A stretch of 64,000 nucleotides of DNA from Candidatus Bodocaedibacter vickermanii (lineage in GTDB: Bacteria; Pseudomonadota; Alphaproteobacteria; UBA6184), in NCBI RefSeq assembly GCF_014896945.1, contig NZ_CP054719.1, forward strand, positions 605,153 through 669,152, in the 5' to 3' direction. Within the stretch, counting starts at the first letter, position 1. Every line of letters begins with the position of its first letter. The position numbers and the translations under genes are program-made. Below are positions 1-64,000 of the stretch, one piece after another. The notes beneath the pieces are model-generated. The model worked only from the letters and a program-made list of their open reading frames with translations. It was not told the DNA's origin and made no database searches.

Positions 1-654
1 CGGATTTCGCTTGGGATTATAGGTGCTGGGCGCTTTTGGAAGTCCCGCTAAAAATGCAATCTCTGGTACCGTTAAATCTTCCAACGATTTATTAAAATAA
101 CGCAGTGCCGCAGCAGCCACACCATAAGAACGATTTCCTAAAAAAATCTGGTTTAAATAAATTTCAATGATTCGCTCTTTAGACAACACCTGCTCAATTC
201 TAATGGCCAGAATTACTTCTTTTAACTTTCTAACCAAACTTAATTCATTGGTCAGAAAAAAATTACGCGCCACCTGTTGAGTAATCGTCGATGCACCACC
301 TGGACGTTTTCCATTGCTCATTACATTTGTCATTGCTGCTCTAAAGATACTCAGCACATCAATCCCTTTGTGATAGAAAAAATTCTGATCCTCAGCCGCC
401 AAAAAGGCATGGATAATTTTAGGTGGGATATATTCATAGGGTACGAAAATACGCTTTTCTTGAGCGTGTTCACCAATCAATCGACCATCCGATGAAAAAA
501 CACGGCTTAACACAGGCGGTGAATAATTTTTCAGCGTCGAATGATCCGGTAAATCTTTGTTAAGATGATACAATATTATAAATCCGATCAATACTCCGAC
601 CGTAACCAGCAAAAGCGCCCAGCTTATAATATGGAAAAATGCTTTTTTTAACAT
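1..654 (-). CDS. mrcA: Penicillin-binding protein 1A, N-terminal part (cut by window edge)
   Basis: Bifunctional peptidoglycan synthase of the inner membrane; only the glycosyltransferase part is visible. Reading from the ATG at 654 gives a short cytoplasmic start (MLKKAFF), one membrane anchor, and then family-51 glycosyltransferase motifs: FLAAEDQNFFYHKGID with the catalytic Glu, RPGGASTITQQVARNFFL, KLKEVILAIRIEQ and EIYLNQIFLGNRSYGVAAAA. These are the conserved blocks of class A PBPs. The reading frame is open to base 1, so the transpeptidase domain lies outside the window. 218 codons are seen of roughly 750-800 usual for the family. The identification is firm; the choice of 1A over other class A PBPs rests on general similarity. 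Confidence 0.93.
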   Translation of the reverse strand, partial: MLKKAFFHIISWALLLVTVGVLIGFIILYHLNKDLPDHSTLKNYSPPVLSRVFSSDGRLIGEHAQEKRIFVPYEYIPPKIIHAFLAAEDQNFFYHKGIDVLSIFRAAMTNVMSNGKRPGGASTITQQVARNFFLTNELSLVRKLKEVILAIRIEQVLSKERIIEIYLNQIFLGNRSYGVAAAALRYFNKSLEDLTVPEIAFLAGLPKAPSTYNPKRNP

Positions 655-829
655 CTAACAATTTCAATTTTTGAATATTTTACCATAAAATGATTAAAGT
701 TCAGATATGTTTAATCTGTTTCTTGTGTGTTAGCACGTTTTAAACTGTTGCCAGGTGGTTGTTGGTAATTCGTGTCTTGGGTATCGAAGAATCTAATTCT
801 ATGGGAAACAACCCTATAATACTGGCGCG

Positions 830-1080
830 GATTATTAGAAAAAGCTCAGCCGTTAATCTGGGGTTAATAAAGGTTAAGATTGAGTTAACGTGATTTTTTT
901 TACCGCCCCCCGCCCTAGTCACCCTCAGTGACCTTCGGGTGGGGGGACAAAACCCATCCCCAAAATCGAGACTAAATAGACGAAGCAATCCGTCATTCCT
1001 TCACGAAACGGTGGGCTAAAATAATAATGTATGAGCGCTCTAAAGTTAATATATCTCACAAAGGTTAATAAAAGATTGAC
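830..1080. repeat. R245 interspersed structured repeat, copy 1
   Basis: First of five copies of a ~220-250 bp intergenic repeat (others at 19357, 50663, 54003 and 58935). Shared landmarks in order are TTAATAAAGGTTAA, a T-tract, a C-run/G-run hairpin (CCCCCCGCCC pairing with GGGTGGGGGG around an inner TCAC/GTGA stem), GACAAAACCC, ATAGACGAAGCAATCCGTC, CGAAACGGT, GTATGAGCGCTCTAAA and a terminal AAAGATTGAC. No promoter or coding frame is convincing. The antisense reading frame is open in several copies only because the DNA is conserved. Confidence 0.85.
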
Positions 1081-1204
1081 AAGAAGAAGGTTTTTAACCT
1101 TAAAGGAATTGATCTACAAATAATACAAATACATTTATGCACAGCACCATAGTTAAAAGCGTTTTGCTATATAGGATACAACGGCGTTCATCTCTGCAAA
1201 ACAA
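1081..1204. other. Intergenic remainder upstream of the Rpn gene
   Basis: Together with 655-829 this is the part of the 610-bp gap between mrcA and the Rpn gene that the repeat does not cover. I see no gene, tRNA or clear terminator in it. Confidence 0.5.
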
Positions 1205-1233
1205 TTTACACATCATTTACCAAGATATGATAT
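1205..1233 (+). promoter_or_regulatory. Possible sigma70-type promoter of the Rpn gene
   Basis: TTTACA at 1205-1210 and TGATAT at 1228-1233 are separated by 17 bases and lie about 30 bases before the start codon. The downstream AAGGTGG at about 1250 is a good ribosome binding site. The -10 match is only moderate, so this is a suggestion. Confidence 0.35.
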
Positions 1234-1264
1234 ATTCCAAGATGAAAAGAAGGTGGAATAGACG

Positions 1265-2245
1265 ATGGCATTCAGTAAATTTTTAGATCCAAAGAATGAT
1301 TATTTGTTCAAACGGTTATTTGGAACCGAAAAGAACAAGGATATTCTTATTCACTTTATCAACAGCGTTTTACACCTTGAGGGTGAGGATGCGATTCAGG
1401 ATGTCACATACCTTCAAACGGATCTAAACCCAGAGTATGCTTATAAAAAACAATCCATGGTCGATGTGTTGTGTCGTGATATAAAAGGAACTCAGTTTAT
1501 TATTGAGATGCAGGTTGCAAAGTTTTCAGGGTTTGAAGAACGAGCCCAATTTTATGCAGCAAAAGCCTATATCAATCAGATGGATGTCGGTGAAAAGTAC
1601 CAAGATTTGAAAGAGGTAATTTTTATTGCGATTACGGATTATGTGATGTTTCCCGATAAAACCACGTGGAAATCAGATCATGTAACGTTGGATAAAAAAA
1701 CGTTTGAAAATAATTTAAAAGCATTTAGCTTTACGTTTATTGAATTGCCTAAATTCACAAAAACACTTGATGAATTATCCACCATAGAAGAGAAATGGGT
1801 GTATTTCTTTAAACATGCCCATGAGACGTTGGATAAGGATTTAACAACATTGTTGGGAGATGATGTCGTCTTAAAGAAAGCCTTTGACGAATCAACAAAA
1901 TATTCCATGAGTGAACGAGAGTGGAATTCTTATGAAGCAGCCTTAAAACATGAACGCGATGCAAGAGCGATTGAAGATTATAAGATTCAACAAGCTGAAG
2001 AAAAAGGCTTAAAGCAAGGACTTGAAAGAGGCATGGAAAAAGGCATAGCTAAGGGTATGGAAAAAGGCATAGCTAAGGGTATGGAAAAAGGCATAGCTAA
2101 GGGCATGGAAAAAGGCAAATCTGAAGGTGAAAAAGCCGCTAAGATTGAAATTGCTCGCAATTTAAAGTCGATGAATTTAACAGTAGATCAAATCAAAGCA
2201 GCAACCGGCTTAACAGAAGACGAGATCAAAGCGATCGTACTATAG
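1265..2245 (+). CDS. Rpn family recombination-promoting nuclease (PD-(D/E)XK transposase-like)
   Basis: 326-aa protein of the Rpn/YhgA-like family, annotated in databases as recombination-promoting nuclease or PD-(D/E)XK family transposase. Residues 1-35 carry the typical DPKNDYLFKRLFG opening. The nuclease core motif follows as VDVLCRD...FIIEMQ near residues 67-82, giving the Asp and the Glu-x-Gln of the PD-(D/E)XK fold. The C-terminal region is charged and contains a tandem repeat of KGMEKGIA (residues ~256-285) before a short helical tail ending TGLTEDEIKAIVL. A good AAGGTGG site precedes the ATG. It stands alone between repeat-rich gaps, which suits a gene of mobile character. In E. coli, Rpn proteins increase RecA-independent recombination; activity here is not shown. 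Confidence 0.9.
   Translation: MAFSKFLDPKNDYLFKRLFGTEKNKDILIHFINSVLHLEGEDAIQDVTYLQTDLNPEYAYKKQSMVDVLCRDIKGTQFIIEMQVAKFSGFEERAQFYAAKAYINQMDVGEKYQDLKEVIFIAITDYVMFPDKTTWKSDHVTLDKKTFENNLKAFSFTFIELPKFTKTLDELSTIEEKWVYFFKHAHETLDKDLTTLLGDDVVLKKAFDESTKYSMSEREWNSYEAALKHERDARAIEDYKIQQAEEKGLKQGLERGMEKGIAKGMEKGIAKGMEKGIAKGMEKGKSEGEKAAKIEIARNLKSMNLTVDQIKAATGLTEDEIKAIVL
2030..2125 (+). repeat. 24-bp in-frame tandem repeat inside the Rpn gene
   Basis: Units beginning GGYATGGAAAAAGGCATAGC occur at 2030, 2054 and 2078, with a diverged fourth at 2102. Each encodes eight residues (GMEKGIAK), giving a Lys/Gly/Glu-rich helix. The three full units are nearly identical (C/T at one position), so copy number probably varies by slippage. 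Confidence 0.9.
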
Positions 2246-2287
2246 TAGTCCTGAGGCAGGGATGATCCCTGCACCCCATAAGTTGGA

Positions 2288-2626
2288 TTCGATTCGCACA
2301 GACACGGATTATACGAACAATATTACGACATAGAAATTTATTCGAATAACCTCAATGGGTCCAGCGTCACGCTGGTGGATGCAACGGCACGTTGCTTAGA
2401 TCCGATTCGCACAGATACGGATTATACGAAACAATATTACGACATAGAAATTTATTCGAATAACCTCAATGGATCCAGCGTCACGCTGGTGGATGCAACG
2501 GCACGTTGCTTAGATCCGATTCGCACAGATACGGATTATACGAAACAATATTACGACATAGAAATTTATTCGAATAACCTCAATGGGTCCAGCGTCACGC
2601 TGGCGGATGCAACGGCACGTTGCCTA
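2288..2626. repeat. Three tandem copies of a 114-bp intergenic unit
   Basis: Units start at 2288 (113 bp, one A missing), 2401 and 2515 (trimmed at its end). Each holds CCGATTCGCACAGAYACGG, ATTACGACATAGAAATTTAT, a CCAGCG-TCA-CGCTGG hairpin and a GCAACG-GCA-CGTTGC hairpin. The unit is a tandem form of the variable-stem hairpin family found in most long intergenic gaps of this window. The last copy ends at 2626, exactly on the stop codon of nhaC. An open frame of 94 codons runs through it only because 114 is divisible by three. Confidence 0.93.
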
Positions 2627-3949
2627 CTTTTGGCGCAACCCAAACATAATAGAAATTAATGTTGCAGCACCCAGAAAGTAACAATAATGAACCTTTCCAA
2701 CCAAGTCCATTGGGTTTGAACTTGAAATTGATGCTGCCAATAATACTTGCGCACTATAGGGTAGAATCCCCTGGAATACACAGGAAAAAATATCCAATAA
2801 ACTGGCTGCACGCGTAGGCAGAATACCATATCGTTTTGCAATATCACGACAGGCCTCACCCGCCATTAGAATGGATACTGTGTTGTTTGCTGTACATATG
2901 TCCGCAATTGAAGACATTGCTGCAATCGATAACTCTCCAACCTTTTTATTGGGCTTTCCGTTATGATTAAATTTATGAGACAGCAACAATATTTTCTCAA
3001 TTAAATATGCCATACCACCCTGATGTTTTATAAGCTCACTTAATCCACCAATAAACATTGAAAGAATTAATATTTCTTCCATCGTGGTGAAGCCTTTATA
3101 AATAGCCTGGGTAAATTCAACCGTTGTATAATCAGCCCCCAACAAACCAATTATGCCCCCAATGATTATTCCGACGATTAAAATTAAATAAACATGTACT
3201 CCCGTTAATGAGAGAATTAAAACAACGATATACGGCAATACTTTAATGAAATCAAAGTCCAATACTGTATCGATCACACCCGTTTGTGGATACATCCACA
3301 AAACAGCAACCGAAACAATCATCGCGGGCAATGCTATGAAAAAGTTCATTCTAAACTTATCTTTCATCTCACACCCCTGGGTTTGAACAGCAGCAATTGT
3401 GGTGTCAGAGATAATAGATAAGTTATCCCCAAACATCGCTCCACCCAAAACAGCACCGATACCCACAGGTAAATCTACACCCGCTGTGTGACAAATACCC
3501 ACTGCGATTGGCGTTACCGACGCAACAGTCCCCATGGATGTTCCCATCGCCAAACTAATAAAGGATGAAACAATAAAAATCCCGGGCAATATAAAATGAG
3601 GCGGGATATAGTACAATGCAAAATTAACCGTCGCCGTAATCCCGCCAATAGATGACATTACTGCGCTAAAGGCTCCAGACAATAAAAACACAAAGCACAT
3701 CAACAAGATATTGGTGTGACCAACCCCCGACATAAACACATCTAAGTTTTTACTAAAATCTCGGGGTTTCCACAAAAAAGCCAGTAAAATTGCGGGAAGA
3801 ATTGCAACAGTCGGTGAAAGTGTTAACTTACCCCCGTTACATGAGCTAATGCCAAATGTTACAAATATGGCCAGGAACAGCAACAAAGGAAACAGGCTTA
3901 AAAAAGGCGCATGTGACTTTAACCAGTGTGTTTTATTATTGTTAATCAT
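2624..3949 (-). CDS. nhaC: Na+/H+ antiporter, NhaC family
   Basis: 441-aa inner-membrane protein with about eleven hydrophobic segments. The family pattern is clear: residues ~130-205 read SLAMGTSMGTVASVTPIAVG, then GAVLGGAMFGDNLSIISDTT, the conserved NhaC/Na_H_antiport signature with the Asp and Ser/Thr cluster of the transport core. It exchanges internal Na+ for external protons and helps pH and salt balance. A second signature-like block (ADICTANNTVSILMAGE) lies in the second half, as expected for an inverted-repeat transporter. It is transcribed alone, away from obgE, with a promoter inside the end of obgE. Its stop codon abuts the 114-bp tandem repeat, so its last codons border a repeat insertion. 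Confidence 0.9.
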   Translation of the reverse strand: MINNNKTHWLKSHAPFLSLFPLLLFLAIFVTFGISSCNGGKLTLSPTVAILPAILLAFLWKPRDFSKNLDVFMSGVGHTNILLMCFVFLLSGAFSAVMSSIGGITATVNFALYYIPPHFILPGIFIVSSFISLAMGTSMGTVASVTPIAVGICHTAGVDLPVGIGAVLGGAMFGDNLSIISDTTIAAVQTQGCEMKDKFRMNFFIALPAMIVSVAVLWMYPQTGVIDTVLDFDFIKVLPYIVVLILSLTGVHVYLILIVGIIIGGIIGLLGADYTTVEFTQAIYKGFTTMEEILILSMFIGGLSELIKHQGGMAYLIEKILLLSHKFNHNGKPNKKVGELSIAAMSSIADICTANNTVSILMAGEACRDIAKRYGILPTRAASLLDIFSCVFQGILPYSAQVLLAASISSSNPMDLVGKVHYCYFLGAATLISIMFGLRQK

Positions 3950-3980
3950 TCAATTCACATTTTTTTGTTGTGTAATAATT

Positions 3981-4998
<1,018 letters not shown>

Positions 4999-5002
4999 TT
5001 AT

Positions 5003-5027
5003 AAAAAAAGGGATGTAATCACATCCC
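5003..5027 (-). terminator. Intrinsic terminator or attenuator between rpmA and obgE
   Basis: On the minus strand GGGATGT-GATT-ACATCCC is followed by six to seven T residues. The perfect 7-bp stem and U-tract fit a Rho-independent terminator. It lies between two genes of a usual operon, so partial read-through into obgE is likely. Confidence 0.8.
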
Positions 5028-5051
5028 CTTTTTACATTATGTAGACGGCAA

Positions 5052-5309
5052 TTAAGCCATTGGAATAACGTTAACGTATGTTCTATTCTTTGCTTTTGTT
5101 AAGAATTTAACTTGACCATTAGCCATTGCAAACAATGTATGATCTTTACCCATACCTACGTTATCACCAGGGAAAAATTCTGTTCCACGTTGACGAATGA
5201 TAATGTTACCAGACACTACCGCTTCTCCACCGTATTTTTTAACGCCTAGACGACGTCCAATCGAATCGCGACCGTTTTTCGAACTACCGCCAGCTTTCTT
5301 TTGTGCCAT
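5052..5309 (-). CDS. rpmA: 50S ribosomal protein bL27
   Basis: 85-aa ribosomal protein located near the peptidyl transferase centre. It starts [20 protein letters not shown], with no cleavable Firmicutes-type extension, and contains the conserved [18 protein letters not shown] and [10 protein letters not shown] blocks. Length matches the family. It is 12 bases downstream of rplU and clearly co-transcribed with it. Confidence 0.98.
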
Positions 5310-5321
5310 AACTTAGACTCC

Positions 5322-5666
5322 TTATGCTTCAGCAGCAGCTTGTGGTTTTGCTGCTTTTTCAACGATATCGTTAATTTTTAACACTGTCAAATGTTGACGG
5401 TGTCCATTTTTACGACGAGAATTCTGACGACGACGCTTTTTGAAAATAATAATTTTTTCACCACGCGTTTGATCGACAACAGTTGCAGTAACTTTTGCAC
5501 CGCTGATAAAGGGCTCACCGACCTTTACCTTACCATTGTTAGCGATCATAAGTACGTCGGAAAGCTCGATCGTTTTCCCTTTTTCTACGTCAAGCTTTTC
5601 AACTAGAATCACCTGATCTTTAGCGATTCTGTATTGCTTGCCGCCTGTTTTTACAACTGCGTACAT
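5322..5666 (-). CDS. rplU: 50S ribosomal protein bL21
   Basis: 114-aa ribosomal protein that binds 23S rRNA. The start [14 protein letters not shown] is diagnostic, and the Lys/Arg-rich [17 protein letters not shown] segment near residue 80 is the RNA-binding part. A short Ala-rich tail ([11 protein letters not shown]) is typical of alphaproteobacteria. It is the first gene of the rplU-rpmA(-obgE) unit. Confidence 0.98.
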
Positions 5667-5705
5667 GATTAAACCTGTGTTTGATTAATAAATATAACAA
5701 GCTGC

Positions 5706-5734
5706 AAAATATACAATCCACATCAAAAAGTCAA
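5706..5734 (-). promoter_or_regulatory. Likely promoter of rplU-rpmA
   Basis: On the minus strand TTGACT (5734-5729) is followed after about 17 bases by TATTTT (5711-5706), with an overlapping TATATT giving a 15-base spacer. It lies 40 bases upstream of the rplU start, the place expected for this operon. Confidence 0.55.
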
Positions 5735-5782
5735 GGGGTTTATGTAAGCTTGTATAAGTTTGAATCTTCATTAAGAAGCTAG

Positions 5783-5850
5783 GTGCGCAAAACTCGATTT
5801 TGCGCACGTGACTTTTAACATAAGGGCGTTTTTTTCGATTTTTCGCCCTT
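5783..5850. other. Two adjacent intergenic hairpins
   Basis: GTGCGCAAAA-CTCGA-TTTTGCGCAC (5783-5807) is a perfect 10-bp stem, and AAGGGCG...CGCCCTT (5822-5850) a 7-bp stem with a T-rich loop. They lie between the rutE-like gene and the rplU promoter. Neither has a proper U-tract, so a terminator role for the rutE-like transcript is only possible. Confidence 0.5.
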
Positions 5851-5864
5851 ATCTAATTAATTCA

Positions 5865-5965
5865 ATGGATGCAACGAGCGTTGCCGGCACGCTGCTTATT
5901 GGAGCCAGGGATGACCCCTGGCGGATCTAACTTAATGAGTCCAGCGTCACGCTGTGGCAGGTTGC
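5865..5965. repeat. Variable-stem hairpin repeats
   Basis: This short stretch contains GCAACG-AG-CGTTGC, a CCAGGG...CCCTGG hairpin, GGATCTAACTTAATG and CCAGCG-TCA-CGCTG. They are members of the family seen in other gaps. It runs to the 3' end of the rutE-like gene. Confidence 0.75.
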
Positions 5966-5966
5966 T

Positions 5967-6551
5967 TTATAAAACCTCACACACCGTATCAAATGCTAAC
6001 CTAGCACCCCTTGGATATAATGACGTTGGGTCACCGTATCCCAGATTACACAAGAAATTAGATTTCAGTATGCCTTCTGGAAAAAACTCTTGATCTAGTT
6101 TTGCAGCATTGAATCCTGACATTGGTCCGCAATCTAACCCTAAACTGCGTGCAGCAATTATTAAATACGCGCCCTGCAATGAACCATTGCGCAAGGCTGT
6201 TTCTGAAATAAGTGAGTCATTTCCCTTAAAAATTGATACAGCATCGGCATGGGGCCACAGAACATCCATTTTTTCATAAAAATGTAAATCATAGGCAACG
6301 ATCGCTGTTACAGGTGCTGCCATTGTTTTATCAACATTAAAAGGAGCCAAACAGGGCTTTAATCGCTCTTTTGCTTCTTTAGATTTTACAAATACTATTC
6401 GCGCTGGACAACAGTTCATTGACGTTGGTCCAAGCTTCATTAGTTCATATACTTGCTTTAAAAGGTTATCCTCTACCGGCGTGTTTAACCAGCCTGGATA
6501 AGTACGCGCTGTATTAAAAATAGTATCCAAAGATTCTTTTTGAATTTGCAT
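5967..6551 (-). CDS. Nitroreductase-family malonic semialdehyde reductase-like protein (RutE/HadB type)
   Basis: 194-aa FMN-dependent oxidoreductase. The sequence follows E. coli RutE closely: ARTYPGWLNTPV near residue 16, LMKLGPTSMNCCPARIVFV near 37-55 (FMN-binding Ser/Asn/Arg region), APVTAIVAYD, then AAYLIIAARSLGLDCGPMSGF-type motifs near 130 and NLGYGDPTSLYPR near the end. RutE reduces malonic semialdehyde in pyrimidine breakdown, but no other rut genes are near, so a general NAD(P)H reductase role is equally likely. It is monocistronic as far as the sequence shows. Confidence 0.85.
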   Translation of the reverse strand: MQIQKESLDTIFNTARTYPGWLNTPVEDNLLKQVYELMKLGPTSMNCCPARIVFVKSKEAKERLKPCLAPFNVDKTMAAPVTAIVAYDLHFYEKMDVLWPHADAVSIFKGNDSLISETALRNGSLQGAYLIIAARSLGLDCGPMSGFNAAKLDQEFFPEGILKSNFLCNLGYGDPTSLYPRGARLAFDTVCEVL

Positions 6552-6601
6552 GTTGAACGTTCCTTATTAATTATTATTAATTTATTTTTAGTATAAGTGT
6601 A

Positions 6602-7078
6602 TTAAACGTTGGGTAAATTCTTAAGCGCGTCCATCACAATCTGCTGATGTTTTTTAGCACTCATGTGTTGGCTAACGTATGCGTGCAATGCGTGTATACA
6701 TACATCGGAAATACTGGCATACCCCTGAATTTTTGCATGATCATTTAAATGTTGCAACTTATGTTCTTGCAAAGACTGATATCGTGCCGTAATTCTTTCT
6801 TGTTGAATCGACCATTCCTGAAGCAAATGGTTTACCTTCGAATCAAACTGAACTTCCATTTCAATGATCAGATTAGGCAACGCATCCAATCGTTCTTGAG
6901 TAAGACTAAATTTTTTCTCTGCCGCTTGTAGCAGGGACTCAGCCTCTGAAAATAATCGCTCAATCTCGCTTTGATGGGAAATTACTCCAGCCTTCAATGC
7001 GGGGAAAATTAACTTATATGAAATTCCAACACATATTAGAAATGAAATTCCAACCCAAAATTCTGGTGTATTAATCAT
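6602..7078 (-). CDS. atpF: ATP synthase F0 subunit b
   Basis: 158-aa peripheral-stalk protein: one N-terminal membrane segment (FWVGISFLICVGISYKLIF) followed by a long charged helix that forms a coiled coil to the F1 head. It is the last gene of the minus-strand F0 operon and overlaps the b' gene by 8 bases. Sequence conservation of b subunits is low, so the call rests on architecture and position. Confidence 0.9.
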   Translation of the reverse strand: MINTPEFWVGISFLICVGISYKLIFPALKAGVISHQSEIERLFSEAESLLQAAEKKFSLTQERLDALPNLIIEMEVQFDSKVNHLLQEWSIQQERITARYQSLQEHKLQHLNDHAKIQGYASISDVCIHALHAYVSQHMSAKKHQQIVMDALKNLPNV

Positions 7079-7571
7079 GATGCATCAACTTTTTAACTTC
7101 TGCGTTTAACACCTTGCTAATACCGCCAGCATCCAACGCAAACGGAATCTGTTTTTGAGCAAATTCTGTTAATACTGATTCAAGCTCTGTGGGTAAAGTT
7201 TTAAGCAAGTCTGCTTGAGACTGTTTAAGCTTTGCCTCTAATATTAACAGTTGAGAATCCAGTTCTTGCTTTAAATCAGACTCTAAACCTTCTTTGCTTT
7301 TTTGAATAAATTCGGTTGTTTGCTGCAACTTTGCTTTTTGCTTTTGCTTAAAATGATTCAGTTTATCATCATATTTTAATAGCATCGTTTCTGTTTGCAG
7401 ATCAAAGCTTGTTGCCTCAGCAAGGATGCTTTTGATCTTATGTTCTCGATCAGATAGCTTTGCAGACATCCTGGGAACAAGAATTTTCCACAAATAAACA
7501 AACACACAGCCCCAGCATACGAAAAACCAAAACAACTGCGATGAAAATGTTGATATTTCAAACTGAGGCAT
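7071..7571 (-). CDS. atpF': ATP synthase F0 subunit b'
   Basis: 166-aa second b-type stalk subunit, as in photosynthetic and most alphaproteobacterial ATP synthases, where b and b' form a heterodimer. It starts MPQFEISTFSSQLFWFFVCW, the usual b' opening, followed by one membrane segment and WKILVPRMSAKLSDREHKI, then a long helix. It lies 15 bases downstream of atpE and overlaps atpF. Confidence 0.92.
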   Translation of the reverse strand: MPQFEISTFSSQLFWFFVCWGCVFVYLWKILVPRMSAKLSDREHKIKSILAEATSFDLQTETMLLKYDDKLNHFKQKQKAKLQQTTEFIQKSKEGLESDLKQELDSQLLILEAKLKQSQADLLKTLPTELESVLTEFAQKQIPFALDAGGISKVLNAEVKKLMHHD

Positions 7572-7586
7572 GTTGACCTTCGTTAC

Positions 7587-7811
7587 TTATTTAAACAAAA
7601 TCATAAATGCAACGACCATGGCAAAAATCGCCACAGCTTCTGTTACGGCAAACCCAATCATACCAATACCAAACACTTGGTCGCGGGCTGACGGATTTCT
7701 AGCTACAGAGCTAATAAAGCTTGAAAAGATATTTCCAAGACCAATACCAACCCCTAATAGCGCGATCATGCACAAACCGGCACCAATCATTTTTGCTGCT
7801 TCAATATCCAT
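7587..7811 (-). CDS. atpE: ATP synthase F0 subunit c
   Basis: 74-aa proteolipid that forms the rotating ring. Two membrane helices are joined by the polar loop ARNPSARDQVF; the first helix has the GAGLCMIALLGVGIGLG glycine pattern and the second the proton-carrying Glu in IGFAVTEAVAIFAMVVAF. This Glu and the loop are diagnostic. It has its own promoter and a strong 5' hairpin in the 134-bp gap after atpB, which fits the need for many copies per complex. Confidence 0.97.
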   Translation of the reverse strand: MDIEAAKMIGAGLCMIALLGVGIGLGNIFSSFISSVARNPSARDQVFGIGMIGFAVTEAVAIFAMVVAFMILFK

Positions 7812-7860
7812 AAGAACCTCTCACTCAATTAAATAACTTATAGCTAGACTAATTTAATTT

Positions 7861-7924
7861 GGGTACAGGAACGAGGCGAGACATGTACTCTAGTGTACAT
7901 TAGCGCCCGAGTGACGCATACCCA
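7861..7924 (-). other. Extended hairpin in the atpE leader
   Basis: On the minus strand GGGTA...TACCC closes an imperfect hairpin with inner GGGCG/CGCCT pairs and a perfect ATGTAC...GTACAT tip. It begins directly after the TATAAT box and ends ~50 bases before atpE. It would form at the 5' end of an atpE transcript and could stabilise it. Confidence 0.65.
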
Positions 7925-7925
7925 G

Positions 7926-7954
7926 ATTATAAGAAGTCAGCTGTATTAATGCAA
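7926..7954 (-). promoter_or_regulatory. Internal promoter for atpE-F'-F
   Basis: TTGCAT (7954-7949) and TATAAT (7931-7926) on the minus strand are exactly 17 bases apart, with a perfect -10 box, and overlap the stop codon of atpB. It would give extra transcription of atpE and the stalk genes. Confidence 0.6.
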
Positions 7955-8677
7955 ATGTAATGCATCATTCAAATAGACACAAGTCAAGATTGCAAAAATA
8001 TATGCTTGAACAAGCGCCACAAACACTTCGAAAAACGTCAGAAGAACCGTCATTCCTAATGGAATCACACCTCCAACGATGCCTAAGCTAATAATAAACC
8101 CTGCAAAGATTTTTAACACGATATGCCCAGCCATAATGTTTGCAAACAAACGCACAGATAAACTGATCGGTCTGGACAAATATGAAATTAACTCAATCGG
8201 AATTAAAATTGGCGCCAAAAACAAGGGGGCTCCATCGGGTAAAAAGATCTTTAAATATCCCAACCCATGATGCATAAACCCAATAATCGTGATCACAATA
8301 AACACCATTGCAGCCATAGCAAATGTCACAATAATATGGCTGGTAAATGTAAAGGTATACGGCACCATCCCCAACACATTGCCCATTGCGATCAACATAA
8401 AAAATGACATCACAAAGGGTAAGTATCTGCGCGCTTCGGATCCACAATTTTCATCAACCAAATTTGCAACAAAATTAAATGCTTGTTCGGAAACAACCTC
8501 TGCTTTATTGGGTTGCCGTAAGTGGTAGCCCTTACGAATCCCCAGCGACAGCACAGCGATAATCAACGCAGTTGCAATCAACATAAATACCGTTGAGTTT
8601 GTAACAGAAATATCAATCCCAAACAATTGCAGGTCATAAATCTTATGAATTTCAAATTGATGCATTGGATTATTCAT
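7946..8677 (-). CDS. atpB: ATP synthase F0 subunit a
   Basis: 243-aa multi-helix membrane subunit that forms the proton half-channels with the c-ring. Conserved signs are YLPFVMSFFMLIAMGNVLGMVPY near residue 84, SYLSRPISLSVRLFANIMAGH near 165 with the essential Arg, and EVFVALVQAYIFAILTCVYL in the last helix. Length and order (atpI-atpB-atpE) match the alphaproteobacterial F0 operon. It overlaps atpI by 8 bases. Confidence 0.97.
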   Translation of the reverse strand: MNNPMHQFEIHKIYDLQLFGIDISVTNSTVFMLIATALIIAVLSLGIRKGYHLRQPNKAEVVSEQAFNFVANLVDENCGSEARRYLPFVMSFFMLIAMGNVLGMVPYTFTFTSHIIVTFAMAAMVFIVITIIGFMHHGLGYLKIFLPDGAPLFLAPILIPIELISYLSRPISLSVRLFANIMAGHIVLKIFAGFIISLGIVGGVIPLGMTVLLTFFEVFVALVQAYIFAILTCVYLNDALHLH

Positions 8678-8861
8678 CGTTTCGCCTCAGTTTTTTCATT
8701 AATTTCCATACGTTAAATAGTGCCACTATAAATCCCACGAACAATCCAATTGCCATGGATATTGCTAGTTTATCTAAATACTGTCCCACTTGATATCCAA
8801 CAAACACCATGAACACTATGGGTGCTACAATATCTCCAACGGCAGTGGAAAGCTTATTCAT
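8670..8861 (-). CDS. atpI: AtpI/AtpZ-type ATP synthase accessory protein
   Basis: 63-aa protein with two membrane helices and the conserved GYQVGQYLD...GLFVGFIVALFNVWKLMKK pattern of the AtpZ/AtpI family, thought to help c-ring assembly or ion supply. It starts within the stop of the upstream CcmF-like gene and overlaps atpB, so translation is probably coupled. Confidence 0.85.
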   Translation of the reverse strand: MNKLSTAVGDIVAPIVFMVFVGYQVGQYLDKLAISMAIGLFVGFIVALFNVWKLMKKLRRNDE

Positions 8862-9862
8862 TATACGTCCAGTTTATGTTTTCGCAAGCTACGAATCACT
8901 CGCCCTGTATATATCATTAAGCTAAAACAAATGCCAATACCTATAAATAAAAATAAGAATTTTGCTTCTGGTAAGTCTTTAACCATCAACCCTGGGGATG
9001 AAGATTTTACATGTTGATGTATCAAGCTTCCAAACAATCCCTGAAAAAACACCACAATCCCCACCAATAGAATTAATTTTTTGATGATTCGACTGCGATC
9101 CACATAACGCATCAATAACAATAAAGTCGTCATTAATGCCAAAGTAATTAAAGATTCATATTCTACAGTCCCGTATTGTAATACTATTTTACCCTGACTA
9201 ACATACCCATGAACAATACCCCAAACAGAACCAACAGCCAACAGCATCCAACTTGGTTGCAACCACGGTAAAGCTTCTTTACTTAACAGGCTCACACGTT
9301 TGCCTTCGATCAAAATTCCAATCACTAGCGCATATACAATCGAAATTAACATATACGCAGCATAGATCAACAGATGATGTAGGTTAAGCAAAAACTCTCC
9401 ATGAGCAACTGCTATTCCCGGTGTTTTCGCTAATTCAAAGGGAGATAAAAACGCAACCATGTACAATAAAAATCCGCTTTGAATAAACCCTTGAACACCA
9501 ATCACAGGTCTGGATAAATGGTCAATGTTTCGATGTTTCGATCGAATAACATACAAAGAACTAAAACATGAAAACATCATCATCCAGACTAACATCAACG
9601 AAATATGATTGTTCCACATACCACTTAACCGTACATACCACGGGCTTAACGCAGATGAATTATTTAACACAACCAATAACGTTGGCGAATGCAGTATAAA
9701 CCCAATGCATAGGGTTACAAACGCGCTTAATGTAAACAAGGCTGTTGTTTGACATGCGGGACGCCCTAACCTGGCAATGTGGTGTGGCACGATCCCTAAT
9801 GTTTGAATTAATGATGTTATCAACGCAATAATTAAGCAAATGTGTCCAAAAAAAATAATCAT
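8861..9862 (-). CDS. CcmF/CcsA-like cytochrome c assembly membrane protein, divergent and short
   Basis: 333-aa polytopic membrane protein with about nine hydrophobic segments. The first 90 residues follow the CcmF start (GHICLIIALITSLIQTL..., and SPWYVRLSGMWNNHISLMLVW in the place of the family's W-G-G-H-E-G-S block). Residues ~155-175 (HGEFLLNLHHLLIYAAYMLISI) fit its haem-ligand His region. The later WWD-type haem-handling motif is not recognisable: WGIVHGYVSQGKIVLQYGTVEYESL stands where it should be. CcmF is usually ~650 aa. It is the first gene of the F0 operon here, joined to atpI. A cytochrome c maturation role is likely by ancestry; function could have drifted. No other ccm genes are in the window. 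Confidence 0.55.
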   Translation of the reverse strand: MIIFFGHICLIIALITSLIQTLGIVPHHIARLGRPACQTTALFTLSAFVTLCIGFILHSPTLLVVLNNSSALSPWYVRLSGMWNNHISLMLVWMMMFSCFSSLYVIRSKHRNIDHLSRPVIGVQGFIQSGFLLYMVAFLSPFELAKTPGIAVAHGEFLLNLHHLLIYAAYMLISIVYALVIGILIEGKRVSLLSKEALPWLQPSWMLLAVGSVWGIVHGYVSQGKIVLQYGTVEYESLITLALMTTLLLLMRYVDRSRIIKKLILLVGIVVFFQGLFGSLIHQHVKSSSPGLMVKDLPEAKFLFLFIGIGICFSLMIYTGRVIRSLRKHKLDV

Positions 9863-9938
9863 GCTTTTCTTTCATTAATGAATTTGCAATACTTTTGACT
9901 TAACATTAACTAAAATCAACTAATTTACAAACAAAAAA

Positions 9939-10268
9939 ATGTTAAACCGTCTGGGATTATTACTGTATACAAAACTATTTGGCCGGTATATTGATGCTGA
10001 TGCCTTTGGTAATTCATATTACCAAACCAAAAATTCTAAAAAAATAAAACGCTGGATCATATACAACGGAATATACGACTCTTCAAAAATCCCAGCAGAT
10101 TGGCGGGCTTGGCTATCTTTTATGCATAATTTACCGCCCCAAAGAAATCAAAACAATTGGATTCCAAATACAACTGGAACAAAATTTGCACAAAATCAAA
10201 TAACTTCCATTGAAAACATACCCCAAACTGCATTAAACTATTATGACAGTTGGTCACCTGATAAATAA
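9939..10268 (+). CDS. NDUFA12-family complex I protein (B17.2 homologue)
   Basis: 109-aa homologue of the mitochondrial complex I accessory subunit NDUFA12. The signature is clear: TKLFGRYIDADAFGNSYYQ, RWIIYNGIYDSSKIPADWRAWL and the WLSFMHNLPP block. Alphaproteobacteria and mitochondria share this subunit, which helps assemble the peripheral arm. It begins the plus-strand set with mlaD and a DUF2155 gene, the usual alphaproteobacterial order. The complex I structural genes lie elsewhere (36.5-50.5 kb). Confidence 0.92.
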   Translation: MLNRLGLLLYTKLFGRYIDADAFGNSYYQTKNSKKIKRWIIYNGIYDSSKIPADWRAWLSFMHNLPPQRNQNNWIPNTTGTKFAQNQITSIENIPQTALNYYDSWSPDK

Positions 10269-10276
10269 GGCGTGGT

Positions 10277-10729
10277 ATGCAAAAAAATTACATTGAATCA
10301 TTTTTAGGCTTTTGTATCGTTATATTAACACTCTGTTTGTTGTGGGTCTTTTTTCAAAAAAATGACGTAAAAGCAAATAGAGATCTTTTATCTGTAACCG
10401 CTTATTTCCAAACCGTTGCTGGAATATCAAAAGGTACAGACGTTAAATTAGGCGGTGTAAAGGTTGGCAGAGTCCTCGACATAAAACTTGATGTCGAAAG
10501 CTTAACTCCAGTGTTGGTGATTGGTCTAGATAAAGTCTACAAGATTCCTGCTGACAGTTCATTTGCTGTAAAGTCCGAAGGCATCATGGGCGGAAAATTT
10601 GTATCCGTCGAAGTAGGCCCTGGTCAAGACCCTATTGCTGAAGGACAAATCTTTTATAACAATCAGTCTTCATTAGATTTGGAAAGCGTGGTTAGTCAAG
10701 TTGTCTTTGGTGGTGAAAAGAAAAAATAA
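10277..10729 (+). CDS. mlaD: MlaD-type MCE protein (outer-membrane lipid asymmetry)
   Basis: 150-aa periplasmic protein with one N-terminal anchor (SFLGFCIVILTLCLLWVFF) and a single MCE domain: FQTVAGISKGTDVKLGGVKVGRV, GLDKVYKIPADSSFAVKSEG and GGKFVSVEVGPG. MlaD is the substrate-binding part of the Mla phospholipid ABC transporter; the permease, ATPase and binding protein are not in this window. It lies 8 bases after the NDUFA12 gene. Confidence 0.93.
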   Translation: MQKNYIESFLGFCIVILTLCLLWVFFQKNDVKANRDLLSVTAYFQTVAGISKGTDVKLGGVKVGRVLDIKLDVESLTPVLVIGLDKVYKIPADSSFAVKSEGIMGGKFVSVEVGPGQDPIAEGQIFYNNQSSLDLESVVSQVVFGGEKKK

Positions 10730-10730
10730 T

Positions 10731-11186
10731 ATGCTTTTCTGCTTCAGATTTTTGATATTATTTTATTGCTGCAGTGCTGCGCTTAATGCCTCAACACCCA
10801 GCGATCACCCTCCCCCCTCTTCAGATGAATCTAATGAATTTCAAGAAGAAGATAGTTCATTAAATACACAGTACGCTCAACTGCAATGGGTCGATAAAGT
10901 TACGGGTCGATTTAAGTTAATTGACGCAAAAATTGGAAAATCAATTTCGTTTGGACAATTAAAAATTGATGTTTCCGTGTGCAGGCAATCCGCACCTTTT
11001 GACCCTCCAGAATCAAAATCATTTATGACTATTTGGGAATACCCAAAAAATGGACTCCCCAGAAAGTTATTTTCGGGCTGGATGTTTGCATCTTCTCCCG
11101 TTTTATCGACATTAACAAATCACCCCAGATATAACGTATGGCTAGTTAAGTGTCGCAATGAAAAAACAAAAATTAAGAAAAAATAA
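10731..11186 (+). CDS. DUF2155 domain secreted protein
   Basis: 151 aa from the ATG at 10731; a longer TTG-started frame from 10701 is unlikely because this ATG sits directly after the mlaD stop. A signal peptide (FLILFYCCSAALNAS) precedes a low-complexity Ser/Glu linker and then the DUF2155 domain: LQWVDKVTGRFKLIDAKIG, FGQLKIDVSVCRQSAP and SGWMFASSPVLSTLTNHPRYNVWLV. The domain's role is unknown; its place after mlaD is conserved in alphaproteobacteria and suggests envelope work. Confidence 0.9.
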   Translation: MLFCFRFLILFYCCSAALNASTPSDHPPPSSDESNEFQEEDSSLNTQYAQLQWVDKVTGRFKLIDAKIGKSISFGQLKIDVSVCRQSAPFDPPESKSFMTIWEYPKNGLPRKLFSGWMFASSPVLSTLTNHPRYNVWLVKCRNEKTKIKKK

Positions 11187-11253
11187 AATATTGTTCATAA
11201 ATAATTAACGAACTTTGGATAATAATAAGAACTGCAAAAAAAGAAAAATAATT

Positions 11254-11649
11254 ATGTTTAGTAAAAATAGGTTTTTGTTAATAATAATATGCTTTGCGAT
11301 CGTGGTGATAGTTCCATGGCGCACAGAAACTATTCTGCCTGCCGAAGTTATTGCCGCCACCGTACCAGCCCCCGCTAACAATGTTCGCTTAAACTGCACG
11401 GCTTGCGTTTGCCAATGCATGGAAATTTCCAGTGGTCAGGATGCTATTTTCTTTCCTGAATCCGATCGAATTAATCCCTTTTATATCTCATTACATAAAA
11501 TGGGGTTTTCAAAACAATTCGTTCACATATCTGGATCACCTATCAAAATTAATCAGGTCTTTGAAGGTACCATTAAAGGGCTAATTTCAATCAAAGGTGA
11601 ACGCAAAAGCTTACTTATGCGCGCCTATAGTTATTTATTTCACTCTTAA
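11254..11649 (+). CDS. Hypothetical secreted Cys-rich small protein
   Basis: 131 aa from ATG 11254; a TTG at 11215 would extend it but would place charged residues before the hydrophobic segment. An N-terminal hydrophobic stretch (FLLIIICFAIVVIVPW) looks like a signal or anchor. A cysteine cluster (NCTACVCQCMEI) follows and could bind metal or form disulfides. The rest is a small beta-rich domain that I do not recognise. Other alphaproteobacteria often have unrelated genes at this position. Its last 15 bases overlap the end of the convergent MFS gene. Confidence 0.6.
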   Translation: MFSKNRFLLIIICFAIVVIVPWRTETILPAEVIAATVPAPANNVRLNCTACVCQCMEISSGQDAIFFPESDRINPFYISLHKMGFSKQFVHISGSPIKINQVFEGTIKGLISIKGERKSLLMRAYSYLFHS

Positions 11650-12903
11650 AGATTTTCTACGCATCACACCATATAACAATGCGAATGAAATTACTGTAAT
11701 TACCGCACTGCACAGGAATGGCCACATACCGCCGAATGTATCCCAAATCCACCCATATAGCGGACTTGCAATAAAATATACGATACCTGTTAACACATTC
11801 AACACTCCAAAGGCTGTGCCTCTGTAATCTGGATTCGCAGTATCAGTTACTAATGTTGCGATCATTCCTTGGGTCATTGCCATCTGCACACCCCAAAAAG
11901 TAATTGCAATAAAGACTGAAAGATACCCCTGACCTAATGCCAGCAATATATCTGCTAAAATCACGCAAATGAATCCGATGAACAGAAAGATCTTGCGACC
12001 AAATCGATCTGACAGATTACCAACAGGATAGGACGCCAATGCAATTGTTAAGTTCATTAACACCATTACTAAAGGCGCATACACAACCGACACACCTACT
12101 TCTCTGGCTCTTAGCTGTAAAAAGGTTTCACTAAAATGGGAAAAGTTAAATATTGCAACAACGATCATCAAGATCCAAAACCGCTTTCCTAAATACCTTA
12201 AGTCTTTGATATTTAACCGAAATGGTTTTACAGATGCGGGTTTATTGCTTACGCTTTGCTTTTTATCTTGCACAAATAAATACAAGATAATACATGCGAT
12301 CACAGAAGGGATAATTCCAACCAAAAATATAAACTGATACGTACCTGCGTCAACGTGTGTTGTAAAAGCAGTAAATAGTATAAGAAACACAATAAGCGCA
12401 CCTAAAGAAGATCCGGCTTTTCCGAATGCATTCCTTACTCCGTAACATGCACCACGTACGTTTTCAGGCGCAAGGTCTCCCACTAATGCTTCTCTGGGTG
12501 CTGCCTGCAGTCCATTACCAATACGCTCTGTAATACGCGCAAAATACAACACAGACACCCCATAAGCAAAAGGCATGCCTACCTTAGCAACCGTCGACAA
12601 AATATATCCCATCAGGATGATCGATTTTCGCCGAACAAAAAAATCACTTAATGAACCCGATGCCATACGGACAATTAACGCAAACGACTCAACAACACCT
12701 TCCATCCAACCCACCGATTGCTTATCCAAATGCAACACGTCAATCAAATAATGGGGGGCAATCGTAAACACGATGGATCCAGAAAGTGTCATTAATAAGG
12801 TAGAAATTGAAAGTGCCCAAATAGGCTTTGGTATATAACGCAAACTAAATGATTGAAAAAAACGACTGACGGTAGATGAAGGTTGTTTTATATGTCCGGG
12901 CAT
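11635..12903 (-). CDS. MFS transporter
   Basis: 422-aa major facilitator protein with twelve hydrophobic segments. The MFS loop 2-3 motif appears as GSLSDFFVRRKSIILMGY near residue 80 and again in the second half as GNLSDRFGRKIFLFIGF. The RITERIGNGLQAAPREALVGD block resembles drug or organic-acid antiporters (YcaD/multidrug-like families). The substrate cannot be read from the sequence. It is monocistronic and convergent with the small secreted protein gene. Confidence 0.9.
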   Translation of the reverse strand: MPGHIKQPSSTVSRFFQSFSLRYIPKPIWALSISTLLMTLSGSIVFTIAPHYLIDVLHLDKQSVGWMEGVVESFALIVRMASGSLSDFFVRRKSIILMGYILSTVAKVGMPFAYGVSVLYFARITERIGNGLQAAPREALVGDLAPENVRGACYGVRNAFGKAGSSLGALIVFLILFTAFTTHVDAGTYQFIFLVGIIPSVIACIILYLFVQDKKQSVSNKPASVKPFRLNIKDLRYLGKRFWILMIVVAIFNFSHFSETFLQLRAREVGVSVVYAPLVMVLMNLTIALASYPVGNLSDRFGRKIFLFIGFICVILADILLALGQGYLSVFIAITFWGVQMAMTQGMIATLVTDTANPDYRGTAFGVLNVLTGIVYFIASPLYGWIWDTFGGMWPFLCSAVITVISFALLYGVMRRKSLRVK

Positions 12904-12975
12904 TCTCTCTCTTTCTTAATCCTGCAAAGCCTATCAAAACCGTCCAGCAGATGCAAGTATTCGATTCATAGAGTT

Positions 12976-13000
12976 AAAAAAACACCTCCGAAGAGGTGTT
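12976..13000 (-). terminator. Rho-independent terminator of the RND operon
   Basis: On the minus strand, 7 bases after the RND stop, AACACCTC-TTCG-GAGGTGTT is followed by a run of T. Perfect 8-bp stem, UUCG tetraloop and U-tract make this a strong terminator. Confidence 0.93.
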
Positions 13001-13007
13001 AAATATA

Positions 13008-16000
13008 TTATATCGATTGCAAATCGGGATGGATTGCTCGTTTACGACTTAAATATGTATAAACAGCAGGCACCACAAACAATGTGAACAACGTTCCAAA
13101 GCTCATTCCACCCACGATTACCCAACCCACGTTGCTGCGGATTTCTGCACCTGCCCCAGTTGCTAATGCCAACGGTATCGCACCAAAGACCATAGCACCT
13201 GTCGTCATTAAGATTGGGCGCAACCTTAAACGGCACGCTTCTGTCACAGATTCAAGAGCTGTCTTACCTTGTTCTTGCAATGCGTTCGCAAAGTCCACAA
13301 TCAAAATACCATGCTTAGTGATCAACCCTATCAGGGTCACCATACCAATCTGACTGAAAATGTTCATGCTGCCATCTTTAATTAACAGCAGGGTAATGAC
13401 AGCACCCGCCAATGACAACGGCACACTGAACAATATAATCAGCGGATCAATAAAGCTTTCAAACTGTGCTGCTAATACCAAGTAAATAAACAGAATCGCT
13501 AATCCAAACACGAACAACATGTTTCCAGATTCTTGTAAGAACTTACGTGTTTCACCTGTAAACTCAATAATGTAATCTTTGCTGACTGTTTTTTTTGCAA
13601 TATCCTGCACCTTGGTAACAGCTTTTGATAATGACATTTTAGAATTGATATCACCAACAAACACAATGTTTCGCATACGGTTGTAATGCTCAATTTGAGT
13701 AGGCGCCAATTTTTCTTCTACGTTAATTAATTGAGAAATTGGAACTGTCTTTTCTTCATTCTTTTTAAGCACTCGCATATATACATCCGATAAATCAGAT
13801 GGAGATCTACGGAATTCTTTTTCTACACCCACAATAATGTCATACTCTTTTGTATCACCCTGTGGCATATAGTTTCCGACTTTCTTACCCTTTGTAAAGA
13901 TTTCCATGGTTGTCGCAATGTCTTCCGCAGAAATACCAACGTAAGCAGAAACATCTCGGTTAACGTTTACGTTAAAATCCTGCATGTTCACGGGCAAATA
14001 GAATCTCAAATCAATTTCTTCTTGTTGATCTGCAAAGCCTTGCAATAACTTACGAGATGTCGCAATAATTTCATCCATAGGTTTCATCGATTGCAGAACA
14101 AACGTCATCGATCCTTCTTCTTTTCCACCACCACCAAATGAACGTTGGTTGCTAAGCGTAATGCCCAAGCCCACAACTTTTTTCAATTCAGGATTTATCT
14201 CCTTTAAAACTTCATGGCTTGATTTTTTACGTTCAGCCCATGGTTTTAACGATGAAATAACAGTTACTTCTGGCATCTTTACCATTAACAAACGATTTTC
14301 AATCGCTGGATTGTTGTCCATAATTGTATCAAGTTGCAATACATAACGATCTAATGCTTCAATCGTTAGTCCCTTAGTTGCATCACCTTTGCCTCGAATA
14401 ATACCTCTATCTTCTTCAGGTACGAATTTCGATGGTAAGAACTTAGTCATCAATCCCCATGACATTCCTGTAAAGGCAACCCCAACAAGAACTACAATTA
14501 GTCGGTGATTTAATGAAAACTTTAATAGCTTCGAATATTCTTCATCAAGCGTTTTTAATGATTTTGCAATCCAATCCATTGACTTCTTTAGGATCGGTAA
14601 CTTTATCAAGCCTTGATCTTCATGGTGAGGCTTTAATAATCTAGCACACATCATCGGCGATAATGTAAGTGCCACAAATCCAGATAAAATCACAGCCCCC
14701 GCTAATGTAAGCGCAAACTCACGGAATAACTGTCCAGTCACACCCTGCGCCAAGGATAAAGGAGCATACACCGCAGCCAACGTAATGGTCATGGCAATCA
14801 CGGCAAATCCGATTTCTTTGCTGCCCTTTAACGCCGCTTTCATTGGGGACAGCCCCTCTTCGATATATCGATATATATTCTCTAATACAACGATAGCATC
14901 GTCCACAACAAGACCGACAGCTAAAACCATTGCCAATAGCGTTAGAATGTTGATTGAGAATCCCCAAAGGTAAATCAAGATACACGTTCCAATTAATGAA
15001 ATTGGAATGGTCACCATGGGAATGAAAGACGCCCTCAACGAACCAATAAATCCAAACACCACCAATAAAACGAGAGCAATAGCAATAATAATTGTCTCAT
15101 AAACTTCTTTAATCGCAATCTCAATAAAGGTAGTGCTGTCATAAGCAACCTTTATCGTCATATCATTCGGCAAACGCTCTTGTATCTTTGGCAGGTCTTT
15201 CTTAATAAGATCTGCAACAGCAATCGGGCTACCTTCAGATTTTTTATAGATGATTAAGGCAACTGCCTTCTTTCCATTAAATATGAAAGAGGTTGTTTCG
15301 TCTTGAGTTCCAACAATCGCATGTCCCACATCTTCTAATCGAACAAACTTACCGTTTTTATTTCCAACGATTAATTGATTAAATTCTTCAGGACTGCGAA
15401 TACGCGCCGTTGTTGAAACGTTAAACTGACGTTCTCCACCGACAATGCTTCCACCGGGGCGTTCAATGTTTTGTTTACGAATTTCGTTGTATACATCCAA
15501 AGCATTCAGACTGTGTGCCGCTAACTTTTGAGGGTCCAACCAAATACGCATCACGAATTGTCCACCGCCCAAGATCTCAACCTTAGACACCCCATTAATA
15601 TTACCCAATGGATTTTCTAAATAACGACGCGCATAATCTGCTAAATCCGTTTCTGTACGGCTAGAACTATTCAACGCCAAATACAATACCGGGCTTGCAT
15701 TCGCATCTGATTTAATCATTACTGGATCACGAACATCCGTGGGCAATAAGCTACGAATACGGGCCACTTTGAACAAAACATCCGTTGCCGCAGCGTCCAA
15801 AGAACGGTCTAAGTTAAAGTGAAGATAAACGTTGCTTTTTCCTCTTAAGCTTGTTGACGTAATAAAGTCCAAACCTTCAATTTTTGCAAGCTCTTCTTCC
15901 AATACCTTAGTCACAGTATTTTCAATAATCTCAGGACCTGCACCATGAAACTCTGTTTCAAGACTAAGCGTTGGTCTTTCAAACTTTGGATATTCATTGA

Positions 16001-16100
16001 TGGGCAATCGCATAAATGCAACCAATCCAACAAGGATCAAAATTAAGTTAACAACGATCGATAAAACCGGCCGTTTAATGCAAATTTCTGAGATTTTCAT
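13008..16100 (-). CDS. RND efflux pump permease (AcrB/MexF-like, HAE1 family)
   Basis: 1030-aa inner-membrane proton-driven drug exporter. It starts MKISEICIKRPVLSIVVNLIL, has twelve membrane segments and two large periplasmic loops. The TM4 proton-relay motif GLVVDDAIVVLENIYRY is present near residue 400, followed by the AVYAPLSLAQGVTGQLFREFA block and, in the second half, GLITKHGILIVDFANALQEQG. RPILMTTGAMVFGAIPLALATG near residue 975 is diagnostic. It lies 15 bases after its adaptor gene and ends at a strong terminator. No outer-membrane channel gene is near, so a TolC-like partner must be elsewhere. Confidence 0.95.
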   Translation of the reverse strand: MKISEICIKRPVLSIVVNLILILVGLVAFMRLPINEYPKFERPTLSLETEFHGAGPEIIENTVTKVLEEELAKIEGLDFITSTSLRGKSNVYLHFNLDRSLDAAATDVLFKVARIRSLLPTDVRDPVMIKSDANASPVLYLALNSSSRTETDLADYARRYLENPLGNINGVSKVEILGGGQFVMRIWLDPQKLAAHSLNALDVYNEIRKQNIERPGGSIVGGERQFNVSTTARIRSPEEFNQLIVGNKNGKFVRLEDVGHAIVGTQDETTSFIFNGKKAVALIIYKKSEGSPIAVADLIKKDLPKIQERLPNDMTIKVAYDSTTFIEIAIKEVYETIIIAIALVLLVVFGFIGSLRASFIPMVTIPISLIGTCILIYLWGFSINILTLLAMVLAVGLVVDDAIVVLENIYRYIEEGLSPMKAALKGSKEIGFAVIAMTITLAAVYAPLSLAQGVTGQLFREFALTLAGAVILSGFVALTLSPMMCARLLKPHHEDQGLIKLPILKKSMDWIAKSLKTLDEEYSKLLKFSLNHRLIVVLVGVAFTGMSWGLMTKFLPSKFVPEEDRGIIRGKGDATKGLTIEALDRYVLQLDTIMDNNPAIENRLLMVKMPEVTVISSLKPWAERKKSSHEVLKEINPELKKVVGLGITLSNQRSFGGGGKEEGSMTFVLQSMKPMDEIIATSRKLLQGFADQQEEIDLRFYLPVNMQDFNVNVNRDVSAYVGISAEDIATTMEIFTKGKKVGNYMPQGDTKEYDIIVGVEKEFRRSPSDLSDVYMRVLKKNEEKTVPISQLINVEEKLAPTQIEHYNRMRNIVFVGDINSKMSLSKAVTKVQDIAKKTVSKDYIIEFTGETRKFLQESGNMLFVFGLAILFIYLVLAAQFESFIDPLIILFSVPLSLAGAVITLLLIKDGSMNIFSQIGMVTLIGLITKHGILIVDFANALQEQGKTALESVTEACRLRLRPILMTTGAMVFGAIPLALATGAGAEIRSNVGWVIVGGMSFGTLFTLFVVPAVYTYLSRKRAIHPDLQSI

Positions 16101-16115
16101 AAATTACTGCCTTTA

Positions 16116-17264
16116 CTATTCTTGACTTGGAACTTCAGATGCAACGTCCGCCACTTCAGATTTTGGAGCGACATCTTCCGCTGCTACTGTTTTTTGAATT
16201 CTAACTTCTTGTCCATCATGAAGACCAGTATGTCCACCCGTTACAACCACATCTTTAGGTTCTAATCCTTTCATGATTTCCACCATACCGTTTTGACGGG
16301 TACCAATCACAACTGGCGTTAATGCAGCATACCCAACATTACTTTGGATTTTTGTCACACGATACACATAACTTTGGTTACCGTTACGTTCAACCGCCCC
16401 CTCGGGTACTTGAATCGCATTTGAAACTTCACCAATCACCACCAATACTTTTGCAAACATTCCGGGCTTTAATGCTCCATTCGTGTTTGGAACAGATCCG
16501 CGAACACGTAAGGTGTTCCCTGCTTCATCAACCCTTGCATCCACTGCATCAATTTTTGCTGACAGTCCGTCTAACGCAGTACCATCAACTGAAATTTGGA
16601 TTTCTTGCCCTTCTTTTAGGCTCGCTGTATATGCACCAGAAACGTTGAAATCAACCAACATGGGATCAATGTCTACTAATGAAACAATTTCATGGTTTTG
16701 GTTGACATACGCCCCAGGACTAATATCTTTTTCGCGAATTCCCAAGACACCTTCGAATGGAGCACGAATAATGCTTTTACGAACCAACAAATCTTTTTCT
16801 GCTGATTGAGCGCGCGTTTGTTCGAATTCAGCTTTTGCTTTTTCAAATTCAGAGCTACTGATCAATTTTTTCTGAAACAATTCAGAACTACGTTGATACA
16901 ACAAAGAATACTGTGCTGCCTTTGATCTAGCTTGTTCAGCTTCTAAACGTAATTGCTCACTGTCAAATTCAATCAACGGATCACCTTGCTTAACAGCTTG
17001 TCCATCCTTGAAATGAATCTTCGCAACGCGCCCTGGCATTTCAGTTTTCACAACAACTGATTGATTTGCAGCAAGCTTACCAATGGCATTAATTTTGCGC
17101 AGCAATTGTCCAGACTTTACCGGTGTTACCTCAACGTATTTTACACGATCATGGGATTCAACATCTGATTTTTTACTGCATTGACGCATAAATACGCCAA
17201 GTATAACAACGCCCAGAACCCCAACAATTGTATACAAGTAAGGTCTTAATTGCTTTTGATCCAT
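16116..17264 (-). CDS. RND efflux periplasmic adaptor (MFP/HlyD family)
   Basis: 382-aa membrane-anchored adaptor. After one membrane segment (LYTIVGVLGVVILGVFM) it shows the lipoyl half-motif (VKTEMPGRVAKIHFKDGQAVKQGDPLIEFD), an alpha-helical hairpin (residues ~110-165), the second lipoyl half (IIRAPFEGVLGIREKDISPGAYV) and a beta-barrel (LKPGMFAKVLVVIGEVSNAIQVPEGAV). It links the RND permease to an outer-membrane channel. It starts 12 bases after sspB, so the three genes may form one transcript. Confidence 0.95.
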   Translation of the reverse strand: MDQKQLRPYLYTIVGVLGVVILGVFMRQCSKKSDVESHDRVKYVEVTPVKSGQLLRKINAIGKLAANQSVVVKTEMPGRVAKIHFKDGQAVKQGDPLIEFDSEQLRLEAEQARSKAAQYSLLYQRSSELFQKKLISSSEFEKAKAEFEQTRAQSAEKDLLVRKSIIRAPFEGVLGIREKDISPGAYVNQNHEIVSLVDIDPMLVDFNVSGAYTASLKEGQEIQISVDGTALDGLSAKIDAVDARVDEAGNTLRVRGSVPNTNGALKPGMFAKVLVVIGEVSNAIQVPEGAVERNGNQSYVYRVTKIQSNVGYAALTPVVIGTRQNGMVEIMKGLEPKDVVVTGGHTGLHDGQEVRIQKTVAAEDVAPKSEVADVASEVPSQE

Positions 17265-17276
17265 AATATATCCTCT

Positions 17277-17738
17277 CTATTTCTTTCTAAACAAGTCAAG
17301 TGATATGACTTTATTTTCGCTCTTGTCGTCTGTATAGTCTTCTATATTTTCTAATTCGGACATTTCAATTGTATCAGGTAGTCCGTCTTCATTCAGCTCG
17401 AACTGCAACACAAAATCCTCGGAAGGATCTGAAAATTCTAAAATTGCATCAAACGGTATCTTAATCGTTTCAATTTTTGAGTTGAAGTTTAAGGATACGC
17501 TAAAACTGGTTTCAAAAACCTTAAGATTCCAAAATTGATTTTCTAATACTATCGTTAATTCATCAGGGTATTCATTCAACAAATACTCTGGGGCTTCCAC
17601 GCCAGGAAACTCTGTTTGAAATGTAATGTAAAAGTGCTGATCACCATACAACCCTTTATCGGCCACGTGCTCTAAAGCATGCCTTACAACATACTTCAAA
17701 CTGTCTTTGATTAGTCGATCATAGTTAATTAACGACAC
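17277..17738 (-). CDS. sspB: ClpXP adaptor SspB, alpha type
   Basis: 153-aa adaptor that binds ssrA-tagged proteins and brings them to ClpXP. The alpha-type fold markers are LKYVVRHALEHVADKGLYGDQHFYITF, EYPDELTIVLENQFW and PFDAILEFSDPSEDFVLQFEL. The acidic linker (ELENIEDYTDD) leads to a basic C-terminal tail ending VISLDLFRKK, which corresponds to the ClpX-binding tail. The start is GTG at 17738 with AGGTGG just upstream; no ATG fits. It lies 22 bases downstream of the tmRNA gene on the same strand, so tag source and tag reader are adjacent. Confidence 0.93.
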   Translation of the reverse strand: MSLINYDRLIKDSLKYVVRHALEHVADKGLYGDQHFYITFQTEFPGVEAPEYLLNEYPDELTIVLENQFWNLKVFETSFSVSLNFNSKIETIKIPFDAILEFSDPSEDFVLQFELNEDGLPDTIEMSELENIEDYTDDKSENKVISLDLFRKK

Positions 17739-17760
17739 TTCCCACCTATTTTTTTGTTAT

Positions 17761-18060
17761 TAGCAGGGGGCTTTCTGTTGCCCGGCGCCCCCCAAACCGC
17801 TTCGCGTTATGCGGCTACTCTTACACCGATAACAGTGTTACGATTAGCTGCAGTTACGCGACGTGCCTTTGTAGTTTTGGCATTTATAAAATTAGCCCGA
17901 TATCGGCGGTTACCATGCCGGATGAAAGATCGTACCTTTATTATGTGCGTCGATCCTATTTCGCCCCCTCAGTTAGAGTGGTGGAGGCGCCGGGTACCGC
18001 CCCCGGGTCCGCTCCACTTATTCCGCACATCGTTTATCATCATAGTTGGCCTAAACCAAC
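17761..18060 (-). ncRNA. ssrA: Two-piece (permuted) tmRNA
   Basis: Transfer-messenger RNA that rescues stalled ribosomes. On the minus strand the acceptor piece comes first and ends CGCCTCCACCA at 17979, with a CCGGG-GGCGGTA-CCCGG T-arm. After a 10-base spacer the coding piece begins GGGGGCGAAATAGGATCGACG-like at 17968. GGGGGCG pairs with CGCCTCC to make the acceptor stem. The tag frame starts at GCA 17851 and reads AANRNTVIGVRVAA, then TAA at 17809-17807. A G-run/C-run pseudoknot around CAACAGAAA closes the piece at 17761. Permuted ssrA is typical of alphaproteobacteria. The exact 5' end of the precursor is inferred from the promoter. Confidence 0.93.
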
Positions 18061-18066
18061 ATATTT

Positions 18067-18095
18067 AATATACATGTATTAAATGCAAAGATCAA
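18067..18095 (-). promoter_or_regulatory. Promoter of ssrA
   Basis: TTGATC (18095-18090) and TATATT (18072-18067) on the minus strand are 17 bases apart. Transcription would start near 18060, just before the acceptor piece. Good fit to a sigma70 promoter. Confidence 0.65.
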
Positions 18096-18114
18096 ACACG
18101 ATTAAAAAGGGATC

Positions 18115-18597
18115 CTATCTCTCAGATTCAACATAAATTCGGGAAAAATCTTCAAACTCTGTTTCGTTTAAATCTTCATTGATAATGTCATAGGCCAGCT
18201 GATAATCAAAAACAACACAGCATATTTCCATAGTTCCACCGCCTATACTGCCGCCATCGCACCAACCCACGCCTGTCAAACCAAGAATTTCATTCATTTT
18301 TTCTTGAACAGCTTGGCGTTTCTCATGATCTTTTTCCGTACCATCACCTTCAATTTTATATTCAATAATTAATACGTCATATTCATCATCATCAATACCA
18401 CTCCAATCCGTATTATTCAGCTCATCAATTTTCTTATTGATGATGTCTGTTAATTCATCGGGGGTTTTAGCACTTACATGCTCAAGCTCTCCCACATTAC
18501 CCATTGCACCCTGATAAAAAACCGCATTGGTTTCATCCTCTTCCCAAATGTGGAAATACAACAAGTCATCATTTACTTCTTTATAAGCTCTAATCAT
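18115..18597 (-). CDS. Hypothetical acidic protein
   Basis: 160-aa acidic soluble protein with no signal peptide or membrane segment. The N-terminal 40 residues (MIRAYKEVNDDLLYFHIWEEDE, FYQGAMGNVGELEHV) resemble the small beta-sheet WGR-like fold. The C-terminal half has GWCDGGSIGGGTMEICCVVFDYQLA, a Gly-rich block that I associate only with uncharacterised bacterial proteins. A binding or immunity-type role would be guesswork. It is upstream of ssrA on the same strand but has its own end, since the ssrA promoter lies between. Confidence 0.65.
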   Translation of the reverse strand: MIRAYKEVNDDLLYFHIWEEDETNAVFYQGAMGNVGELEHVSAKTPDELTDIINKKIDELNNTDWSGIDDDEYDVLIIEYKIEGDGTEKDHEKRQAVQEKMNEILGLTGVGWCDGGSIGGGTMEICCVVFDYQLAYDIINEDLNETEFEDFSRIYVESER

Positions 18598-18714
18598 TTT
18601 TGAAATTCCTTAATAAATTTTTTGCATTCTCTCCAGAAATGAGAAACATTGCAAGCAATATAGCAAAACACTTGTAATATGGACACAACAGATACGATTT
18701 ATAATAGCTAAACA
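18598..18714. other. Gap with no visible feature
   Basis: AT-rich sequence directly upstream of the hypothetical acidic protein gene; it probably holds its promoter, but no clear -35/-10 pair stands out. From here to 20609 there is no gene. Confidence 0.4.
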
Positions 18715-19020
18715 CCATACCACCAGCGTGCCGTTGCATCCGTTAGGCAACGTGCCCTTGCACCAGTGATGATCCCTGGACCCCATAGATTAGATCCGAT
18801 GTGGTCTGACACGGATTATAAGCAACAACGTTGCAACAATTCAGGAATTTATTCGTATAACTTTGAGTCCAGCGTGATGCTGGCAACCTGCCATTGCATC
18901 CGATAAGTCAGATCCAATTCGCACAAACACGGATTATAAGCAACGCGCCGTTTCATCCGACAAGTTAGATCCGGTATGATCGACACGGATTACACAGCAC
19001 ACCCGTCAACTGTATTAACT
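18715..19020. repeat. Block of variable-stem hairpin repeats
   Basis: At least three rounds of the family: degenerate GCAACG/CGTTGC hairpins, TTAGATCCGATNNGNNCTGACAC-type spacers and ACGGATTATAAGCAAC arms in alternation. Copies are diverged, and no reading frame is conserved across them. Confidence 0.8.
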
Positions 19021-19050
19021 CTCTCATTTATGCCAACCTCTGTCGTTATG

Positions 19051-19122
19051 CGGCTCAAGCAAATCGCAACACGATTTGATAGCGGCAACCGCCGCTCTGG
19101 CGCGTAAAGCGCCCTTGAGCCG
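19051..19122. repeat. 72-nt cloverleaf-forming repeat, copy 1
   Basis: A closing 9-bp stem CGGCTCAAG/CTTGAGCCG encloses three stem-loops: CAAATCG/CGATTTG, AGCGG/CCGCT and GGCGC/GCGCC. All stems are perfect. A second copy at 58719-58790 keeps every stem and differs only in loop bases. It is tRNA-sized but has no tRNA consensus (no GGTTCGA arm, no CCA). The flanks are also shared, from about 19002. Confidence 0.85.
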
Positions 19123-19134
19123 CCAATCTGACGC

Positions 19135-19345
19135 TGAACTCAATAGATTAGATCCGATTCGTTCTGACACAGGTTATAAGCAACAACGCTGACACACTTT
19201 AGAAATTTATTCGAGACTCCCATGCGTCTCGCGTTACGCAGGCAACGTGATACTGACGGGCGCCCAAGGTGGATCAAAAATCCCATTCATCCTCGACGAC
19301 AATACTCCGTCTCCAACCACATCGGATCTAACCTAATGGATGCAA
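19135..19345. repeat. Variable-stem hairpin repeats, diverged block
   Basis: Contains TTAGATCCGATTCGTTCTGACAC, a GTCTCGCGTTACGC-like hairpin remnant, CACATCGGATCTAACCTAATGG and GCAACC-GCA-GGTTG. It leads directly into R245 copy 2. Confidence 0.7.
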
Positions 19346-19356
19346 CCGCAGGTTGT

Positions 19357-19588
19357 CGTTAATTTGAGGTTAATAAAGGTTAACAATTTTTTAATTTTTC
19401 TGATTTTTGCGCACCCCCCGCCCCAGACACCCTCAGTGACCTTCGGGTGGGGGGACAAAACCCACTCCCTAAATCGAGACTAAATAGACGAAACGATCCG
19501 TCATTTTTTCTCGAAACGGTGGGCAAAAATAATAATGTATGAGCGCTCTAAACTTACAATACCTCACAAACGTTAACAAAAGATTGAC
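19357..19588. repeat. R245 structured repeat, copy 2
   Basis: Same order of landmarks as copy 1. The left part is more AT-rich and shifted, but the G-run/C-run hairpin, ATAGACGAAACGATCCGTC, GTATGAGCGCTCTAAA and the terminal AAAGATTGAC are present. It is joined on its right to the composite unit shared with the 59.2-kb region. Confidence 0.85.
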
Positions 19589-19687
19589 GGAATTCACTTT
19601 TTTGGCAGCGTGACGCTGCACCCCATAAGTTATATCCGATTCGCACAAACACGGATTACAAAAACACCATCATCCTTCAAAAATATA

Positions 19688-19715
19688 TTGACAATCCGAA
19701 TTCACTGTGTATACT
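19688..19715 (+). promoter_or_regulatory. Promoter of the short-RNA cassette A
   Basis: TTGACA (19688-19693), 16 bases, TATACT (19710-19715). The same boxes and spacer recur in the second unit at 59245-59272 (TTGACT, 16, TATACT), although the bases between them vary. Conservation of the boxes argues for use. Confidence 0.65.
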
Positions 19716-19721
19716 AATAAG

Positions 19722-19765
19722 TAGAATTGCGAAGAGGCTACCCAAAAACCTGGGTAGCCTTTTTT
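19722..19765 (+). ncRNA. Candidate ~45-nt RNA ending in a perfect terminator, copy A
   Basis: A transcript starting about 7 bases after the -10 box would read GTAGAATTGCGAAGA and then GGCTACCCA-AAAACC-TGGGTAGCC followed by six T. The second copy keeps the stem through G-U pairs while the loop differs. Such a short product could be a small RNA or a transcription block. Expression is not shown. Confidence 0.45.
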
Positions 19766-20264
19766 CGTTCTACGTCTTTGAATCTTTCAGCCAAAGGATC
19801 TCTAACCAGATCCATGACGAAGCTTTGATTGAAACACCAAAGGACAAAACGCTGAATTGAATCCCCAGTACAGGTGCTCAACTACCCGATCAGTAGACAC
19901 AGCCCTGTAAACAACCCCTAGAGTCGACGGGCTCGTAAAACACGACTTTGTATATTATACTAAAGTCCGCCTTTCCCCATTCGTGTAAGAAATGGGGTTC
20001 TTTTTGCACGTGCGGGTTACTGGGGATTCTCTCGGTTTTAATAAAAACTAAACAACTTAAACAACGAACTTAACTTTGAAAGCTACAAACACAGTACTTT
20101 CAAACAAAAAAAAGGAACTAAAACACACTCTTCAACAAAATATCTCAAAATCATTTTTCACCCCCAATGATCCTGCGCCCGAAATGGGTCAAAGGTGGGT
20201 TCAAAAATCTCCTCATTCCCTCACACTGCATTTTATTACACCTCTCAAAGCACACAAGACCTAA

Positions 20265-20609
20265 CCTAACGGGTCCAGCGTCACGCTGGTGCAGCATCAT
20301 GCTGCCGGCACGTTGCCACACCTCCAACCACACCCAATCTAACTCAAAGAATCAGAATTCCCACCATTTTCACGGCAATAATCCGTGTCACAACGCATCG
20401 GATCTAATCCAATGGATCCAACCGCAGGTTGGCGGCACGTTGCTGTGTCAAAAATCTCTCTTATTCTCTCACATTGTATTTTATTAAATATCTCCAACCA
20501 CACCCAATCTAACTAAAAGAATCAGAATTCCCACCATTTTCACGGCAATAATCCGTGTCACGGCGCATCTAATCTAACCTAATGGATCCAACCGCAGGTT
20601 GGCGGCACT
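20265..20609. repeat. Hairpin repeats and two direct copies with a 170-bp period
   Basis: CCAGCG-TCA-CGCTGG and GCAGCA-TCA-TGCTGC hairpins at 20277-20305 are followed by two direct copies of a ~118-bp segment. Each begins CTCCAACCACACCCAATCT (20322 and 20492) and ends with CCAACC-GCA-GGTTGG, and the copies are separated by AT-rich sequence. The block reaches the stop codon of alkD. Confidence 0.85.
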
Positions 20610-21311
20610 TTACTTAGCCGTCATATACGTTTTACGCTGACCTTCTGAAAGCTTTTCGATTGAATATCGCAACATGGTTCGCGGCATTTGTGCTGCATGC
20701 TGATCAAGGAACTGAGTCAGATATCCCACATCTTTCTCACCCATTTCCCGCAGCATCCAGCCCACTGCTTTATGAATTAAATCATGCGTATCATTTAATA
20801 ACAGTGTTGCAATTTGGGGAGTTAAATCCAAACTACCTTTCCGAATAAACCACCACGTCGCAACCATTGCAATTCTCCGCTCCCACATCACGTCTGACCC
20901 AGCAAACTGAATTAGCACATCCTGCGATGCCTGTTGATCAAACACATGAACGCCCAGTATTAAATGAGCAGAACTATCCACTAAATTCCAATTGTTCACA
21001 TACTTAAGATTACTGATATAAAACTGAAACAGATCTTCCTTCAAAGATCCTTTTGCTTTTTTATACTGATCCACCAAAATAAATAACGCAAGCAAGCGCT
21101 CTTCATTATAACGAGATCTCAATAATTCCTCGATGTCTATTATGGATAACGTTGAAAATTGTTTTGCGATTTGTCGCAATACAGGAACCTTAATTCCCAT
21201 AAATTGATCGTGTTCTGCATATTGACCAGCACCAGTTTTGAAAAATACTGCGCCTCCGTGTTTAGGTGGAACCACCATTTGTTGCAACATTTCATGAATG
21301 TGTTTATACAT
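20610..21311 (-). CDS. DNA alkylation repair protein, AlkD-like
   Basis: 233 aa from the ATG at 21311; a TTG two codons upstream is possible. HEAT-like helical repeat glycosylase family that excises N3- and N7-alkylated bases. Characteristic stretches are MGIKVPVLRQIAKQF near residue 44, YNEERLLALFILVDQYK, WNLVDSSAHLILG near 115, WERRIAMVATWWFIRKG near 148 and HKAVGWMLREMGEKD near 185, which include the family's DNA-binding Trp, Asp and Arg residues. Its 3' end borders hairpin repeats. No partner genes are near. Confidence 0.92.
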   Translation of the reverse strand: MYKHIHEMLQQMVVPPKHGGAVFFKTGAGQYAEHDQFMGIKVPVLRQIAKQFSTLSIIDIEELLRSRYNEERLLALFILVDQYKKAKGSLKEDLFQFYISNLKYVNNWNLVDSSAHLILGVHVFDQQASQDVLIQFAGSDVMWERRIAMVATWWFIRKGSLDLTPQIATLLLNDTHDLIHKAVGWMLREMGEKDVGYLTQFLDQHAAQMPRTMLRYSIEKLSEGQRKTYMTAK

Positions 21312-21398
21312 GATCAAGAGCCCTTATCTAGCTGACAGCCGGATCATGGCACACTTAAACATGTCGTGTAAACAAAGAAAAAGCCGGGTTTAGAAAAC

Positions 21399-22499
21399 TT
21401 ATACGTCTCCCCTGACTGTCTCAATTTCTATAGACACCATACTATTTTGATGTCCAACTTTTCCCGTGAAAAGCTCTTTATTGTCTACTCTCAAAACGAC
21501 CTCATCAAACTGATGAACGTCAATAGGAATTGATGTTCCGGGTTTCCACTTTAAGACATCTAATAATGAAATTGACTCTTCAAGCAAAACGGCGGACATT
21601 TCAATGTCAGTCTGTAAGATTTTCTCCGTCAAATAGGGTTTCCAATTATTTATTTTACCCACGGGTTCGTCGGTTGCGTGTTTTCTAATAAGTTCTTCTC
21701 TGATCGGGTCCAAGCTATTGTGGGGAACCACAACATCCATTACCCCTTCAAAATCACCAATATTAAATTTGAACGAACAGAAACTTACCAACGCGTTTTG
21801 CTGAATACTTCCGATCAACTTTGGAATGCTTTCTTGTCGCTCAACTAAAAACTCCATTGGGTGTATAAATGCAAAAGCACTTCCCAAATCTTGCAACGCT
21901 AAAGAAACGAAACGCTCAACTATATTTGTTTCTAACTTAGAAAAAGTTCTACCTTCAATTTTTTCTTTTTGAGTCCCACCATTTTTCTTGCCACCCAACA
22001 ACACGTTAATCAATGAATAGGTCAGACTATTGTTGATGGTCACGATACCTTTTGATTCCCAATTTACAATTTGATAAACATTAAACAACGCAGGCAATGA
22101 AATATTTTCAAGATATTCTTGAAACATTAAAGAGTGAACCCTAAGCTTAACGATCTCCACTCTGTTCTGAAGAAAATTGCTGGCACTTGTAGAAAAGAAC
22201 TGTACAAACTTATCAAATACAATGTCTAAAATTGGGAACTGTGTATTCTCATGATTGTTTTTATGCAATAATAACTTAGCACCCGCCCCTTGAGATCCAG
22301 ATGATGCATCATCTTCAAACATTTGATCAATTGAGTCTTGCTGCAAAAACTCTGATGCCTTTATTGCCCCCTGCAACTCTTTTTCTGTTTCAGCGCTTTC
22401 ACGATCTATTGCTTCTTGAAAAGCCCTCAGCTGTAGTTCTTCTTCAGACAATGCCTCTTTTTCGGATTGGTCATTTCCTTTATTCTTATCTTTAGCCAT
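21399..22499 (-). CDS. fliM: Flagellar motor switch protein FliM
   Basis: 366-aa C-ring protein that binds phospho-CheY and sets rotation direction. After a charged N-terminal part with SIDQMFEDD near residue 56, the middle domain (residues ~80-280) includes NWESKGIVTINNSLTYSLINVLLGG and the FliM-like ETNIVERFVSLALQDL helix. The C-terminal SpoA domain (290-365) carries LLDVLKWKPGTSIPIDV and LFTGKVGHQNSMVSIEI. The usual N-terminal CheY-binding LSQDEID motif is not obvious; SIDQMFED may be its equivalent. No other flagellar genes are in the window, but chemotaxis genes follow directly. Confidence 0.9.
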   Translation of the reverse strand: MAKDKNKGNDQSEKEALSEEELQLRAFQEAIDRESAETEKELQGAIKASEFLQQDSIDQMFEDDASSGSQGAGAKLLLHKNNHENTQFPILDIVFDKFVQFFSTSASNFLQNRVEIVKLRVHSLMFQEYLENISLPALFNVYQIVNWESKGIVTINNSLTYSLINVLLGGKKNGGTQKEKIEGRTFSKLETNIVERFVSLALQDLGSAFAFIHPMEFLVERQESIPKLIGSIQQNALVSFCSFKFNIGDFEGVMDVVVPHNSLDPIREELIRKHATDEPVGKINNWKPYLTEKILQTDIEMSAVLLEESISLLDVLKWKPGTSIPIDVHQFDEVVLRVDNKELFTGKVGHQNSMVSIEIETVRGDV

Positions 22500-22557
22500 T
22501 CCACCACCTAATCAACCTATTTACATCGCTAACACTACTTAAATCTAATGCGCATTC

Positions 22558-24693
22558 TTAACTGTTTCTAATTTCAAAGATAAACTTTGAAACTTCACTT
22601 TTTAATTCTTCTGCCTGTCGCGATAGATCCCTGGCCGCATCCAACATTTGTTGAGAAGACGTATTGACCTCTATAGCACTTTGTTGCACCATTTCAAAAC
22701 CAGAAGACACCATCTTTGTCCCTTGCGATGCTTCCTTAACGCTTTGAGCAATTCCATTGGTTGCAACAGTTTGCTCTTCTACAGCAGAGGCAATACTCAC
22801 AGAAGATTCTGAAATTTTCTTTACGGACAATTTAATATCGGACAACGACTGAACTATATCAGCAGACACCCCGCCCATTTCATCAATCACTTTACCGATT
22901 TCTTCAACTGATTTGTTCGTCTGATTTGCTAAATTCTTAACCTCACTTGCCACGACAGCAAATCCTTTTCCTGACTCGCCAGCCCTTGCCGCTTCAATGG
23001 TTGCGTTTAATGCTAACAGGTTCACCTGACTAGAAATATCAGCAATTAATTGAATCACTTCTCTTACTTTTTGAGAAGACGCAGAAAGCTTAGTTGCGTG
23101 TAAATCGGCATCTTCAACTTTATTAACAGACTCCGAAATCAATTCATTCGATTTATGAATTTGTGAAGAAATTTCCTGAACTGATGAATACAACTCTTGA
23201 GATGCAGATGAAACTGAATCAACATGATGGGTAATATTTAATGCGCTTTGATTGGCCGTCATTACGGTATCATTTGAATTGGAACTTAACACATTCATAT
23301 TTTCTGCTGTTTGGGCAAGCTCCGTCGATGCAGCAGCCAAACCTGAAACCACATGTTGCATGCGCTGTTCAAAGTTATCAGCCAGCTCAATCATAGATTT
23401 CTTTTTTTCGGTATTCGCTTTTTCTTCAAGACGTCTTTGATCTTCTTGCAGCCTTTTGTTTTTTTGAATGTTCTCCTTAAAGGTCTCCGAAGCTTTTGAA
23501 AATTCTAAGAATTCATCTTTTCGATCAAGCCCATAAATTATTACATTTGTATCATTGTTTCCTAAATCAATAAGATTCTGACGAATAGCATTCATGGGTT
23601 TTATCACAAGCCTAAGCGCCCCTAAGTATCCAAGCATCGCGATAATCAACGCACATAATAAAGCATAAAATATAATTTCTTTTTTTAATGCTATATAATC
23701 TGCAAAAGCTTCCTCAATATCCTCTTCAAAAATCAACGTCCATTTCAAATTATTAAACACAAACGGCATATAACTGGATCGAACGTCTGCGTTTTGATAA
23801 TTTTTCGTTTCTATGACTCCAGATTCTCCCTTTGCTCCAAACTTAGGAATAGAGTTTTCTAACTTTATTTGTAAAACTTTCTGATCTTTGCCATAGTTAG
23901 ACACACTTCGAATAAGTCCGTCCTCACCCACTATATAGGCTTCCTCAAGAGTATCTAACCCATCTCTTCGCCCCATCAATGTATTGATTTTATCAATAGG
24001 CATTTGAAACGCAACAACACCAATCTTTTTTCCATCTTTAAAAATAGGCGTTGATATAAAGCTTGCAGGGGAATTTGCGCTAGGTGCATAAAATTTAAAA
24101 TCAACAATGAATGTCTGCCCTGCTGTCGCTAAATCATCAGCTGCTTGACGGAATACAGCCCCCAAGTCTGTATCTTTCCACTCACCATTTTTCAGATTTG
24201 TTGCAAAATCCAACTCTTTAAATACTGTGTAGATAAGGTTCCCATCAAGATCAAACAAGAAAATGTCGTAATATCCTCCTTTTTCTAAACACCTCTTAAA
24301 CCAAGGATGAAATTCTTTATGAATTTCGGAATATTTTGATCCATCCTGAGCATCATTAAGGAAATGCTTTTTTCCAATTGGATTGGGGTTTTTATGAATG
24401 TATGTGTCTTGCAAAGAATATGTTGTTAGTTTTTCTGATCTCCACGCTTTTTCAAACCCATCAAAAGCGTATAACGTACTTTCATCTAAAGCCATAAATT
24501 TGATGTCTTCTTCAATCGAGTCAAACAAATCAGTTAGTTGAATCTTTTTCTCTTGTAATAAAGTATTCTCTCTTTCATCTATAAAATGTTCTATACTCTT
24601 TTTTGTAGAGGTCAACGCCACAAATCCAATGGCTAAAGCAGTTATAAGAGTACACGCTATAATAAATGCAGGCAGTTTTAATTTTATCTTCAT
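22558..24693 (-). CDS. Methyl-accepting chemotaxis protein
   Basis: 711 aa from ATG 24693, chosen for the AGAGAG site 8 bases upstream; a frame from 24720 would overlap cheY. One membrane helix near the N-terminus, a ~310-residue periplasmic dCache-like sensor (ending at [10 protein letters not shown]), a second membrane helix ([18 protein letters not shown]), a short HAMP-like linker, then a coiled-coil signalling domain. The signalling tip is [25 protein letters not shown], the MCP hallmark that contacts CheA and CheW. No C-terminal CheR-tethering pentapeptide is seen. The ligand is unknown. It lies just after a single-domain CheY on the same strand. Confidence 0.95.
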
Positions 24694-24706
24694 TTTATAA
24701 TTCTCT

Positions 24707-25093
24707 CTAAAATTGACCAAATACTTTTTCTAATTTTTCTTTTAAGGTTTTGGCCGTAAAAGGTTTTGCGATATAGTTTGTAACACCTGCTGCTTTTGCT
24801 TGCGTTAAATTTTCAATAGTCGTTTCTGCAGTAATCATAATAAAAGGAGTATTTTTATATTCTGGCAAAGCCCTAGCCCCACGCAAAAAATCAATCCCTG
24901 TAATTGGAACCATATTCCAGTCTGAGAAAATTAAACCGTATTTCTTTTTCTTTAATTTTTCTAAGGCCTCACCCCCATCACCAGCTTCATCAATTTCTGT
25001 AAAGCCAATTTGATTCAGTAAAGTAATGACTATAGTACGCATTGTTTTATAATCATCTACTACTAAAACGCTGGCTTTTAAAACCTCGGACAT
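24707..25093 (-). CDS. cheY: CheY-like response regulator (first copy)
   Basis: 128-aa single receiver domain. Acidic pair VVDDYKT near residue 12-13, phospho-acceptor Asp58 in IFSDWNM, Thr in MITAETT near 88 and Lys109 in [10 protein letters not shown]. No output domain. It is divergent from cheA and followed by the MCP gene. Two CheY proteins in one cluster suggest one drives the motor switch and the other acts as a phosphate sink; the sequence does not say which. Confidence 0.95.
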
Positions 25094-25229
25094 TCACATT
25101 CTCCATCAATTCGTTACAGCCTATCAGACAATTACAAACAAAAAGTAAACAAAGTTTTTTATTTATTAAGTATTTATTATATTTTTCATGTTTTACTAAA
25201 CTCATACAATACTAATAAATGACACACCC

Positions 25230-27830
25230 ATGGATGACTTATTAAACGAATTTTTAATTGAAACTTCTGAAAGCTTAGCTAAGCTGGACTTAGAACTTGT
25301 TGAATTGGAACACAACCCTGAAAACCCCGAAATATTAAACAGTATATTTCGCACCATGCATACTATCAAAGGCACTTGCGGGTTTGTTGGGTTACCCCGA
25401 TTAGAAAAGCTTGCCCATGCCAGTGAAAATGTTCTTGTAAAAGTACGTGATAAGCTTTTAATTATTAATGAAGAGGTCATCAACGTAGTTCTTGAAAGTA
25501 TTGATGGCGTAAAAAACATCGTCACAAAACTATCAGAAACAGGAGGAGAGCCTGATGGTAATGATGATGCTGTCATCGAAAAATTACATCAAGTATTAGA
25601 GCAACACTCCCACTCTAAATCAAACGATTCACAAACAACTGTAGAAGAAATTGATTTTGACTCTATTGCAATACCTACTGACTTAGAACTAGTTTCTCCT
25701 GCGGAGATCCCTGCTCCCGAAATAGCACCAAGCATCAATGCAATCTCATCCGCTCCGCCAGTTGAAAAGAATGGCGATGAAAAAAGCTCACCCGAAAAAA
25801 CATCCGGGATGAGCGATCAAAATCAAACCATTCGCGTAAATATTAATACGTTAGAAAACCTGATTAATATGGTGGGTGAACTTGTATTAACTCGAAATCA
25901 ATTAATGCAATTAGCTGATCATTCAGAAAACTCTGCATTAAATTTACCCCTTTACCGGTTAAATTATGTGACCAGTGAATTACAAGAACAAGTGATGAAA
26001 ACACGCATGCAACCTATCGGTAACGCATGGTTAAAACTACCCCGAATTGTGCGTGACTCTGCAAAAGAATTAAACAAGAAAATAGACTTAGAATTATTAG
26101 GCGCTGAAACTGAATTAGACCGCCAAGTTATCGAACTTATCAAAGATCCGCTAACCCATATGATTCGCAATGCAATGGATCATGGTATTGAATCGCCTGT
26201 CGATCGTATCAAGGCAGGAAAATCTGAAAAAGGCGTTATTCGAATGAATGCCTATCACGCAGGTGGTCATATTATTATTGAAATAGCCGATGATGGTCGT
26301 GGGTTAGACGTCGAAAAGATTCGAAATAAAGCCATTGAAAAAGGCCTGATTTCTATTGAAGAAGCTTCACAACTTACTGATCATCAGGTTTTCCAATTTA
26401 TTTTTAAGTCTGGGTTCTCAACGGCTGCAGTAGTTACTAATATCTCTGGACGTGGCGTTGGAATGGATGTGGTTAGAACTAACATCGAAAAAATCGGTGG
26501 AACTATTGAAATTCGTTCAAAACAAAACAAAGGAACAACATTCAATATTAAAATTCCACTTACCTTATCCATTGTATCTGCTCTGATTGCAGAAGTTGCA
26601 GGATATCGTTTTGCTATCCCTCAACTTAACATTCTTGAATTAGTTCAAATTTCAGGAAACTCAGCAAATAAAATTGAATATGTGAATGGGCACCCTGTAT
26701 TGCGACTTCGTCAAAAACTTTTGGCTTTAGCCCATATGGATGAACTGTTAGGCCTGACGGCAAAAAACAAAACGGATGATAAACACTATGTTATCGTGTT
26801 GCAGGTTGGGATGTCATTTTTTGGAATTATTGTCGACAAAGTATTTAACACTCAAGAAATCGTAGTTAAACCAGTATCGTCTCTAATCAGAAATTTATCT
26901 ATCTTTGCAGGCAACACAATTTTGGGCGACGGCGGAGTTATTACCATATTAGACCCCAATCATATTTCCGGATTACTCGCAAATATTAACATTGAAAACA
27001 CGGACTCTCAATCTCAAACTATAGAGCCTAGCACAACAAAGAATAGGAACATAGAAACCTTCTTGTTATTTTTAACGCAAGATCGCACTCCCAAAGCAAT
27101 TCCCTTATCAACCCTTACACGTTTAGAACAAATTAATCTAAACCAAGTAGAATACGCTGAAAACAAACCCTGCATTCAATACCGCAACAATCTGATGTCG
27201 TTGGTTTTCATGATTGATAATACTCAACAGAATGATATAAAACCTGTGCTGGTCTTCTCCAATGATACTCATACTCTTGGTCTGGTTGTCGAAGAAATTT
27301 TAGATATCATCGAAGGCGATGGGATGAATTTAAAACTTGAAGCACACGATCCGTCTAAACTCGGAACCACAATTTTAAAAGGACATGCCACAGAAATACT
27401 GAATACTGATTATTTCTTACAAGCAGAGTTCTCTGATTGGTACTCTACATCTAAAAATGACACCTCTCAAAAGAAACAATTAGTCTTTGTAGGCGATCAT
27501 TTTTATGGGGCTAACTTCTTAATTCCCTTTTTAAAAATCTCTGGATTTCATGTAACGGCGCTTACCAACGCAAATGAATTAGAAAAGTTTTTCTCACTAA
27601 ATTTCAAAACTGATGGATTTATTTTAGATATAGAATCAGATCTAATTTCAAGTTGCTGTGCTAATCTACAAAAGCAAGAAGCCTATTCAAATATTCCAAA
27701 ACTATTTATTGCAAATGAACCACAAAATCATCGTCCAGATATCTACGACGGGTTAATCATCAAAAAGTTGGATCGCAATGACCTTATTAGTCACGTCAAC
27801 TCACTGTTTACAAAACAATCGAACGTATAG
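25230..27830 (+). CDS. cheA: Chemotaxis histidine kinase CheA with C-terminal extensions
   Basis: 866-aa kinase that phosphorylates CheY and CheB. The HPt domain has His44 in MHTIKGTCGF. A low-complexity linker (~130-190) replaces the CheY/CheB-binding P2 domain. Dimerisation helices start near 194. The ATPase domain has the N box DPLTHMIRNAMDHGIE near 306, DDGRGLD near 353 and GRGVGMDVV near 407. The regulatory CheW-like domain covers ~445-570. Beyond the usual end (~650 aa in E. coli) there is a second CheW-like domain (~605-728) and a degenerate receiver-like domain (~749-866) with FILDIESD but a weak acidic pair. It opens the cheA-W-Y-B-R operon. Confidence 0.96.
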   Translation: MDDLLNEFLIETSESLAKLDLELVELEHNPENPEILNSIFRTMHTIKGTCGFVGLPRLEKLAHASENVLVKVRDKLLIINEEVINVVLESIDGVKNIVTKLSETGGEPDGNDDAVIEKLHQVLEQHSHSKSNDSQTTVEEIDFDSIAIPTDLELVSPAEIPAPEIAPSINAISSAPPVEKNGDEKSSPEKTSGMSDQNQTIRVNINTLENLINMVGELVLTRNQLMQLADHSENSALNLPLYRLNYVTSELQEQVMKTRMQPIGNAWLKLPRIVRDSAKELNKKIDLELLGAETELDRQVIELIKDPLTHMIRNAMDHGIESPVDRIKAGKSEKGVIRMNAYHAGGHIIIEIADDGRGLDVEKIRNKAIEKGLISIEEASQLTDHQVFQFIFKSGFSTAAVVTNISGRGVGMDVVRTNIEKIGGTIEIRSKQNKGTTFNIKIPLTLSIVSALIAEVAGYRFAIPQLNILELVQISGNSANKIEYVNGHPVLRLRQKLLALAHMDELLGLTAKNKTDDKHYVIVLQVGMSFFGIIVDKVFNTQEIVVKPVSSLIRNLSIFAGNTILGDGGVITILDPNHISGLLANINIENTDSQSQTIEPSTTKNRNIETFLLFLTQDRTPKAIPLSTLTRLEQINLNQVEYAENKPCIQYRNNLMSLVFMIDNTQQNDIKPVLVFSNDTHTLGLVVEEILDIIEGDGMNLKLEAHDPSKLGTTILKGHATEILNTDYFLQAEFSDWYSTSKNDTSQKKQLVFVGDHFYGANFLIPFLKISGFHVTALTNANELEKFFSLNFKTDGFILDIESDLISSCCANLQKQEAYSNIPKLFIANEPQNHRPDIYDGLIIKKLDRNDLISHVNSLFTKQSNV

Positions 27831-27839
27831 GAGCTCTTT

Positions 27840-28340
27840 ATGATAGATACCCCTCTCAAAAACAATCTATCAGATGACAGTATTCACGATCACTATTTAA
27901 CCGTGAAAATAGGCGATCAGTTATTTGGATTTCCAGTGATTCACCTAAGAGACATTTTTAAATCATTAGAAATAACTCCTATTCCCCTAGCCCCAAAAGC
28001 TATTTTAGGTTCCATTAATCTTCGGGGAAAAGTTGTAACTGTCATTGATTTAAGATTAAAACTTTATCCTAATGTTAATATCGAAAACAGAGACTCTATG
28101 CATATCGCTGTCGCGCATGGACAAGAACTCTTAAGCTTTGTTGTTGACAGCGTCGGAGATGTTCTGAATATACCTCAATCTAAATTTGAACCTCTTCCTT
28201 CAACCTTAGAACAACACTGGTTGAATATCGCAGAAGGCGTTTGCCAACTCAACGAATCCTTAATCATTCGGTTAAATATGGAACATTTATTGGATCTTAT
28301 CACCCGTGAAGACCGCACTAATGGAGAAAAAAGCCTATGA
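27840..28340 (+). CDS. cheW: Chemotaxis coupling protein CheW
   Basis: 166-aa scaffold that joins receptors to CheA. The SH3-like double barrel is seen from LTVKIGDQLFGFPVIHLRDIF to INLRGKVVTVIDLRLKL and SFVVDSVGDVLNIPQSKF. Nine bases separate it from cheA, and it overlaps cheY by four. Confidence 0.95.
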   Translation: MIDTPLKNNLSDDSIHDHYLTVKIGDQLFGFPVIHLRDIFKSLEITPIPLAPKAILGSINLRGKVVTVIDLRLKLYPNVNIENRDSMHIAVAHGQELLSFVVDSVGDVLNIPQSKFEPLPSTLEQHWLNIAEGVCQLNESLIIRLNMEHLLDLITREDRTNGEKSL

Positions 28341-28705
28341 AAGAGTTACTAATCGTTGATGATTCTTCCACTATTCGCAAAGCAATCTCTATGATTCTAA
28401 AACCATTTGGCTTTAATCAGCATGAGGCAGAGAATGGTAAAATAGCCTTAGATTTTTGTCAGAATGCGATGCCCGACATTGTAATAGTTGATTGGAACAT
28501 GCCAGTCATGACAGGCATAGAATTTTTAGAATTGGTTCGAAAATTAGAAAACGGTCACAAACCTAAAATAGTCTTATGTACAACAAATGCCGAACTAGAG
28601 CACATACAAGAAGCCCTAGAAAAAGGCGCTGATGAATACATTATTAAACCCTTTACAAAAGAAATGATCGAAGAAAAATTATCTATGATTGGTGCATTTG
28701 AATGA
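28337..28705 (+). CDS. cheY: CheY response regulator (second copy)
   Basis: 122-aa single receiver domain with LIVDDSSTIRK (acidic pair at 8-9), phospho-acceptor Asp52 in VIVDWNMPVMTG, TTNA near 82-85 and Lys104 in YIIKPFT. It is more typical of motor-binding CheY than the divergent first copy. It overlaps both neighbours by ATGA, so translation is coupled. Confidence 0.96.
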   Translation: MKELLIVDDSSTIRKAISMILKPFGFNQHEAENGKIALDFCQNAMPDIVIVDWNMPVMTGIEFLELVRKLENGHKPKIVLCTTNAELEHIQEALEKGADEYIIKPFTKEMIEEKLSMIGAFE

Positions 28706-29754
28706 ACTTTAACACTAAATCAATGAACGATATTCTAATTGTAGACGATTCTATTGTTATCAAAAACCATACACACAAATTAGTAAAAGCAATTGCTGGG
28801 GTTGGTAATATTTATTTGGCATCTAATGGTCAAGAAGCTGTTAATGTTCTGAAAGAACACCCAACCATTGATATCATTATTCTTGATATTCAAATGCCAA
28901 TCATGGATGGTATTGCGGCATTACCGCTTTTGCTAAAAATAAATCCAAAAGCAAAAGTTATTATTTCGTCAACTCTCTCCGTTAAGGGTGCTGAAATAAC
29001 GCTACACGCTTTGGCTTTGGGGGCTTGCGACTATATAACAAAACCAAGCCCAACAGTCTTTCAATTTTCTGTTGAAGATTTTGAGAGAGAACTCACAACA
29101 AAAGTTCTGGGTTTATTCACTAAAGAGGCTCTTACAAAGAATACACCTAATCTGCGATCAACACCGATCAGATCTACACTCCCTTTATTTCCACAAGCGC
29201 TTGTAATTGGATCATCTACTGGGGGACCTGCCGCATTGCTTAATATTCTTAGCGGGATGAATCAAACCAGAATACCTATTTTTATCGTTCAACACATGCC
29301 CCCAATATTTACAGCATTGCTTGCAGAAAACATTCAAAAATCAAGCGGGATTAAAACGGTTGAAGTCATTGAATCTCAACCCCTGACAGAAAATTGTATT
29401 TATCTTGCTGCGGGTGGTTTTCACATGGAAGTTATTTCGAAAAATGCGCAGATATTATTAGAGGTAAATACAAATCCTCCACAAAATTTTTGTCGTCCCT
29501 CTGTAACACCTTTGTTTTCTTCTGCGGCTAAGGTTTATAATAATAGGTTGCTTGGTTGTATGCTAACAGGTATTGGCAATGATGGGCTTGATGGGGCAAG
29601 AGATATTATCAACGCAGGAGGGGGCATGATCGCTCAAGATGAAACGTCAAGCACCGTATGGGGCATGCCGCGAGCTGTATATGAAGCAGGGCTTGCAACT
29701 CAAGTTATGTCGCTATCGAATATCAAAGAATTAGTTCACAAGATAACAAAATGA
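28702..29754 (+). CDS. cheB: Chemotaxis methylesterase CheB
   Basis: 350-aa glutamate methylesterase/deamidase that resets receptors. Receiver domain with ILIVDDS (acidic pair 15-16) and phospho-acceptor Asp62 in LDIQMPIMDG. The catalytic domain (~165-345) carries the triad: Ser in VIGSSTGGPAALLN, His in IVQHMPPIFTALLA and Asp in TGIGNDGLDGARD. A start seven codons downstream (MNDILIVDD) is also possible, but the ATGA overlap with cheY supports 28702. Confidence 0.96.
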   Translation: MNFNTKSMNDILIVDDSIVIKNHTHKLVKAIAGVGNIYLASNGQEAVNVLKEHPTIDIIILDIQMPIMDGIAALPLLLKINPKAKVIISSTLSVKGAEITLHALALGACDYITKPSPTVFQFSVEDFERELTTKVLGLFTKEALTKNTPNLRSTPIRSTLPLFPQALVIGSSTGGPAALLNILSGMNQTRIPIFIVQHMPPIFTALLAENIQKSSGIKTVEVIESQPLTENCIYLAAGGFHMEVISKNAQILLEVNTNPPQNFCRPSVTPLFSSAAKVYNNRLLGCMLTGIGNDGLDGARDIINAGGGMIAQDETSSTVWGMPRAVYEAGLATQVMSLSNIKELVHKITK

Positions 29755-30608
29755 CCTCATCTGAAAACACATTAACAGATAGCAACTTTCAGTACTTTGT
29801 TGATTACATTCAACAAACATGTGGGTTAGTCTTGCAAAAAAATCAGCTTTATTTACTGGAAAATAGACTCATTCCCATCATGCGTCAATACAACATCCCA
29901 ACGCTTAATGATGTCGTTGAACGCTTAAAAAAACAGGATCCATCATTTGGTCAAACCCTTGTCGAAGCTTTGGTGACTCACGAATCATCATTTTTTCGCG
30001 ACAAAAAAGTATTTGATTTTTTTGCTCAAGAAATACTTGAAAAACTATACCCTAAAGCTTCTTCATTAGCTCCTCTCAATATTTGGAGTGCAGCGTGTTC
30101 TTCTGGTCAAGAACCCTACTCTATTGCAATGCTAATGAAAGATTTTGCTCAAAAAACTACCCCTCTTATCCCGATCTCTTCGTCTACATGCCATATTCTT
30201 GCAACCGACATCTCAAAAAAAATCTTAGATAAGGCTCAAGCAGGATCGTTTTCGCACTTTGAAGTTCAGCGTGGATTACCAGTAACATTGTTAATCAAAT
30301 ATTTTAAGAAAGACGAAACCAACTGGATGATTAGCAAGGAACTAAAAGATTTAATAAAATTTGAAAATTATAACCTTACTCAACCCAGAAGAATAATCAC
30401 GCAAACGTTTCATGTTATTTTCTGTAGAAATGTATTAATTTACTTTAACGAGTGCGATAAACTAAAAGTTATCCAGCATTTGCACAGCCATCTTAAATCA
30501 GGCGGGCACCTGATATTGGGCAGCTCTGAATTTATTCTTCAAACTCAAACTAACCAACTTGCACTAACACCGGTAAAAGACTATCCCGGTATTTATCAAA
30601 AATCATAA
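29751..30608 (+). CDS. cheR: Chemotaxis methyltransferase CheR
   Basis: 285-aa S-adenosylmethionine-dependent receptor methyltransferase. An N-terminal helical domain is followed by the methyltransferase fold with VTHESSFFRDKKVFDFF, the SAM site NIWSAACSSGQEPYSIAML near residue 115, ILATDISKKIL and FCRNVLIYFNECDK near 225. It ends the che operon and overlaps cheB by ATGA. No terminator is visible; the tRNA-Ser insertion region follows. Confidence 0.97.
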   Translation: MTSSENTLTDSNFQYFVDYIQQTCGLVLQKNQLYLLENRLIPIMRQYNIPTLNDVVERLKKQDPSFGQTLVEALVTHESSFFRDKKVFDFFAQEILEKLYPKASSLAPLNIWSAACSSGQEPYSIAMLMKDFAQKTTPLIPISSSTCHILATDISKKILDKAQAGSFSHFEVQRGLPVTLLIKYFKKDETNWMISKELKDLIKFENYNLTQPRRIITQTFHVIFCRNVLIYFNECDKLKVIQHLHSHLKSGGHLILGSSEFILQTQTNQLALTPVKDYPGIYQKS

Positions 30609-30654
30609 AACTTCATACTATGAAAAACGTTTGCGAAATGGATTGAAATAAAGA

Positions 30655-30693
30655 TCTGGAGGAGAGAAAGGGATTCGAACCCTTGATACGGTT
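30655..30693 (-). repeat. 39-bp copy of the tRNA-Ser 3' end (attachment-site-like)
   Basis: Identical for 39 bases to 31149-31187, the 3' end of the complete tRNA-Ser gene, in the same orientation and 494 bases away. The two copies bracket a single small gene. This is the pattern left when an element integrates into a tRNA gene and restores its end. Confidence 0.9.
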
Positions 30694-30702
30694 AATATTT
30701 GT

Positions 30703-31128
30703 TTACTTTAACGTAGCCAGAATCTGTAAATCATAATCAAATAATGTACTATCATAAAATAATAATGAATTAAGAGTGCGACTATAGTGTTTAATAAAGT
30801 TTAAGATTTCTCCTTCAGAGTCAAATCCAGGGTCGATACAACAGCCCATAGCCATTCTAACCTGAGACACCCTTGAAAGGCTATATGACAAATCAACTCC
30901 TTCAGCTATACTCCCTGAGACAAAATTACTTAAGCCATTGAGGTGATTTTCTAATTCAGAATTTACCATGAAGTTACAATCAATATTAGCCGCTTTCAAA
31001 CGCAAAGTCATACCAAGGACATGATGATTATCACTTTTAGAATTATACGAGAGTATTTCAGGCATAGTATCAAGAACCTTACTGCCAATAATAGACGGGT
31101 CTGATATATATAAAGTTGCATAATCCAT
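30703..31128 (-). CDS. Hypothetical protein carried between tRNA-Ser att repeats
   Basis: 141 aa from the ATG at 31128 (MDYATLYISDPSIIG). The frame is open further upstream, but that would run into the tRNA gene. It is soluble with no signal peptide. Conserved-looking stretches are VLDTMPEILSYNSKSDNHHVLGMTLRL and a C-terminal FIKHYSRTLNSLLFYDSTLFD. I do not recognise a family. It is the only gene between the 39-bp direct repeats, so it seems to be the cargo of a very small insertion. Confidence 0.6.
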   Translation of the reverse strand: MDYATLYISDPSIIGSKVLDTMPEILSYNSKSDNHHVLGMTLRLKAANIDCNFMVNSELENHLNGLSNFVSGSIAEGVDLSYSLSRVSQVRMAMGCCIDPGFDSEGEILNFIKHYSRTLNSLLFYDSTLFDYDLQILATLK

Positions 31129-31150
31129 AGTTTTTTCCACATACAGTCTC

Positions 31151-31242
31151 TGGAGGAGAGAAAGGGATTCGAACCCTTGATACGGTTTGAGCCGTATACA
31201 CACTTTCCAGGCGTGCGCCTTCAACCACTCGGCCACCTCTCC
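31151..31242 (-). tRNA. tRNA-Ser(GGA)
   Basis: 92-nt class II tRNA. On the minus strand the acceptor stem GGAGAGG pairs with TCTCTCC, the anticodon loop reads CTGGAAA (anticodon GGA), a long variable arm TACGGCTCAAACCGTA follows, then the T-arm AGGGTTCGAATCCCT and an encoded CCA. The discriminator base is T; bacterial tRNA-Ser usually has G there. The 3' 39 bases are duplicated at 30655. Confidence 0.95.
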
Positions 31243-31253
31243 CTGTGTGATAG

Positions 31254-31385
31254 TTGTACTATAACTTAAGGATATAAATCAAGATCGTTTGGTCTATTGT
31301 TTCCATAATAATCGCATTTGATCTGCTATCCAGCTATATGATTGAGCCATTTGAATTAGGAATGTTTCAATCATTTGCATGAATC
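31254..31385 (-). pseudogene. Duplicated 3' fragment of the alpha/beta hydrolase gene
   Basis: 132 bases match 31912-32043 at about 90%. The matching region there holds the last ~92 bases of the hydrolase gene and its downstream flank. Here only that tail is present, without the rest of the gene, next to tRNA-Ser. It marks the other border of the insertion that brought the NTF2-like gene. Confidence 0.8.
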
Positions 31386-31436
31386 AACTTTTCGCCCTAT
31401 TTTATACCTCCGCTAAGGACTCTGGCATTATTATAC

Positions 31437-31826
31437 TTAATGGGTAATATCAGCAAATCGGTTGTAGACTTCTTTTATCTCAAGAATTTTTCCATTCGAG
31501 TCAAACTGCAAAATTGCCGTTGTAATATGTAACCCTACTTTTTCCGAATCCCAAGAAAACCGCAAGGCTGAGCAGTTCTTTTCTTTATCACACAAAACAT
31601 CTAAAACCTTTATAGACCAGGGAAACGCGAAGGCTCTTGCATTACGTAATTGTTCGATTAAGGCAGTTCGTCCTTCTAGGATGCATTTGCCATTTTCAAT
31701 TTTCTTAACATCTTGTGAAAAAATATTAGAACTATAAGATTCATAGTCTTCTAAGTTAGAAAATGCTCCTACATTACCCATAAAATCTATATACCTCATC
31801 GATAGCGATAATAAATCTTTATTCAT
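31437..31826 (-). CDS. SnoaL/NTF2-like protein
   Basis: 129-aa protein of the cone-shaped NTF2-like superfamily. The pattern is a helical start (RYIDFMGNVGAFSNLEDYESYSS), then ILEGRTALIEQLRNARAF and a sheet of ITTAILQFDSNGKILEIKEVYN, as in SnoaL-like polyketide-cyclase or steroid-isomerase-like proteins. The reaction cannot be told. It lies between two copies of the hydrolase 3' end, so it is an insertion into this locus. Confidence 0.7.
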   Translation of the reverse strand: MNKDLLSLSMRYIDFMGNVGAFSNLEDYESYSSNIFSQDVKKIENGKCILEGRTALIEQLRNARAFAFPWSIKVLDVLCDKEKNCSALRFSWDSEKVGLHITTAILQFDSNGKILEIKEVYNRFADITH

Positions 31827-31911
31827 AAAACACCCTGTAATAAATTATTAATTGCGGATAGAACGGGATTCCAACCTGCGATATGATTTAATCAATCATC
31901 TCTTGTGATGC

Positions 31912-32043
31912 TTGTACTATAACTTAAGGATATAAATCAAGATTGTTTGGTCTATTGTTTCCACAATAATCGCATTTGATCGGATATCCAGCTATACGAT
32001 TGAGCCGTTTGGATTGGGAATGTTTCAATCATTTGCATGAATG
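31912..32043. repeat. Intact-locus copy of the 132-bp duplicated segment
   Basis: This is the source or sister copy of 31254-31385: TTGTACTATAACTTAAGGAT through the hydrolase stop region. Just outside it, 31857-31888 (ATAGAACGGGATTCCAACC) resembles a decayed tRNA-Ser 3' end. Confidence 0.8.
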
Positions 32044-32917
32044 CATGAATCACGCCTGGAACATTTTTCTCAGCGACCTGCCCACCTGCATGGATTAATT
32101 TTTCACCATACTTCATTCCGTCATCGCGAATAGGATCACAATCGGCCGTCAATATAACTGCGGGCGGTAACTGATTAAATTTTTTATAAAATAACGGCGA
32201 AATACGCCAATCTTTTAAATTCTGATTCTTAGCATAATTAGCCGCATAATAATCCAATGAATTTTTGGTTAGAAAAAAACCATCTCCGAATAATTTTACA
32301 GATTCATGTTTAAACGTTAAGTCTAAACTTGGATAAATTAACAGTTGAAATTTAGGCACTATGGAATTGGTTTCCACTAACGATGATGTCAATGCTGCAG
32401 AAATGGTACCTCCTGCGCTATCACCCCCTACAGCAATTTGGTCTACCTTAGCACCCAGAGCAGATGCAGTTTGCTGGCACCATGCATACACCACACCAGC
32501 ATCTTCAATCGCAGCGGGATAAGGATGTTCCGGGGCCAATCGATAATCAACCGATACAATGATACAATTAGCTTCTTTTGCAAGGCGTCGACATAACGCA
32601 TCATGGGTATTCAAACTACCCCGACTCCATCCGCCTCCATGAAAATATATTAACAGTGGCAGTTGTTGTAAGGTAGGCCAATATATTCGAACTGGTATAC
32701 CTGTTTTTCGCGTCGATGACATGACGACTCGATCTTCTGTACGCGCCATGGAAATTGGAACGCCACCTTGGTATCTGGATAATTTTTCATAATTATCTCG
32801 AGCAACTTCCGTAGGTAACTGTTCAACAGGCGGCGTATTTAAAAACTCTAATTGCTTTAAAAATGCTGCCGCCTGCGGAACAAGCTTTGAAAAAATGTTA
32901 TCTTTTGACTTAAACAA
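31952..32917 (-). CDS. Alpha/beta hydrolase, hormone-sensitive lipase-like esterase
   Basis: 321-aa carboxylesterase. The oxyanion-hole motif HGGGW is at ~93-97, the nucleophile elbow GDSAGG at ~164, then the Asp in DCDPIRDDG and the His in PGVIHAF complete the triad. This is the family IV (HSL) arrangement with an N-terminal cap (residues 1-60). The start codon is a TTG at 32917, preceded by AGGGTTAGG; no upstream ATG is in frame. It follows mscS by 8 bases and may share its transcript. Its last ~30 codons are duplicated at 31294-31385. Confidence 0.9.
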   Translation of the reverse strand: MFKSKDNIFSKLVPQAAAFLKQLEFLNTPPVEQLPTEVARDNYEKLSRYQGGVPISMARTEDRVVMSSTRKTGIPVRIYWPTLQQLPLLIYFHGGGWSRGSLNTHDALCRRLAKEANCIIVSVDYRLAPEHPYPAAIEDAGVVYAWCQQTASALGAKVDQIAVGGDSAGGTISAALTSSLVETNSIVPKFQLLIYPSLDLTFKHESVKLFGDGFFLTKNSLDYYAANYAKNQNLKDWRISPLFYKKFNQLPPAVILTADCDPIRDDGMKYGEKLIHAGGQVAEKNVPGVIHAFMQMIETFPIQTAQSYSWISDQMRLLWKQ

Positions 32918-32925
32918 CCTAACCC

Positions 32926-34104
32926 TTATTTCTTTTCTTTAGGTACAGCAGGTTTTTTCACAGTCTCTGGTTTTGCTAGTGCAGGTTTCTTTTCAACTGC
33001 AGCACTTGCGATTTGAATTACTTTATCTAAAGGTGCACTTTCTCCTAAGAACACTGTATGAAGAGGGTGCGCAAGTGATGTGCCCGCGTCTTCAATGATC
33101 TTTAATAATTGGAACATACATTGTTCACGCACACGAACATGTTCTGGCCATTGGTTTGTTTTTGCATAAAACATCACCAACAAATTAAACCCATGCTGTA
33201 CTAAATTGCTAACTCTAACAAGAATAATTGCCTTTTTAGGATCTGCTTCTACATCGGGATTATTGGCAAGCCATTCACTAAAACTAGCAACGATTTTTTC
33301 AAGTTGCTCTTGAGTTGATGTATGTGCCAACACAAATTCTTCCTTTACTTCCCAATTTGTAATGCGCGAAAAATTTGTAACAGATGCTGCTACAAAAGCA
33401 TCATTAGGTACTGTAGTTAACGTACGGTCAAAGCCTCTAATGGTTGTTGTACGAATACCAATATTCTCAACAAACCCTTGAAGTTCACCCATTTTGACCC
33501 AGTCGCCCTCTTTGAATTTACCTTCCAAAACAACCGTTAATGACCCTATTAATCCCTGAATAGAATCCTTAGCTGCCAAAGCTACCGCCGTGGTTAATAA
33601 TGTTAGTCCACCCAAAATTGGGCCAATATTAATATTGAAATTTCCAAGAACAGTGACGACACCTAATACGGCAATCACTATCTTAACAGCATTTGCCAAT
33701 AACTCTTTAATCGTATCATTGATCGTTAAACCAAAGCCTTTAAATAGTCTTGTTAATACTAGAGCTCCCACAAAATGATATACTGTCATAAAGAACGATA
33801 TGTCTAAAGTCGTTTTAACGCATTGTAATAAATAAGGCTCAAACTTTGCGGGAAAATCTCCTAACTTGTGTACGACATATATCGACAGTGCTATAAACAC
33901 TAAATTTATTGGAAAGTGTATCTTAGATACCAACTTTACAACTTTAGTTTTATCTTCAGGGGTGGCACCCTCATGCGTAAGCAAGTCCCTCAAAATAACA
34001 ACGATAATATTAGCTACAACTACACCCAAAATCAGAATGCAAACACCCACAATGTAGTGAAAGTATGCGTTGTAAAACTCTTTACCCAATAAATTTTCTA
34101 ACAT
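32926..34104 (-). CDS. Small-conductance mechanosensitive channel family protein (MscS-like)
   Basis: 392-aa membrane protein with four to five hydrophobic segments, then the MscS pore helix and beta domain: GPILGGLTLLTTAVALAAKDSIQGLIGSLTVVLEG and FKEGDWVKMGELQGFVENIGIRTTTIRGFDRTLTTVPN. These are the diagnostic blocks. It likely releases solutes on osmotic downshock. The C-terminal tail is Lys/Pro/Ala-rich (KPALAKPETVKKPAVPKEKK) and unlike most MscS. Confidence 0.93.
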   Translation of the reverse strand: MLENLLGKEFYNAYFHYIVGVCILILGVVVANIIVVILRDLLTHEGATPEDKTKVVKLVSKIHFPINLVFIALSIYVVHKLGDFPAKFEPYLLQCVKTTLDISFFMTVYHFVGALVLTRLFKGFGLTINDTIKELLANAVKIVIAVLGVVTVLGNFNINIGPILGGLTLLTTAVALAAKDSIQGLIGSLTVVLEGKFKEGDWVKMGELQGFVENIGIRTTTIRGFDRTLTTVPNDAFVAASVTNFSRITNWEVKEEFVLAHTSTQEQLEKIVASFSEWLANNPDVEADPKKAIILVRVSNLVQHGFNLLVMFYAKTNQWPEHVRVREQCMFQLLKIIEDAGTSLAHPLHTVFLGESAPLDKVIQIASAAVEKKPALAKPETVKKPAVPKEKK

Positions 34105-34163
34105 TTTGTACTCTTTGTTTATTATTAATTTTTTTAGTGTACTAGAAAAATACTAATATTAGA

Positions 34164-35828
34164 TTAATCGTGATTATGAATTATCACAAGAGGTTTTATC
34201 CCCCTTAATCGACTAATATGTCTTCGAATTAATAACCTAACTTCTTCTTCCATTTTATGAGGTGACGATTGTGTACCTTTTTTCAATGAATCATAAATCT
34301 TTTCTGCTAAGATCTGCTCAAAACTTGCAGCATCCTGACCTACCTCAACCACTCCGCGGGATGAAACTTGAACGTCAAGAATAACCTTAGTTTTTGGATC
34401 CCAATTTAATGATGCTAAAACAACACCACTGACAGATAACTTATGACGATCCCGAATAATGCTACCATCCATGTCAATCATATCATGACCGTCATAACCC
34501 AAATATCCAGAATGGACACGTTCAACAATTTGAGGCTCATTAGGTCCTAGTACAACAAAAGAACCATTCTGTGGTGTGATTACTTTTGCAATTCCACACT
34601 CTTCTTTTGCAAATCGCGCATGTTCCATTAAATGTTGATATTCACCATGAACTGGAACAGAAATTTGTGGACGAATCCAATCGTACATCATACGCAAATC
34701 ATCGCGACAGGGGTGACCCGATACATGTATTAAGCTTTCTTTATGATTTAAAATCGCAACACCATTACGCACTAAATCATTTTTTACCTCAGTGATTTTT
34801 GTTTCATTACCTGGAATTTTACGTGAAGAAAAAATCACAGAATCGCCCTTGTCCAAACGAATATTGGGATAACTATTACTTGCTATACGTTTTAAAGCAG
34901 CCTTTGTTTCTCCTTGGCTTCCTGTACATACATATAAAACCTGGTCTCTGGGTAATTCAGATGCTTTATCAATGCTAATACGATGCGGAATCTTTGTGAA
35001 ATATTTAGTAACAGTGGCGGCTTCGATCATTGTTTCCATTGATCTGCCCACAAATACGACGAATCGTCCAGATTCTTTTGCCGCTGCAACGCACGAATCC
35101 AATCGTGCCACATTGGATGCAAAGCAGGTAATGACCACACGGTTTTTTTGCTTTTTAACCAATTCAATTAATGCATTGCGCACATCTTGTTCTGACCCAG
35201 CATTTCCCTCTTCAAACACATTTGTAGAGTCACAGACCATTGCCAAAACGCCCATATCACCGATCTTCTTTAGTGCCGGGATATCCATCTCACGCCCAAC
35301 AACTGGATGCGGATCTATTTTCCAATCACCCGTATGAAATATACGACCCAGTGGAGTTTCAATTAACAAGCCATTTGGCTCTGGTATGGAGTGTGCCAAG
35401 TGAACATATTCAACCTTAAAATCACCCACCTCTATTTTACCACCCAACGGAACAGTGTGCAGTTCCACCTGCCCCATCAACCCTGCTTCGGTCAGTTTAT
35501 TTTTAACAATCTCCATGGTAAATGGAGTTGCATAAATTGGACACCGCAATCTAGACCACAAATAAGGCACTGCCCCTACATGATCTTCATGGGCATGCGT
35601 CAAAATCAACGCAAGTAAATTGTCTTTATTTTCTTCAATAAATTTTGGATCTGGTGCAACAACTTGAACCCCACATTCATCTTTGAATGTAACTCCAAGA
35701 TCTACCATAATCCATTGGTCGTTGTATCCGTACAAATTTAAATTCATACCGATTTCACCCGCACCACCCAAAGGAACGAAAACCAATCCTTCTTCTGGGT
35801 TCAAATCACCTTTAACTTCTACTGACAT
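34164..35828 (-). CDS. rnj: Ribonuclease J
   Basis: 554-aa metallo-beta-lactamase/beta-CASP endo- and 5'-exoribonuclease in RNA decay and rRNA maturation. The metal site is LTHAHEDHVGAVPYLW near residue 74, the next ligands HTGDWKIDPHPV near 165 and VCDSTN, and the beta-CASP motifs GRSMETM and HVSGHPCRDDLRMM, PVHGEYQHLMEHA. The start is ATG 35828, with AGGAG 8 bases upstream; a TTG two codons earlier is less likely. It follows birA and nuoN, the common alphaproteobacterial order. Confidence 0.96.
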   Translation of the reverse strand: MSVEVKGDLNPEEGLVFVPLGGAGEIGMNLNLYGYNDQWIMVDLGVTFKDECGVQVVAPDPKFIEENKDNLLALILTHAHEDHVGAVPYLWSRLRCPIYATPFTMEIVKNKLTEAGLMGQVELHTVPLGGKIEVGDFKVEYVHLAHSIPEPNGLLIETPLGRIFHTGDWKIDPHPVVGREMDIPALKKIGDMGVLAMVCDSTNVFEEGNAGSEQDVRNALIELVKKQKNRVVITCFASNVARLDSCVAAAKESGRFVVFVGRSMETMIEAATVTKYFTKIPHRISIDKASELPRDQVLYVCTGSQGETKAALKRIASNSYPNIRLDKGDSVIFSSRKIPGNETKITEVKNDLVRNGVAILNHKESLIHVSGHPCRDDLRMMYDWIRPQISVPVHGEYQHLMEHARFAKEECGIAKVITPQNGSFVVLGPNEPQIVERVHSGYLGYDGHDMIDMDGSIIRDRHKLSVSGVVLASLNWDPKTKVILDVQVSSRGVVEVGQDAASFEQILAEKIYDSLKKGTQSSPHKMEEEVRLLIRRHISRLRGIKPLVIIHNHD

Positions 35829-35839
35829 TCTCAAAACTC

Positions 35840-36544
35840 CTATATAAAAACGTCCGCTGAATAAATCAGCTTCTTGTCCCCGTCCACATCAAGAATCAGG
35901 GCACCATCATTGTTAATATCGTGTAACTGTCCAAAAAATGTTTCCTGTCTAGTTACAACCTTACGTGTCTGACCTAATCCTTCTAACAAGGTCATATATT
36001 TTTGCCGCAATTTTGCAGCATCACATTCTTTTAATACTTCAGCAAACTGAATAAAATATTCAGACATTTCATCTAATATTTTAATCGTATCAATTTGCAC
36101 CCCAGTCTCTGCCAGTACGTTGGTGGTCGCATAGGACACTTTACCATCTTCTGGTGATTGCCTTAAATTCAGACCAATCCCAACAAGAAACGTGCTATCA
36201 ACTTTTTCGATTAATATTCCACCAATTTTCTTTTTATTCAACATAATATCATTCGGCCATTTCACCCGAAATTCTGCCTTAGAATGACTTAGTGTGGATA
36301 ATAATTCGCATAGCTTTATACATACTAACATAGGAATCTTACCAAAGTCATAATGCTGAATTGATAAATCAATCGCAAATGTCGCTAAAAAATTTCCACT
36401 ATATGATTCCCAAGCACGCTCAAACTTACCATACCCATTGGTTTGCAGATGAGCCATAACAACAAACGGACGATCTGTCGATGCTATACGTAATCTAGCA
36501 TCCGTTTGTGTGCTGTCTATCGAATCATGAATAATTTTTTCCAT
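35840..36544 (-). CDS. birA: Biotin--[acetyl-CoA-carboxylase] ligase
   Basis: 234-aa enzyme that attaches biotin to AccB. It is the short form without an N-terminal DNA-binding domain. It shows the substrate loop region AHLQTNGYGKFERAWESYSGN (the usual GRGR core is altered to GYGK), VKWPNDIMLNKKKIGGILIE near 90-110 and VGIGLNL. It overlaps the end of nuoN by 20 bases and precedes rnj, so it belongs to the nuo transcript. Confidence 0.9.
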   Translation of the reverse strand: MEKIIHDSIDSTQTDARLRIASTDRPFVVMAHLQTNGYGKFERAWESYSGNFLATFAIDLSIQHYDFGKIPMLVCIKLCELLSTLSHSKAEFRVKWPNDIMLNKKKIGGILIEKVDSTFLVGIGLNLRQSPEDGKVSYATTNVLAETGVQIDTIKILDEMSEYFIQFAEVLKECDAAKLRQKYMTLLEGLGQTRKVVTRQETFFGQLHDINNDGALILDVDGDKKLIYSADVFI

Positions 36545-38003
36545 TAGATCCTATAATTAGTGTTTCTGCTGCTGGTGTCACATACTGCACATATAATGTT
36601 TGCAGCACTGGCACATAACATCCTAACAGCTGAATGATAACTGCGGGAACAAACACCCATAATAATTGCATGTTAACATTCATCGATGGCCCAATCGATT
36701 GTTTAGCAGGCATATCTATATACATCAGTTTTATAACTTTTAAGTAATAAAATAAACTAATTACTGTTGTTATGACCGCAAATACTGTCAAAAACATTTG
36801 CCCTTGGCTAATAATATACTTCAACACCAATAGTTTTGGAAAGAATCCAATTAGCGGAGGCATCCCCGCCATCGACAAAAAGCACACTGCCAACATGAAT
36901 GCATGCTTAGGACGAACCTGCGACAATCCTTCTAACTTTGTTAAAGCTAAATCGTTGCTTTCCTCATCAGGCTCTCGTTTGTCTTTCAGTGACATCAAGC
37001 ATATCAATGTCATCATCAATGTAAGACTATAAATTAGAACATACACAATAATTGAGGATACCCCAACTGCGTGGATGTTTACAATCCCCATCAACATAAA
37101 TCCCGCATGTCCGACAGAGCTATACCCTAAAAATCGTTTCATGTGCGTTTGAGAAATCGGCACAACTGCTCCCACAATCATCGATAAAATTGCTATAACA
37201 CTCAGCATCCCGTTAATATCCAACGACTTGTTTTCAGAACACAGTCCAACAATCAGCTTTAACAATACCGCAATCGCCGTAACTTTTGAAAGCGTCGAAA
37301 TGATGCTGGTCGATGGTGTTGGTGCCCCCTGATACACATCGGGCACCCATTGATGAAATGGAAATGATCCTATTTTAAATAAGAACGTACAAATCACTAA
37401 TATACTACCCAATACCCCTGCTGTAGAACCCGCTTTCATCGCCGTTGTAATCTCATAAAGGTATAATGTGTTATATGATCCGTATACATACGACGCACCC
37501 AATAAATACAGCACAGACGACAATGACCCTAAGATAAAATACTTTACTCCAGCTTCTGCCGAAAATTCAGACTTGCGTTGCATCACCACCAATGTATAAG
37601 CTGCCAGTGCCTGAATCTCCATTCCAACATACAGCAACATCAAGTGGTTTGCTGATATCATCACACATGCGCCAACGATCAAAAACAACACCATCACAGT
37701 GTGTTCATTTTTGTTGAGTGCATATTTATCTATCAAGGTGGATGTTGCTAAACTTTGAAACAACGCCAACGTTAACAGCGCTATTTTAAATAGTCGTGTA
37801 AACATCGATATGGCAAATAGGTTGTGGTAATACACACCATCTGGCACGCTCAATACTATGGCAACAATACAAAGTATTAAAACGACTGATGATAAGCTCA
37901 TAAGGTGCGTGACACATTTTTGAAATACATCCAGCAATAATATTAAACAGGCTCCAAAAAATAAAATCATCTCTGGTAAAATAGGTGTGATCAACTCAAT
38001 CAT
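36525..38003 (-). CDS. nuoN: NADH-quinone oxidoreductase subunit N
   Basis: 492-aa antiporter-like proton-pumping subunit of complex I with about fourteen membrane helices. The conserved core reads FLIVGACVMISANHLMLLYVGMEIQALAAY, GSFPFHQWVPDVYQGAPTP and FLGYSSVGHAGFMLMG, which hold the key Glu and Lys residues. Last nuo gene of the operon, 2 bases after nuoM. Confidence 0.97.
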   Translation of the reverse strand: MIELITPILPEMILFFGACLILLLDVFQKCVTHLMSLSSVVLILCIVAIVLSVPDGVYYHNLFAISMFTRLFKIALLTLALFQSLATSTLIDKYALNKNEHTVMVLFLIVGACVMISANHLMLLYVGMEIQALAAYTLVVMQRKSEFSAEAGVKYFILGSLSSVLYLLGASYVYGSYNTLYLYEITTAMKAGSTAGVLGSILVICTFLFKIGSFPFHQWVPDVYQGAPTPSTSIISTLSKVTAIAVLLKLIVGLCSENKSLDINGMLSVIAILSMIVGAVVPISQTHMKRFLGYSSVGHAGFMLMGIVNIHAVGVSSIIVYVLIYSLTLMMTLICLMSLKDKREPDEESNDLALTKLEGLSQVRPKHAFMLAVCFLSMAGMPPLIGFFPKLLVLKYIISQGQMFLTVFAVITTVISLFYYLKVIKLMYIDMPAKQSIGPSMNVNMQLLWVFVPAVIIQLLGCYVPVLQTLYVQYVTPAAETLIIGSNGKNYS

Positions 38004-38005
38004 AA

Positions 38006-39478
38006 TTACCCCTTTACCATATGTTTAACAGTATTGTCTAAAACCCCAATAACGGTTTTTGGATATATTCCAATCCACGCGATCATCATGATTAACACAG
38101 AACAAATAGCAAATTCTTTTAGGGTAATGTCCGCAATCTTCTGCACAACTTCAGCCGTTTTTCCAAGAAATACTTGCCTGTACAGTGACAATCCATAAAT
38201 AGGGGCTAATACAACGCCAACCACGGTTAATATGCCCATCAATTGGGAAACTTTGAATACTGCTATGGTCACCATGATTTCCCCCACAAACCCGCTGGTT
38301 ATGGGCAAACTTATCAAACCCAAGATGAATATGAAGGCTATGGCAGAAAGTTTTGGTGCAATAGAAACGACACCACCATAGTGATGCATATCGCGTGTAT
38401 GCGTGCGACGATACAACATGTCTACCAAATAAAATAACCCAGCAGAAATAATTCCGTGACTGACCATCTGAATCACCGCACCCTTAACACCTATGGCTGA
38501 TTGACTGTATATCCCCAACGTCACATATCCCATGTGAGCAATGGATGAATACGCAACCAATTTTTTCATATCAGATTGCGACCATGCCAATAAGGATGCA
38601 TACACAATCGCAATGATGCTAAGCCCCGCAACGACTGGAAAATAATTCGCAGAAAGAGCAGGAAATGCCAACAAATGAAAGCGTATCATCGCATATCCGC
38701 CAAGCTTTAACAGAACCCCAGCAAGAATCATCGATGCAGTTGCAGGTGCCTGAACATGAGCATCTGGCAGCCATGTATGAAATGGGATCATTGGAATTTT
38801 GATGGCAAATCCAATAAACAACGCCCACCATAAGGCATGCGATACAGTATTTGAGAAAGACTCTTCGATCACTGATTTCCAGTCTGCAACATTGAAACTT
38901 TGCACATAAGTTCCAATGACCAGAAATGCCACCAACATTAGAATGGATCCAAAAAATGTGAATAAGAAAAATTTATAGGTTGCATAAACTCGATGCTCGC
39001 CGCCCCATATCCCAATTAACAAAAACATCGGAATTAAGACAGACTCAAATAACACATAAAACATGATCACGTTTAAGGAGATAAACGCGCCTGTAATGAA
39101 TGACTGCATACACAGCAATGCCATGTAGTACAGCTTTGGACGGGTTTGAATACTGCTCCATCCCGCTAAAATGACCAGGGGCATCAGCACACTCGTCAAC
39201 ATTAACATCAACAATGAAACTCCATCAACTCCAACAGAATATTCTATACCCATCCCCCCGAACATCGGGATGGTATGCACTAATTGGAAATGAGATTTTG
39301 CGGCATCAAATTCCTGCCACACGACCAAGAAAACTAAAAACGTGCAGCATGTTGTCCACAGGGCAACAGCACGCGCATTGCGCAAAACTTGAACGGGTGA
39401 TCCTTTGATAAAAAACAGCAACAACGCTCCGACAAGTGGCAAGACTAACAACAATGTTAAAAACGGAAAACTAATCAT
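38006..39478 (-). CDS. nuoM: NADH-quinone oxidoreductase subunit M
   Basis: 490-aa antiporter-like subunit of complex I. YSVGVDGVSLLMLMLTSVLMPLVIL, FYVLFESVLIPMFLLIGIWGG (key Glu), KIPMIPFHTWLPDAHVQAPA and KLVAYSSIAHMGYVTLGIY identify it. It overlaps nuoL by four bases. Confidence 0.98.
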   Translation of the reverse strand: MISFPFLTLLLVLPLVGALLLFFIKGSPVQVLRNARAVALWTTCCTFLVFLVVWQEFDAAKSHFQLVHTIPMFGGMGIEYSVGVDGVSLLMLMLTSVLMPLVILAGWSSIQTRPKLYYMALLCMQSFITGAFISLNVIMFYVLFESVLIPMFLLIGIWGGEHRVYATYKFFLFTFFGSILMLVAFLVIGTYVQSFNVADWKSVIEESFSNTVSHALWWALFIGFAIKIPMIPFHTWLPDAHVQAPATASMILAGVLLKLGGYAMIRFHLLAFPALSANYFPVVAGLSIIAIVYASLLAWSQSDMKKLVAYSSIAHMGYVTLGIYSQSAIGVKGAVIQMVSHGIISAGLFYLVDMLYRRTHTRDMHHYGGVVSIAPKLSAIAFIFILGLISLPITSGFVGEIMVTIAVFKVSQLMGILTVVGVVLAPIYGLSLYRQVFLGKTAEVVQKIADITLKEFAICSVLIMMIAWIGIYPKTVIGVLDNTVKHMVKG

Positions 39479-41400
39479 TTTATGATGACCACCACATATC
39501 CTAATATACCCATTAACCCAGCAATCATAATGATGGCATAATCCCTAACACTTCCAGTTTGCATGTGTCGGAAGACACGTCCCAATCGACCGATGAATAA
39601 CGCAAACCCATTCGATCCATATCGATCGATCAGCCCTTTTTCAATGTGATGGTACAAAAAACCACCCAACCAATGTAACGGCTTAATTAATACTTTGCGA
39701 TAAATCTCATCAATTGCAAATCCACTTTGAATGACTGCGGCAACTCGCTTAAAATGAACCAAGCATACAGCCAGTTTGTGACGCTGAGTATGATATATCC
39801 AAACAGCCAATACAATGCCAGACAACGCCACAACGACAGGCAATCCTTGAATAAACATTGGCATATGATGTTCTATTTCAGTAAACACATAAGCCCCAGA
39901 AATTAGTTGAGGCTTTGTAAAGAACCCAACCAACGCAACTCCTGAAAACACTGCCCCCACTGCCAAAACGACCTTTGGAATCAGCATGATCATTGGCGCC
40001 TCATGAATATGAGACTGCACCCGTTCATCTGCCTTACAATCGCCATGGAATACCAACGATATTAAACGCCATGAATAAAACGCCGTTAAAAATGCTACTG
40101 ATAACCCAACAACATAAGGCACAATCGACCCACCCTCCATCGCATACCCGAATAAAGAGTCCAAAATCCAATCCTTTGAATAGTATCCTGAAAACAATGG
40201 AATGCCTGCAAGTGCAAGGCTACCCACCCAAACAAGGGCATATGTAACTGGAATTTGCTTATACAAACCACCCATCTTACGCATGTTTTGCTCACCCGAC
40301 ATTGCATGAATCACAGACCCCGCCGATAAAAATAACAACGCTTTAAAAAACGCATGGGTCACTAAATGAAACAATGCCGCTGAATACATCGACACACCAC
40401 ACGCCATGAACATATACCCCAACTGACTGCATGTGGAATAAGCAATCACACGCTTAATGTCTTTTTGAAACAACCCAACCACCGCAGCAAACAAGGCTGT
40501 TATTGCACCAATCACGACAATAGCTATTTTTACAGAGGGTGCATATTCAAACAAGAATGATAAGCGAATTAACAAAAACACTCCCGCTGTCACCATCGTT
40601 GCAGCATGAATTAATGCCGATACAGGGGTTGGTCCCTCCATCGCATCAGGCAACCACACATGCAATCCAAATTGAGCCGACTTAGCCATGGCTCCAATCA
40701 AAAAGCACGCACAAATAAACGTATATGCATTAATAGTTAGATGATCCGTTAATCGAAAAAACGCCTGATCATACGTTGAAAGCTTTGATAAGATCTCAGG
40801 AATAGATACAGAATCAAACACTGCAATACATCCCACAATACCAAGCACCATGCCCATGTCACCAATTCGATTTGTAATAAAGGCTTTCATTGATGCCGCA
40901 TTGGCTGATTCTTTTTGGAACCAAAATCCAATTAATAAATAAGACGACAGCCCAACGCCTTCCCATCCTAGGAACAATTGCAGCAGGTCGTCTGACATAA
41001 CCAAAAACAACATAAAGAATGTAAATAAACTAAGGTAAGACATAAACCGAGCAATCGATTTATCGCCCTTCATATACCCCAAAGAATAAATGTGCACCAT
41101 AAATGATACAATGGTTACGACCGCTGCCATTATGGCAGACAAGCTGTCGACATAAAGTCCCCAGGTAATCGTATGGCGATCATCCAATGGAATCCACGAC
41201 AGCATTTCCCCATGCACCACTTTTTTTGCAACAATAACATCATAGACTAAATCCAAAGCAATCAGCGCAGAAACACCCATACACATACACGTGACCAGTT
41301 TTGCAAGATCATCCATAGTACGTTGATTGAAAAAGCTAATCAGTCCGGCAACACAACTGCCGATCAACGGAATCCATAATACTGCAGCGGCCATGATCAT
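39475..41400 (-). CDS. nuoL: NADH-quinone oxidoreductase subunit L
   Basis: 641-aa largest antiporter-like subunit, distal in the membrane arm. It has about sixteen helices: LFLGWEGVGLSSYLLIGFW, AKSAQFGLHVWLPDAMEGPT, HAATMVTAGVFLLIRLS and KRVIAYSTCSQLGYMFMACG are conserved blocks. The C-terminal part forms the lateral helix along nuoM and nuoN. It lies 3 bases after nuoK. Confidence 0.98.
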   Translation of the reverse strand: MIMAAAVLWIPLIGSCVAGLISFFNQRTMDDLAKLVTCMCMGVSALIALDLVYDVIVAKKVVHGEMLSWIPLDDRHTITWGLYVDSLSAIMAAVVTIVSFMVHIYSLGYMKGDKSIARFMSYLSLFTFFMLFLVMSDDLLQLFLGWEGVGLSSYLLIGFWFQKESANAASMKAFITNRIGDMGMVLGIVGCIAVFDSVSIPEILSKLSTYDQAFFRLTDHLTINAYTFICACFLIGAMAKSAQFGLHVWLPDAMEGPTPVSALIHAATMVTAGVFLLIRLSFLFEYAPSVKIAIVVIGAITALFAAVVGLFQKDIKRVIAYSTCSQLGYMFMACGVSMYSAALFHLVTHAFFKALLFLSAGSVIHAMSGEQNMRKMGGLYKQIPVTYALVWVGSLALAGIPLFSGYYSKDWILDSLFGYAMEGGSIVPYVVGLSVAFLTAFYSWRLISLVFHGDCKADERVQSHIHEAPMIMLIPKVVLAVGAVFSGVALVGFFTKPQLISGAYVFTEIEHHMPMFIQGLPVVVALSGIVLAVWIYHTQRHKLAVCLVHFKRVAAVIQSGFAIDEIYRKVLIKPLHWLGGFLYHHIEKGLIDRYGSNGFALFIGRLGRVFRHMQTGSVRDYAIIMIAGLMGILGYVVVIIK

Positions 41401-41403
41401 GTT

Positions 41404-41709
41404 TTAACCCTTTAATACAGTTGCATCTGCAACCGAGATGACAGAACGCTTGCGGAAATAAAAGACTAAGATACCCAGCCCAACGGCAGATTCAGCCGCA
41501 GCAACTGTTAGCAAAAATACGGTGAACACATGCCCATCAATATTGTGTGCTGCATAGGCATACGCAATGAAATTAATGCTGACTGCCAGAAACATAAGCT
41601 CGATGCATAAAAAGACTTTGATCAAGTTATTCATGCTAATCAAAATACCCATGGCTGCAATCACAAAAACCAAGATACTAAGGATATTAATGTGAAACGG
41701 ATCAATCAT
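41404..41709 (-). CDS. nuoK: NADH-quinone oxidoreductase subunit K
   Basis: 101-aa three-helix membrane subunit. NNLIKVFLCIELMFLAVSINFIAYA contains the conserved intramembrane Glu, and LTVAAAESAVGLGILVFYFR the second. Length is standard. It abuts nuoJ directly. Confidence 0.97.
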   Translation of the reverse strand: MIDPFHINILSILVFVIAAMGILISMNNLIKVFLCIELMFLAVSINFIAYAYAAHNIDGHVFTVFLLTVAAAESAVGLGILVFYFRKRSVISVADATVLKG

Positions 41710-42300
41710 TTAAATGCCCTCTCCCCGTTTAACTTTAACCATCTGCAGCACATCTTCGGGTTTGCGATTAATCTGATCGGTTGAATTTTGTCGTTTAACG
41801 TGTTTTACAGATCGACTTTGAAACGTCACGATCACTGCTGACACCATTGCCACCAATAACACGACAGCACAACACTGAAATATTAATCCATACTGTGTGT
41901 ATAACACTCTGCCAATTGATTTAATGTTTGAAACGTCATGATCAGAAACTCGTGATGACTGAGGCACCTGCAACAGCAGTATCAACTCTGCAACAAAAAT
42001 CGCCCCCATTCCAAAAATCCAATATCTATAGGGCTTAAGTTTGGACAGTACAAACCGCTCATCTGTTTGCGTTAATGTCATCACAACGAACAGTAACAAT
42101 ACTGATACGGCTCCAACGTAAATAATTACAGTACTGAGTGCAACAAATTCAGCCCCCAATAAGATATAAAGAGCCGAAGCATTAAGGAATGCAAAAATCA
42201 ACGATAATACGCTGTACACAGGCTTTCGAAATAGAACAACTCCCAAAGCCCCTAAAAGGATTAGACTTGAAAATCCATATGCTAGAACAGGTTGAAACAC
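41710..42300 (-). CDS. nuoJ: NADH-quinone oxidoreductase subunit J
   Basis: 196-aa five-helix membrane subunit. FRKPVYSVLSLIFAFLNASALYILLGAEFVALSTVIIYVGAVSVLLLFVVMTL is a long stretch typical of NuoJ (positions ~24-77), including the pi-bulge helix. The start is GTG at 42300 with AAAGGTAACG upstream. A 52-bp gap separates it from nuoI. Confidence 0.96.
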   Translation of the reverse strand: MFQPVLAYGFSSLILLGALGVVLFRKPVYSVLSLIFAFLNASALYILLGAEFVALSTVIIYVGAVSVLLLFVVMTLTQTDERFVLSKLKPYRYWIFGMGAIFVAELILLLQVPQSSRVSDHDVSNIKSIGRVLYTQYGLIFQCCAVVLLVAMVSAVIVTFQSRSVKHVKRQNSTDQINRKPEDVLQMVKVKRGEGI

Positions 42301-42352
42301 CGTATACGTTACCTTTATTATTCTTATTTTTTATATAGGCTATAACTACATC

Positions 42353-42835
42353 TTATCTGTATGGCGCATCTTTTTCAAGGTTTGCTGCAATCACAGATTC
42401 CCACTTATCGCCATTTTCTAATAATTTTTCTTTTGTATAAATTAATTCTTCTCGCGTTGTCGTACTGAATTCAAAGTTTGGTCCTTGAACAATAGCATCC
42501 ACCGGGCAGGCTTCTTGGCATAAACCACAGTAAATACATTTGGTCATATCAATATCATATCGTACGGTTCTGCGCGTGCCATCATCGCGTTCTGCCGATA
42601 CAATTGTAATAGCTTGGGCAGGACAAATAGCCTCACACAGCTTACACGCAATGCATCGCTCTTCACCATTTGGGTATCTGCGAAGCGCATGCTCACCGCG
42701 AAACCGCGCACTGATTCGACCTTTTTCAAAGGGATAATTGATTGTAACCTTGGCTTTAAAAAACATGTATTTAAACGTTAAGCCCATGCCTTTTAAAATA
42801 TCGAGTAACAACACTCGTTTAATTACATTCCACAT
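42353..42835 (-). CDS. nuoI: NADH-quinone oxidoreductase subunit I
   Basis: 160-aa ferredoxin-like subunit with two 4Fe-4S clusters (N6a and N6b): [12 protein letters not shown] near residue 60 and [12 protein letters not shown] near 99. The frame is open 27 codons further, but ATG 42835, just after the nuoH stop, matches family length. Confidence 0.97.
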
Positions 42836-42837
42836 GA

Positions 42838-43845
42838 TCAGACTCCCTTTAACAACAGCATCACCACCGCTGTCAACATAAACCAAACCAGTGAAATAGG
42901 CAGAAATACTTTCCACCCAATGTTCATCAATTGATCATATCGATACCGTGGCAATGTTGTTCGAACCCACAAAAATAAGAACAAGCAAAATGTTATTTTC
43001 ATGCCCATCCACACAAACCCAGGCACCCATGCAAAGATCGCCCAATCAAAAGGTGGTAGCCATCCGCCCAGAAATAAGATGGACATTAACGCACTCATCA
43101 CAATCATGTTGCCATATTCCGCCAGAAAAAAAGCCCCAAAAGGTGTTGCAGAATACTCTACATTAAATCCCCCCGCCAGCTCACCTTCTGCCTCAGCAAG
43201 GTCAAAAGGCGTGCGGTTGGTTTCTGCTAACGCTGAAATAAAAAACAGTATGAACATTGGAAAATGCGGGATAATAAACCATAACCCTTTTTGACCCTGC
43301 ACAATATCGGACAGGTTAAACGACTGAACGGTCATTACGACAGACAGCAGAATAATCCCCATGGAAACCTCGTAGGAAATCATCTGAGCTGCCGCACGAA
43401 GTCCTCCGTACAGGGCATAAACTGAATTGCTGGACCACCCCGCCATGATGATCCCAAACACGCCCATCGAACTGATAGCAAGCAGGTACAACAACCCCAG
43501 ATTAATATTTGCAAAAACAAGCGCCTCACCCCACGGAATCACCGCCCAACTGGCCAAACTTAACCCAAACGTAATGATGGGCGCCAGCAGGAATACCGGA
43601 ACATCTGCATTTTTAGGTAGAATGATTTCTTTGTGAATCAACTTAATACCATCAGCAAAGGGTTGAAATAAGCCAAACGGTCCAATGACGTTTGCGCCCC
43701 ATCGCATTTGAGCCGCCGCCAATACTTTTCGTTCTGCCAGGGTAAGGTACGCAATCGCCACGATCGTACCCACCAAGAATACCAACACACCCACACACAA
43801 TTTTATAAAAGGAATCCCTAATTCAAGGATATCGTTCCAGGTCAT
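42838..43845 (-). CDS. nuoH: NADH-quinone oxidoreductase subunit H
   Basis: 335-aa membrane subunit forming part of the quinone chamber. [58 protein letters not shown] and [18 protein letters not shown] are diagnostic. It overlaps nuoG by four bases. Confidence 0.98.
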
Positions 43846-45893
43846 TTTTTGTCTCCCTGAAAAATTTCTTTAGTACACTGAGCCATTATTTTCGAATACT
43901 TACTGATCACATTCGTCATATAAAAATTCGCAATCGCAGGCTGAAGCTCTTCACTAACTAAAGTTCCTTTTACTCCCATATTTGAATCCCAATGGCGTTT
44001 ACTAAAACTTCTGTTTTCTGAAAACTCATTGTTTTCTTTTTGCAGATCTTTTCGCACATCTTGAATCGACGCATACTGCTTCTGATGCCCCATACGATTT
44101 AATAATTCGGCAAAAATCTGCCAATCCGTACGCGCATCACCGGGTGGATTTACCGCCTTATGAGCATATTGAGATCGCCCCTCTGTATTCACATAAATAG
44201 CCGACTTTTCGGTATACGCACATCCTGGTAAAACAACATCAGCTCGAGACGCACCTTTATCACCATGATGCCCGATATAAACTACGAATGTATTTTTGCT
44301 TATTTTGTGTGCAACATCATCAACCCCCAGCAAAAACATCAAACTAATCCGACCATCGTGGGTTGCAGGAATCATGTCCGTTGCACTCAATCCATTTTCA
44401 CCTGGCACAAACCCAAGATCCAAACCACCCACCCGATTGGCTGCCGTGTGCAAAACGTTAAACCCATTCCAACCATCATCACGGACTAAATTATATTTTT
44501 CAGCAATCTTGGCACACGTGTTTAAAATCACGGAACCTTGAGACGATTGCAAAGCAGATTGTCCAATAATTATTGCTGGACGTTTAGCCATTTTAAGCGC
44601 TTTTGCGGCTTTTCCTTTACCCGCTAAAAGATCTGTCAATACCACAACGTCATTTCCAAGATCAACGACGGGATACGTTAAATCATGTTCAAACCCAATT
44701 CGGAACATCTGCATGCCGTTGTTCACAACTCCACGGCGCAATCGAATATTTAGAACAGGGGCTTCCCATCGCGGATTCGTTCCAATCAATACACACACAT
44801 CCGCAGTATCAATATCATTTAAACTGGTGTTAAACACAAATGACGCTGGGTTTTCAGCATCAGCATACGCCCCAACCACACGGCAATCTAAATGTTGAGA
44901 CCCTATATGTTGCATCAATCGTTTCATTAGCAGCATACTTTCACAGTCAACCAAATCCCCTGCCAATGCTGCAACCTTATGACTAGGTGTTGTCGTTAGT
45001 TGTTGTACAACGTTTGCAAGTGCATCATCCCACGATGCAGGCTGTAATGTCCCTTTGTTATCTCGAACATAAGGTTTATCTAACCGTTGCGACAACAGAC
45101 CATCGTAAGCAAATCGACTTTTATCCGACAACCAAATTTCATTAATGTCTTCCATTTCCCGTGGCTTAATTCGGAATACTTGTCCACCACGACTATCCAC
45201 ACGAATATGCGATCCCAACGCATCCATCACATCAATGGTATCCGTATGTGTTAGCTCCCAAGGACGCCCTTGGAATTGATAGGGTTTAGAATTCAAAGCC
45301 CCAACCGGACATAAATCAATTACATTACCAGAAATTTCTGACTTAACTGCTTGTTCTAAAGTGGTAATTTCCATATGTTCACCCCGACCCACAGCGCCAA
45401 TGTCAGTGACTCCCGCTATGTCTTCTGCAAAACGAACACACCGCGTACAGTGAATACATCGGGTCATTGTCGTGCTGATTAAAGGCCCCATATGTTTACT
45501 TGGGACTATACGTTTTTCTTCCATGTACCTAGATCGATCACGACCGTAATGCAGCGTCTGATCTTGCAAATCACATTCTCCCGCTTGATCGCACACAGGA
45601 CAATCTAAGGGATGGTTAATCAACAAAAACTCCATCACACCTTCGCGATCTTTTTTCACATGATCTGTCGTTGTGTGAATCACCATGCCATCTTGAATTG
45701 TATTTGCACAGCTGGGTATTGGCTTACGAGATCCCTCAACATCCACCAAACACATACGACAATTTCCTGCAATATCTAATTTGGGATGATAGCAAAAGTG
45801 TGGTATCTGAATACCCACTTGCTGACAGGCTTCAATAATGCTGATCGCCTTTGGAAACACATGTTGTTGATGATCGATTGTAACTTTAATCAT
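43842..45893 (-). CDS. nuoG: NADH-quinone oxidoreductase subunit G
   Basis: 683 aa from ATG 45893 (MIKVTIDHQQHVF), which fits family starts better than the frame opening at 45914. It carries the 2Fe-2S cluster N1b (CYHPKLDIAGNCRMC), the His/Cys ligands of N5 (CPVCDQAGECDLQD) and N4 (CIHCTRCVRFAEDIAG, CPVGALNSKPY). The C-terminal molybdopterin oxidoreductase-like domain has no cofactor, as usual. A ~110-bp gap with hairpins separates it from nuoF, the only large gap in the operon. Confidence 0.97.
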   Translation of the reverse strand: MIKVTIDHQQHVFPKAISIIEACQQVGIQIPHFCYHPKLDIAGNCRMCLVDVEGSRKPIPSCANTIQDGMVIHTTTDHVKKDREGVMEFLLINHPLDCPVCDQAGECDLQDQTLHYGRDRSRYMEEKRIVPSKHMGPLISTTMTRCIHCTRCVRFAEDIAGVTDIGAVGRGEHMEITTLEQAVKSEISGNVIDLCPVGALNSKPYQFQGRPWELTHTDTIDVMDALGSHIRVDSRGGQVFRIKPREMEDINEIWLSDKSRFAYDGLLSQRLDKPYVRDNKGTLQPASWDDALANVVQQLTTTPSHKVAALAGDLVDCESMLLMKRLMQHIGSQHLDCRVVGAYADAENPASFVFNTSLNDIDTADVCVLIGTNPRWEAPVLNIRLRRGVVNNGMQMFRIGFEHDLTYPVVDLGNDVVVLTDLLAGKGKAAKALKMAKRPAIIIGQSALQSSQGSVILNTCAKIAEKYNLVRDDGWNGFNVLHTAANRVGGLDLGFVPGENGLSATDMIPATHDGRISLMFLLGVDDVAHKISKNTFVVYIGHHGDKGASRADVVLPGCAYTEKSAIYVNTEGRSQYAHKAVNPPGDARTDWQIFAELLNRMGHQKQYASIQDVRKDLQKENNEFSENRSFSKRHWDSNMGVKGTLVSEELQPAIANFYMTNVISKYSKIMAQCTKEIFQGDKK

Positions 45894-45904
45894 GACACAC
45901 CTGT

Positions 45905-45990
45905 AATTGGACACCCTCGCATTGCTCGGGTGACGTTTGATAGCCCACCCACCCGACCTGGATAGCGTATAGTGCCGCTACCAGGTCTTT
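45905..45990 (-). other. Two hairpins between nuoF and nuoG
   Basis: On the minus strand GACCTGGTAGCG pairs with CGCTA(T)CCAGGTC around a short loop (one bulge), and CACCC...GGGTG closes a second stem nearer to nuoG. There is no U-tract. They could be processing or stability elements that set nuoG levels. Confidence 0.6.
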
Positions 45991-46001
45991 ACCCACAGAC
46001 A

Positions 46002-47273
46002 TCATCGTCGCCCTCCATGCTCAATACGTGCAATCAGCTCGTGTTTAAAATGCCGAATCAATCCTTGCACAGGCCAGGCAGCGGCATCACCTAACGCACA
46101 AATGGTATGCCCCTCAATTTGATGGGTAATATCTTCTAACAGGTCGATGTCTTTTAAATCTGCATCACCCCGTTGAATACGGGTCAGCAATCGCCATAAC
46201 CATCCGGTACCCTCACGGCACGGTGAACATTGACCACAACTTTCATGCATGTAAAATTTAGATAACCGTGCGATGGCTTCAACAATATCTGTCGATTGAT
46301 CCATCACGATCACCGCCGCAGTTCCCAAACCAGACTTCACGGCAGACAGGCTATCGAAATCCATTGCAACCGTATCACAGATTGATTTAGGCAATACGGG
46401 AACGGAAGACCCACCCGGTATGACCGCCAGCAAATTATCCCAACCACCTCGCACACCACCTGCATGTTTTTCGATCAACTCTTTTAAGGGAATTCCCATT
46501 GCCTCTTCAACATTGCACGGTGTGTTTACATGACCAGAGATACAAAATACTTTGGTACCACAACTTTTTGCAGGACCTAATCCTGCAAACCACTGCGCAC
46601 CTCTACGTAAAATTGTGGGCACAACAGCAATGGTTTCAATGTTATTGATAACTGTGGGCTTTCCATATAATCCAACAACCGCTGGAAATGGCGGCTTTAG
46701 ACGGGGTTGCCCTTTTTTTCCTTCAAGACTTTCTAACAGTGCTGTTTCTTCACCGCAAATATAGGCACCCGCTCCGCGATGCACATACAGATCAAAATCA
46801 AACCCGCTTCCAACGGCGTTCTTGCCCAACAGTTTTTTGTCATAGGCTTCTTTGATCGCTGTTTCTAAAATATCAGACTCTCGTTTAAATTCCCCACGAA
46901 TGTAAATGTACCCAACACTTGCACCAATTGCGCATGCGGCTAGCAAGGCACCTTCGATAATTTTGTGCGGTTCATTTCGAATAATATCACGATCCTTGCA
47001 CGTTCCAGGTTCACCCTCATCTGCATTCACAACAAGGTAGTGTTGCTGATTATCTTTTGGAATAAACGACCATTTCATGCCCGTTGAAAAGCCAGCGCCG
47101 CCACGCCCACGAAGGCCAGAGGCTTTAATTTCAGCGACAATCCAGTCAGAGCTCTTTGCGATCAAATCAGCCGTTTTATCCCAATCCCCACGCTGTTCTG
47201 CCGCACTCAAATTCCACCCCAAGAATCCGTATAAATTTTTGAAAATGCGATCCTGATCACTTAAAAATGTCAT
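46002..47273 (-). CDS. nuoF: NADH-quinone oxidoreductase subunit F
   Basis: 423-aa NADH-oxidising subunit with FMN and cluster N3. [18 protein letters not shown] and [15 protein letters not shown] form the flavin/NADH site, and the cluster ligands are [15 protein letters not shown] plus the later Cys in [15 protein letters not shown]. It overlaps nuoE by four bases. Confidence 0.98.
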
Positions 47274-47824
47274 GATGCAAATCCTTTCACGGGTTCGGAA
47301 CTAACACGCCCAATCATAGATCCTGTCTTTACAGGCTTTCCCGCAATAACATCATCCAACATCAGGCTGAACGCTTCAGGATTTACATCTTCAATGTATG
47401 CGTCATTGATCTGTACGATCGGCGCGTTCACACATGCACCCAAGCATTGAACCTCAAACAAACTGATGTCGTTTTTCGTTTCACCAGGCTGAATGCCTAA
47501 TTTTGTTTTACACACGTTCATAACGTCATCACTGCCTCGCAACCAACAGGGCGTTGTGGTGCACACTTGAATGACCGTTTTACCCACCGGCTGTAATCGA
47601 TACATCGTATAAAACGTTGCGACTTCTTGCACGCGAATGACGGGCATTTGCAACAACTCTGCGATCGTTTCGATGGCATCACGAGACAACCATCCACCAT
47701 TTTGAGCTTGTGCTAAATCCAACAATGGCATCACTGCACTTTGCGGATGATCTTTTGGATACGTCTCTAAAATCTGCTTAATTTTTTTGTGGTTCTCAGT
47801 TGAAAATTTAAATGAGCTGCTCAT
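47270..47824 (-). CDS. nuoE: NADH-quinone oxidoreductase subunit E
   Basis: 184-aa thioredoxin-like subunit with 2Fe-2S cluster N1a. Ligands are [13 protein letters not shown] and [13 protein letters not shown]. The helical N-terminal domain is the usual one. It overlaps nuoD by four bases. Confidence 0.97.
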
Positions 47825-48990
47825 CGATCCACCTCTCCCAATACAATATCCATGGATCCAAGAATGGCAGAAATATCCGATAACATGTGTCCTTTACTGC
47901 ACATATCCATAGCCTGCAAAAATGCAAACCCCGTCGACCGAATTTTACATCGATACGGTTTATTCGTTCCATCAGAAACTAAATACACACCGAACTCTCC
48001 TTTCGGTGCCTCCACCGCGGTATACGTTTCACCCGCCGGAACCCGATACCCTTCTGTATACAATTTAAAATGATGGATCATTGCTTCCATACTTGTTTTC
48101 ACATCTTGGCGTTTAGGCGGCGCAATCTTATGATTATCAACCATCACTGGACCTTTCGGCATTAAGCTTATACACTGTTTGATGATCTTAATACTTTCGT
48201 ACATTTCAGCAACCCGCACTAAATACCGTGCATAACAATCCCCCGTGTTTGCCACTGGAATATCAAACTCAACTTTATCATAGGCATCATAGGGCTGAGA
48301 TTTTCGCAAATCCCACGCAACCCCACTTGCACGCAGCATGGGACCCGTAAAGCCCCACTCAATGGCTTCTTCAGACGATACAATTCCAATATCAACCGTA
48401 CGTTGTTTGAAAATACGATTCTCTCGAACCAATCCGTCCATTTCATCAATCTTAGACGTAAGCTCTTTTATAAACTCTAAAATATCATCCAACAATCCGT
48501 CAGGCATATCTTGATGAACTCCGCCCGGTCGAAAATAGGCGGAATGCAGCCGGGCTCCACTCACGCGTTCACAAAACCCTAAAACGACTTCTCGATATTC
48601 AAAACCCCATAAAAACGGCGTCAACGCACCCACATCCATCGCAAACGTCGTCACATTCAACATGTGATTCATAATGCGGGTTAATTCTGCAAATAACACA
48701 CGAATAAATTGAGCCCGAATCGGCACTTCAATACCCAATAATTTTTCAACCGCCAATGCAAAGGCATGTTCCTGACACATGGGCGACACATAATCTAATC
48801 GATCAAAATACGGCAACGCCTGCAAGTATGTTTTATCTTCAATCAACTTTTCTGTCCCGCGGTGCAACAACCCAATATGGGGATCCACACGTTCAACCAC
48901 CTCACCATTCATTTCCAAAATTAATCGCAACACGCCATGTGCTGCAGGATGTTGAGGACCAAAGTTTAATTGAAAAGTTTCCTTATGCAT
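47821..48990 (-). CDS. nuoD: NADH-quinone oxidoreductase subunit D
   Basis: 389 aa from ATG 48990; the frame is open further upstream but overlaps nuoC. This 49-kDa-type subunit forms the quinone pocket: [33 protein letters not shown], and the C-terminal [20 protein letters not shown]. The N-terminal His/Asp region matches the quinone-binding site. Confidence 0.97.
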
Positions 48991-49582
48991 GGTGATCTCC
49001 ATCTTCTGAAGATTCATAGGTTGGGTCGTACCATTTGTTTTGCATAAAATCAAAATGCCGACGCGCTTGCGGTAAGTTTACTGGATCATAGACAACGCAT
49101 CGTTTGTCTTCATCATAATGCACCTCAAATCGACCCTCTGTTGGAAAATCCTTACGCATCGGATACGCCTCAAACGTATAATCCGTTAAAATACGCTCTA
49201 GCTGAGGATGTTGATCAAACACAATGCCAAACATATCAAACACTTCACGTTCATACCAATTGGCAGCTTTGTATATGCGACACAATGACGGCACAGCACC
49301 CATGTCAACCACTGATACTTTTACTCGCACTCGAACGTTACGATGCATGTTTAACACATGATACACAACCTCAAACCGTTTGGGTTTTTGGGGATAATCC
49401 ACAGCCGTAATATCTGTTAACTGCAAAAATTTTACAGAGTGTTTTAACGATCCCATCACGTCTATTAAGCGCTCTAACGGAACAATCAGTGTATATTCAC
49501 TCAATGCATTAATATATTGGATGTCACGAATATCCAGCTTGTCTTCAAAATGATCTTTTAAATCGTTTAAGAAATCCTGCAC
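48983..49582 (-). CDS. nuoC: NADH-quinone oxidoreductase subunit C
   Basis: 199-aa 30-kDa-type subunit of the peripheral arm. It carries the signature [29 protein letters not shown] and [18 protein letters not shown]. It overlaps nuoD by 8 bases, and nuoB ends 8 bases upstream. Confidence 0.97.
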
Positions 49583-49590
49583 ATCAACAC

Positions 49591-50157
49591 CTAAATTTGA
49601 ACACGTTTAGCAGTACGGTTAATCACTCGTTTTTTACCCATGTGCACTTTGCGTTGCAATTGCAACAATGCATACAACAATGCCTCAGCCGTTGGCGGAC
49701 ACCCGGGTACATAAATATCAACAGGAATAATGCGATCACATCCACGCACAACGGAATATGAATAATGATAATACCCACCCCCATTCGCACAGGATCCCAT
49801 TGAAATAACCCATTTCGGATCTGGCATCTGGTCATATACACGACGCAAAGCAGGTGCCATTTTGTTGGTGAGCGTTCCCGCGACAATCAATACATCCGCC
49901 TGCCTGGGGCTTGGTCTAAAAAACATGCCAAACCGTTCAAGGTCATACCTAGCCGCAGCCGTATGCATCATTTCAACCCCGCAACACGCCAACCCAAATG
50001 TTAAGGGCCACATGGATCCCGATTGAGCCCATCGTGCAATCTCATCCAACGTGGATAAAACAAATCCCTTATTTTCAATGTCTTTATAGGAATCAAATAA
50101 AAATTTATCCTGCGGATTTGGAGACTCTAATCCCATTCCAAGGCTCCCTTTTTCCAC
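49591..50157 (-). CDS. nuoB: NADH-quinone oxidoreductase subunit B
   Basis: 188-aa subunit with terminal 4Fe-4S cluster N2, which passes electrons to quinone. Ligands are the adjacent pair in [12 protein letters not shown], Cys in [17 protein letters not shown] and in [14 protein letters not shown]. Start at 50157 overlaps nuoA by 31 bases; the internal MGLES at 50136 would leave a 10-base overlap and is also plausible. Confidence 0.97.
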
Positions 50158-50486
50158 TCATAAATAAATCCAATTAACAGAATAAATAAGAAACTAAAGA
50201 CGCCAGCAAACGCTGACCATCCCAGCTCTAAAAAGGTGACAGCCCATGGAAATAAAAGTGCGATTTCTAAATCAAACAGCACAAATAAAATGGCAACTAA
50301 GTAATAGCGAATGTCAAAGCGAATGCGTCCCGTATTAAACGCATCAAACCCACATTCATAAGGAGCAATTTTATCGTCGTAAACAGTTCGATTGCCTCGA
50401 ATAAAGGCTAATGCAACAAACACCGTTGCAATAAACAATCCTGCACCAACAAACACCAAAATTGGTAAATATTCTTCTAAATTCAT
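50127..50486 (-). CDS. nuoA: NADH-quinone oxidoreductase subunit A
   Basis: 119 aa from ATG 50486 ([14 protein letters not shown]); the frame is open further upstream but this start matches the family. Three membrane helices and the loop [15 protein letters not shown]...[19 protein letters not shown] are diagnostic. First gene of the nuoA-N operon. Confidence 0.96.
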
Positions 50487-50569
50487 TATACATTCATTAT
50501 ACATATGTTTAAGCTTACAGGACAAAGTATTAACAAATGGTAACCAAACCACATCAAAAAATATGCCCT

Positions 50570-50662
50570 TGGCAGCCTGGCAACGTGCCGTTGCATCCGT
50601 TAAGTTAGATCCGAGCAGCGTGACGCTGCACTCTATAGTTAGATCAGATTCGCTCTGAGGCG
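50570..50662. repeat. Variable-stem hairpin repeats
   Basis: GCAACG-TGC-CGTTGC-type and GCAGCG-TGA-CGCTGC hairpins with GTTAGATCCGA and TTAGATCAGATTCGCTCTGA arms, joined to R245 copy 3. The space 50487-50569 shows nothing I can name; the nuoA promoter should lie here. Confidence 0.75.
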
Positions 50663-50911
50663 AATTATTAGAAAAAGCACCACCGTTAATCTGAAATTAA
50701 TAAAGGTTAAAATTCAGTTAACACGATTTTTTTACCACCCCCCGCCCTAGTCACCCTCAGTGACCTTCGGGTGGGGGGACAAAACCCACTCCCTAAATCG
50801 CAAAAAAATAGACGAAGCAATCCGTCTTTTCTTCACGAAACGGTGGGCTGAAATAAACTATGTAAGTGCACTAAAGATATACTATCGTACAAACGTTAAC
50901 AAAGAATTGAC
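50663..50911. repeat. R245 structured repeat, copy 3
   Basis: Shares the longer left end ATTATTAGAAAAAGC with copy 1. The central G-run/C-run hairpin is intact. The right part has lost the GAGACTAA stretch and the second ATG motif is altered (CTATGTAAGTGCACTAAA). Confidence 0.85.
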
Positions 50912-50924
50912 AAAACAAACTTTT

Positions 50925-51150
50925 TTAGCAACGTGACGCTGCACCCTATAATCAGATCAGATTCGCACAGACACGGATTTCAATTTTTACAAACTGTATT
51001 ACCTAATGGATCCAACGGCACGTTGGCAGCGTGACGCTGGATTCAATGGGGGTACTCGAATAAATTTCTGAACTATCATAATGTTATTTATACAATCCGT
51101 GTCAGATCACATCGGATCTATCCTATCGGGTGCAGCAGCATGCTGCCCTA
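50925..51150. repeat. Variable-stem hairpin repeats
   Basis: Contains GCAACG-TGA-CGCTGC (mismatched), ATTCGCACAGACACGGATT, CCAACG-GCA-CGTTGG, GCAGCG-TGA-CGCTGG, ATCCGTGTC and GCAGCA-GCA-TGCTGC. Three different stems occur within 130 bases. Confidence 0.8.
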
Positions 51151-51197
51151 TTGCAGATATCGCATACATTTGTTAATATCCCCGCAGAAAAGGATAC

Positions 51198-52205
51198 ATG
51201 ATGATTCATACAGATGTCGTAATTATTGGGGCGGGTCCCGCAGGTTTATTTAGTATTTTCCAATGTGGAATGATGGGATTAAAAACCCACGTAGTTGACG
51301 CTTTAGATTTTATTGGCGGACAATGCACGGCACTGTATCCTGAAAAACCTATTTATGATATCCCTGCTTACCCGGCTGTTTCTGCGGAAGGTTTAATTGA
51401 ACAACTTAGGTTACAAGCTGAACCCTTTAACCCAGTATATCACCTGAGCCAAAGCGTCGTATCCATCGAACCGATTGACACCCAATGGCAGGTCACGACT
51501 AACAAAGGAACCGTGATTCAAGCTAAGGGAATTATTATCGCAGCGGGCGCGGGAGCTTTTGGCCCCAATCGTCCGCCATTAGACGACATACAATCCTTTG
51601 AAGGAACCTCTGTTTTTTATGCGGTGCATCAACGTCAACGCTTTGCGGGCAAACACATTGTAATTGCTGGCGGGGGTGATTCTGCCGTGGACTGGGCGAT
51701 TTCATTGTCTGAAATTGCAGCCTCTATTTCAATGGTGCATCGTCGTGCCAACTTTCGTGCAGCGCCTGAAAGCGTCTCTCGAATGAATGCATTGGTTGAT
51801 GAGGGCAAAATTACATTAGTAACTCCTTATCAACTTTCAGGATTAAAAGGTGACAATGGTCAACTAACAGACGTCATTGTGGAAACTTTGGACGGTCAAT
51901 TAAAAACATTAACGGCTGATGTACTTCTGCCCTTCTTTGGCTTGCAAATGGATTTAGGTCCTTTAGCTGATTGGGGATTAAACATTGATAATAAACATAT
52001 CACAGTTGCACCACATACGATGGAAACTAACTTATCCGGTATTTTTGCGGTGGGTGATATCTCCACCTATCCTGGAAAATTAAAGCTTATTTTGTGTGGA
52101 TTTTCAGAAGTTGCTATGGCTGCACACACGTTACGTTCCAGACTATTTCCAGAAACTGTTTTTCATTTTGAATATTCAACCACAAAAGGAATCCCCCCTC
52201 TATAA
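51198..52205 (+). CDS. Ferredoxin/flavodoxin-NADP+ reductase, thioredoxin-reductase-like
   Basis: 335-aa FAD- and NAD(P)-binding enzyme of the TrxR-like FNR family. The FAD motif is VVIIGAGPAGLFSIFQCG near residue 7, followed by DFIGGQCTALYPEKPIYDIPAYP, which is typical of this group and lacks the CxxC redox pair of thioredoxin reductase. The NADPH motif is IVIAGGGDSAVDWAISL near 156, and FAVGDISTYPGKLKLILCGF is at the FAD end. It likely reduces ferredoxin or flavodoxin. A GAAAAGGA site precedes the ATG; ATG 51201 is an alternative. Confidence 0.93.
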   Translation: MMIHTDVVIIGAGPAGLFSIFQCGMMGLKTHVVDALDFIGGQCTALYPEKPIYDIPAYPAVSAEGLIEQLRLQAEPFNPVYHLSQSVVSIEPIDTQWQVTTNKGTVIQAKGIIIAAGAGAFGPNRPPLDDIQSFEGTSVFYAVHQRQRFAGKHIVIAGGGDSAVDWAISLSEIAASISMVHRRANFRAAPESVSRMNALVDEGKITLVTPYQLSGLKGDNGQLTDVIVETLDGQLKTLTADVLLPFFGLQMDLGPLADWGLNIDNKHITVAPHTMETNLSGIFAVGDISTYPGKLKLILCGFSEVAMAAHTLRSRLFPETVFHFEYSTTKGIPPL

Positions 52206-52304
52206 CCTCACTACTGCTTTGCATAAAACGCAAAACCATCTCCTTTTTTTGTGGGTTGTATAAAAAGCGCCTCATACGTATTTTACGTACAAGGAGGACT
52301 ACGC

Positions 52305-52598
52305 ATGAAAAAAATTTTAGCTGCAATTGTTGAATACAAACTCAACAAAAATGATCTTAATACATTGGTTCAAAAGATTATTACGGGGTTAAACGATACC
52401 GATAATCAGTATCCAAATACATTTAAGAACAAGATGTATGAACTAACAAGGGAAATCAAAGACATTTGTCTTCAAGATACCCCCTCTTCACAGGACGAAG
52501 ACTGTGTAATGGATTTATTAAAAGAAATGGAAAGTTTAATCGTTGATTACCTAAGCCAACCAACAAACAATCAAACTAATGATTGCATTTTACATTAA
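52305..52598 (+). CDS. Hypothetical small protein
   Basis: 97 aa from ATG 52305, supported by a perfect AAGGAGG seven bases upstream; an earlier in-frame start at 52251 lacks this. Charged helical protein (KKILAAIVEYKLNKNDLNTLVQKI, MDLLKEMESLIVDYL). I do not recognise the family. It lies just before rnpB. Confidence 0.65.
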   Translation: MKKILAAIVEYKLNKNDLNTLVQKIITGLNDTDNQYPNTFKNKMYELTREIKDICLQDTPSSQDEDCVMDLLKEMESLIVDYLSQPTNNQTNDCILH

Positions 52599-52617
52599 AA
52601 CTAAGTATTCATAGCGC

Positions 52618-52967
52618 AGGGGGATAGAAGGTCGCTGTTGATTAACGTCAATAGAGGAAAGTCCGGACTCCACGGAAATAAGGTGCCGGATAACGTCCGG
52701 CGGGACAGCTTCGGCTGTTTTAGGGAAAGTGCAACAGAAAATATACCGCCACTATGTGGTAAGGGTGAAATGGCGAGGTAAAAGCTCACCGCTTTTTCAG
52801 CAATGAAAAAGGCAGTGCAAACCCCACCTGGAGCAAAGCTAAATAGGAACACGCGTCATTGACAGGTGAATTTCCGCACCGTGTTCGGGTAAGCTGCTTC
52901 AGCCAACAGGCAACTGTTGGCGCAGATGAATGGCCTTCCACGACAGAATCCGGCTTATAGTCCCCCT
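52618..52967 (+). ncRNA. rnpB: RNase P RNA, bacterial type A
   Basis: Catalytic RNA that matures tRNA 5' ends. Conserved pieces in order: GAGGAAAGTCCGGACTCCACGG near the start, GGGAAAGTGCAACAGAAA, GGTAAGGGTGAAATGGCGAGGTAA, CAAACCCCACCTGGAGCAA with AAATAGG, and the 3' end ACAGAATCCGGCTTATAG. Helix P1 forms from AGGGGGA at 52618 and TCCCCCT at 52961-52967. The flanks have no clear U-tract. The 3' neighbour is an IS200-like element inserted 40 bases away. Confidence 0.96.
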
Positions 52968-53007
52968 TTACAGATCGCGATCGAACACCACATATAGCAA
53001 AACACGA

Positions 53008-53658
53008 CTCAACCACTACCAGCTGAAGCTGGTAGGTTGTAATTACAGACTGGAAGTCTCTGACTACTCTAAAGAGATATTAGAAAGGTTATTTGACTGG
53101 AAAGAGTCCGTATGATTGTTGATGTAGGCATTAATGATGTCATCAGTAACATTGCCGCTCGTTGAACTAAAGAACCCTCGCCCCCAGAAGTGTCTTCCCC
53201 AATATTCTTTCTTGATATTAGGAAACTCCTGCTGAATCTTTCTTGACAATCGTCCCTTTGCTATTTTTACAAATTCACTGACCGATACGTGGGGAGATAT
53301 TTCTACAAAAATATGCACATGATCTGCTGACAACACGCCATTGCAAACCTTAACACCCAGTTCATCAGCAACCTGTGCGATCACCTCACGCACTCGTAAT
53401 CTTAATTCACCACTTAGAACTCGTTTACGATACTTGGTGATCCATACTAAGTGATATCTATGGTAAAATACGGTGTGGCTGGTTTTGCTATAATCTGTCA
53501 TATGATACCCGTCGCGTTTCTCAAGCGCTAGCGCTTGAAGACTAAGCTAGGGTATCATATTTACTCCTTTTTTTCAATACCTCGCCTCTTTTCCTTTACC
53601 AAGGACTGAAGTCTTTTTCGCCTGGAAGGCGAAGGTTTTAACCATAAAGGGGACTATA
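53008..53658 (-). mobile_element. IS200/IS605-type element, copy 1
   Basis: 651-bp element that is almost identical to 57370-58020. It starts CTCAACCACTACCAGC with a subterminal hairpin CTACCAGC-TGA-AGCTGGTAG and ends GGGGACTATA. It contains the palindrome TCAAGCGCTAGCGCTTGA and a CGCCT/AGGCG hairpin near the right end. No inverted repeats and no target duplication, as expected for the family. Edges were set using the interrupted gene at copy 2. Confidence 0.93.
53064..53501 (-). CDS. tnpA: IS200-type Y1 transposase TnpA
   Basis: 145-aa HUH single-strand transposase. The metal-binding pair is SADHVHIFVE near residue 60 and the catalytic Tyr lies in DDIINAYINNH near 129. YHLVWITKYRKRVL near the start and YWGRHFWGRGFF are family blocks. 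It moves the element by single-strand excision and insertion guided by the end hairpins. It differs from copy 2 at two residues (ISPHV/IPPHV and RLSRK/RSSRK). No tnpB is present. Confidence 0.96.
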   Translation of the reverse strand: MTDYSKTSHTVFYHRYHLVWITKYRKRVLSGELRLRVREVIAQVADELGVKVCNGVLSADHVHIFVEISPHVSVSEFVKIAKGRLSRKIQQEFPNIKKEYWGRHFWGRGFFSSTSGNVTDDIINAYINNHTDSFQSNNLSNISLE

Positions 53659-53814
53659 AAATGGATATATTTTAGCAAATCGGATCATTAATTAATCCTA
53701 TGATTTCAAGGCTACCTACTTAAGGCACACATAACCACTTTATGTGAATCATGCTATATAGCCAATCACGGATAAAATGAAACTGCGAACGTTGGGATCA
53801 TCCCTGCGATTGCT

Positions 53815-54002
53815 GCATAAAATCCATGTCTGTTCGAATGGGATCTAACTTATTAGATGCAACGGCACGTTGCCAGCCTGAGGCTACACCCATTAGGTTA
53901 AATCCAAACAGCGTGACACTGGACTCATTAGATTAGATCCGATTCGTTCTGACACGGATTATAAAGCTCCAAATCTAGCCTAATGGATGCAACGTCACGT
54001 TG
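53815..54002. repeat. Variable-stem hairpin repeats
   Basis: Includes GCAACG-GCA-CGTTGC, CAGCCTGAGGCT, ATTAGATCCGATTCGTTCTGACAC and GCAACG-TCA-CGTTGC, the last joined directly to R245 copy 4. From 53659 to 53814 nothing is recognised. Confidence 0.75.
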
Positions 54003-54222
54003 CGAATTAACAAAGGTTAAGATTCGATTAACGCGATTTTTTTACCACCCCCCGCCCCAGTCACCCTCAGTGACCTTCGGGTGGGGGGACAAAACCCACT
54101 CCCTAAATCGAGACTAAACAGACGAAGCAATCCGTCTTTTCTTCACGAAACGGTGGGATAAAATAACAATGTATGAGCGCTCTAAACTTACTATACCTCG
54201 CAAAGGTTAACAAAAGATTGAC
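54003..54222. repeat. R245 structured repeat, copy 4
   Basis: It starts directly at the end of a GCAACG-TCA-CGTTGC hairpin (as does copy 5), with the shorter left end GAATTAACAAAGG. The central hairpin, ATAGACGAAG-like block and AAAGATTGAC end are present. Confidence 0.85.
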
Positions 54223-54370
54223 GAGGTGGATATTTTTTATCTTTAAGAACATTTTCCGTAAAGTATAAAAATACTCTCTCCGCGCTGTGTCAGAATTAAA
54301 GGTGTTTTGCTATAGATGTGAAACGCATTATGATTTGATGTTGATCTTTGAACTTTGGGCGTAGTTGCTG

Positions 54371-54388
54371 CCCCACTTAACAGTGGGG
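54371..54388. other. GC-rich hairpin downstream of gspF
   Basis: CCCCACT-TAAC-AGTGGGG is a perfect 7-bp stem about 100 bases after the gspF stop. No U-tract follows on either strand, so a terminator role is uncertain. The rest of 54223-54487 shows nothing clear. Confidence 0.5.
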
Positions 54389-54487
54389 CCCACCTAAACA
54401 TAATAACCAAGGTAATCCAAAAAACTAAGTTTTTACGACTATTAAATAAATTAAGATTTCAAACTCAATCCATCTCGATTTACTTTA

Positions 54488-55675
54488 TTATCCGTGATTA
54501 GCCATCCCGATTTGTTCATACATGGGATAAAACAAACCACCCACGACAACGATTAATATTAACCCCATGAATACCAGCATCAAGGGTTCAATCAATTTGA
54601 TATACCCAGCTATTTTCTGCTTTGTATCTCGTTCATAATATGCAGAAATTACTTTTAAGTTATCCCCCAACATATTGGTTTGCTCTCCGACTTCAACCAA
54701 TTGGATAAAAAACTTTGAAAACAACCAGCCATAGTGTTTTAACATGGTGGTCAATGAAACTCCTTGTTCAACCTTACTAACTATTTTTTTTAATACAGGG
54801 GCTATCCAATCTGTTGCATAAGCTTCTTGGATATTTTTCAAACTATTCACTAATGAATGTCCATGCTTTAATTGCAAATACAAAACTTTGGAAATAGATG
54901 CATAATAGTATCCAAAAATCAGCGATCGAATTCCGGGTATGTACACACCTACAGATCGTAAATTTGGAAACCGTCGATATACTGTTTTGAATCCTATGCC
55001 AACAACAAAGGGTAAACTGATCCATATCACAGGCCAGTGTACAACAAACTGACTCAATCCAATTAATACAGACGTGATTGTCGGAATCGTATAGTTTGTA
55101 TTTTGCAGATACGAACTTAATTGGGGTGCAAAAAAATACAAGATACAAAAAATCGAAATCCAGATGGCACCAAACACAATACTGGGATAACGCAATGATT
55201 GTTGGACATTCCCCTTAAAGTCCACTTGCCATGCTGCATATTCTTCCAAATCAGATAACACTTCTAAATAATCTCCTGTTTGCTCCGCTGATTCCAACAA
55301 ACTAATCGTCAACACATCCGTCTTGTCGATATAAGATTTCATAATTAAGCTAAACTGTTGACCTTGTTGTAAGCATTGATAAACAGCATGCAGAACACCT
55401 TGCAACTTTTCATCCACACTGCTTTGCACCATATGTTTTATTGCATCAACCAATGTAAATCCTGACATCATATAATACCGCAACGACATCCATAATGCCT
55501 GTTGATGGGTATATGACAGGGTTTTATATTTCTTACGCTGAATATAGCGGTAACTAATCAATCGTAATCCTTGATCTAAAAGCTTAGATTCCAACTGATT
55601 AAAATGATCTTCAGGCACGGAACCTGTCATGATTTTATTAGAGGCATTGATGGCTTTATATTCTATAATGGTCAC
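54488..55675 (-). CDS. gspF: Type II secretion / type IV pilus inner-membrane platform protein (GspF/PilC)
   Basis: 395-aa inner-membrane platform protein. Two T2SSF domains of ~120 residues each alternate with three membrane segments; ALWMSLRYYMMSGFTLVDAI begins the first and YYYASISKVLYLQLKHGHSLVNSL the second, and it ends LMLVFMGLILIVVVGGLFYPMYEQIG. The start is GTG 55675, overlapping the gspE stop as GTGA; the frame opening at 55690 (TTG) is less likely. It works with the ATPase encoded upstream. No secretin or pseudopilin genes are in view. Confidence 0.9.
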   Translation of the reverse strand: MTIIEYKAINASNKIMTGSVPEDHFNQLESKLLDQGLRLISYRYIQRKKYKTLSYTHQQALWMSLRYYMMSGFTLVDAIKHMVQSSVDEKLQGVLHAVYQCLQQGQQFSLIMKSYIDKTDVLTISLLESAEQTGDYLEVLSDLEEYAAWQVDFKGNVQQSLRYPSIVFGAIWISIFCILYFFAPQLSSYLQNTNYTIPTITSVLIGLSQFVVHWPVIWISLPFVVGIGFKTVYRRFPNLRSVGVYIPGIRSLIFGYYYASISKVLYLQLKHGHSLVNSLKNIQEAYATDWIAPVLKKIVSKVEQGVSLTTMLKHYGWLFSKFFIQLVEVGEQTNMLGDNLKVISAYYERDTKQKIAGYIKLIEPLMLVFMGLILIVVVGGLFYPMYEQIGMANHG

Positions 55676-57255
55676 TTTACATCCCCGCAATACTTACTAA
55701 CTTCGACCGCTGTAGTGATGGCATTGCCAATCGCTGCATCTCCCGATTCTTTTAAAGATATGTAATGAGACATCAAAATGTCCGATGGAATTTCAATGGT
55801 ATGAGATGCCTGCATATAGCTTCGTAGCGCTGGTGTCACAAGCAACATTTCACCTATAGCAGCTCGACCATATAACCCTGTCGAATCGCAATGGTCACAG
55901 CCTGTTGGAAAACACTCACATCGTTTGCGAACTAATCGTTGAGATACAATCCCTACCACCGTGTGTTTAATACTTTCAAACGAAACACCCAAATCCATTA
56001 ACCTAGGAAATACTCCCCACACATCATTTGTATGGAGCGTACTAAATACTAAATGTCCTGTTTGACTGGCACGAAATGCCATTTTGGCCGTATCTTCATC
56101 GCGAATTTCTCCAATTAAAATAACGTCAGGATCTTGACGTAAAATTGCACGAATTCCATCTTGAAAACTTAAAACATCTTTTTGAACCGATGTCTGACGA
56201 ATCCCCTGAAGTTCATATTCTACGGGATCTTCCAGGGTCATAATATTTGTATCCCCTCGATTGATCTGGTTCAAAATACTGTACAACGTCGTTGTTTTAC
56301 CTGAACCCGTAGGTCCCGTGAACAGCACCAATCCATGGGGCATTGAATACATTTTCTGCAACAGATGTGCTGAACGTTCGCAAAACCCCAATGATTCCAA
56401 CGGCACAACCATTTTGTGTTTGTCCAGCAATCGTAACACCATCGATTCACCTTGGGTTGTTGGATGAGACGCCGCGCGAATATCAACCTCATGACCATTC
56501 AAGATTTGACTGAACCTGCCACTTTGAGGTCGTCTACTTTCAGCGGTATTCATCTCGCCCAATACTTTGATTCGAGATGCTAAATATCCCCAATGTCGAT
56601 CAGAAAATTGACGATATGTTTTTAAGACCCCATCAATTCGAAACCGCACTCGTAAAGTATCAACCCCAGGTTCAAAATGAATGTCGGATGCTCGCTTGCT
56701 GTACGCATCGTTTAAAATAATGTGTAACACTGCATCAGTTGAAATCTCATCAACAGCACTTTTTCCATGCGTCCAATTATCCATGGCATCCAGGTGCTTA
56801 AAAATAGCTTCCGGATCTTTAGGGATCAATCCAACCCCTTGATCTAAAAATGATTGCGGAACACAATACACATTCTGTTGACTGCATTCGGGAAAATACT
56901 CTCGCAACAAATTGCGCAACTCTAAAGAATCACTCCCTGCAAAAACAACGGTTAATGCAGATTCTGTTTTATGAATTGGCAAACACAGAAAGTATCTTAA
57001 GCGTTCTATGGGAACAACGCTCGCTACAGAAACATCAATGTCCTTTAACGCCCACCTTTGAAATAAGTAATGATGGCGATCTGCAATACACTCAGAAATT
57101 TCCCACGCATTAATCCCATATACTTTTTGAAGATGAGAGCTCAGGTCCACGCCCCGCTGGATTTCAGATTGCAATACGACAGCTTGATCAGAGGATAAAA
57201 TACCCTTTTGAACTAAATCATGTAATAACAACTGATGATCGTTTTTATATATCAT
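55672..57255 (-). CDS. gspE: Type II secretion / type IV pilus assembly ATPase (GspE/PilB)
   Basis: 527-aa hexameric ATPase. The N-terminal MshEN-like domain (1-150) precedes the ATPase: Walker A FTGPTGSGKTTTLYSIL near residue 314, the Asp box MTLEDPVEYELQGIRQ, Walker B DPDVILIGEIRDEDT and the His box TGHLVFSTLHTNDV. The zinc region is short (KRCECFPTGCDHCDSTGLYGR) and keeps a four-Cys pattern. It powers pseudopilus or pilus assembly with gspF. Whether the system is T2SS or T4P cannot be told from two genes. Confidence 0.94.
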   Translation of the reverse strand: MIYKNDHQLLLHDLVQKGILSSDQAVVLQSEIQRGVDLSSHLQKVYGINAWEISECIADRHHYLFQRWALKDIDVSVASVVPIERLRYFLCLPIHKTESALTVVFAGSDSLELRNLLREYFPECSQQNVYCVPQSFLDQGVGLIPKDPEAIFKHLDAMDNWTHGKSAVDEISTDAVLHIILNDAYSKRASDIHFEPGVDTLRVRFRIDGVLKTYRQFSDRHWGYLASRIKVLGEMNTAESRRPQSGRFSQILNGHEVDIRAASHPTTQGESMVLRLLDKHKMVVPLESLGFCERSAHLLQKMYSMPHGLVLFTGPTGSGKTTTLYSILNQINRGDTNIMTLEDPVEYELQGIRQTSVQKDVLSFQDGIRAILRQDPDVILIGEIRDEDTAKMAFRASQTGHLVFSTLHTNDVWGVFPRLMDLGVSFESIKHTVVGIVSQRLVRKRCECFPTGCDHCDSTGLYGRAAIGEMLLVTPALRSYMQASHTIEIPSDILMSHYISLKESGDAAIGNAITTAVEVSKYCGDVK

Positions 57256-57369
57256 GCTGTTATGATACGTTAGAATTATTGTCGCTTAGTTAATAACAAG
57301 ATACTAACTTTTTAAAAATCTCATCTATTGAAAGGAAACACATGTCAGATTATATATTAACCGCCGAAA

Positions 57370-58020
57370 CTCAACCACTACCAGCTGAAGCTGGTAGGTT
57401 GTAATTACAGACTGGAAGTCTCTGACTACTCTAAAGAGATATTAGAAAGGTTATTTGACTGGAAAGAGTCCGTATGATTGTTGATGTAGGCATTAATGAT
57501 GTCATCAGTAACATTGCCGCTCGTTGAACTAAAGAACCCTCGCCCCCAGAAGTGTCTTCCCCAATATTCTTTCTTGATATTAGGAAACTCCTGCTGAATC
57601 TTTCTTGACGATCGTCCCTTTGCTATTTTTACAAATTCACTGACCGATACGTGGGGAGGTATTTCTACAAAAATATGCACATGATCTGCTGACAACACGC
57701 CATTGCAAACCTTAACACCCAGTTCATCAGCAACCTGTGCGATCACCTCACGCACTCGTAATCTTAATTCACCACTTAGAACTCGTTTACGATACTTGGT
57801 GATCCATACTAAGTGATATCTATGGTAAAATACGGTGTGGCTGGTTTTGCTATAATCTGTCATATGATACCCGTCGCGTTTCTCAAGCGCTAGCGCTTGA
57901 AGACTAAGCTAGGGTATCATATTTACTCCTTTTTTTCAATACCTCGCCTCTTTTCCTTTACCAAGGACTGAAGTCTTTTTCGCCTGGAAGGCGAAGGTTT
58001 TAACCATAAAGGGGACTATA
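57370..58020 (-). mobile_element. IS200/IS605-type element, copy 2
   Basis: Same length and ends as copy 1, with a handful of base differences. It is inserted in a small gene. The near identity of the two copies points to recent movement. Confidence 0.95.
57426..57863 (-). CDS. tnpA: IS200-type Y1 transposase TnpA
   Basis: 145-aa intact HUH transposase. HVH metal site and Tyr as in copy 1. Two residue differences from copy 1 (IPPHV, RSSRK); neither touches a catalytic position, so both copies could be active. Confidence 0.96.
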   Translation of the reverse strand: MTDYSKTSHTVFYHRYHLVWITKYRKRVLSGELRLRVREVIAQVADELGVKVCNGVLSADHVHIFVEIPPHVSVSEFVKIAKGRSSRKIQQEFPNIKKEYWGRHFWGRGFFSSTSGNVTDDIINAYINNHTDSFQSNNLSNISLE

Positions 58021-58214
58021 AAGCCCAAGATATCAGATTACTTGTAGAAGATGCAGGACAAGAGTTGGGATACTATTTATATGTGATGCGAATATCCACA
58101 GGAGAAATATATGAAGATCATTTGCAAGATAATTTAGAAATGATATTTCAACAAGCAAAAGAAGATTATGATTTTGAATCCTCTGAATTCAAATCAGTAA
58201 ACGAAGAATAAGGC

Positions 58215-58640
58215 CCCGCCAGTGCTGATCCCTGGCAGCCTGAGGCTGCACCCATAGGTTAGATCCGATGTGCACAAACACGGATTACACTAAACAACCC
58301 AATGCCTTGGAGATCTCAATTTTCACAAACCGTATTACCCATTGAGTCCAGGGATCATCCCTGGCGCCACGCTGGATCCATACGATTTTCCCACACTATG
58401 TTCGGCGCAGGTTTGCTCCTGGCAACGTGACGTTGCATCTATGAGAAGAAAGTCTGGAGCAAAGGGCGCCGCGTAATTGTTTTATGTGAGTTTAACTATA
58501 AATATGGTTGGAAAAAATTACAATTCGTGTCAGCACACATCCGATACCACCTATAGGATCCAACGGCACGTTGGCAGCATGATGCTGCACCCATAAGTTA
58601 GATCCGATTCGCACAGACACGGATTATAAGGAACTAACAC
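58215..58640. repeat. Block of variable-stem hairpin repeats
   Basis: Contains GCAGCC-TGA-GGCTGC, CCAGGGAT-C-ATCCCTGG, GCAACG-TGA-CGTTGC, CCAACG-GCA-CGTTGG and GCAGCA-TGA-TGCTGC within 350 bases, linked by TTAGATCCGATNNGCACA, ACACGGATTA and complementary arms. No gene is visible. Confidence 0.85.
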
Positions 58641-58718
58641 AGTATGCCTCTCGAATCTCGCCCAACACATCCGTCAGCTGTATCAACCCTCTCATGTATG
58701 CCACCCTCTGCCTCTATG

Positions 58719-58790
58719 CGGCTCAAGCAAATCGCAACGCGATTTGATAGCGGCAACCGCCGCTCTGGCGCGTGAAGCGCCCTTGAGCCG
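58719..58790. repeat. 72-nt cloverleaf-forming repeat, copy 2
   Basis: CGGCTCAAG/CTTGAGCCG closes the three arms CAAATCG/CGATTTG, AGCGG/CCGCT and GGCGC/GCGCC. Compared with copy 1 the changes (A to G in the first arm loop, A to G in the third arm loop) spare all stems. Matching flanks extend left to about 58666. Confidence 0.85.
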
Positions 58791-58934
58791 GCAACGTGCC
58801 GTTGCACCAGCGTGACGCTGGATCCGTTAAGTTTGTTTGTTTCAAAACATTGATATTTTAAACTGCTGACAGGCTGCTTACTAGAACATGTGTCCAAACA
58901 CATCGGATCTAACCTATTGGATGCAACGTCACGT
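58791..58934. repeat. Variable-stem hairpin repeats
   Basis: GCAACG-TGC-CGTTGC and CCAGCG-TGA-CGCTGG follow the cloverleaf directly; CACATCGGATCTAACCTATTGG and GCAACG-TCA-CGTTGC lead into R245 copy 5. Confidence 0.8.
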
Positions 58935-59157
58935 TGCGAATTAATAAAGGTTAAGATTCGGTTAACACGATTTTTTTACCACCCCCCGCCCTAGTCACCC
59001 TCAGTGACCTTCGGGTGGGGGGACAAAACCCACTCCCTAAATCGAGACTAAATAGACGAAGCAATCCGTCTTTTCTTCTCGAAACGGTTGGCAAAAAATA
59101 ATAATGTATGAGCGCTCTAAACTTACTATACTCCACAAATGTTAACAAAAGATTGAC
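58935..59157. repeat. R245 structured repeat, copy 5
   Basis: Short-left-end form that begins at a GCAACG-TCA-CGTTGC hairpin, like copy 4. All landmarks are present; GGTGGG near the right end reads GGTTGG. Confidence 0.85.
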
Positions 59158-59244
59158 AAACCAGCGTGACGCTGCACCCACTAGGTTAGATCGGATTCGC
59201 ACGGACACGGATTACAAAAAACACCATTATCTTTCAAAAACATA

Positions 59245-59272
59245 TTGACTTCTCAAATTCACTGTGTATACT
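59245..59272 (+). promoter_or_regulatory. Promoter of the short-RNA cassette B
   Basis: TTGACT (59245-59250), 16 bases, TATACT (59267-59272). It matches cassette A. Confidence 0.6.
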
Positions 59273-59278
59273 AATAGC

Positions 59279-59324
59279 TAGAATTGCGAAAAGGCTATCC
59301 ACTATTTGGTGGGTAGCTTTTTTT
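59279..59324 (+). ncRNA. Candidate ~45-nt RNA ending in a terminator, copy B
   Basis: TAGAATTGCGAAAA then GGCTATCCAC-TATTTG-GTGGGTAGCT hairpin and a T-run. Relative to copy A the loop is replaced and two stem positions change to G-U pairs, so pairing is preserved. Confidence 0.45.
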
Positions 59325-59839
59325 CGTTCTACGTCCAAAAAGTATTTCAGCCAAATGATCTCTAACCAGATCCATGACGAAGCTTTGGTTGAACCACTCA
59401 AAGACGAAACGCCGAATCGAATCCCCAGTACAGGTGCTCAACTACCCGATCAGTAGTCACAGCCCTGTAAACAACCCCTAGAGCCGACGGGCTCGTAAAA
59501 CACGACTTTGTATTATATATACTAAAGTCCGCCTTTCCCCATTCGTGTAAGAAATGGGGTTCTTTTTGCACGTGCGGGTTACTGGGGATTCTCTCGGTTT
59601 AAAAAACAAACTAAATAATTAAACACTTAAACAATGAACTTAACCCTGAAAGCTTCGCAAACACACAGCACTTTCAAACAACAACAAGGAACAAAACCAC
59701 TCACTCCTCAAAAACATCTCAAAATCATTTTTCACCCTTACCCCTCCTGCGCCGAAGGTAGGTTCAGATTTCCCCTCATCCCCTCACATCGTATTTTATT
59801 ACATATCTCACTTACAGTTTTCGTTATTTGAAATCAGTG

Positions 59840-59950
59840 TCCAACCACATCGGATCTAACTTATAGAGTGCAGCATCATGCTGCCGGCACGTTGCCATAT
59901 CTCAAACCACACTCAATCTAACCTAACGAGTCCAGCGTCACGCTGGCATG
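59840..59950. repeat. Variable-stem hairpin repeats
   Basis: CACATCGGATCTAACTTAT, GCAGCA-TCA-TGCTGC, a short GGCACGTTGCC element and CCAGCG-TCA-CGCTGG, ending about 75 bases before the DUF4153 gene. Confidence 0.8.
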
Positions 59951-60026
59951 AACTTGCACAATTCAAATATTCTGCTTCTTATTTATGCAATCTTTTGTTA
60001 AGCTTTCTATTGTATAGAGAGCACCC

Positions 60027-61778
60027 ATGCAAATATTATCATTCTTTAAGACTTCATTCCTACAAGCAACTTTACGGTTTAACTTAGCCGTAGCTTGCTG
60101 CGCGTGCTTGACTTATTGCTTAATATTTCGCCCTGCTTTTCTAACTGACGTCCCGTACTTTGGCATACTGCTGTGTGGAGCATCTTGGTTTGTGGTCAGC
60201 AAGCTATTCACCGAGGGGTTAACCTTACCTAAATGGTCTTATTACGCATTCAGCACCCCAGTGCTTATAGGGCTTGCCTATTATTTTTACCTTTATCCCA
60301 ACTCACTGTGGTTGATGGGTATATTATCTTTAAGCTTTATCTCTTTGATATTTATAGCTCCTTTCATAGGACGGTCTTCGGACGCAGATGAGTTATGGAG
60401 TTTTCATTTTGATGTCCTTAAACACAGCATCTATGCAAGCATAGCTAGCCTTATTTTATTGGTCGGAATAACTCTAGTTTTGTTTGCATTAGACTATCTT
60501 TTTGGATTCAATATCTATTCAGATCTATATCATGATACCTGCACAGTTATTTTCGTGCTTATTTTGCCCGTTCTGGCGCTATCCGGTATCCCAGCCCAAT
60601 TTGGGGATAATACTTATACGTCTGCAGGATCGGTTCTTTTAAAGCTGTTGTTATATATATTGATTCCCTTATTATTAATTTATGGAATCATTTTACATGC
60701 TTACAGTCTGAAAATTATAATCACTCAAGAATTGCCCCGCGGGAAAGTTGCCTACCTTGTTGCAGGCTTTGCAACCATTATGTTGACTACCTATATTTTG
60801 ATACAGCGCTGGAAAAATGAACACTCACTTATTCGTTTGTTTCATCGGTATATTGGGTGGTTTATGATTTTGCCATTGCTGTTAATGGCTTGGGGACTTT
60901 GGGCACGAATATCCGTATTTGGTCTTACAGAATCTCGCTATTTTATTGCGTTATTATGGCTCTGGTTTGTTGCCAGCACTCTCGTAATACTCATCCGAAG
61001 TGTGAATCCAGCTTTATGGATCATTGGAATATTCAGCAGCTTGTTTTTAATAAGCAGTATCGGCCCTTGGAACATTCAAGAACTTCCGATTAATCATCAA
61101 CTACATAAGCTTACAGCTACACTATCCAAAGTTCGCTCTGCAGAAAGTTCCCAAGCTACAAAACAACACCAGATTATTGTCAGCTCGATTTTGGATTACC
61201 TAAACAGTCGCAATCGTCTTGAAGATGTGCGCAGCTTATATCTTAATCCGAACGCTTCGCTATCCTCTGAAAAACTAACTCCACACACGGTAAGCCTTGA
61301 GCTTGGTGTACCCTATATTGAATATTCAGAGCGCGCACAGAAAAGAACCGGTTATCCTATTCACTATAAAATGTCTCCCAATAGTCTGCCGATTAACGGA
61401 TATTCGTATATGATTCCGAATGTGAAACTTTCACTCTATGGAACGTTATCACAGTCATTCGAGATAAAGGGTATTGGATCATTCACCCTACGCTATATTC
61501 CAACTACATCTTCGTTTGAAATCACTCAACAAGGATTTAACTCGCCTATCTATAAAGCCTACCTGCCAGACCTTATTCAGAAATTAGCAGCTGGTTCAAA
61601 AGATACGCTTCAACTTAATCCCAAATTAACAACACAAACACATAATGGCATTACTATTCAAGTTATCTTTACAGAATTCTTCGGCACCACCAATAACACC
61701 CCTGCTCGTTCTCCATCCATAAACCGCGTAACCGATATATCTTGCATAGTGTTAATACAGCGCACGCCTAAAAAATAA
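60027..61778 (+). CDS. DUF4153 domain membrane protein
   Basis: 583-aa integral membrane protein. The first ~360 residues hold about ten to eleven hydrophobic segments, including FALDYLFGFNIYSDLYH and VFVLILPVLALSGIPAQFG, which are typical of DUF4153. A soluble C-terminal part (~370-583) is probably outside the membrane and ends with QVIFTEFFG. Function is unknown. ATAGAGAG precedes the ATG. Confidence 0.85.
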   Translation: MQILSFFKTSFLQATLRFNLAVACCACLTYCLIFRPAFLTDVPYFGILLCGASWFVVSKLFTEGLTLPKWSYYAFSTPVLIGLAYYFYLYPNSLWLMGILSLSFISLIFIAPFIGRSSDADELWSFHFDVLKHSIYASIASLILLVGITLVLFALDYLFGFNIYSDLYHDTCTVIFVLILPVLALSGIPAQFGDNTYTSAGSVLLKLLLYILIPLLLIYGIILHAYSLKIIITQELPRGKVAYLVAGFATIMLTTYILIQRWKNEHSLIRLFHRYIGWFMILPLLLMAWGLWARISVFGLTESRYFIALLWLWFVASTLVILIRSVNPALWIIGIFSSLFLISSIGPWNIQELPINHQLHKLTATLSKVRSAESSQATKQHQIIVSSILDYLNSRNRLEDVRSLYLNPNASLSSEKLTPHTVSLELGVPYIEYSERAQKRTGYPIHYKMSPNSLPINGYSYMIPNVKLSLYGTLSQSFEIKGIGSFTLRYIPTTSSFEITQQGFNSPIYKAYLPDLIQKLAAGSKDTLQLNPKLTTQTHNGITIQVIFTEFFGTTNNTPARSPSINRVTDISCIVLIQRTPKK

Positions 61779-61947
61779 CGTCTATTCTCTGACTAAATAC
61801 ATCTTCGTAATCATACAATTCTCATACTAATCCACTCCCCCAACAAGAATACATTTTTATTTCCAATATCAACCTTTTGGTAATGTTTTTACGCTAATCA
61901 TAGAAAGATTTATAAAAAAAAGAGTGTTATATCAGAAAGGTATTTCC

Positions 61948-64000
61948 ATGAAAAAACGTTTAAATAGTTCTATTTTAGCCGCGACTTCATTAACTGCAAT
62001 CACCGTTCAACATCAAGCAGAAGCAAGTACTCTAGTACTTACAGAGGCACAACTTTCTACTCTTAGCCCTAGTAACCAATTAGAAAGCTCCGATGTTACA
62101 ACGCTTGATTTTAGTAACTTGACCCCTGAAATTGTTAACAGCCTTAAATTGGTGTCAATCGATTTAAGCAAGTTTCAAAATGTACGAAACATCATTTGGC
62201 CATGGTTTGCCTCTAATTTGAAGTTAACACTCCCAGTAAATTTTAATACCCCTCAGAACGACACTTACAGCCGATTAACAATTATTGGAGCAGGCGTTGC
62301 GCCTTCCAGCGATTCTGATTTCACTCTAAACTTGGAATCTCTTTTAAGCCAGTCTGGTAAGATTATTTTAGATACAAAAGCAGTTCCTGTGACTGAATTA
62401 AAAACGGGTTCTGCCGTTGCCAAAATCGAACGAAACGTTGCAACAACAGCTATCACAGTGCCAGATACAATTGAGGCGATCGATACTGACGGAGTAATCC
62501 CTAATGATGTTAAAACATCAGTCACTCTTGTCCCCTCTGTTGCTAACCCGACTGATAAAGTCCCCTTTGTTGGCCTTCCAGTGGCTGTAATAGGAACCAA
62601 CGCCTCATCTTTAAATATTAGTGCGTATTCAGTTGCCGGACAAGACGTAGCTGTATCAGGTATGCCAAATCTAACAACATTAATAACGGCAGCAGGAGAC
62701 AACATCGGATCTTTGAAGGTAACCGGCGAAACAACTGTCACAACAAATGCCGCTAGCATAAATAAAGTAGAATTTACGTCTACTGCTCCTGATCAAACAG
62801 TCGTTACGACAATGTCATCTACCGCAACCACAGTTGCGCCGACCGCTAAAGAATCACACCTTGCCAGCTTTGCTGGAAAAACTGAATTGGATTTTTCTAA
62901 GTTAGACTTAGGAACCACAGACGCAACTGCATCCCGTATTAAAGATATTTTTGATGGACCTGTTCCAATCACGTCAATCGTGTCGATGAAAATAGGCAGT
63001 TCTGTGCTAGCGGCAGTGATGGCAAAACTTAGCATAACTAGCTTAAGTAGCTTTTCTGCCCTAAAACGTTTAGATATCATCAGCGCAACAGGCGCATATC
63101 AACCAACAACACTAGCTTCTTCGGATTTACCGTCAAGCTTAGAAGAATTTTATTCTAGCACTCTTGTTGTACGAAAAGGAACACTAAGCGCAGATTTAGA
63201 ATTTGATAGTAAATTTTCTGCAGCAACCCTTGACTTAAATGGTTTAAATATTAACGGGAAAAATTTAACGATTGCTGGTTCATTTACTGCAAACTCAGTC
63301 AACACTTTAAAATTAAACCCCAGCTTGTTAGCAGCTTCCGCTACAAAAAACTTGATTTCTGCAAGCTCTAGCAAATCAATCATTGTATCAGGTGCTGCAA
63401 GCGGTGCATTAACAACAACACATTTACAAAATGTTGGCACCATTGATTTGCGCACTGTAACGGGCGCTACATCATTCAGTGCGCCTCTTGATGTTGATGG
63501 AAACAATAGCAATCTAAACAAACTATATCTACCGTCAGCCTTTGATGTAGAAGCTGCGGCAGATATTTTAAGCGGTGTAGACAATGGCGAAGTCACTGTT
63601 TATATCTCAGGCGCCTATTCAGGTGCAAAAACATTGGATGCATCCTATGACAAAACTATTCTCAATTTTTCCGGCGTAACGGGTACTGGACGCTTTCAAT
63701 TGCCAGCAGGTGTGCGTGGGTTAGTTTTATCAGATGCTGTAAAAGGTATTAACGTTGGCGCGGCTGCAGTTGTAAATAATTTTGATTTTTCTGGATTAAC
63801 ACGCTTGCGTCAAATTACAGATTTGCCAACATCAGCAACAGTATTAAAATTAAGCAATTCATCTGCATCGTCTGCATTGGAATTAAATCTAGCGGCTCTT
63901 ACATCATTGACCACGCTCAGCTTGGGTAGTAGTAAGGTTTCTCAGTTAAGTTTACCCGCAACAGCTACATTAACTAATGGTGGAGGAATTGAACACTTAG
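61948..64000 (+). CDS. Large secreted repeat protein, N-terminal part (runs out of window)
   Basis: The frame from ATG 61948 (AGAAAGG 8 bases upstream) is open to the window end, 684 codons so far. A signal peptide MKKRLNSSILAATSLTAITV...AEA is followed by Ser/Thr/Ala/Leu-rich sequence with no Cys. Short strands recur: TLDFSNLT, SIDLSKFQ, ELDFSKLDL, TLDLNGLNI, TIDLRTVTG, ILNFSGVTG and FDFSGLTRL, spaced about 25-100 residues. This resembles loose leucine-rich or beta-solenoid surface proteins. Large surface adhesin-like proteins are common in host-associated bacteria; the exact family is not recognised. Confidence 0.85.
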   Translation, partial: MKKRLNSSILAATSLTAITVQHQAEASTLVLTEAQLSTLSPSNQLESSDVTTLDFSNLTPEIVNSLKLVSIDLSKFQNVRNIIWPWFASNLKLTLPVNFNTPQNDTYSRLTIIGAGVAPSSDSDFTLNLESLLSQSGKIILDTKAVPVTELKTGSAVAKIERNVATTAITVPDTIEAIDTDGVIPNDVKTSVTLVPSVANPTDKVPFVGLPVAVIGTNASSLNISAYSVAGQDVAVSGMPNLTTLITAAGDNIGSLKVTGETTVTTNAASINKVEFTSTAPDQTVVTTMSSTATTVAPTAKESHLASFAGKTELDFSKLDLGTTDATASRIKDIFDGPVPITSIVSMKIGSSVLAAVMAKLSITSLSSFSALKRLDIISATGAYQPTTLASSDLPSSLEEFYSSTLVVRKGTLSADLEFDSKFSAATLDLNGLNINGKNLTIAGSFTANSVNTLKLNPSLLAASATKNLISASSSKSIIVSGAASGALTTTHLQNVGTIDLRTVTGATSFSAPLDVDGNNSNLNKLYLPSAFDVEAAADILSGVDNGEVTVYISGAYSGAKTLDASYDKTILNFSGVTGTGRFQLPAGVRGLVLSDAVKGINVGAAAVVNNFDFSGLTRLRQITDLPTSATVLKLSNSSASSALELNLAALTSLTTLSLGSSKVSQLSLPATATLTNGGGIEHL

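What the first reader, a model, noticed from the sequence alone, without database searches (positions are those of the whole stretch)
19051..19122. 72-nt perfect cloverleaf repeat (second copy 58719-58790)
A 9-bp closing stem encloses three perfect stem-loops, giving a four-way junction of tRNA size with no tRNA consensus. Both copies keep every stem while loop bases differ. In DNA it could extrude as a cruciform; in RNA it could mimic a tRNA.
Basis: seen in the sequence. Interest (0 to 1): 0.65.

Follow-up and report, generated by a model that had tools for sequence, protein, structure and literature searches.

The report
Mobile cloverleaf-shaped DNA repeat, endosymbiont genome
A 72-letter DNA sequence that can fold into a perfect four-armed cloverleaf is scattered in about thirty places in the genome of a protist endosymbiont; it behaves like a tiny, non-coding jumping repeat that keeps its folded shape and points with the direction of DNA replication, not like a tRNA mimic.

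Summary
The host genome is almost surely Ca. Bodocaedibacter vickermanii. Its sister genome (probably UBA6184) has 10-15 copies at other places. No copy turned up in the same-family genome, in the rest of a 385-genome alphaproteobacterial sample, or in viral contigs, plasmids and phages.
All four helices show compensatory change between copies: 10 of 28 pairs change on both sides (0 of 500 shuffles). Mismatches show no strand preference, so nothing points to an RNA. ARAGORN and Rfam find no tRNA or known RNA there.
The unit is a ~45-nt F block, the cloverleaf (invertible), then a short-hairpin R block. Four conserved gene intervals that hold it in the sister genome lack it here. F-to-R polarity follows the replication half in both genomes (37 of 44 copies, p about 5e-6), also away from co-directional genes; R blocks show no bias. 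The genome's IS200-type transposon is biased in 9 of 9 copies.
Best reading: a non-autonomous, REP/MITE-like palindromic element spread through folded single-stranded DNA at replication forks. Its transposase is unidentified; the resident IS200 has different ends. New variant of a known kind; tRNA mimicry not supported.

The parts
19051..19122 (+). Cloverleaf copy 1 (subfamily A): 9-10 bp closing stem CGGCTCAAG/CTTGAGCCG, arms of 8, 6 and 5 bp
   Evidence: sequence, fold, alignment A3 with covariation
58719..58790 (+). Cloverleaf copy 2 (subfamily A); 70 of 72 bases as copy 1, both differences in or next to loops
18992..19050 (+). F block of copy 1 (...CTGTATTAACTCTCTCATTTATGCCAACCTCTGTCGTTATG), seen in the window only beside a cloverleaf
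   Evidence: nhmmer hit E=5e-16; only 2 F hits in the window, both at cloverleafs
58661..58718 (+). F block of copy 2
   Evidence: nhmmer hit E=4e-16
19123..19200 (+). R block beside copy 1: degenerate short hairpin (CCAATCTGACGCTG) plus ...AGATTAGATCCGATTCG...ACACAGGTTATAA tail
   Evidence: nhmmer; the R family occurs ~36 times in the window, mostly without a cloverleaf
58791..58869 (+). R block beside copy 2, starting with two hairpins GCAACGTGCCGTTGC and CCAGCGTGACGCTGG
   Evidence: sequence, nhmmer
57426..57863 (-). IS200/IS605-family TnpA (145 aa), one of 9 near-identical intact copies in the genome; comparison element, its ends do not resemble the cloverleaf
   Evidence: PF01797 142 bits; NF033573 149 bits against cut-off 55; IS ends
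53064..53501 (-). Second IS200-type TnpA copy in the window
   Evidence: PF01797 137 bits, translation, ends

Best explanation
The cloverleaf is the core of a short non-autonomous mobile DNA element (REP/MITE-like): an asymmetric flank F, an invertible 72-nt four-way-junction palindrome, and usually a neighbouring short-hairpin R block. Shown: about 30 copies in one genome and 10-15 in its sister at different places; two subfamilies shared by both species; compensatory change in all four helices; decay and truncation of some copies; and polarity that follows the replication half. Inferred: that it spreads as single-stranded DNA at replication forks, with the strand R'-cloverleaf'-CATA(F') on the lagging-strand template, folded into the cloverleaf and recognised in trans by an HUH/Y1-type transposase or another single-strand-handling enzyme. 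The fold would be kept because only folded copies propagate; fixed copies then decay.
For: Copies: 31 BLAST matches in the genome and 13 (19 at a looser cut-off) in the sister; covariance-model matches including subfamily B in both. Covariation: 10 of 28 pairs changed on both sides, 30 cells, 0/500 shuffles, far above slid controls; stem diversity 0.08 against 0.30 unpaired. Positions: four syntenic gene intervals that hold a copy in the sister (L033, L036, L039, L073) show no cloverleaf here. Main subfamily 4.8% divergent here against 10.9% between species, which suggests amplification in this lineage. Replication: third-position GC skew is negative from ~210 kb to at least ~910 kb and positive in the segments sampled elsewhere; polarity 10:4 against 1:16 (Fisher p=0.00035), sister 11 of 13, combined binomial p=5e-6, and still p=0.008 without co-directional gene contexts; R blocks unbiased (28:27, 12:10); IS200 9 of 9. 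No strand-specific mismatch bias.
Against: No transposase is tied to it: the intact IS200 has unrelated ends, the second Y1 family is decayed, and every ATGCGGCTCARG in the genome is at a cloverleaf copy, so no autonomous element with these ends was found. No exact insertion junction or target duplication was resolved, because intergenic DNA is too diverged between the two species. The polarity rule (side bearing TATG/CATA, or TACT/AGTA in the sister) was set by hand after viewing the copies; a strict F-block score alone gives p=0.008. The skew zones were interpolated from sampled stretches. Copies are not fully independent (duplications near 51 kb, 827 kb, 1157 kb), and shuffle controls do not remove relatedness.
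Confidence: 0.62

Rival explanations
1. A structured regulatory RNA or UTR element (mRNA stabiliser, processing site or small RNA) selected at each site for the host's benefit.
For: Covariation in all helices. Several copies, above all in the sister genome and subfamily B, lie just after stop codons or between convergent ORFs.
Against: Positions are not conserved between the species; one-sided mismatches show no G-U preference in either strand; subfamily B and some A copies are inverted relative to F; no intrinsic-terminator-like site was found at copy 1; decayed and truncated copies exist.
Confidence: 0.17
2. A DNA-level cruciform or protein-binding site with a chromosome function (replication or nucleoid), its polarity set by that function.
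For: Polarity follows the replication halves in two species; perfect palindromic arms.
Against: No regular spacing evident; clustered and truncated copies; genus-restricted; positions not conserved; about 16% of copies point the other way.
Confidence: 0.1
3. Passive repeat: stems are kept perfect by templated repair of quasi-palindromes during replication, with no selection or transposase; copies spread by recombination between R blocks.
For: The neighbouring R hairpins also have perfect but variable arms; direct R'-R joins occur; partial copies join inside an arm at short homology.
Against: In the sister genome several copies stand without an adjacent R block, so R-R recombination cannot explain them; R blocks have no replication bias while F-cloverleaf units do.
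Confidence: 0.1

Closest known systems
REP / REPIN elements mobilised by RAYTs
   Same: Short, non-coding, intergenic, palindromic, tens to hundreds of copies, proposed spread as folded single strands by a Y1 HUH transposase encoded in trans; a 'clover' REPIN fold was proposed in PMC3116915.
   Different: Four-way junction of 72 nt instead of one or two simple hairpins; no GTAG (or CGTC) tag recognised; no RAYT found, only an IS200-type TnpA with different ends.
CGTC-tagged REPs of alphaproteobacteria (incl. rickettsial RPE-4/RPE-6)
   Same: Alphaproteobacterial palindromic repeats without a dedicated transposase (PMC3733652).
   Different: Those are single 8-9 bp stems with a CGTC tag and CCA tail; the cloverleaf has neither.
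MITEs (non-autonomous DNA transposons)
   Same: Terminal inverted repeat (9-15 bp), no coding capacity, dispersed.
   Different: No parent transposon shares the ends and no target-site duplication was resolved; internal arms are palindromic themselves.
tRNA / tRNA-like structures
   Same: Size and cloverleaf topology only.
   Different: Arm and loop sizes differ; no ARAGORN or Rfam match; palindromic on both strands.

Membership tests
REP/REPIN (RAYT-associated) | High-copy extragenic palindrome | tested here: met
   about 30 copies here, 10-15 in the sister; copies lie outside large ORFs
REP/REPIN (RAYT-associated) | GTAG/CGTC unpaired tag beside a simple hairpin | tested here: not met
   flanks read TATG|CGG..., CATA or TACT; no tag pattern
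REP/REPIN (RAYT-associated) | RAYT gene in the genome flanked by the repeats | tested here: not met
   PF01797 search: only IS200-type TnpA and decayed Y1 copies; P0001 scores 33.9 bits on REP_Tyr_transpos, below its cut-off 80
REP/REPIN (RAYT-associated) | Movement shown by presence/absence differences | tested here: inconclusive
   four syntenic gene intervals hold a copy in the sister and none here: presence/absence differs, but loss is not excluded and no junction was read
MITE | Terminal inverted repeats shared with an autonomous transposon | tested here: not met
   all 25 ATGCGGCTCARG sites in this genome are cloverleaf copies
MITE | Target-site duplication | tested here: inconclusive
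   flanks between the species too diverged to find junctions
IS200/IS605 derivative (PATE-like) | Ends derived from a resident IS200/IS605 element | tested here: not met
   IS ends TTTATAGTCCCC... and ...CTACCAGCTTCAGCTGGTAGTGGTTGAG are unrelated to the cloverleaf
IS200/IS605 derivative (PATE-like) | Orientation bias relative to replication | tested here: met
   37 of 44 copies in two genomes concordant, as for 9 of 9 IS200 copies here
tRNA or tRNA-like RNA | Covariance/consensus match to tRNA or another Rfam family | tested here: not met
   ARAGORN and Rfam find none at either copy

The most novel reading that the evidence does not exclude
A previously undescribed class of single-stranded-DNA mobile element whose recognised form is a four-way-junction cloverleaf that can flip between fixed flanks, inserted with replication polarity and maintained in an obligate endosymbiont lineage by a trans-acting enzyme not yet recognised.
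Probability: 0.25. Interest if true: 0.7.

Novelty: new variant of a known kind. Interest (0 to 1): 0.45.

Why it matters
Reduced endosymbiont genomes are expected to lose mobile DNA, yet this one carries a structured repeat whose main subfamily looks recently amplified. If the cloverleaf is the transposition substrate, it would link single-strand folding, replication polarity and repeat spread in an uncultured lineage, and give a clean natural test (compensatory pairs, orientation bias, invertible core) of how palindromic repeats such as REPs propagate. The genome paper does not mention palindromes, intergenic elements or transposons in its main text.

Tried and rejected
tRNA/tmRNA and known RNA families: none at the cloverleaf. 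IS200 TnpA as direct parent: ends do not match. A weak Y1 hit in a 245-aa ORF read as TruA-like, judged a false lead from its sequence. Reverse transcriptase (RVT_1): none in this genome, two group-II-intron-like genes in the sister, so not the common engine. Autonomous element with the same ends: none. Occurrence in phages, plasmids and viral contigs: none. Alphaproteobacteria at large: only the two congeneric genomes among 385. Intrinsic terminator: no site at copy 1. Strand-specific RNA selection by G-U bias: none. Literature searches found no description of a cloverleaf intergenic repeat, within a limited open library.

Full report
Observation. Both 72-nt copies are real and fold as described. 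A scan of the window for a >=9-bp stem enclosing >=3 perfect hairpins finds only these two places and none in 20 shuffled windows. The closing stem of copy 1 is 10 bp.

Where it is. The window is part of a 1,391,311-base single contig. A gene in the window is 93% identical at protein level to Ca. Paracaedibacteraceae UBA6184. Size and GC match Ca. Bodocaedibacter vickermanii (1.39 Mb, CP054719), whose paper pairs it with UBA6184 (PMC8163844). The identification is strong but was not made by accession. That paper's main text has no occurrence of 'palindrom', 'intergenic' or 'transpos'.

How many. BLAST gives 31 matches in this genome, 22 of them nearly full length and within about 10% of the query, and 13 (19 at a looser cut-off) in the congeneric genome. 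A covariance model adds divergent copies, including a second subfamily, B (CGGCTCAGG...CCTGAGCCG), found in both genomes. The same-family genome has none above chance; a 385-genome class sample has none beyond the two congeners; viral contigs, phages and plasmids have none.

Structure is what is kept. Across 40 copies 97.6% of pair cells are standard, 10 of 28 pairs have changes on both sides (30 cells), all four helices contribute, and no shuffle of 500 reaches this; slid controls give 1-6 pairs and 1-9 cells. Stem diversity is 0.08, unpaired 0.30. 26 of 40 copies keep every pair. A derivative in the sister genome keeps only the closing stem and one arm, with a compensatory pair of its own (CGACTCAAG/CTTGAGTCG). 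One-sided departures are 12 G-T and 8 A-C in the modelled strand (p=0.50), so there is no sign that one strand as RNA is the selected form. The test is weak with 20 cells.

Anatomy. In this genome the cloverleaf lies between an F block (~45 nt) and an R block (short hairpin with variable arms plus a conserved tail). In the window F occurs only with the cloverleaf; R occurs about 36 times, mostly alone, and 74 times in 276 kb of sampled sequence. R blocks also meet head to head directly. In L023, L024 and the subfamily B copies with a recognisable F side, and in L037 of the sister, the cloverleaf is inverted relative to the F side. In the sister genome several copies stand without an adjacent R block, so the cloverleaf with a short F end can be an independent unit.

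It has moved or been lost by site. Flanking genes of sister copies were located here. In the four cases where both flanks are still neighbours (L033, L036, L039, L073) this genome has no cloverleaf. Junctions could not be read because intergenic DNA is too diverged. The main subfamily is 4.8% divergent within this genome but 10.9% from sister copies, as expected of lineage-specific amplification.

Polarity follows replication. Sampled GC skew and third-codon-position skew are negative from about 210 kb to at least 910 kb, and positive in the segments sampled elsewhere, which places the skew switches near 205 kb and about 930 kb. Taking the side with TATG/CATA as F, polarity is 10 plus, 4 minus in the negative zone and 1 plus, 16 minus in the positive zone (p=0.00035). 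Without the co-directional gene contexts it is 7:4 against 1:12 (p=0.008), so gene direction does not explain it. In the sister 11 of 13 agree with the skew of their contig. Combined 37 of 44, p=5e-6. A stricter automatic F score alone gives p=0.008. R blocks are unbiased (28:27 and 12:10). The nine intact IS200-type copies are perfectly biased (5 minus in the negative zone, 4 plus in the positive), as expected for elements that target the lagging-strand template (PMC6006769).

Mechanism. These facts fit a non-autonomous element that moves as folded single-stranded DNA during replication. What is shown: multicopy, dispersed, species-different positions, covarying fold, replication polarity. 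What is inferred: single-strand intermediate, and a trans-acting transposase. The resident IS200 TnpA (NF033573) is the only intact Y1 enzyme found, but its ends are unrelated to the cloverleaf; no element with the cloverleaf's ends and a gene was found. Decayed copies of a second Y1 family exist in both genomes and could be an extinct engine.

Comparison and verdict. It works like a REP/REPIN or a MITE but fails defining tests of both (no GTAG/CGTC tag, no RAYT, no parent transposon), and is not a tRNA-like RNA by any test run. I rate it a new variant of a known kind: a palindromic mobile repeat with an unusual four-way-junction core.

Noticed in passing
window ~36 places, e.g. 18747-18846, 19605-19696, 58563-58649, 59160-59231, and inverted 20442-20378, 53873-53789: A very abundant second repeat family (R blocks, 74 in 276 kb sampled): a ~6-bp hairpin with TGA/TGC-type loop whose arms differ from copy to copy yet stay complementary (CCAGCG/CGCTGG, GCAACG/CGTTGC, GCAGCA/TGCTGC), plus a conserved tail; some meet directly head to head like REP dimers.
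   Followed up: partly
895-1132, 19403-19640, 50727-50964, 54037-54274, 58971-59208: A ~238-nt module (CCCTCAGTGACCTTCGGGTGGGGGGACAAAACCCACTCCCTAAATCGAGACTAAATAGACGAA...) in five copies; twice it sits between inverted R blocks, like a second cargo.
   Followed up: no
53064-53501 (-), 57426-57863 (-): IS200-type transposase, 9 near-identical intact copies in the genome, all oriented with the replication halves; ends at TTTATAGTCCCC and GGTTGAG.
   Followed up: yes
L102 (G000:C1:889900-891500), L103 (G000:C1:1038800-1040200), L104 (G001:C41): Decayed copies of a second Y1 transposase family in both genomes, one ~0.6 kb from a cloverleaf copy.
   Followed up: partly
F-cloverleaf boundary in L024, L066, L067, L072: The F end and the first bases of the closing stem can form an alternative hairpin (CCGCA-NNTA-TGCGG), clearest in subfamily B and older copies; could compete with the cloverleaf.
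   Followed up: no
G001:C89 (L109): The sister genome has two group-II-intron-type reverse transcriptase genes on one contig; this genome has none.
   Followed up: no
17762-18099 (-) and 52616-52973 (+): Permuted alphaproteobacterial tmRNA and class A RNase P RNA genes in the window (Rfam).
   Followed up: no
1994-2149: Short tandem repeat (12-bp steps) coding for a GMEKGIAK-like repeat inside ORF 1265-2245.
   Followed up: no

Follow-up and report, generated by a model that had tools for sequence, protein, structure and literature searches.

In the chromosome of Candidatus Bodocaedibacter vickermanii, a 494-bp unit with a single gene stands between an intact tRNA-Ser(GGA) gene and an exact copy of its 3′ end. 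With a probability of somewhat over one half (about 0.57), this unit is what remains of a mobile element integrated at the 3′ end of tRNA-Ser(GGA). The locus as a whole is a compound array, not one simple insert. Read from right to left, it comprises the esterase gene, spacer B, the decayed tRNA-B, a 129-aa gene, the esterase end with spacer A, the intact tRNA-A, a 141-aa gene, the tRNA fragment F, and the CheR gene. The window, which is the whole 64,000-nt stretch of DNA analysed, covers positions 605153–669152 of the host genome (one contig of 1,391,311 bases with 40 tRNA genes). The features of the locus are as follows.

29751–30608, + strand: CheR methyltransferase, conserved flank beyond fragment F (Pfam; DNA 80% identical in UBA6184)
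30655–30693, − strand: copy F, displaced tRNA-Ser 3′ fragment, att-like repeat (exact 39-nt match to 31149–31187)
30703–31128, − strand: 141-aa accessory gene (ORF list; homologue only in genome G320)
31149–31187, − strand: 39 nt of the intact tRNA-Ser, in its 3′ part (exact match to copy F)
31151–31242, − strand: intact tRNA-Ser(GGA), "A" (ARAGORN; Rfam RF00005, 55.3 bits)
31246–31384, no strand assigned: copy A, the esterase 3′ end with the spacer, lying upstream of the intact tRNA-Ser; 91 nt are a pseudo-copy of the esterase end (129/139 positions shared with copy B)
31437–31826, − strand: 129-aa gene, 3′ of tRNA-B, member of an unnamed family (relatives in other genomes; low-confidence model)
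31856–31903, − strand: decayed tRNA-Ser "B" with an internal deletion (alignment; 3′ part 30/42 identical to tRNA-A)
31904–32042, no strand assigned: copy B, true esterase 3′ end and spacer (alignment to copy A)
31952–32917, − strand: alpha/beta-hydrolase (esterase), conserved flank (Pfam; protein 89% identical in UBA6184)

The host, which has a small genome, is probably an endosymbiont of a protist. It has been described as a Bodo saltans endosymbiont with a complete 1.39-Mb chromosome and 40 tRNAs, having UBA6184 (genome G001) as its closest relative (PMC8163844). No mention of the 494-bp locus was found in the part of that paper available to us.

A displaced 3′ end of tRNA-Ser(GGA)

The first-pass annotation had described the repeat as the last 39 bases of the tRNA recurring exactly 494 bases downstream. 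The match is indeed exact (39/39 positions, 30655–30693 against 31149–31187) and the spacing is 494 nt, but only 37 nt belong to the end of tRNA-Ser(GGA), and the other two lie past its 3′ end. When tRNA-Ser(GGA) was compared with the window by BLAST, copy F was matched at an E value of 6e-15; a looser mode revealed a second fragment at 31856–31889 (E = 0.012). The intact tRNA is located upstream and the 3′ fragment downstream, both in the same orientation, and the ORF list confirmed that the 141-aa gene is the only one between the repeats. The discriminator position is T in tRNA-Ser(GGA), in fragment F and in the UBA6184 copy, as well as in the tRNA-Ser(GGA) of genome G135, and G in the remaining tRNA-Ser genes found in the host (GCT and TGA).

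We searched for self-fragments beside the 39 other tRNA genes of the host and found none in stretches covering 2.8 kb or more per side and about 5 kb for most. Together with the exactness of the match, this result ruled out a chance origin of the 39-nt repeat; it also ruled out a genome-wide tRNA-fragment system within the stretches taken. Within the rRNA operons, the tRNA-Ile and tRNA-Ala genes matched each other in this survey.

According to the preferred reading, a mobile element would have entered the 3′ end of tRNA-Ser(GGA), presumably through an integrase. The incoming tRNA 3′ end would have restored the gene at 31151–31242, and the old 3′ end would have been displaced to the far side, to 30655–30693. 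Later loss of the integrase, transfer and other genes, probably by deletion, would have left one cargo gene behind the tRNA. The remnant reading fits best because it accounts at once for the repeat and its orientation, for the accessory gene and for the lack of an integrase.

The 141-aa gene and the recombinases of the host

The open frame that crosses the tRNA-Ser is a 177-aa ORF, the natural start of which (ATG at 31128) yields the 141-aa protein. The gene lies on the same strand as the tRNA, starts 22 nt past the tRNA 3′ end and stops 9 nt short of copy F. Its expression from the tRNA promoter would be plausible, judging by this position. A gene directly behind a tRNA was rejected as a diagnostic sign: 10 of the 40 host tRNAs have a same-strand ORF within 100 nt, the 141-aa ORF itself being uncounted.

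The 141-aa protein matched no family in Pfam, NCBIfam or PADLOC, its best PHROG match was weak (E = 0.086), and no relative was found in 50,697 phage records (tblastn), 72,556 plasmid records or the viral contigs scanned. The predicted structure was too poor for use (pLDDT 35). Plasmid and phage DNA matches to the query were discarded, having 12–18% coverage among the matches listed, and those that could be placed fall on tRNA stretches. A viral contig sharing 31 nt of the tRNA (L175) is phage-like, begins at a tRNA-Ser and carries an ORF that resembles a serine recombinase by eye; it showed no tie to the 494-bp unit.

The gene occurs as a single copy in the host genome. It was matched in only one of 59 genomes, its own, and it is absent from both nearest relatives, UBA6184 and G002. 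The 141-aa gene is thus accessory rather than a core gene conserved at this position, the outcome that the first-pass annotation had set against an insertion. A wider sample of the class gave 2 matches in 385 genomes, the host and G320 (35% identity), and 1 in the 17 genomes of the G320 order, namely G320 itself. The G320 homologue is located 1.3 kb from a 989-aa ORF matching the Ti-type TraA (TIGR02768, E = 1e-160, below the cut-off), 0.7 kb from a TraD ORF and about 5 kb from a zeta-toxin ORF. Because a Ti-type relaxase and TraD lie beside this homologue and a zeta toxin lies further off, the family is likely to be cargo of a conjugative or mobilizable element, as judged from one homologue. 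The earlier claim of an element inserted at the tRNA has good support: the gene is absent from both nearest relatives, and the one homologue found stands among transfer genes.

The 494-bp unit was correctly judged too small for an integrase: it contains neither an integrase nor a trace of one, the 141-aa gene standing alone between the repeats. The PF00589 recombinases found in the host genome are only XerC/XerD-like and are located away from the unit; the XerC and XerD assignments follow the best-matching models for partial sequences, with scores below the curated cut-offs. These observations bear on the idea of a minimal satellite, still mobile and moved in trans by the integrase of another element. 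Its perfect 39/39 repeat and compact form are what such a satellite would offer, but the unit has one genomic copy, its protein has no relative in the phage, plasmid and viral-contig scans, and the repeat is absent at the 39 other tRNAs. An active satellite is unlikely because the only tyrosine recombinases found are XerC/XerD-like and the other tRNAs have no repeats; as an explanation of the unit, we regard it as very improbable. Of the two origins proposed in the first-pass annotation, movement in trans was therefore not borne out, and the remnant of an island is the best reading, in line with the repeat geometry, the accessory gene and the lack of an integrase inside.

A second duplication and the site in UBA6184

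The same tRNA carries another mark, which the first-pass annotation had missed. The 139-bp copies A and B stand on both sides of the 129-aa gene, beside the decayed tRNA-Ser. Compared with UBA6184, copy A is the same at 121/139 positions and copy B at 122/139. Since A and B have five and four private changes, respectively, versus 12 in UBA6184, their duplication is younger than the split from that genome. The tRNA end of B is probably no plain copy of tRNA-A, because its 30/42 identity is far below the 93% of the spacer. The 129-aa gene and the decayed tRNA-B are a separate unit at the same hotspot. A single insertion, as first pictured, holds for the insert at tRNA-Ser but is incomplete, as the same tRNA has another duplication and another small gene beside it, which one integrase event does not explain.

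The A and B copies also make a tandem duplication or Campbell-type homologous recombination the main, serious rival, because they reveal such an event at the same spot. According to this explanation, the spacer, the tRNA-Ser and the downstream gene were duplicated together, and F is the leftover of a further tRNA copy after a deletion, with no integrase involved. The A/B pair records a duplication of the esterase end, the spacer and the tRNA that postdates the split from UBA6184, each tRNA copy is followed by a different gene, and tyrosine recombinases other than the Xer-like ones were not found. A weak spacer copy in another genome, described below, points the same way. However, the explanation needs an extra deletion from 9 nt past the 141-aa stop into the tRNA, the tRNA-B 3′ part has diverged much more than the spacer, which is unlike a simple duplication, and an outside source for the 141-aa gene is still required. 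We consider it a possible but doubtful origin of the 494-bp unit. The remnant and duplication readings may both be true, for different layers of the locus.

In UBA6184, the tRNA-Ser stands between CheR and the esterase, and its 3′ end is the same at 29 of the 30 compared positions, the odd one being an N. The site has neither the 141-aa nor the 129-aa gene. Instead, a broken GNAT gene (Pfam) lies behind the same tRNA, with a 12-nt direct repeat on its two sides; this repeat includes the tRNA 3′ end and was reached in 0 of 2000 shuffles. A gapped search of the left junction against the tRNA showed no likeness past the 12-nt match. An empty site was among the checks suggested earlier. UBA6184 has CheR, tRNA-Ser and the esterase without the 141-aa gene, but the site cannot be called empty, since the scaffold sequence of the tRNA is interrupted by NN and the GNAT pseudogene lies behind it. 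The DNA beyond fragment F showed no significant likeness to the UBA6184 flank (551 of 1000 shuffles were as good). The remnant reading thus has against it a sister site that is not clean-empty, a flank of F unlike that of UBA6184, the neighbouring duplication, no integrase trace, and a link to transfer genes through one homologue.

The 129-aa family and comparison with known systems

Relatives of the 129-aa protein were found in 9 of 385 genomes in the class sample and, by profile search, in 15 of 383 genomes around G153. The two samples overlap and give a set of 22 loci in 17 genomes. At four of these loci, a same-strand tRNA-Ser lies at most 100 nt upstream (the remnant in this window, G001, G135 and G153); with a limit of 1.3 kb, the count rises to seven by adding G361, G402 and G401. 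Two further loci begin less than 300 nt from a contig end, where the upstream side is out of view. By chance, 0.04 of the 22 loci would be expected within 1.3 kb, assuming four tRNA-Ser genes per genome, and counting just four independent lineages gives P ~5e-8 for the link. The upstream genes differ among this window, G001, G135 and G153. In the tree of the family, the tRNA-linked rows do not form one clade, and the starred branches require at least four changes. The tree itself has five changes with G401 scored as unlinked, a value equally low in 40 of 500 shuffles. The tRNA–gene link may be of common vertical origin in part of the lineages.

The gap between tRNA-Ser(GGA) and the 129-aa relative is 17 nt in G153. 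Within the same genus, it is about 0.66 kb in G402, containing a GIY-YIG fragment, and about 1.16 kb in G401, containing a phosphotransferase-family gene. No significant tRNA fragments were found behind the tRNA-Ser in G401 and G402. In G401, the 129-aa relative is preceded by a weak copy of the upstream spacer (score reached in 1 of 300 shuffles), which favors the duplication explanation. Directly behind the tRNA-Ser, a 60-nt stretch of G401 and G402 (L220:9300-9380 and L221:4630-4710) is alike at 49/60 positions, and its 16-nt core occurs once per fetched region.

The 129-aa protein is possibly NTF2/SnoaL-like, according to its model (pLDDT 59). Foldseek gave E values of at least 0.086 and probabilities of at most 0.41 among the best 50 matches, some of which were ketosteroid-isomerase or NTF2-type folds. 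A PDB profile search returned no match below E = 0.36.

The tRNA-Ser site is a hotspot of single-gene inserts, with other single genes in related bacteria, because the UBA6184 GNAT pseudogene occupies the same tRNA and the 129-aa relatives lie near tRNA-Ser at 7/22 loci. For the 129-aa gene, the same counts would also agree with an old, vertically inherited transcription unit of tRNA-Ser and the gene behind it, the repeat being a later local duplication. Extended to the 141-aa gene, we find this improbable: the gene is missing in both nearest relatives, no tRNA was found in the 3-kb stretch scanned at the G320 homologue, and the 39-bp repeat is left unexplained. A bolder and rather unlikely proposal is that tRNA-Ser genes in small-genome alphaproteobacteria would form a platform for single promoterless genes expressed behind the tRNA, gained and exchanged through homologous recombination, with no integrase, in units of spacer, tRNA and gene. 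The window would then hold three stacked units (B with the 129-aa gene, A with the 141-aa gene, and fragment F). At the level of titles and abstract openings, the literature gave no match for such a tRNA–gene cassette system, which is not proof of absence.

Like an Islander-type tRNA island, the 494-bp unit has an intact tRNA and a displaced 3′ fragment downstream in the same orientation; unlike it, the unit has no integrase and measures 494 bp versus the 2 to 200 kb required, so it would go unlisted. Islander rejects candidates that lack an integrase or are shorter than 2 kb, according to the available text (PMC4383910). According to the available parts of two papers, the RAGE elements found in Rickettsia "typically insert in tRNA genes" (PMC9111745), and Orientia has isolated cargo genes as a recognised class (PMC10732058); both degraded elements targeted to tRNAs and cargo genes standing alone are known from Rickettsiales (PMC9111745, PMC10732058). 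As far as these texts go, RAGE, the integrative conjugative element of Rickettsiales, resembles the present locus in tRNA-gene insertion, degraded elements and lone cargo genes. The Ti-type TraA and TraD beside the G320 homologue are a further likeness, whereas the 494-bp locus consists of one gene, without an integrase, tra genes or further RAGE cargo. In Haloquadratum, a 6.7-kb region with a partial tRNA-Thr and no nearby integrase was read by its authors as an element remnant, in the part of the paper available (PMC3119063). It shares the partial tRNA copy without a nearby integrase, but differs as an archaeal, larger case with an imperfect repeat. Phage satellites differ in that the 141-aa gene showed no homology to the phage records and viral contigs scanned, the weak PHROG match apart.

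In integrons, a gene cassette consists of one gene that follows a fixed gene and lies between repeats resembling recombination sites. The 141-aa gene has this arrangement, but the repeat is tRNA sequence, not attC, and no IntI-type integrase was found among the PF00589 matches of the host, for which XerC and XerD were best.

The unusual part of the locus is its size, below the 2-kb limit of the standard island finder; the kind itself is already known. Single-gene inserts go uncounted, as the standard tRNA-island catalogue drops candidates that are below 2 kb or lack an integrase. If tRNA-Ser sites in these endosymbionts repeatedly take single genes, a systematic search below 2 kb would reveal the ways of gene gain in integrase-poor genomes, and the 129-aa family with its tRNA-Ser link is a concrete handle for it.

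Other elements were observed in the window and the host. ARAGORN found a permuted tmRNA of the two-piece type at 17716–18071, the usual form in alphaproteobacteria. An interspersed repeat of about 250 bp (L094:2398-2724, and G000 sites such as G000:C1:788468-788731), 75–89% alike, has several host copies, and one copy adjoins a comEC-like gene in UBA6184. Exact direct repeats of 241, 48 and 363 bp link 53007–53660 with 57369–58022 at one offset of 4362, the trace of a recent duplication. Five sites (906, 19428, 50717, 54059 and 58961) have exact stretches of 37–84 bp in common and form a repeat family.
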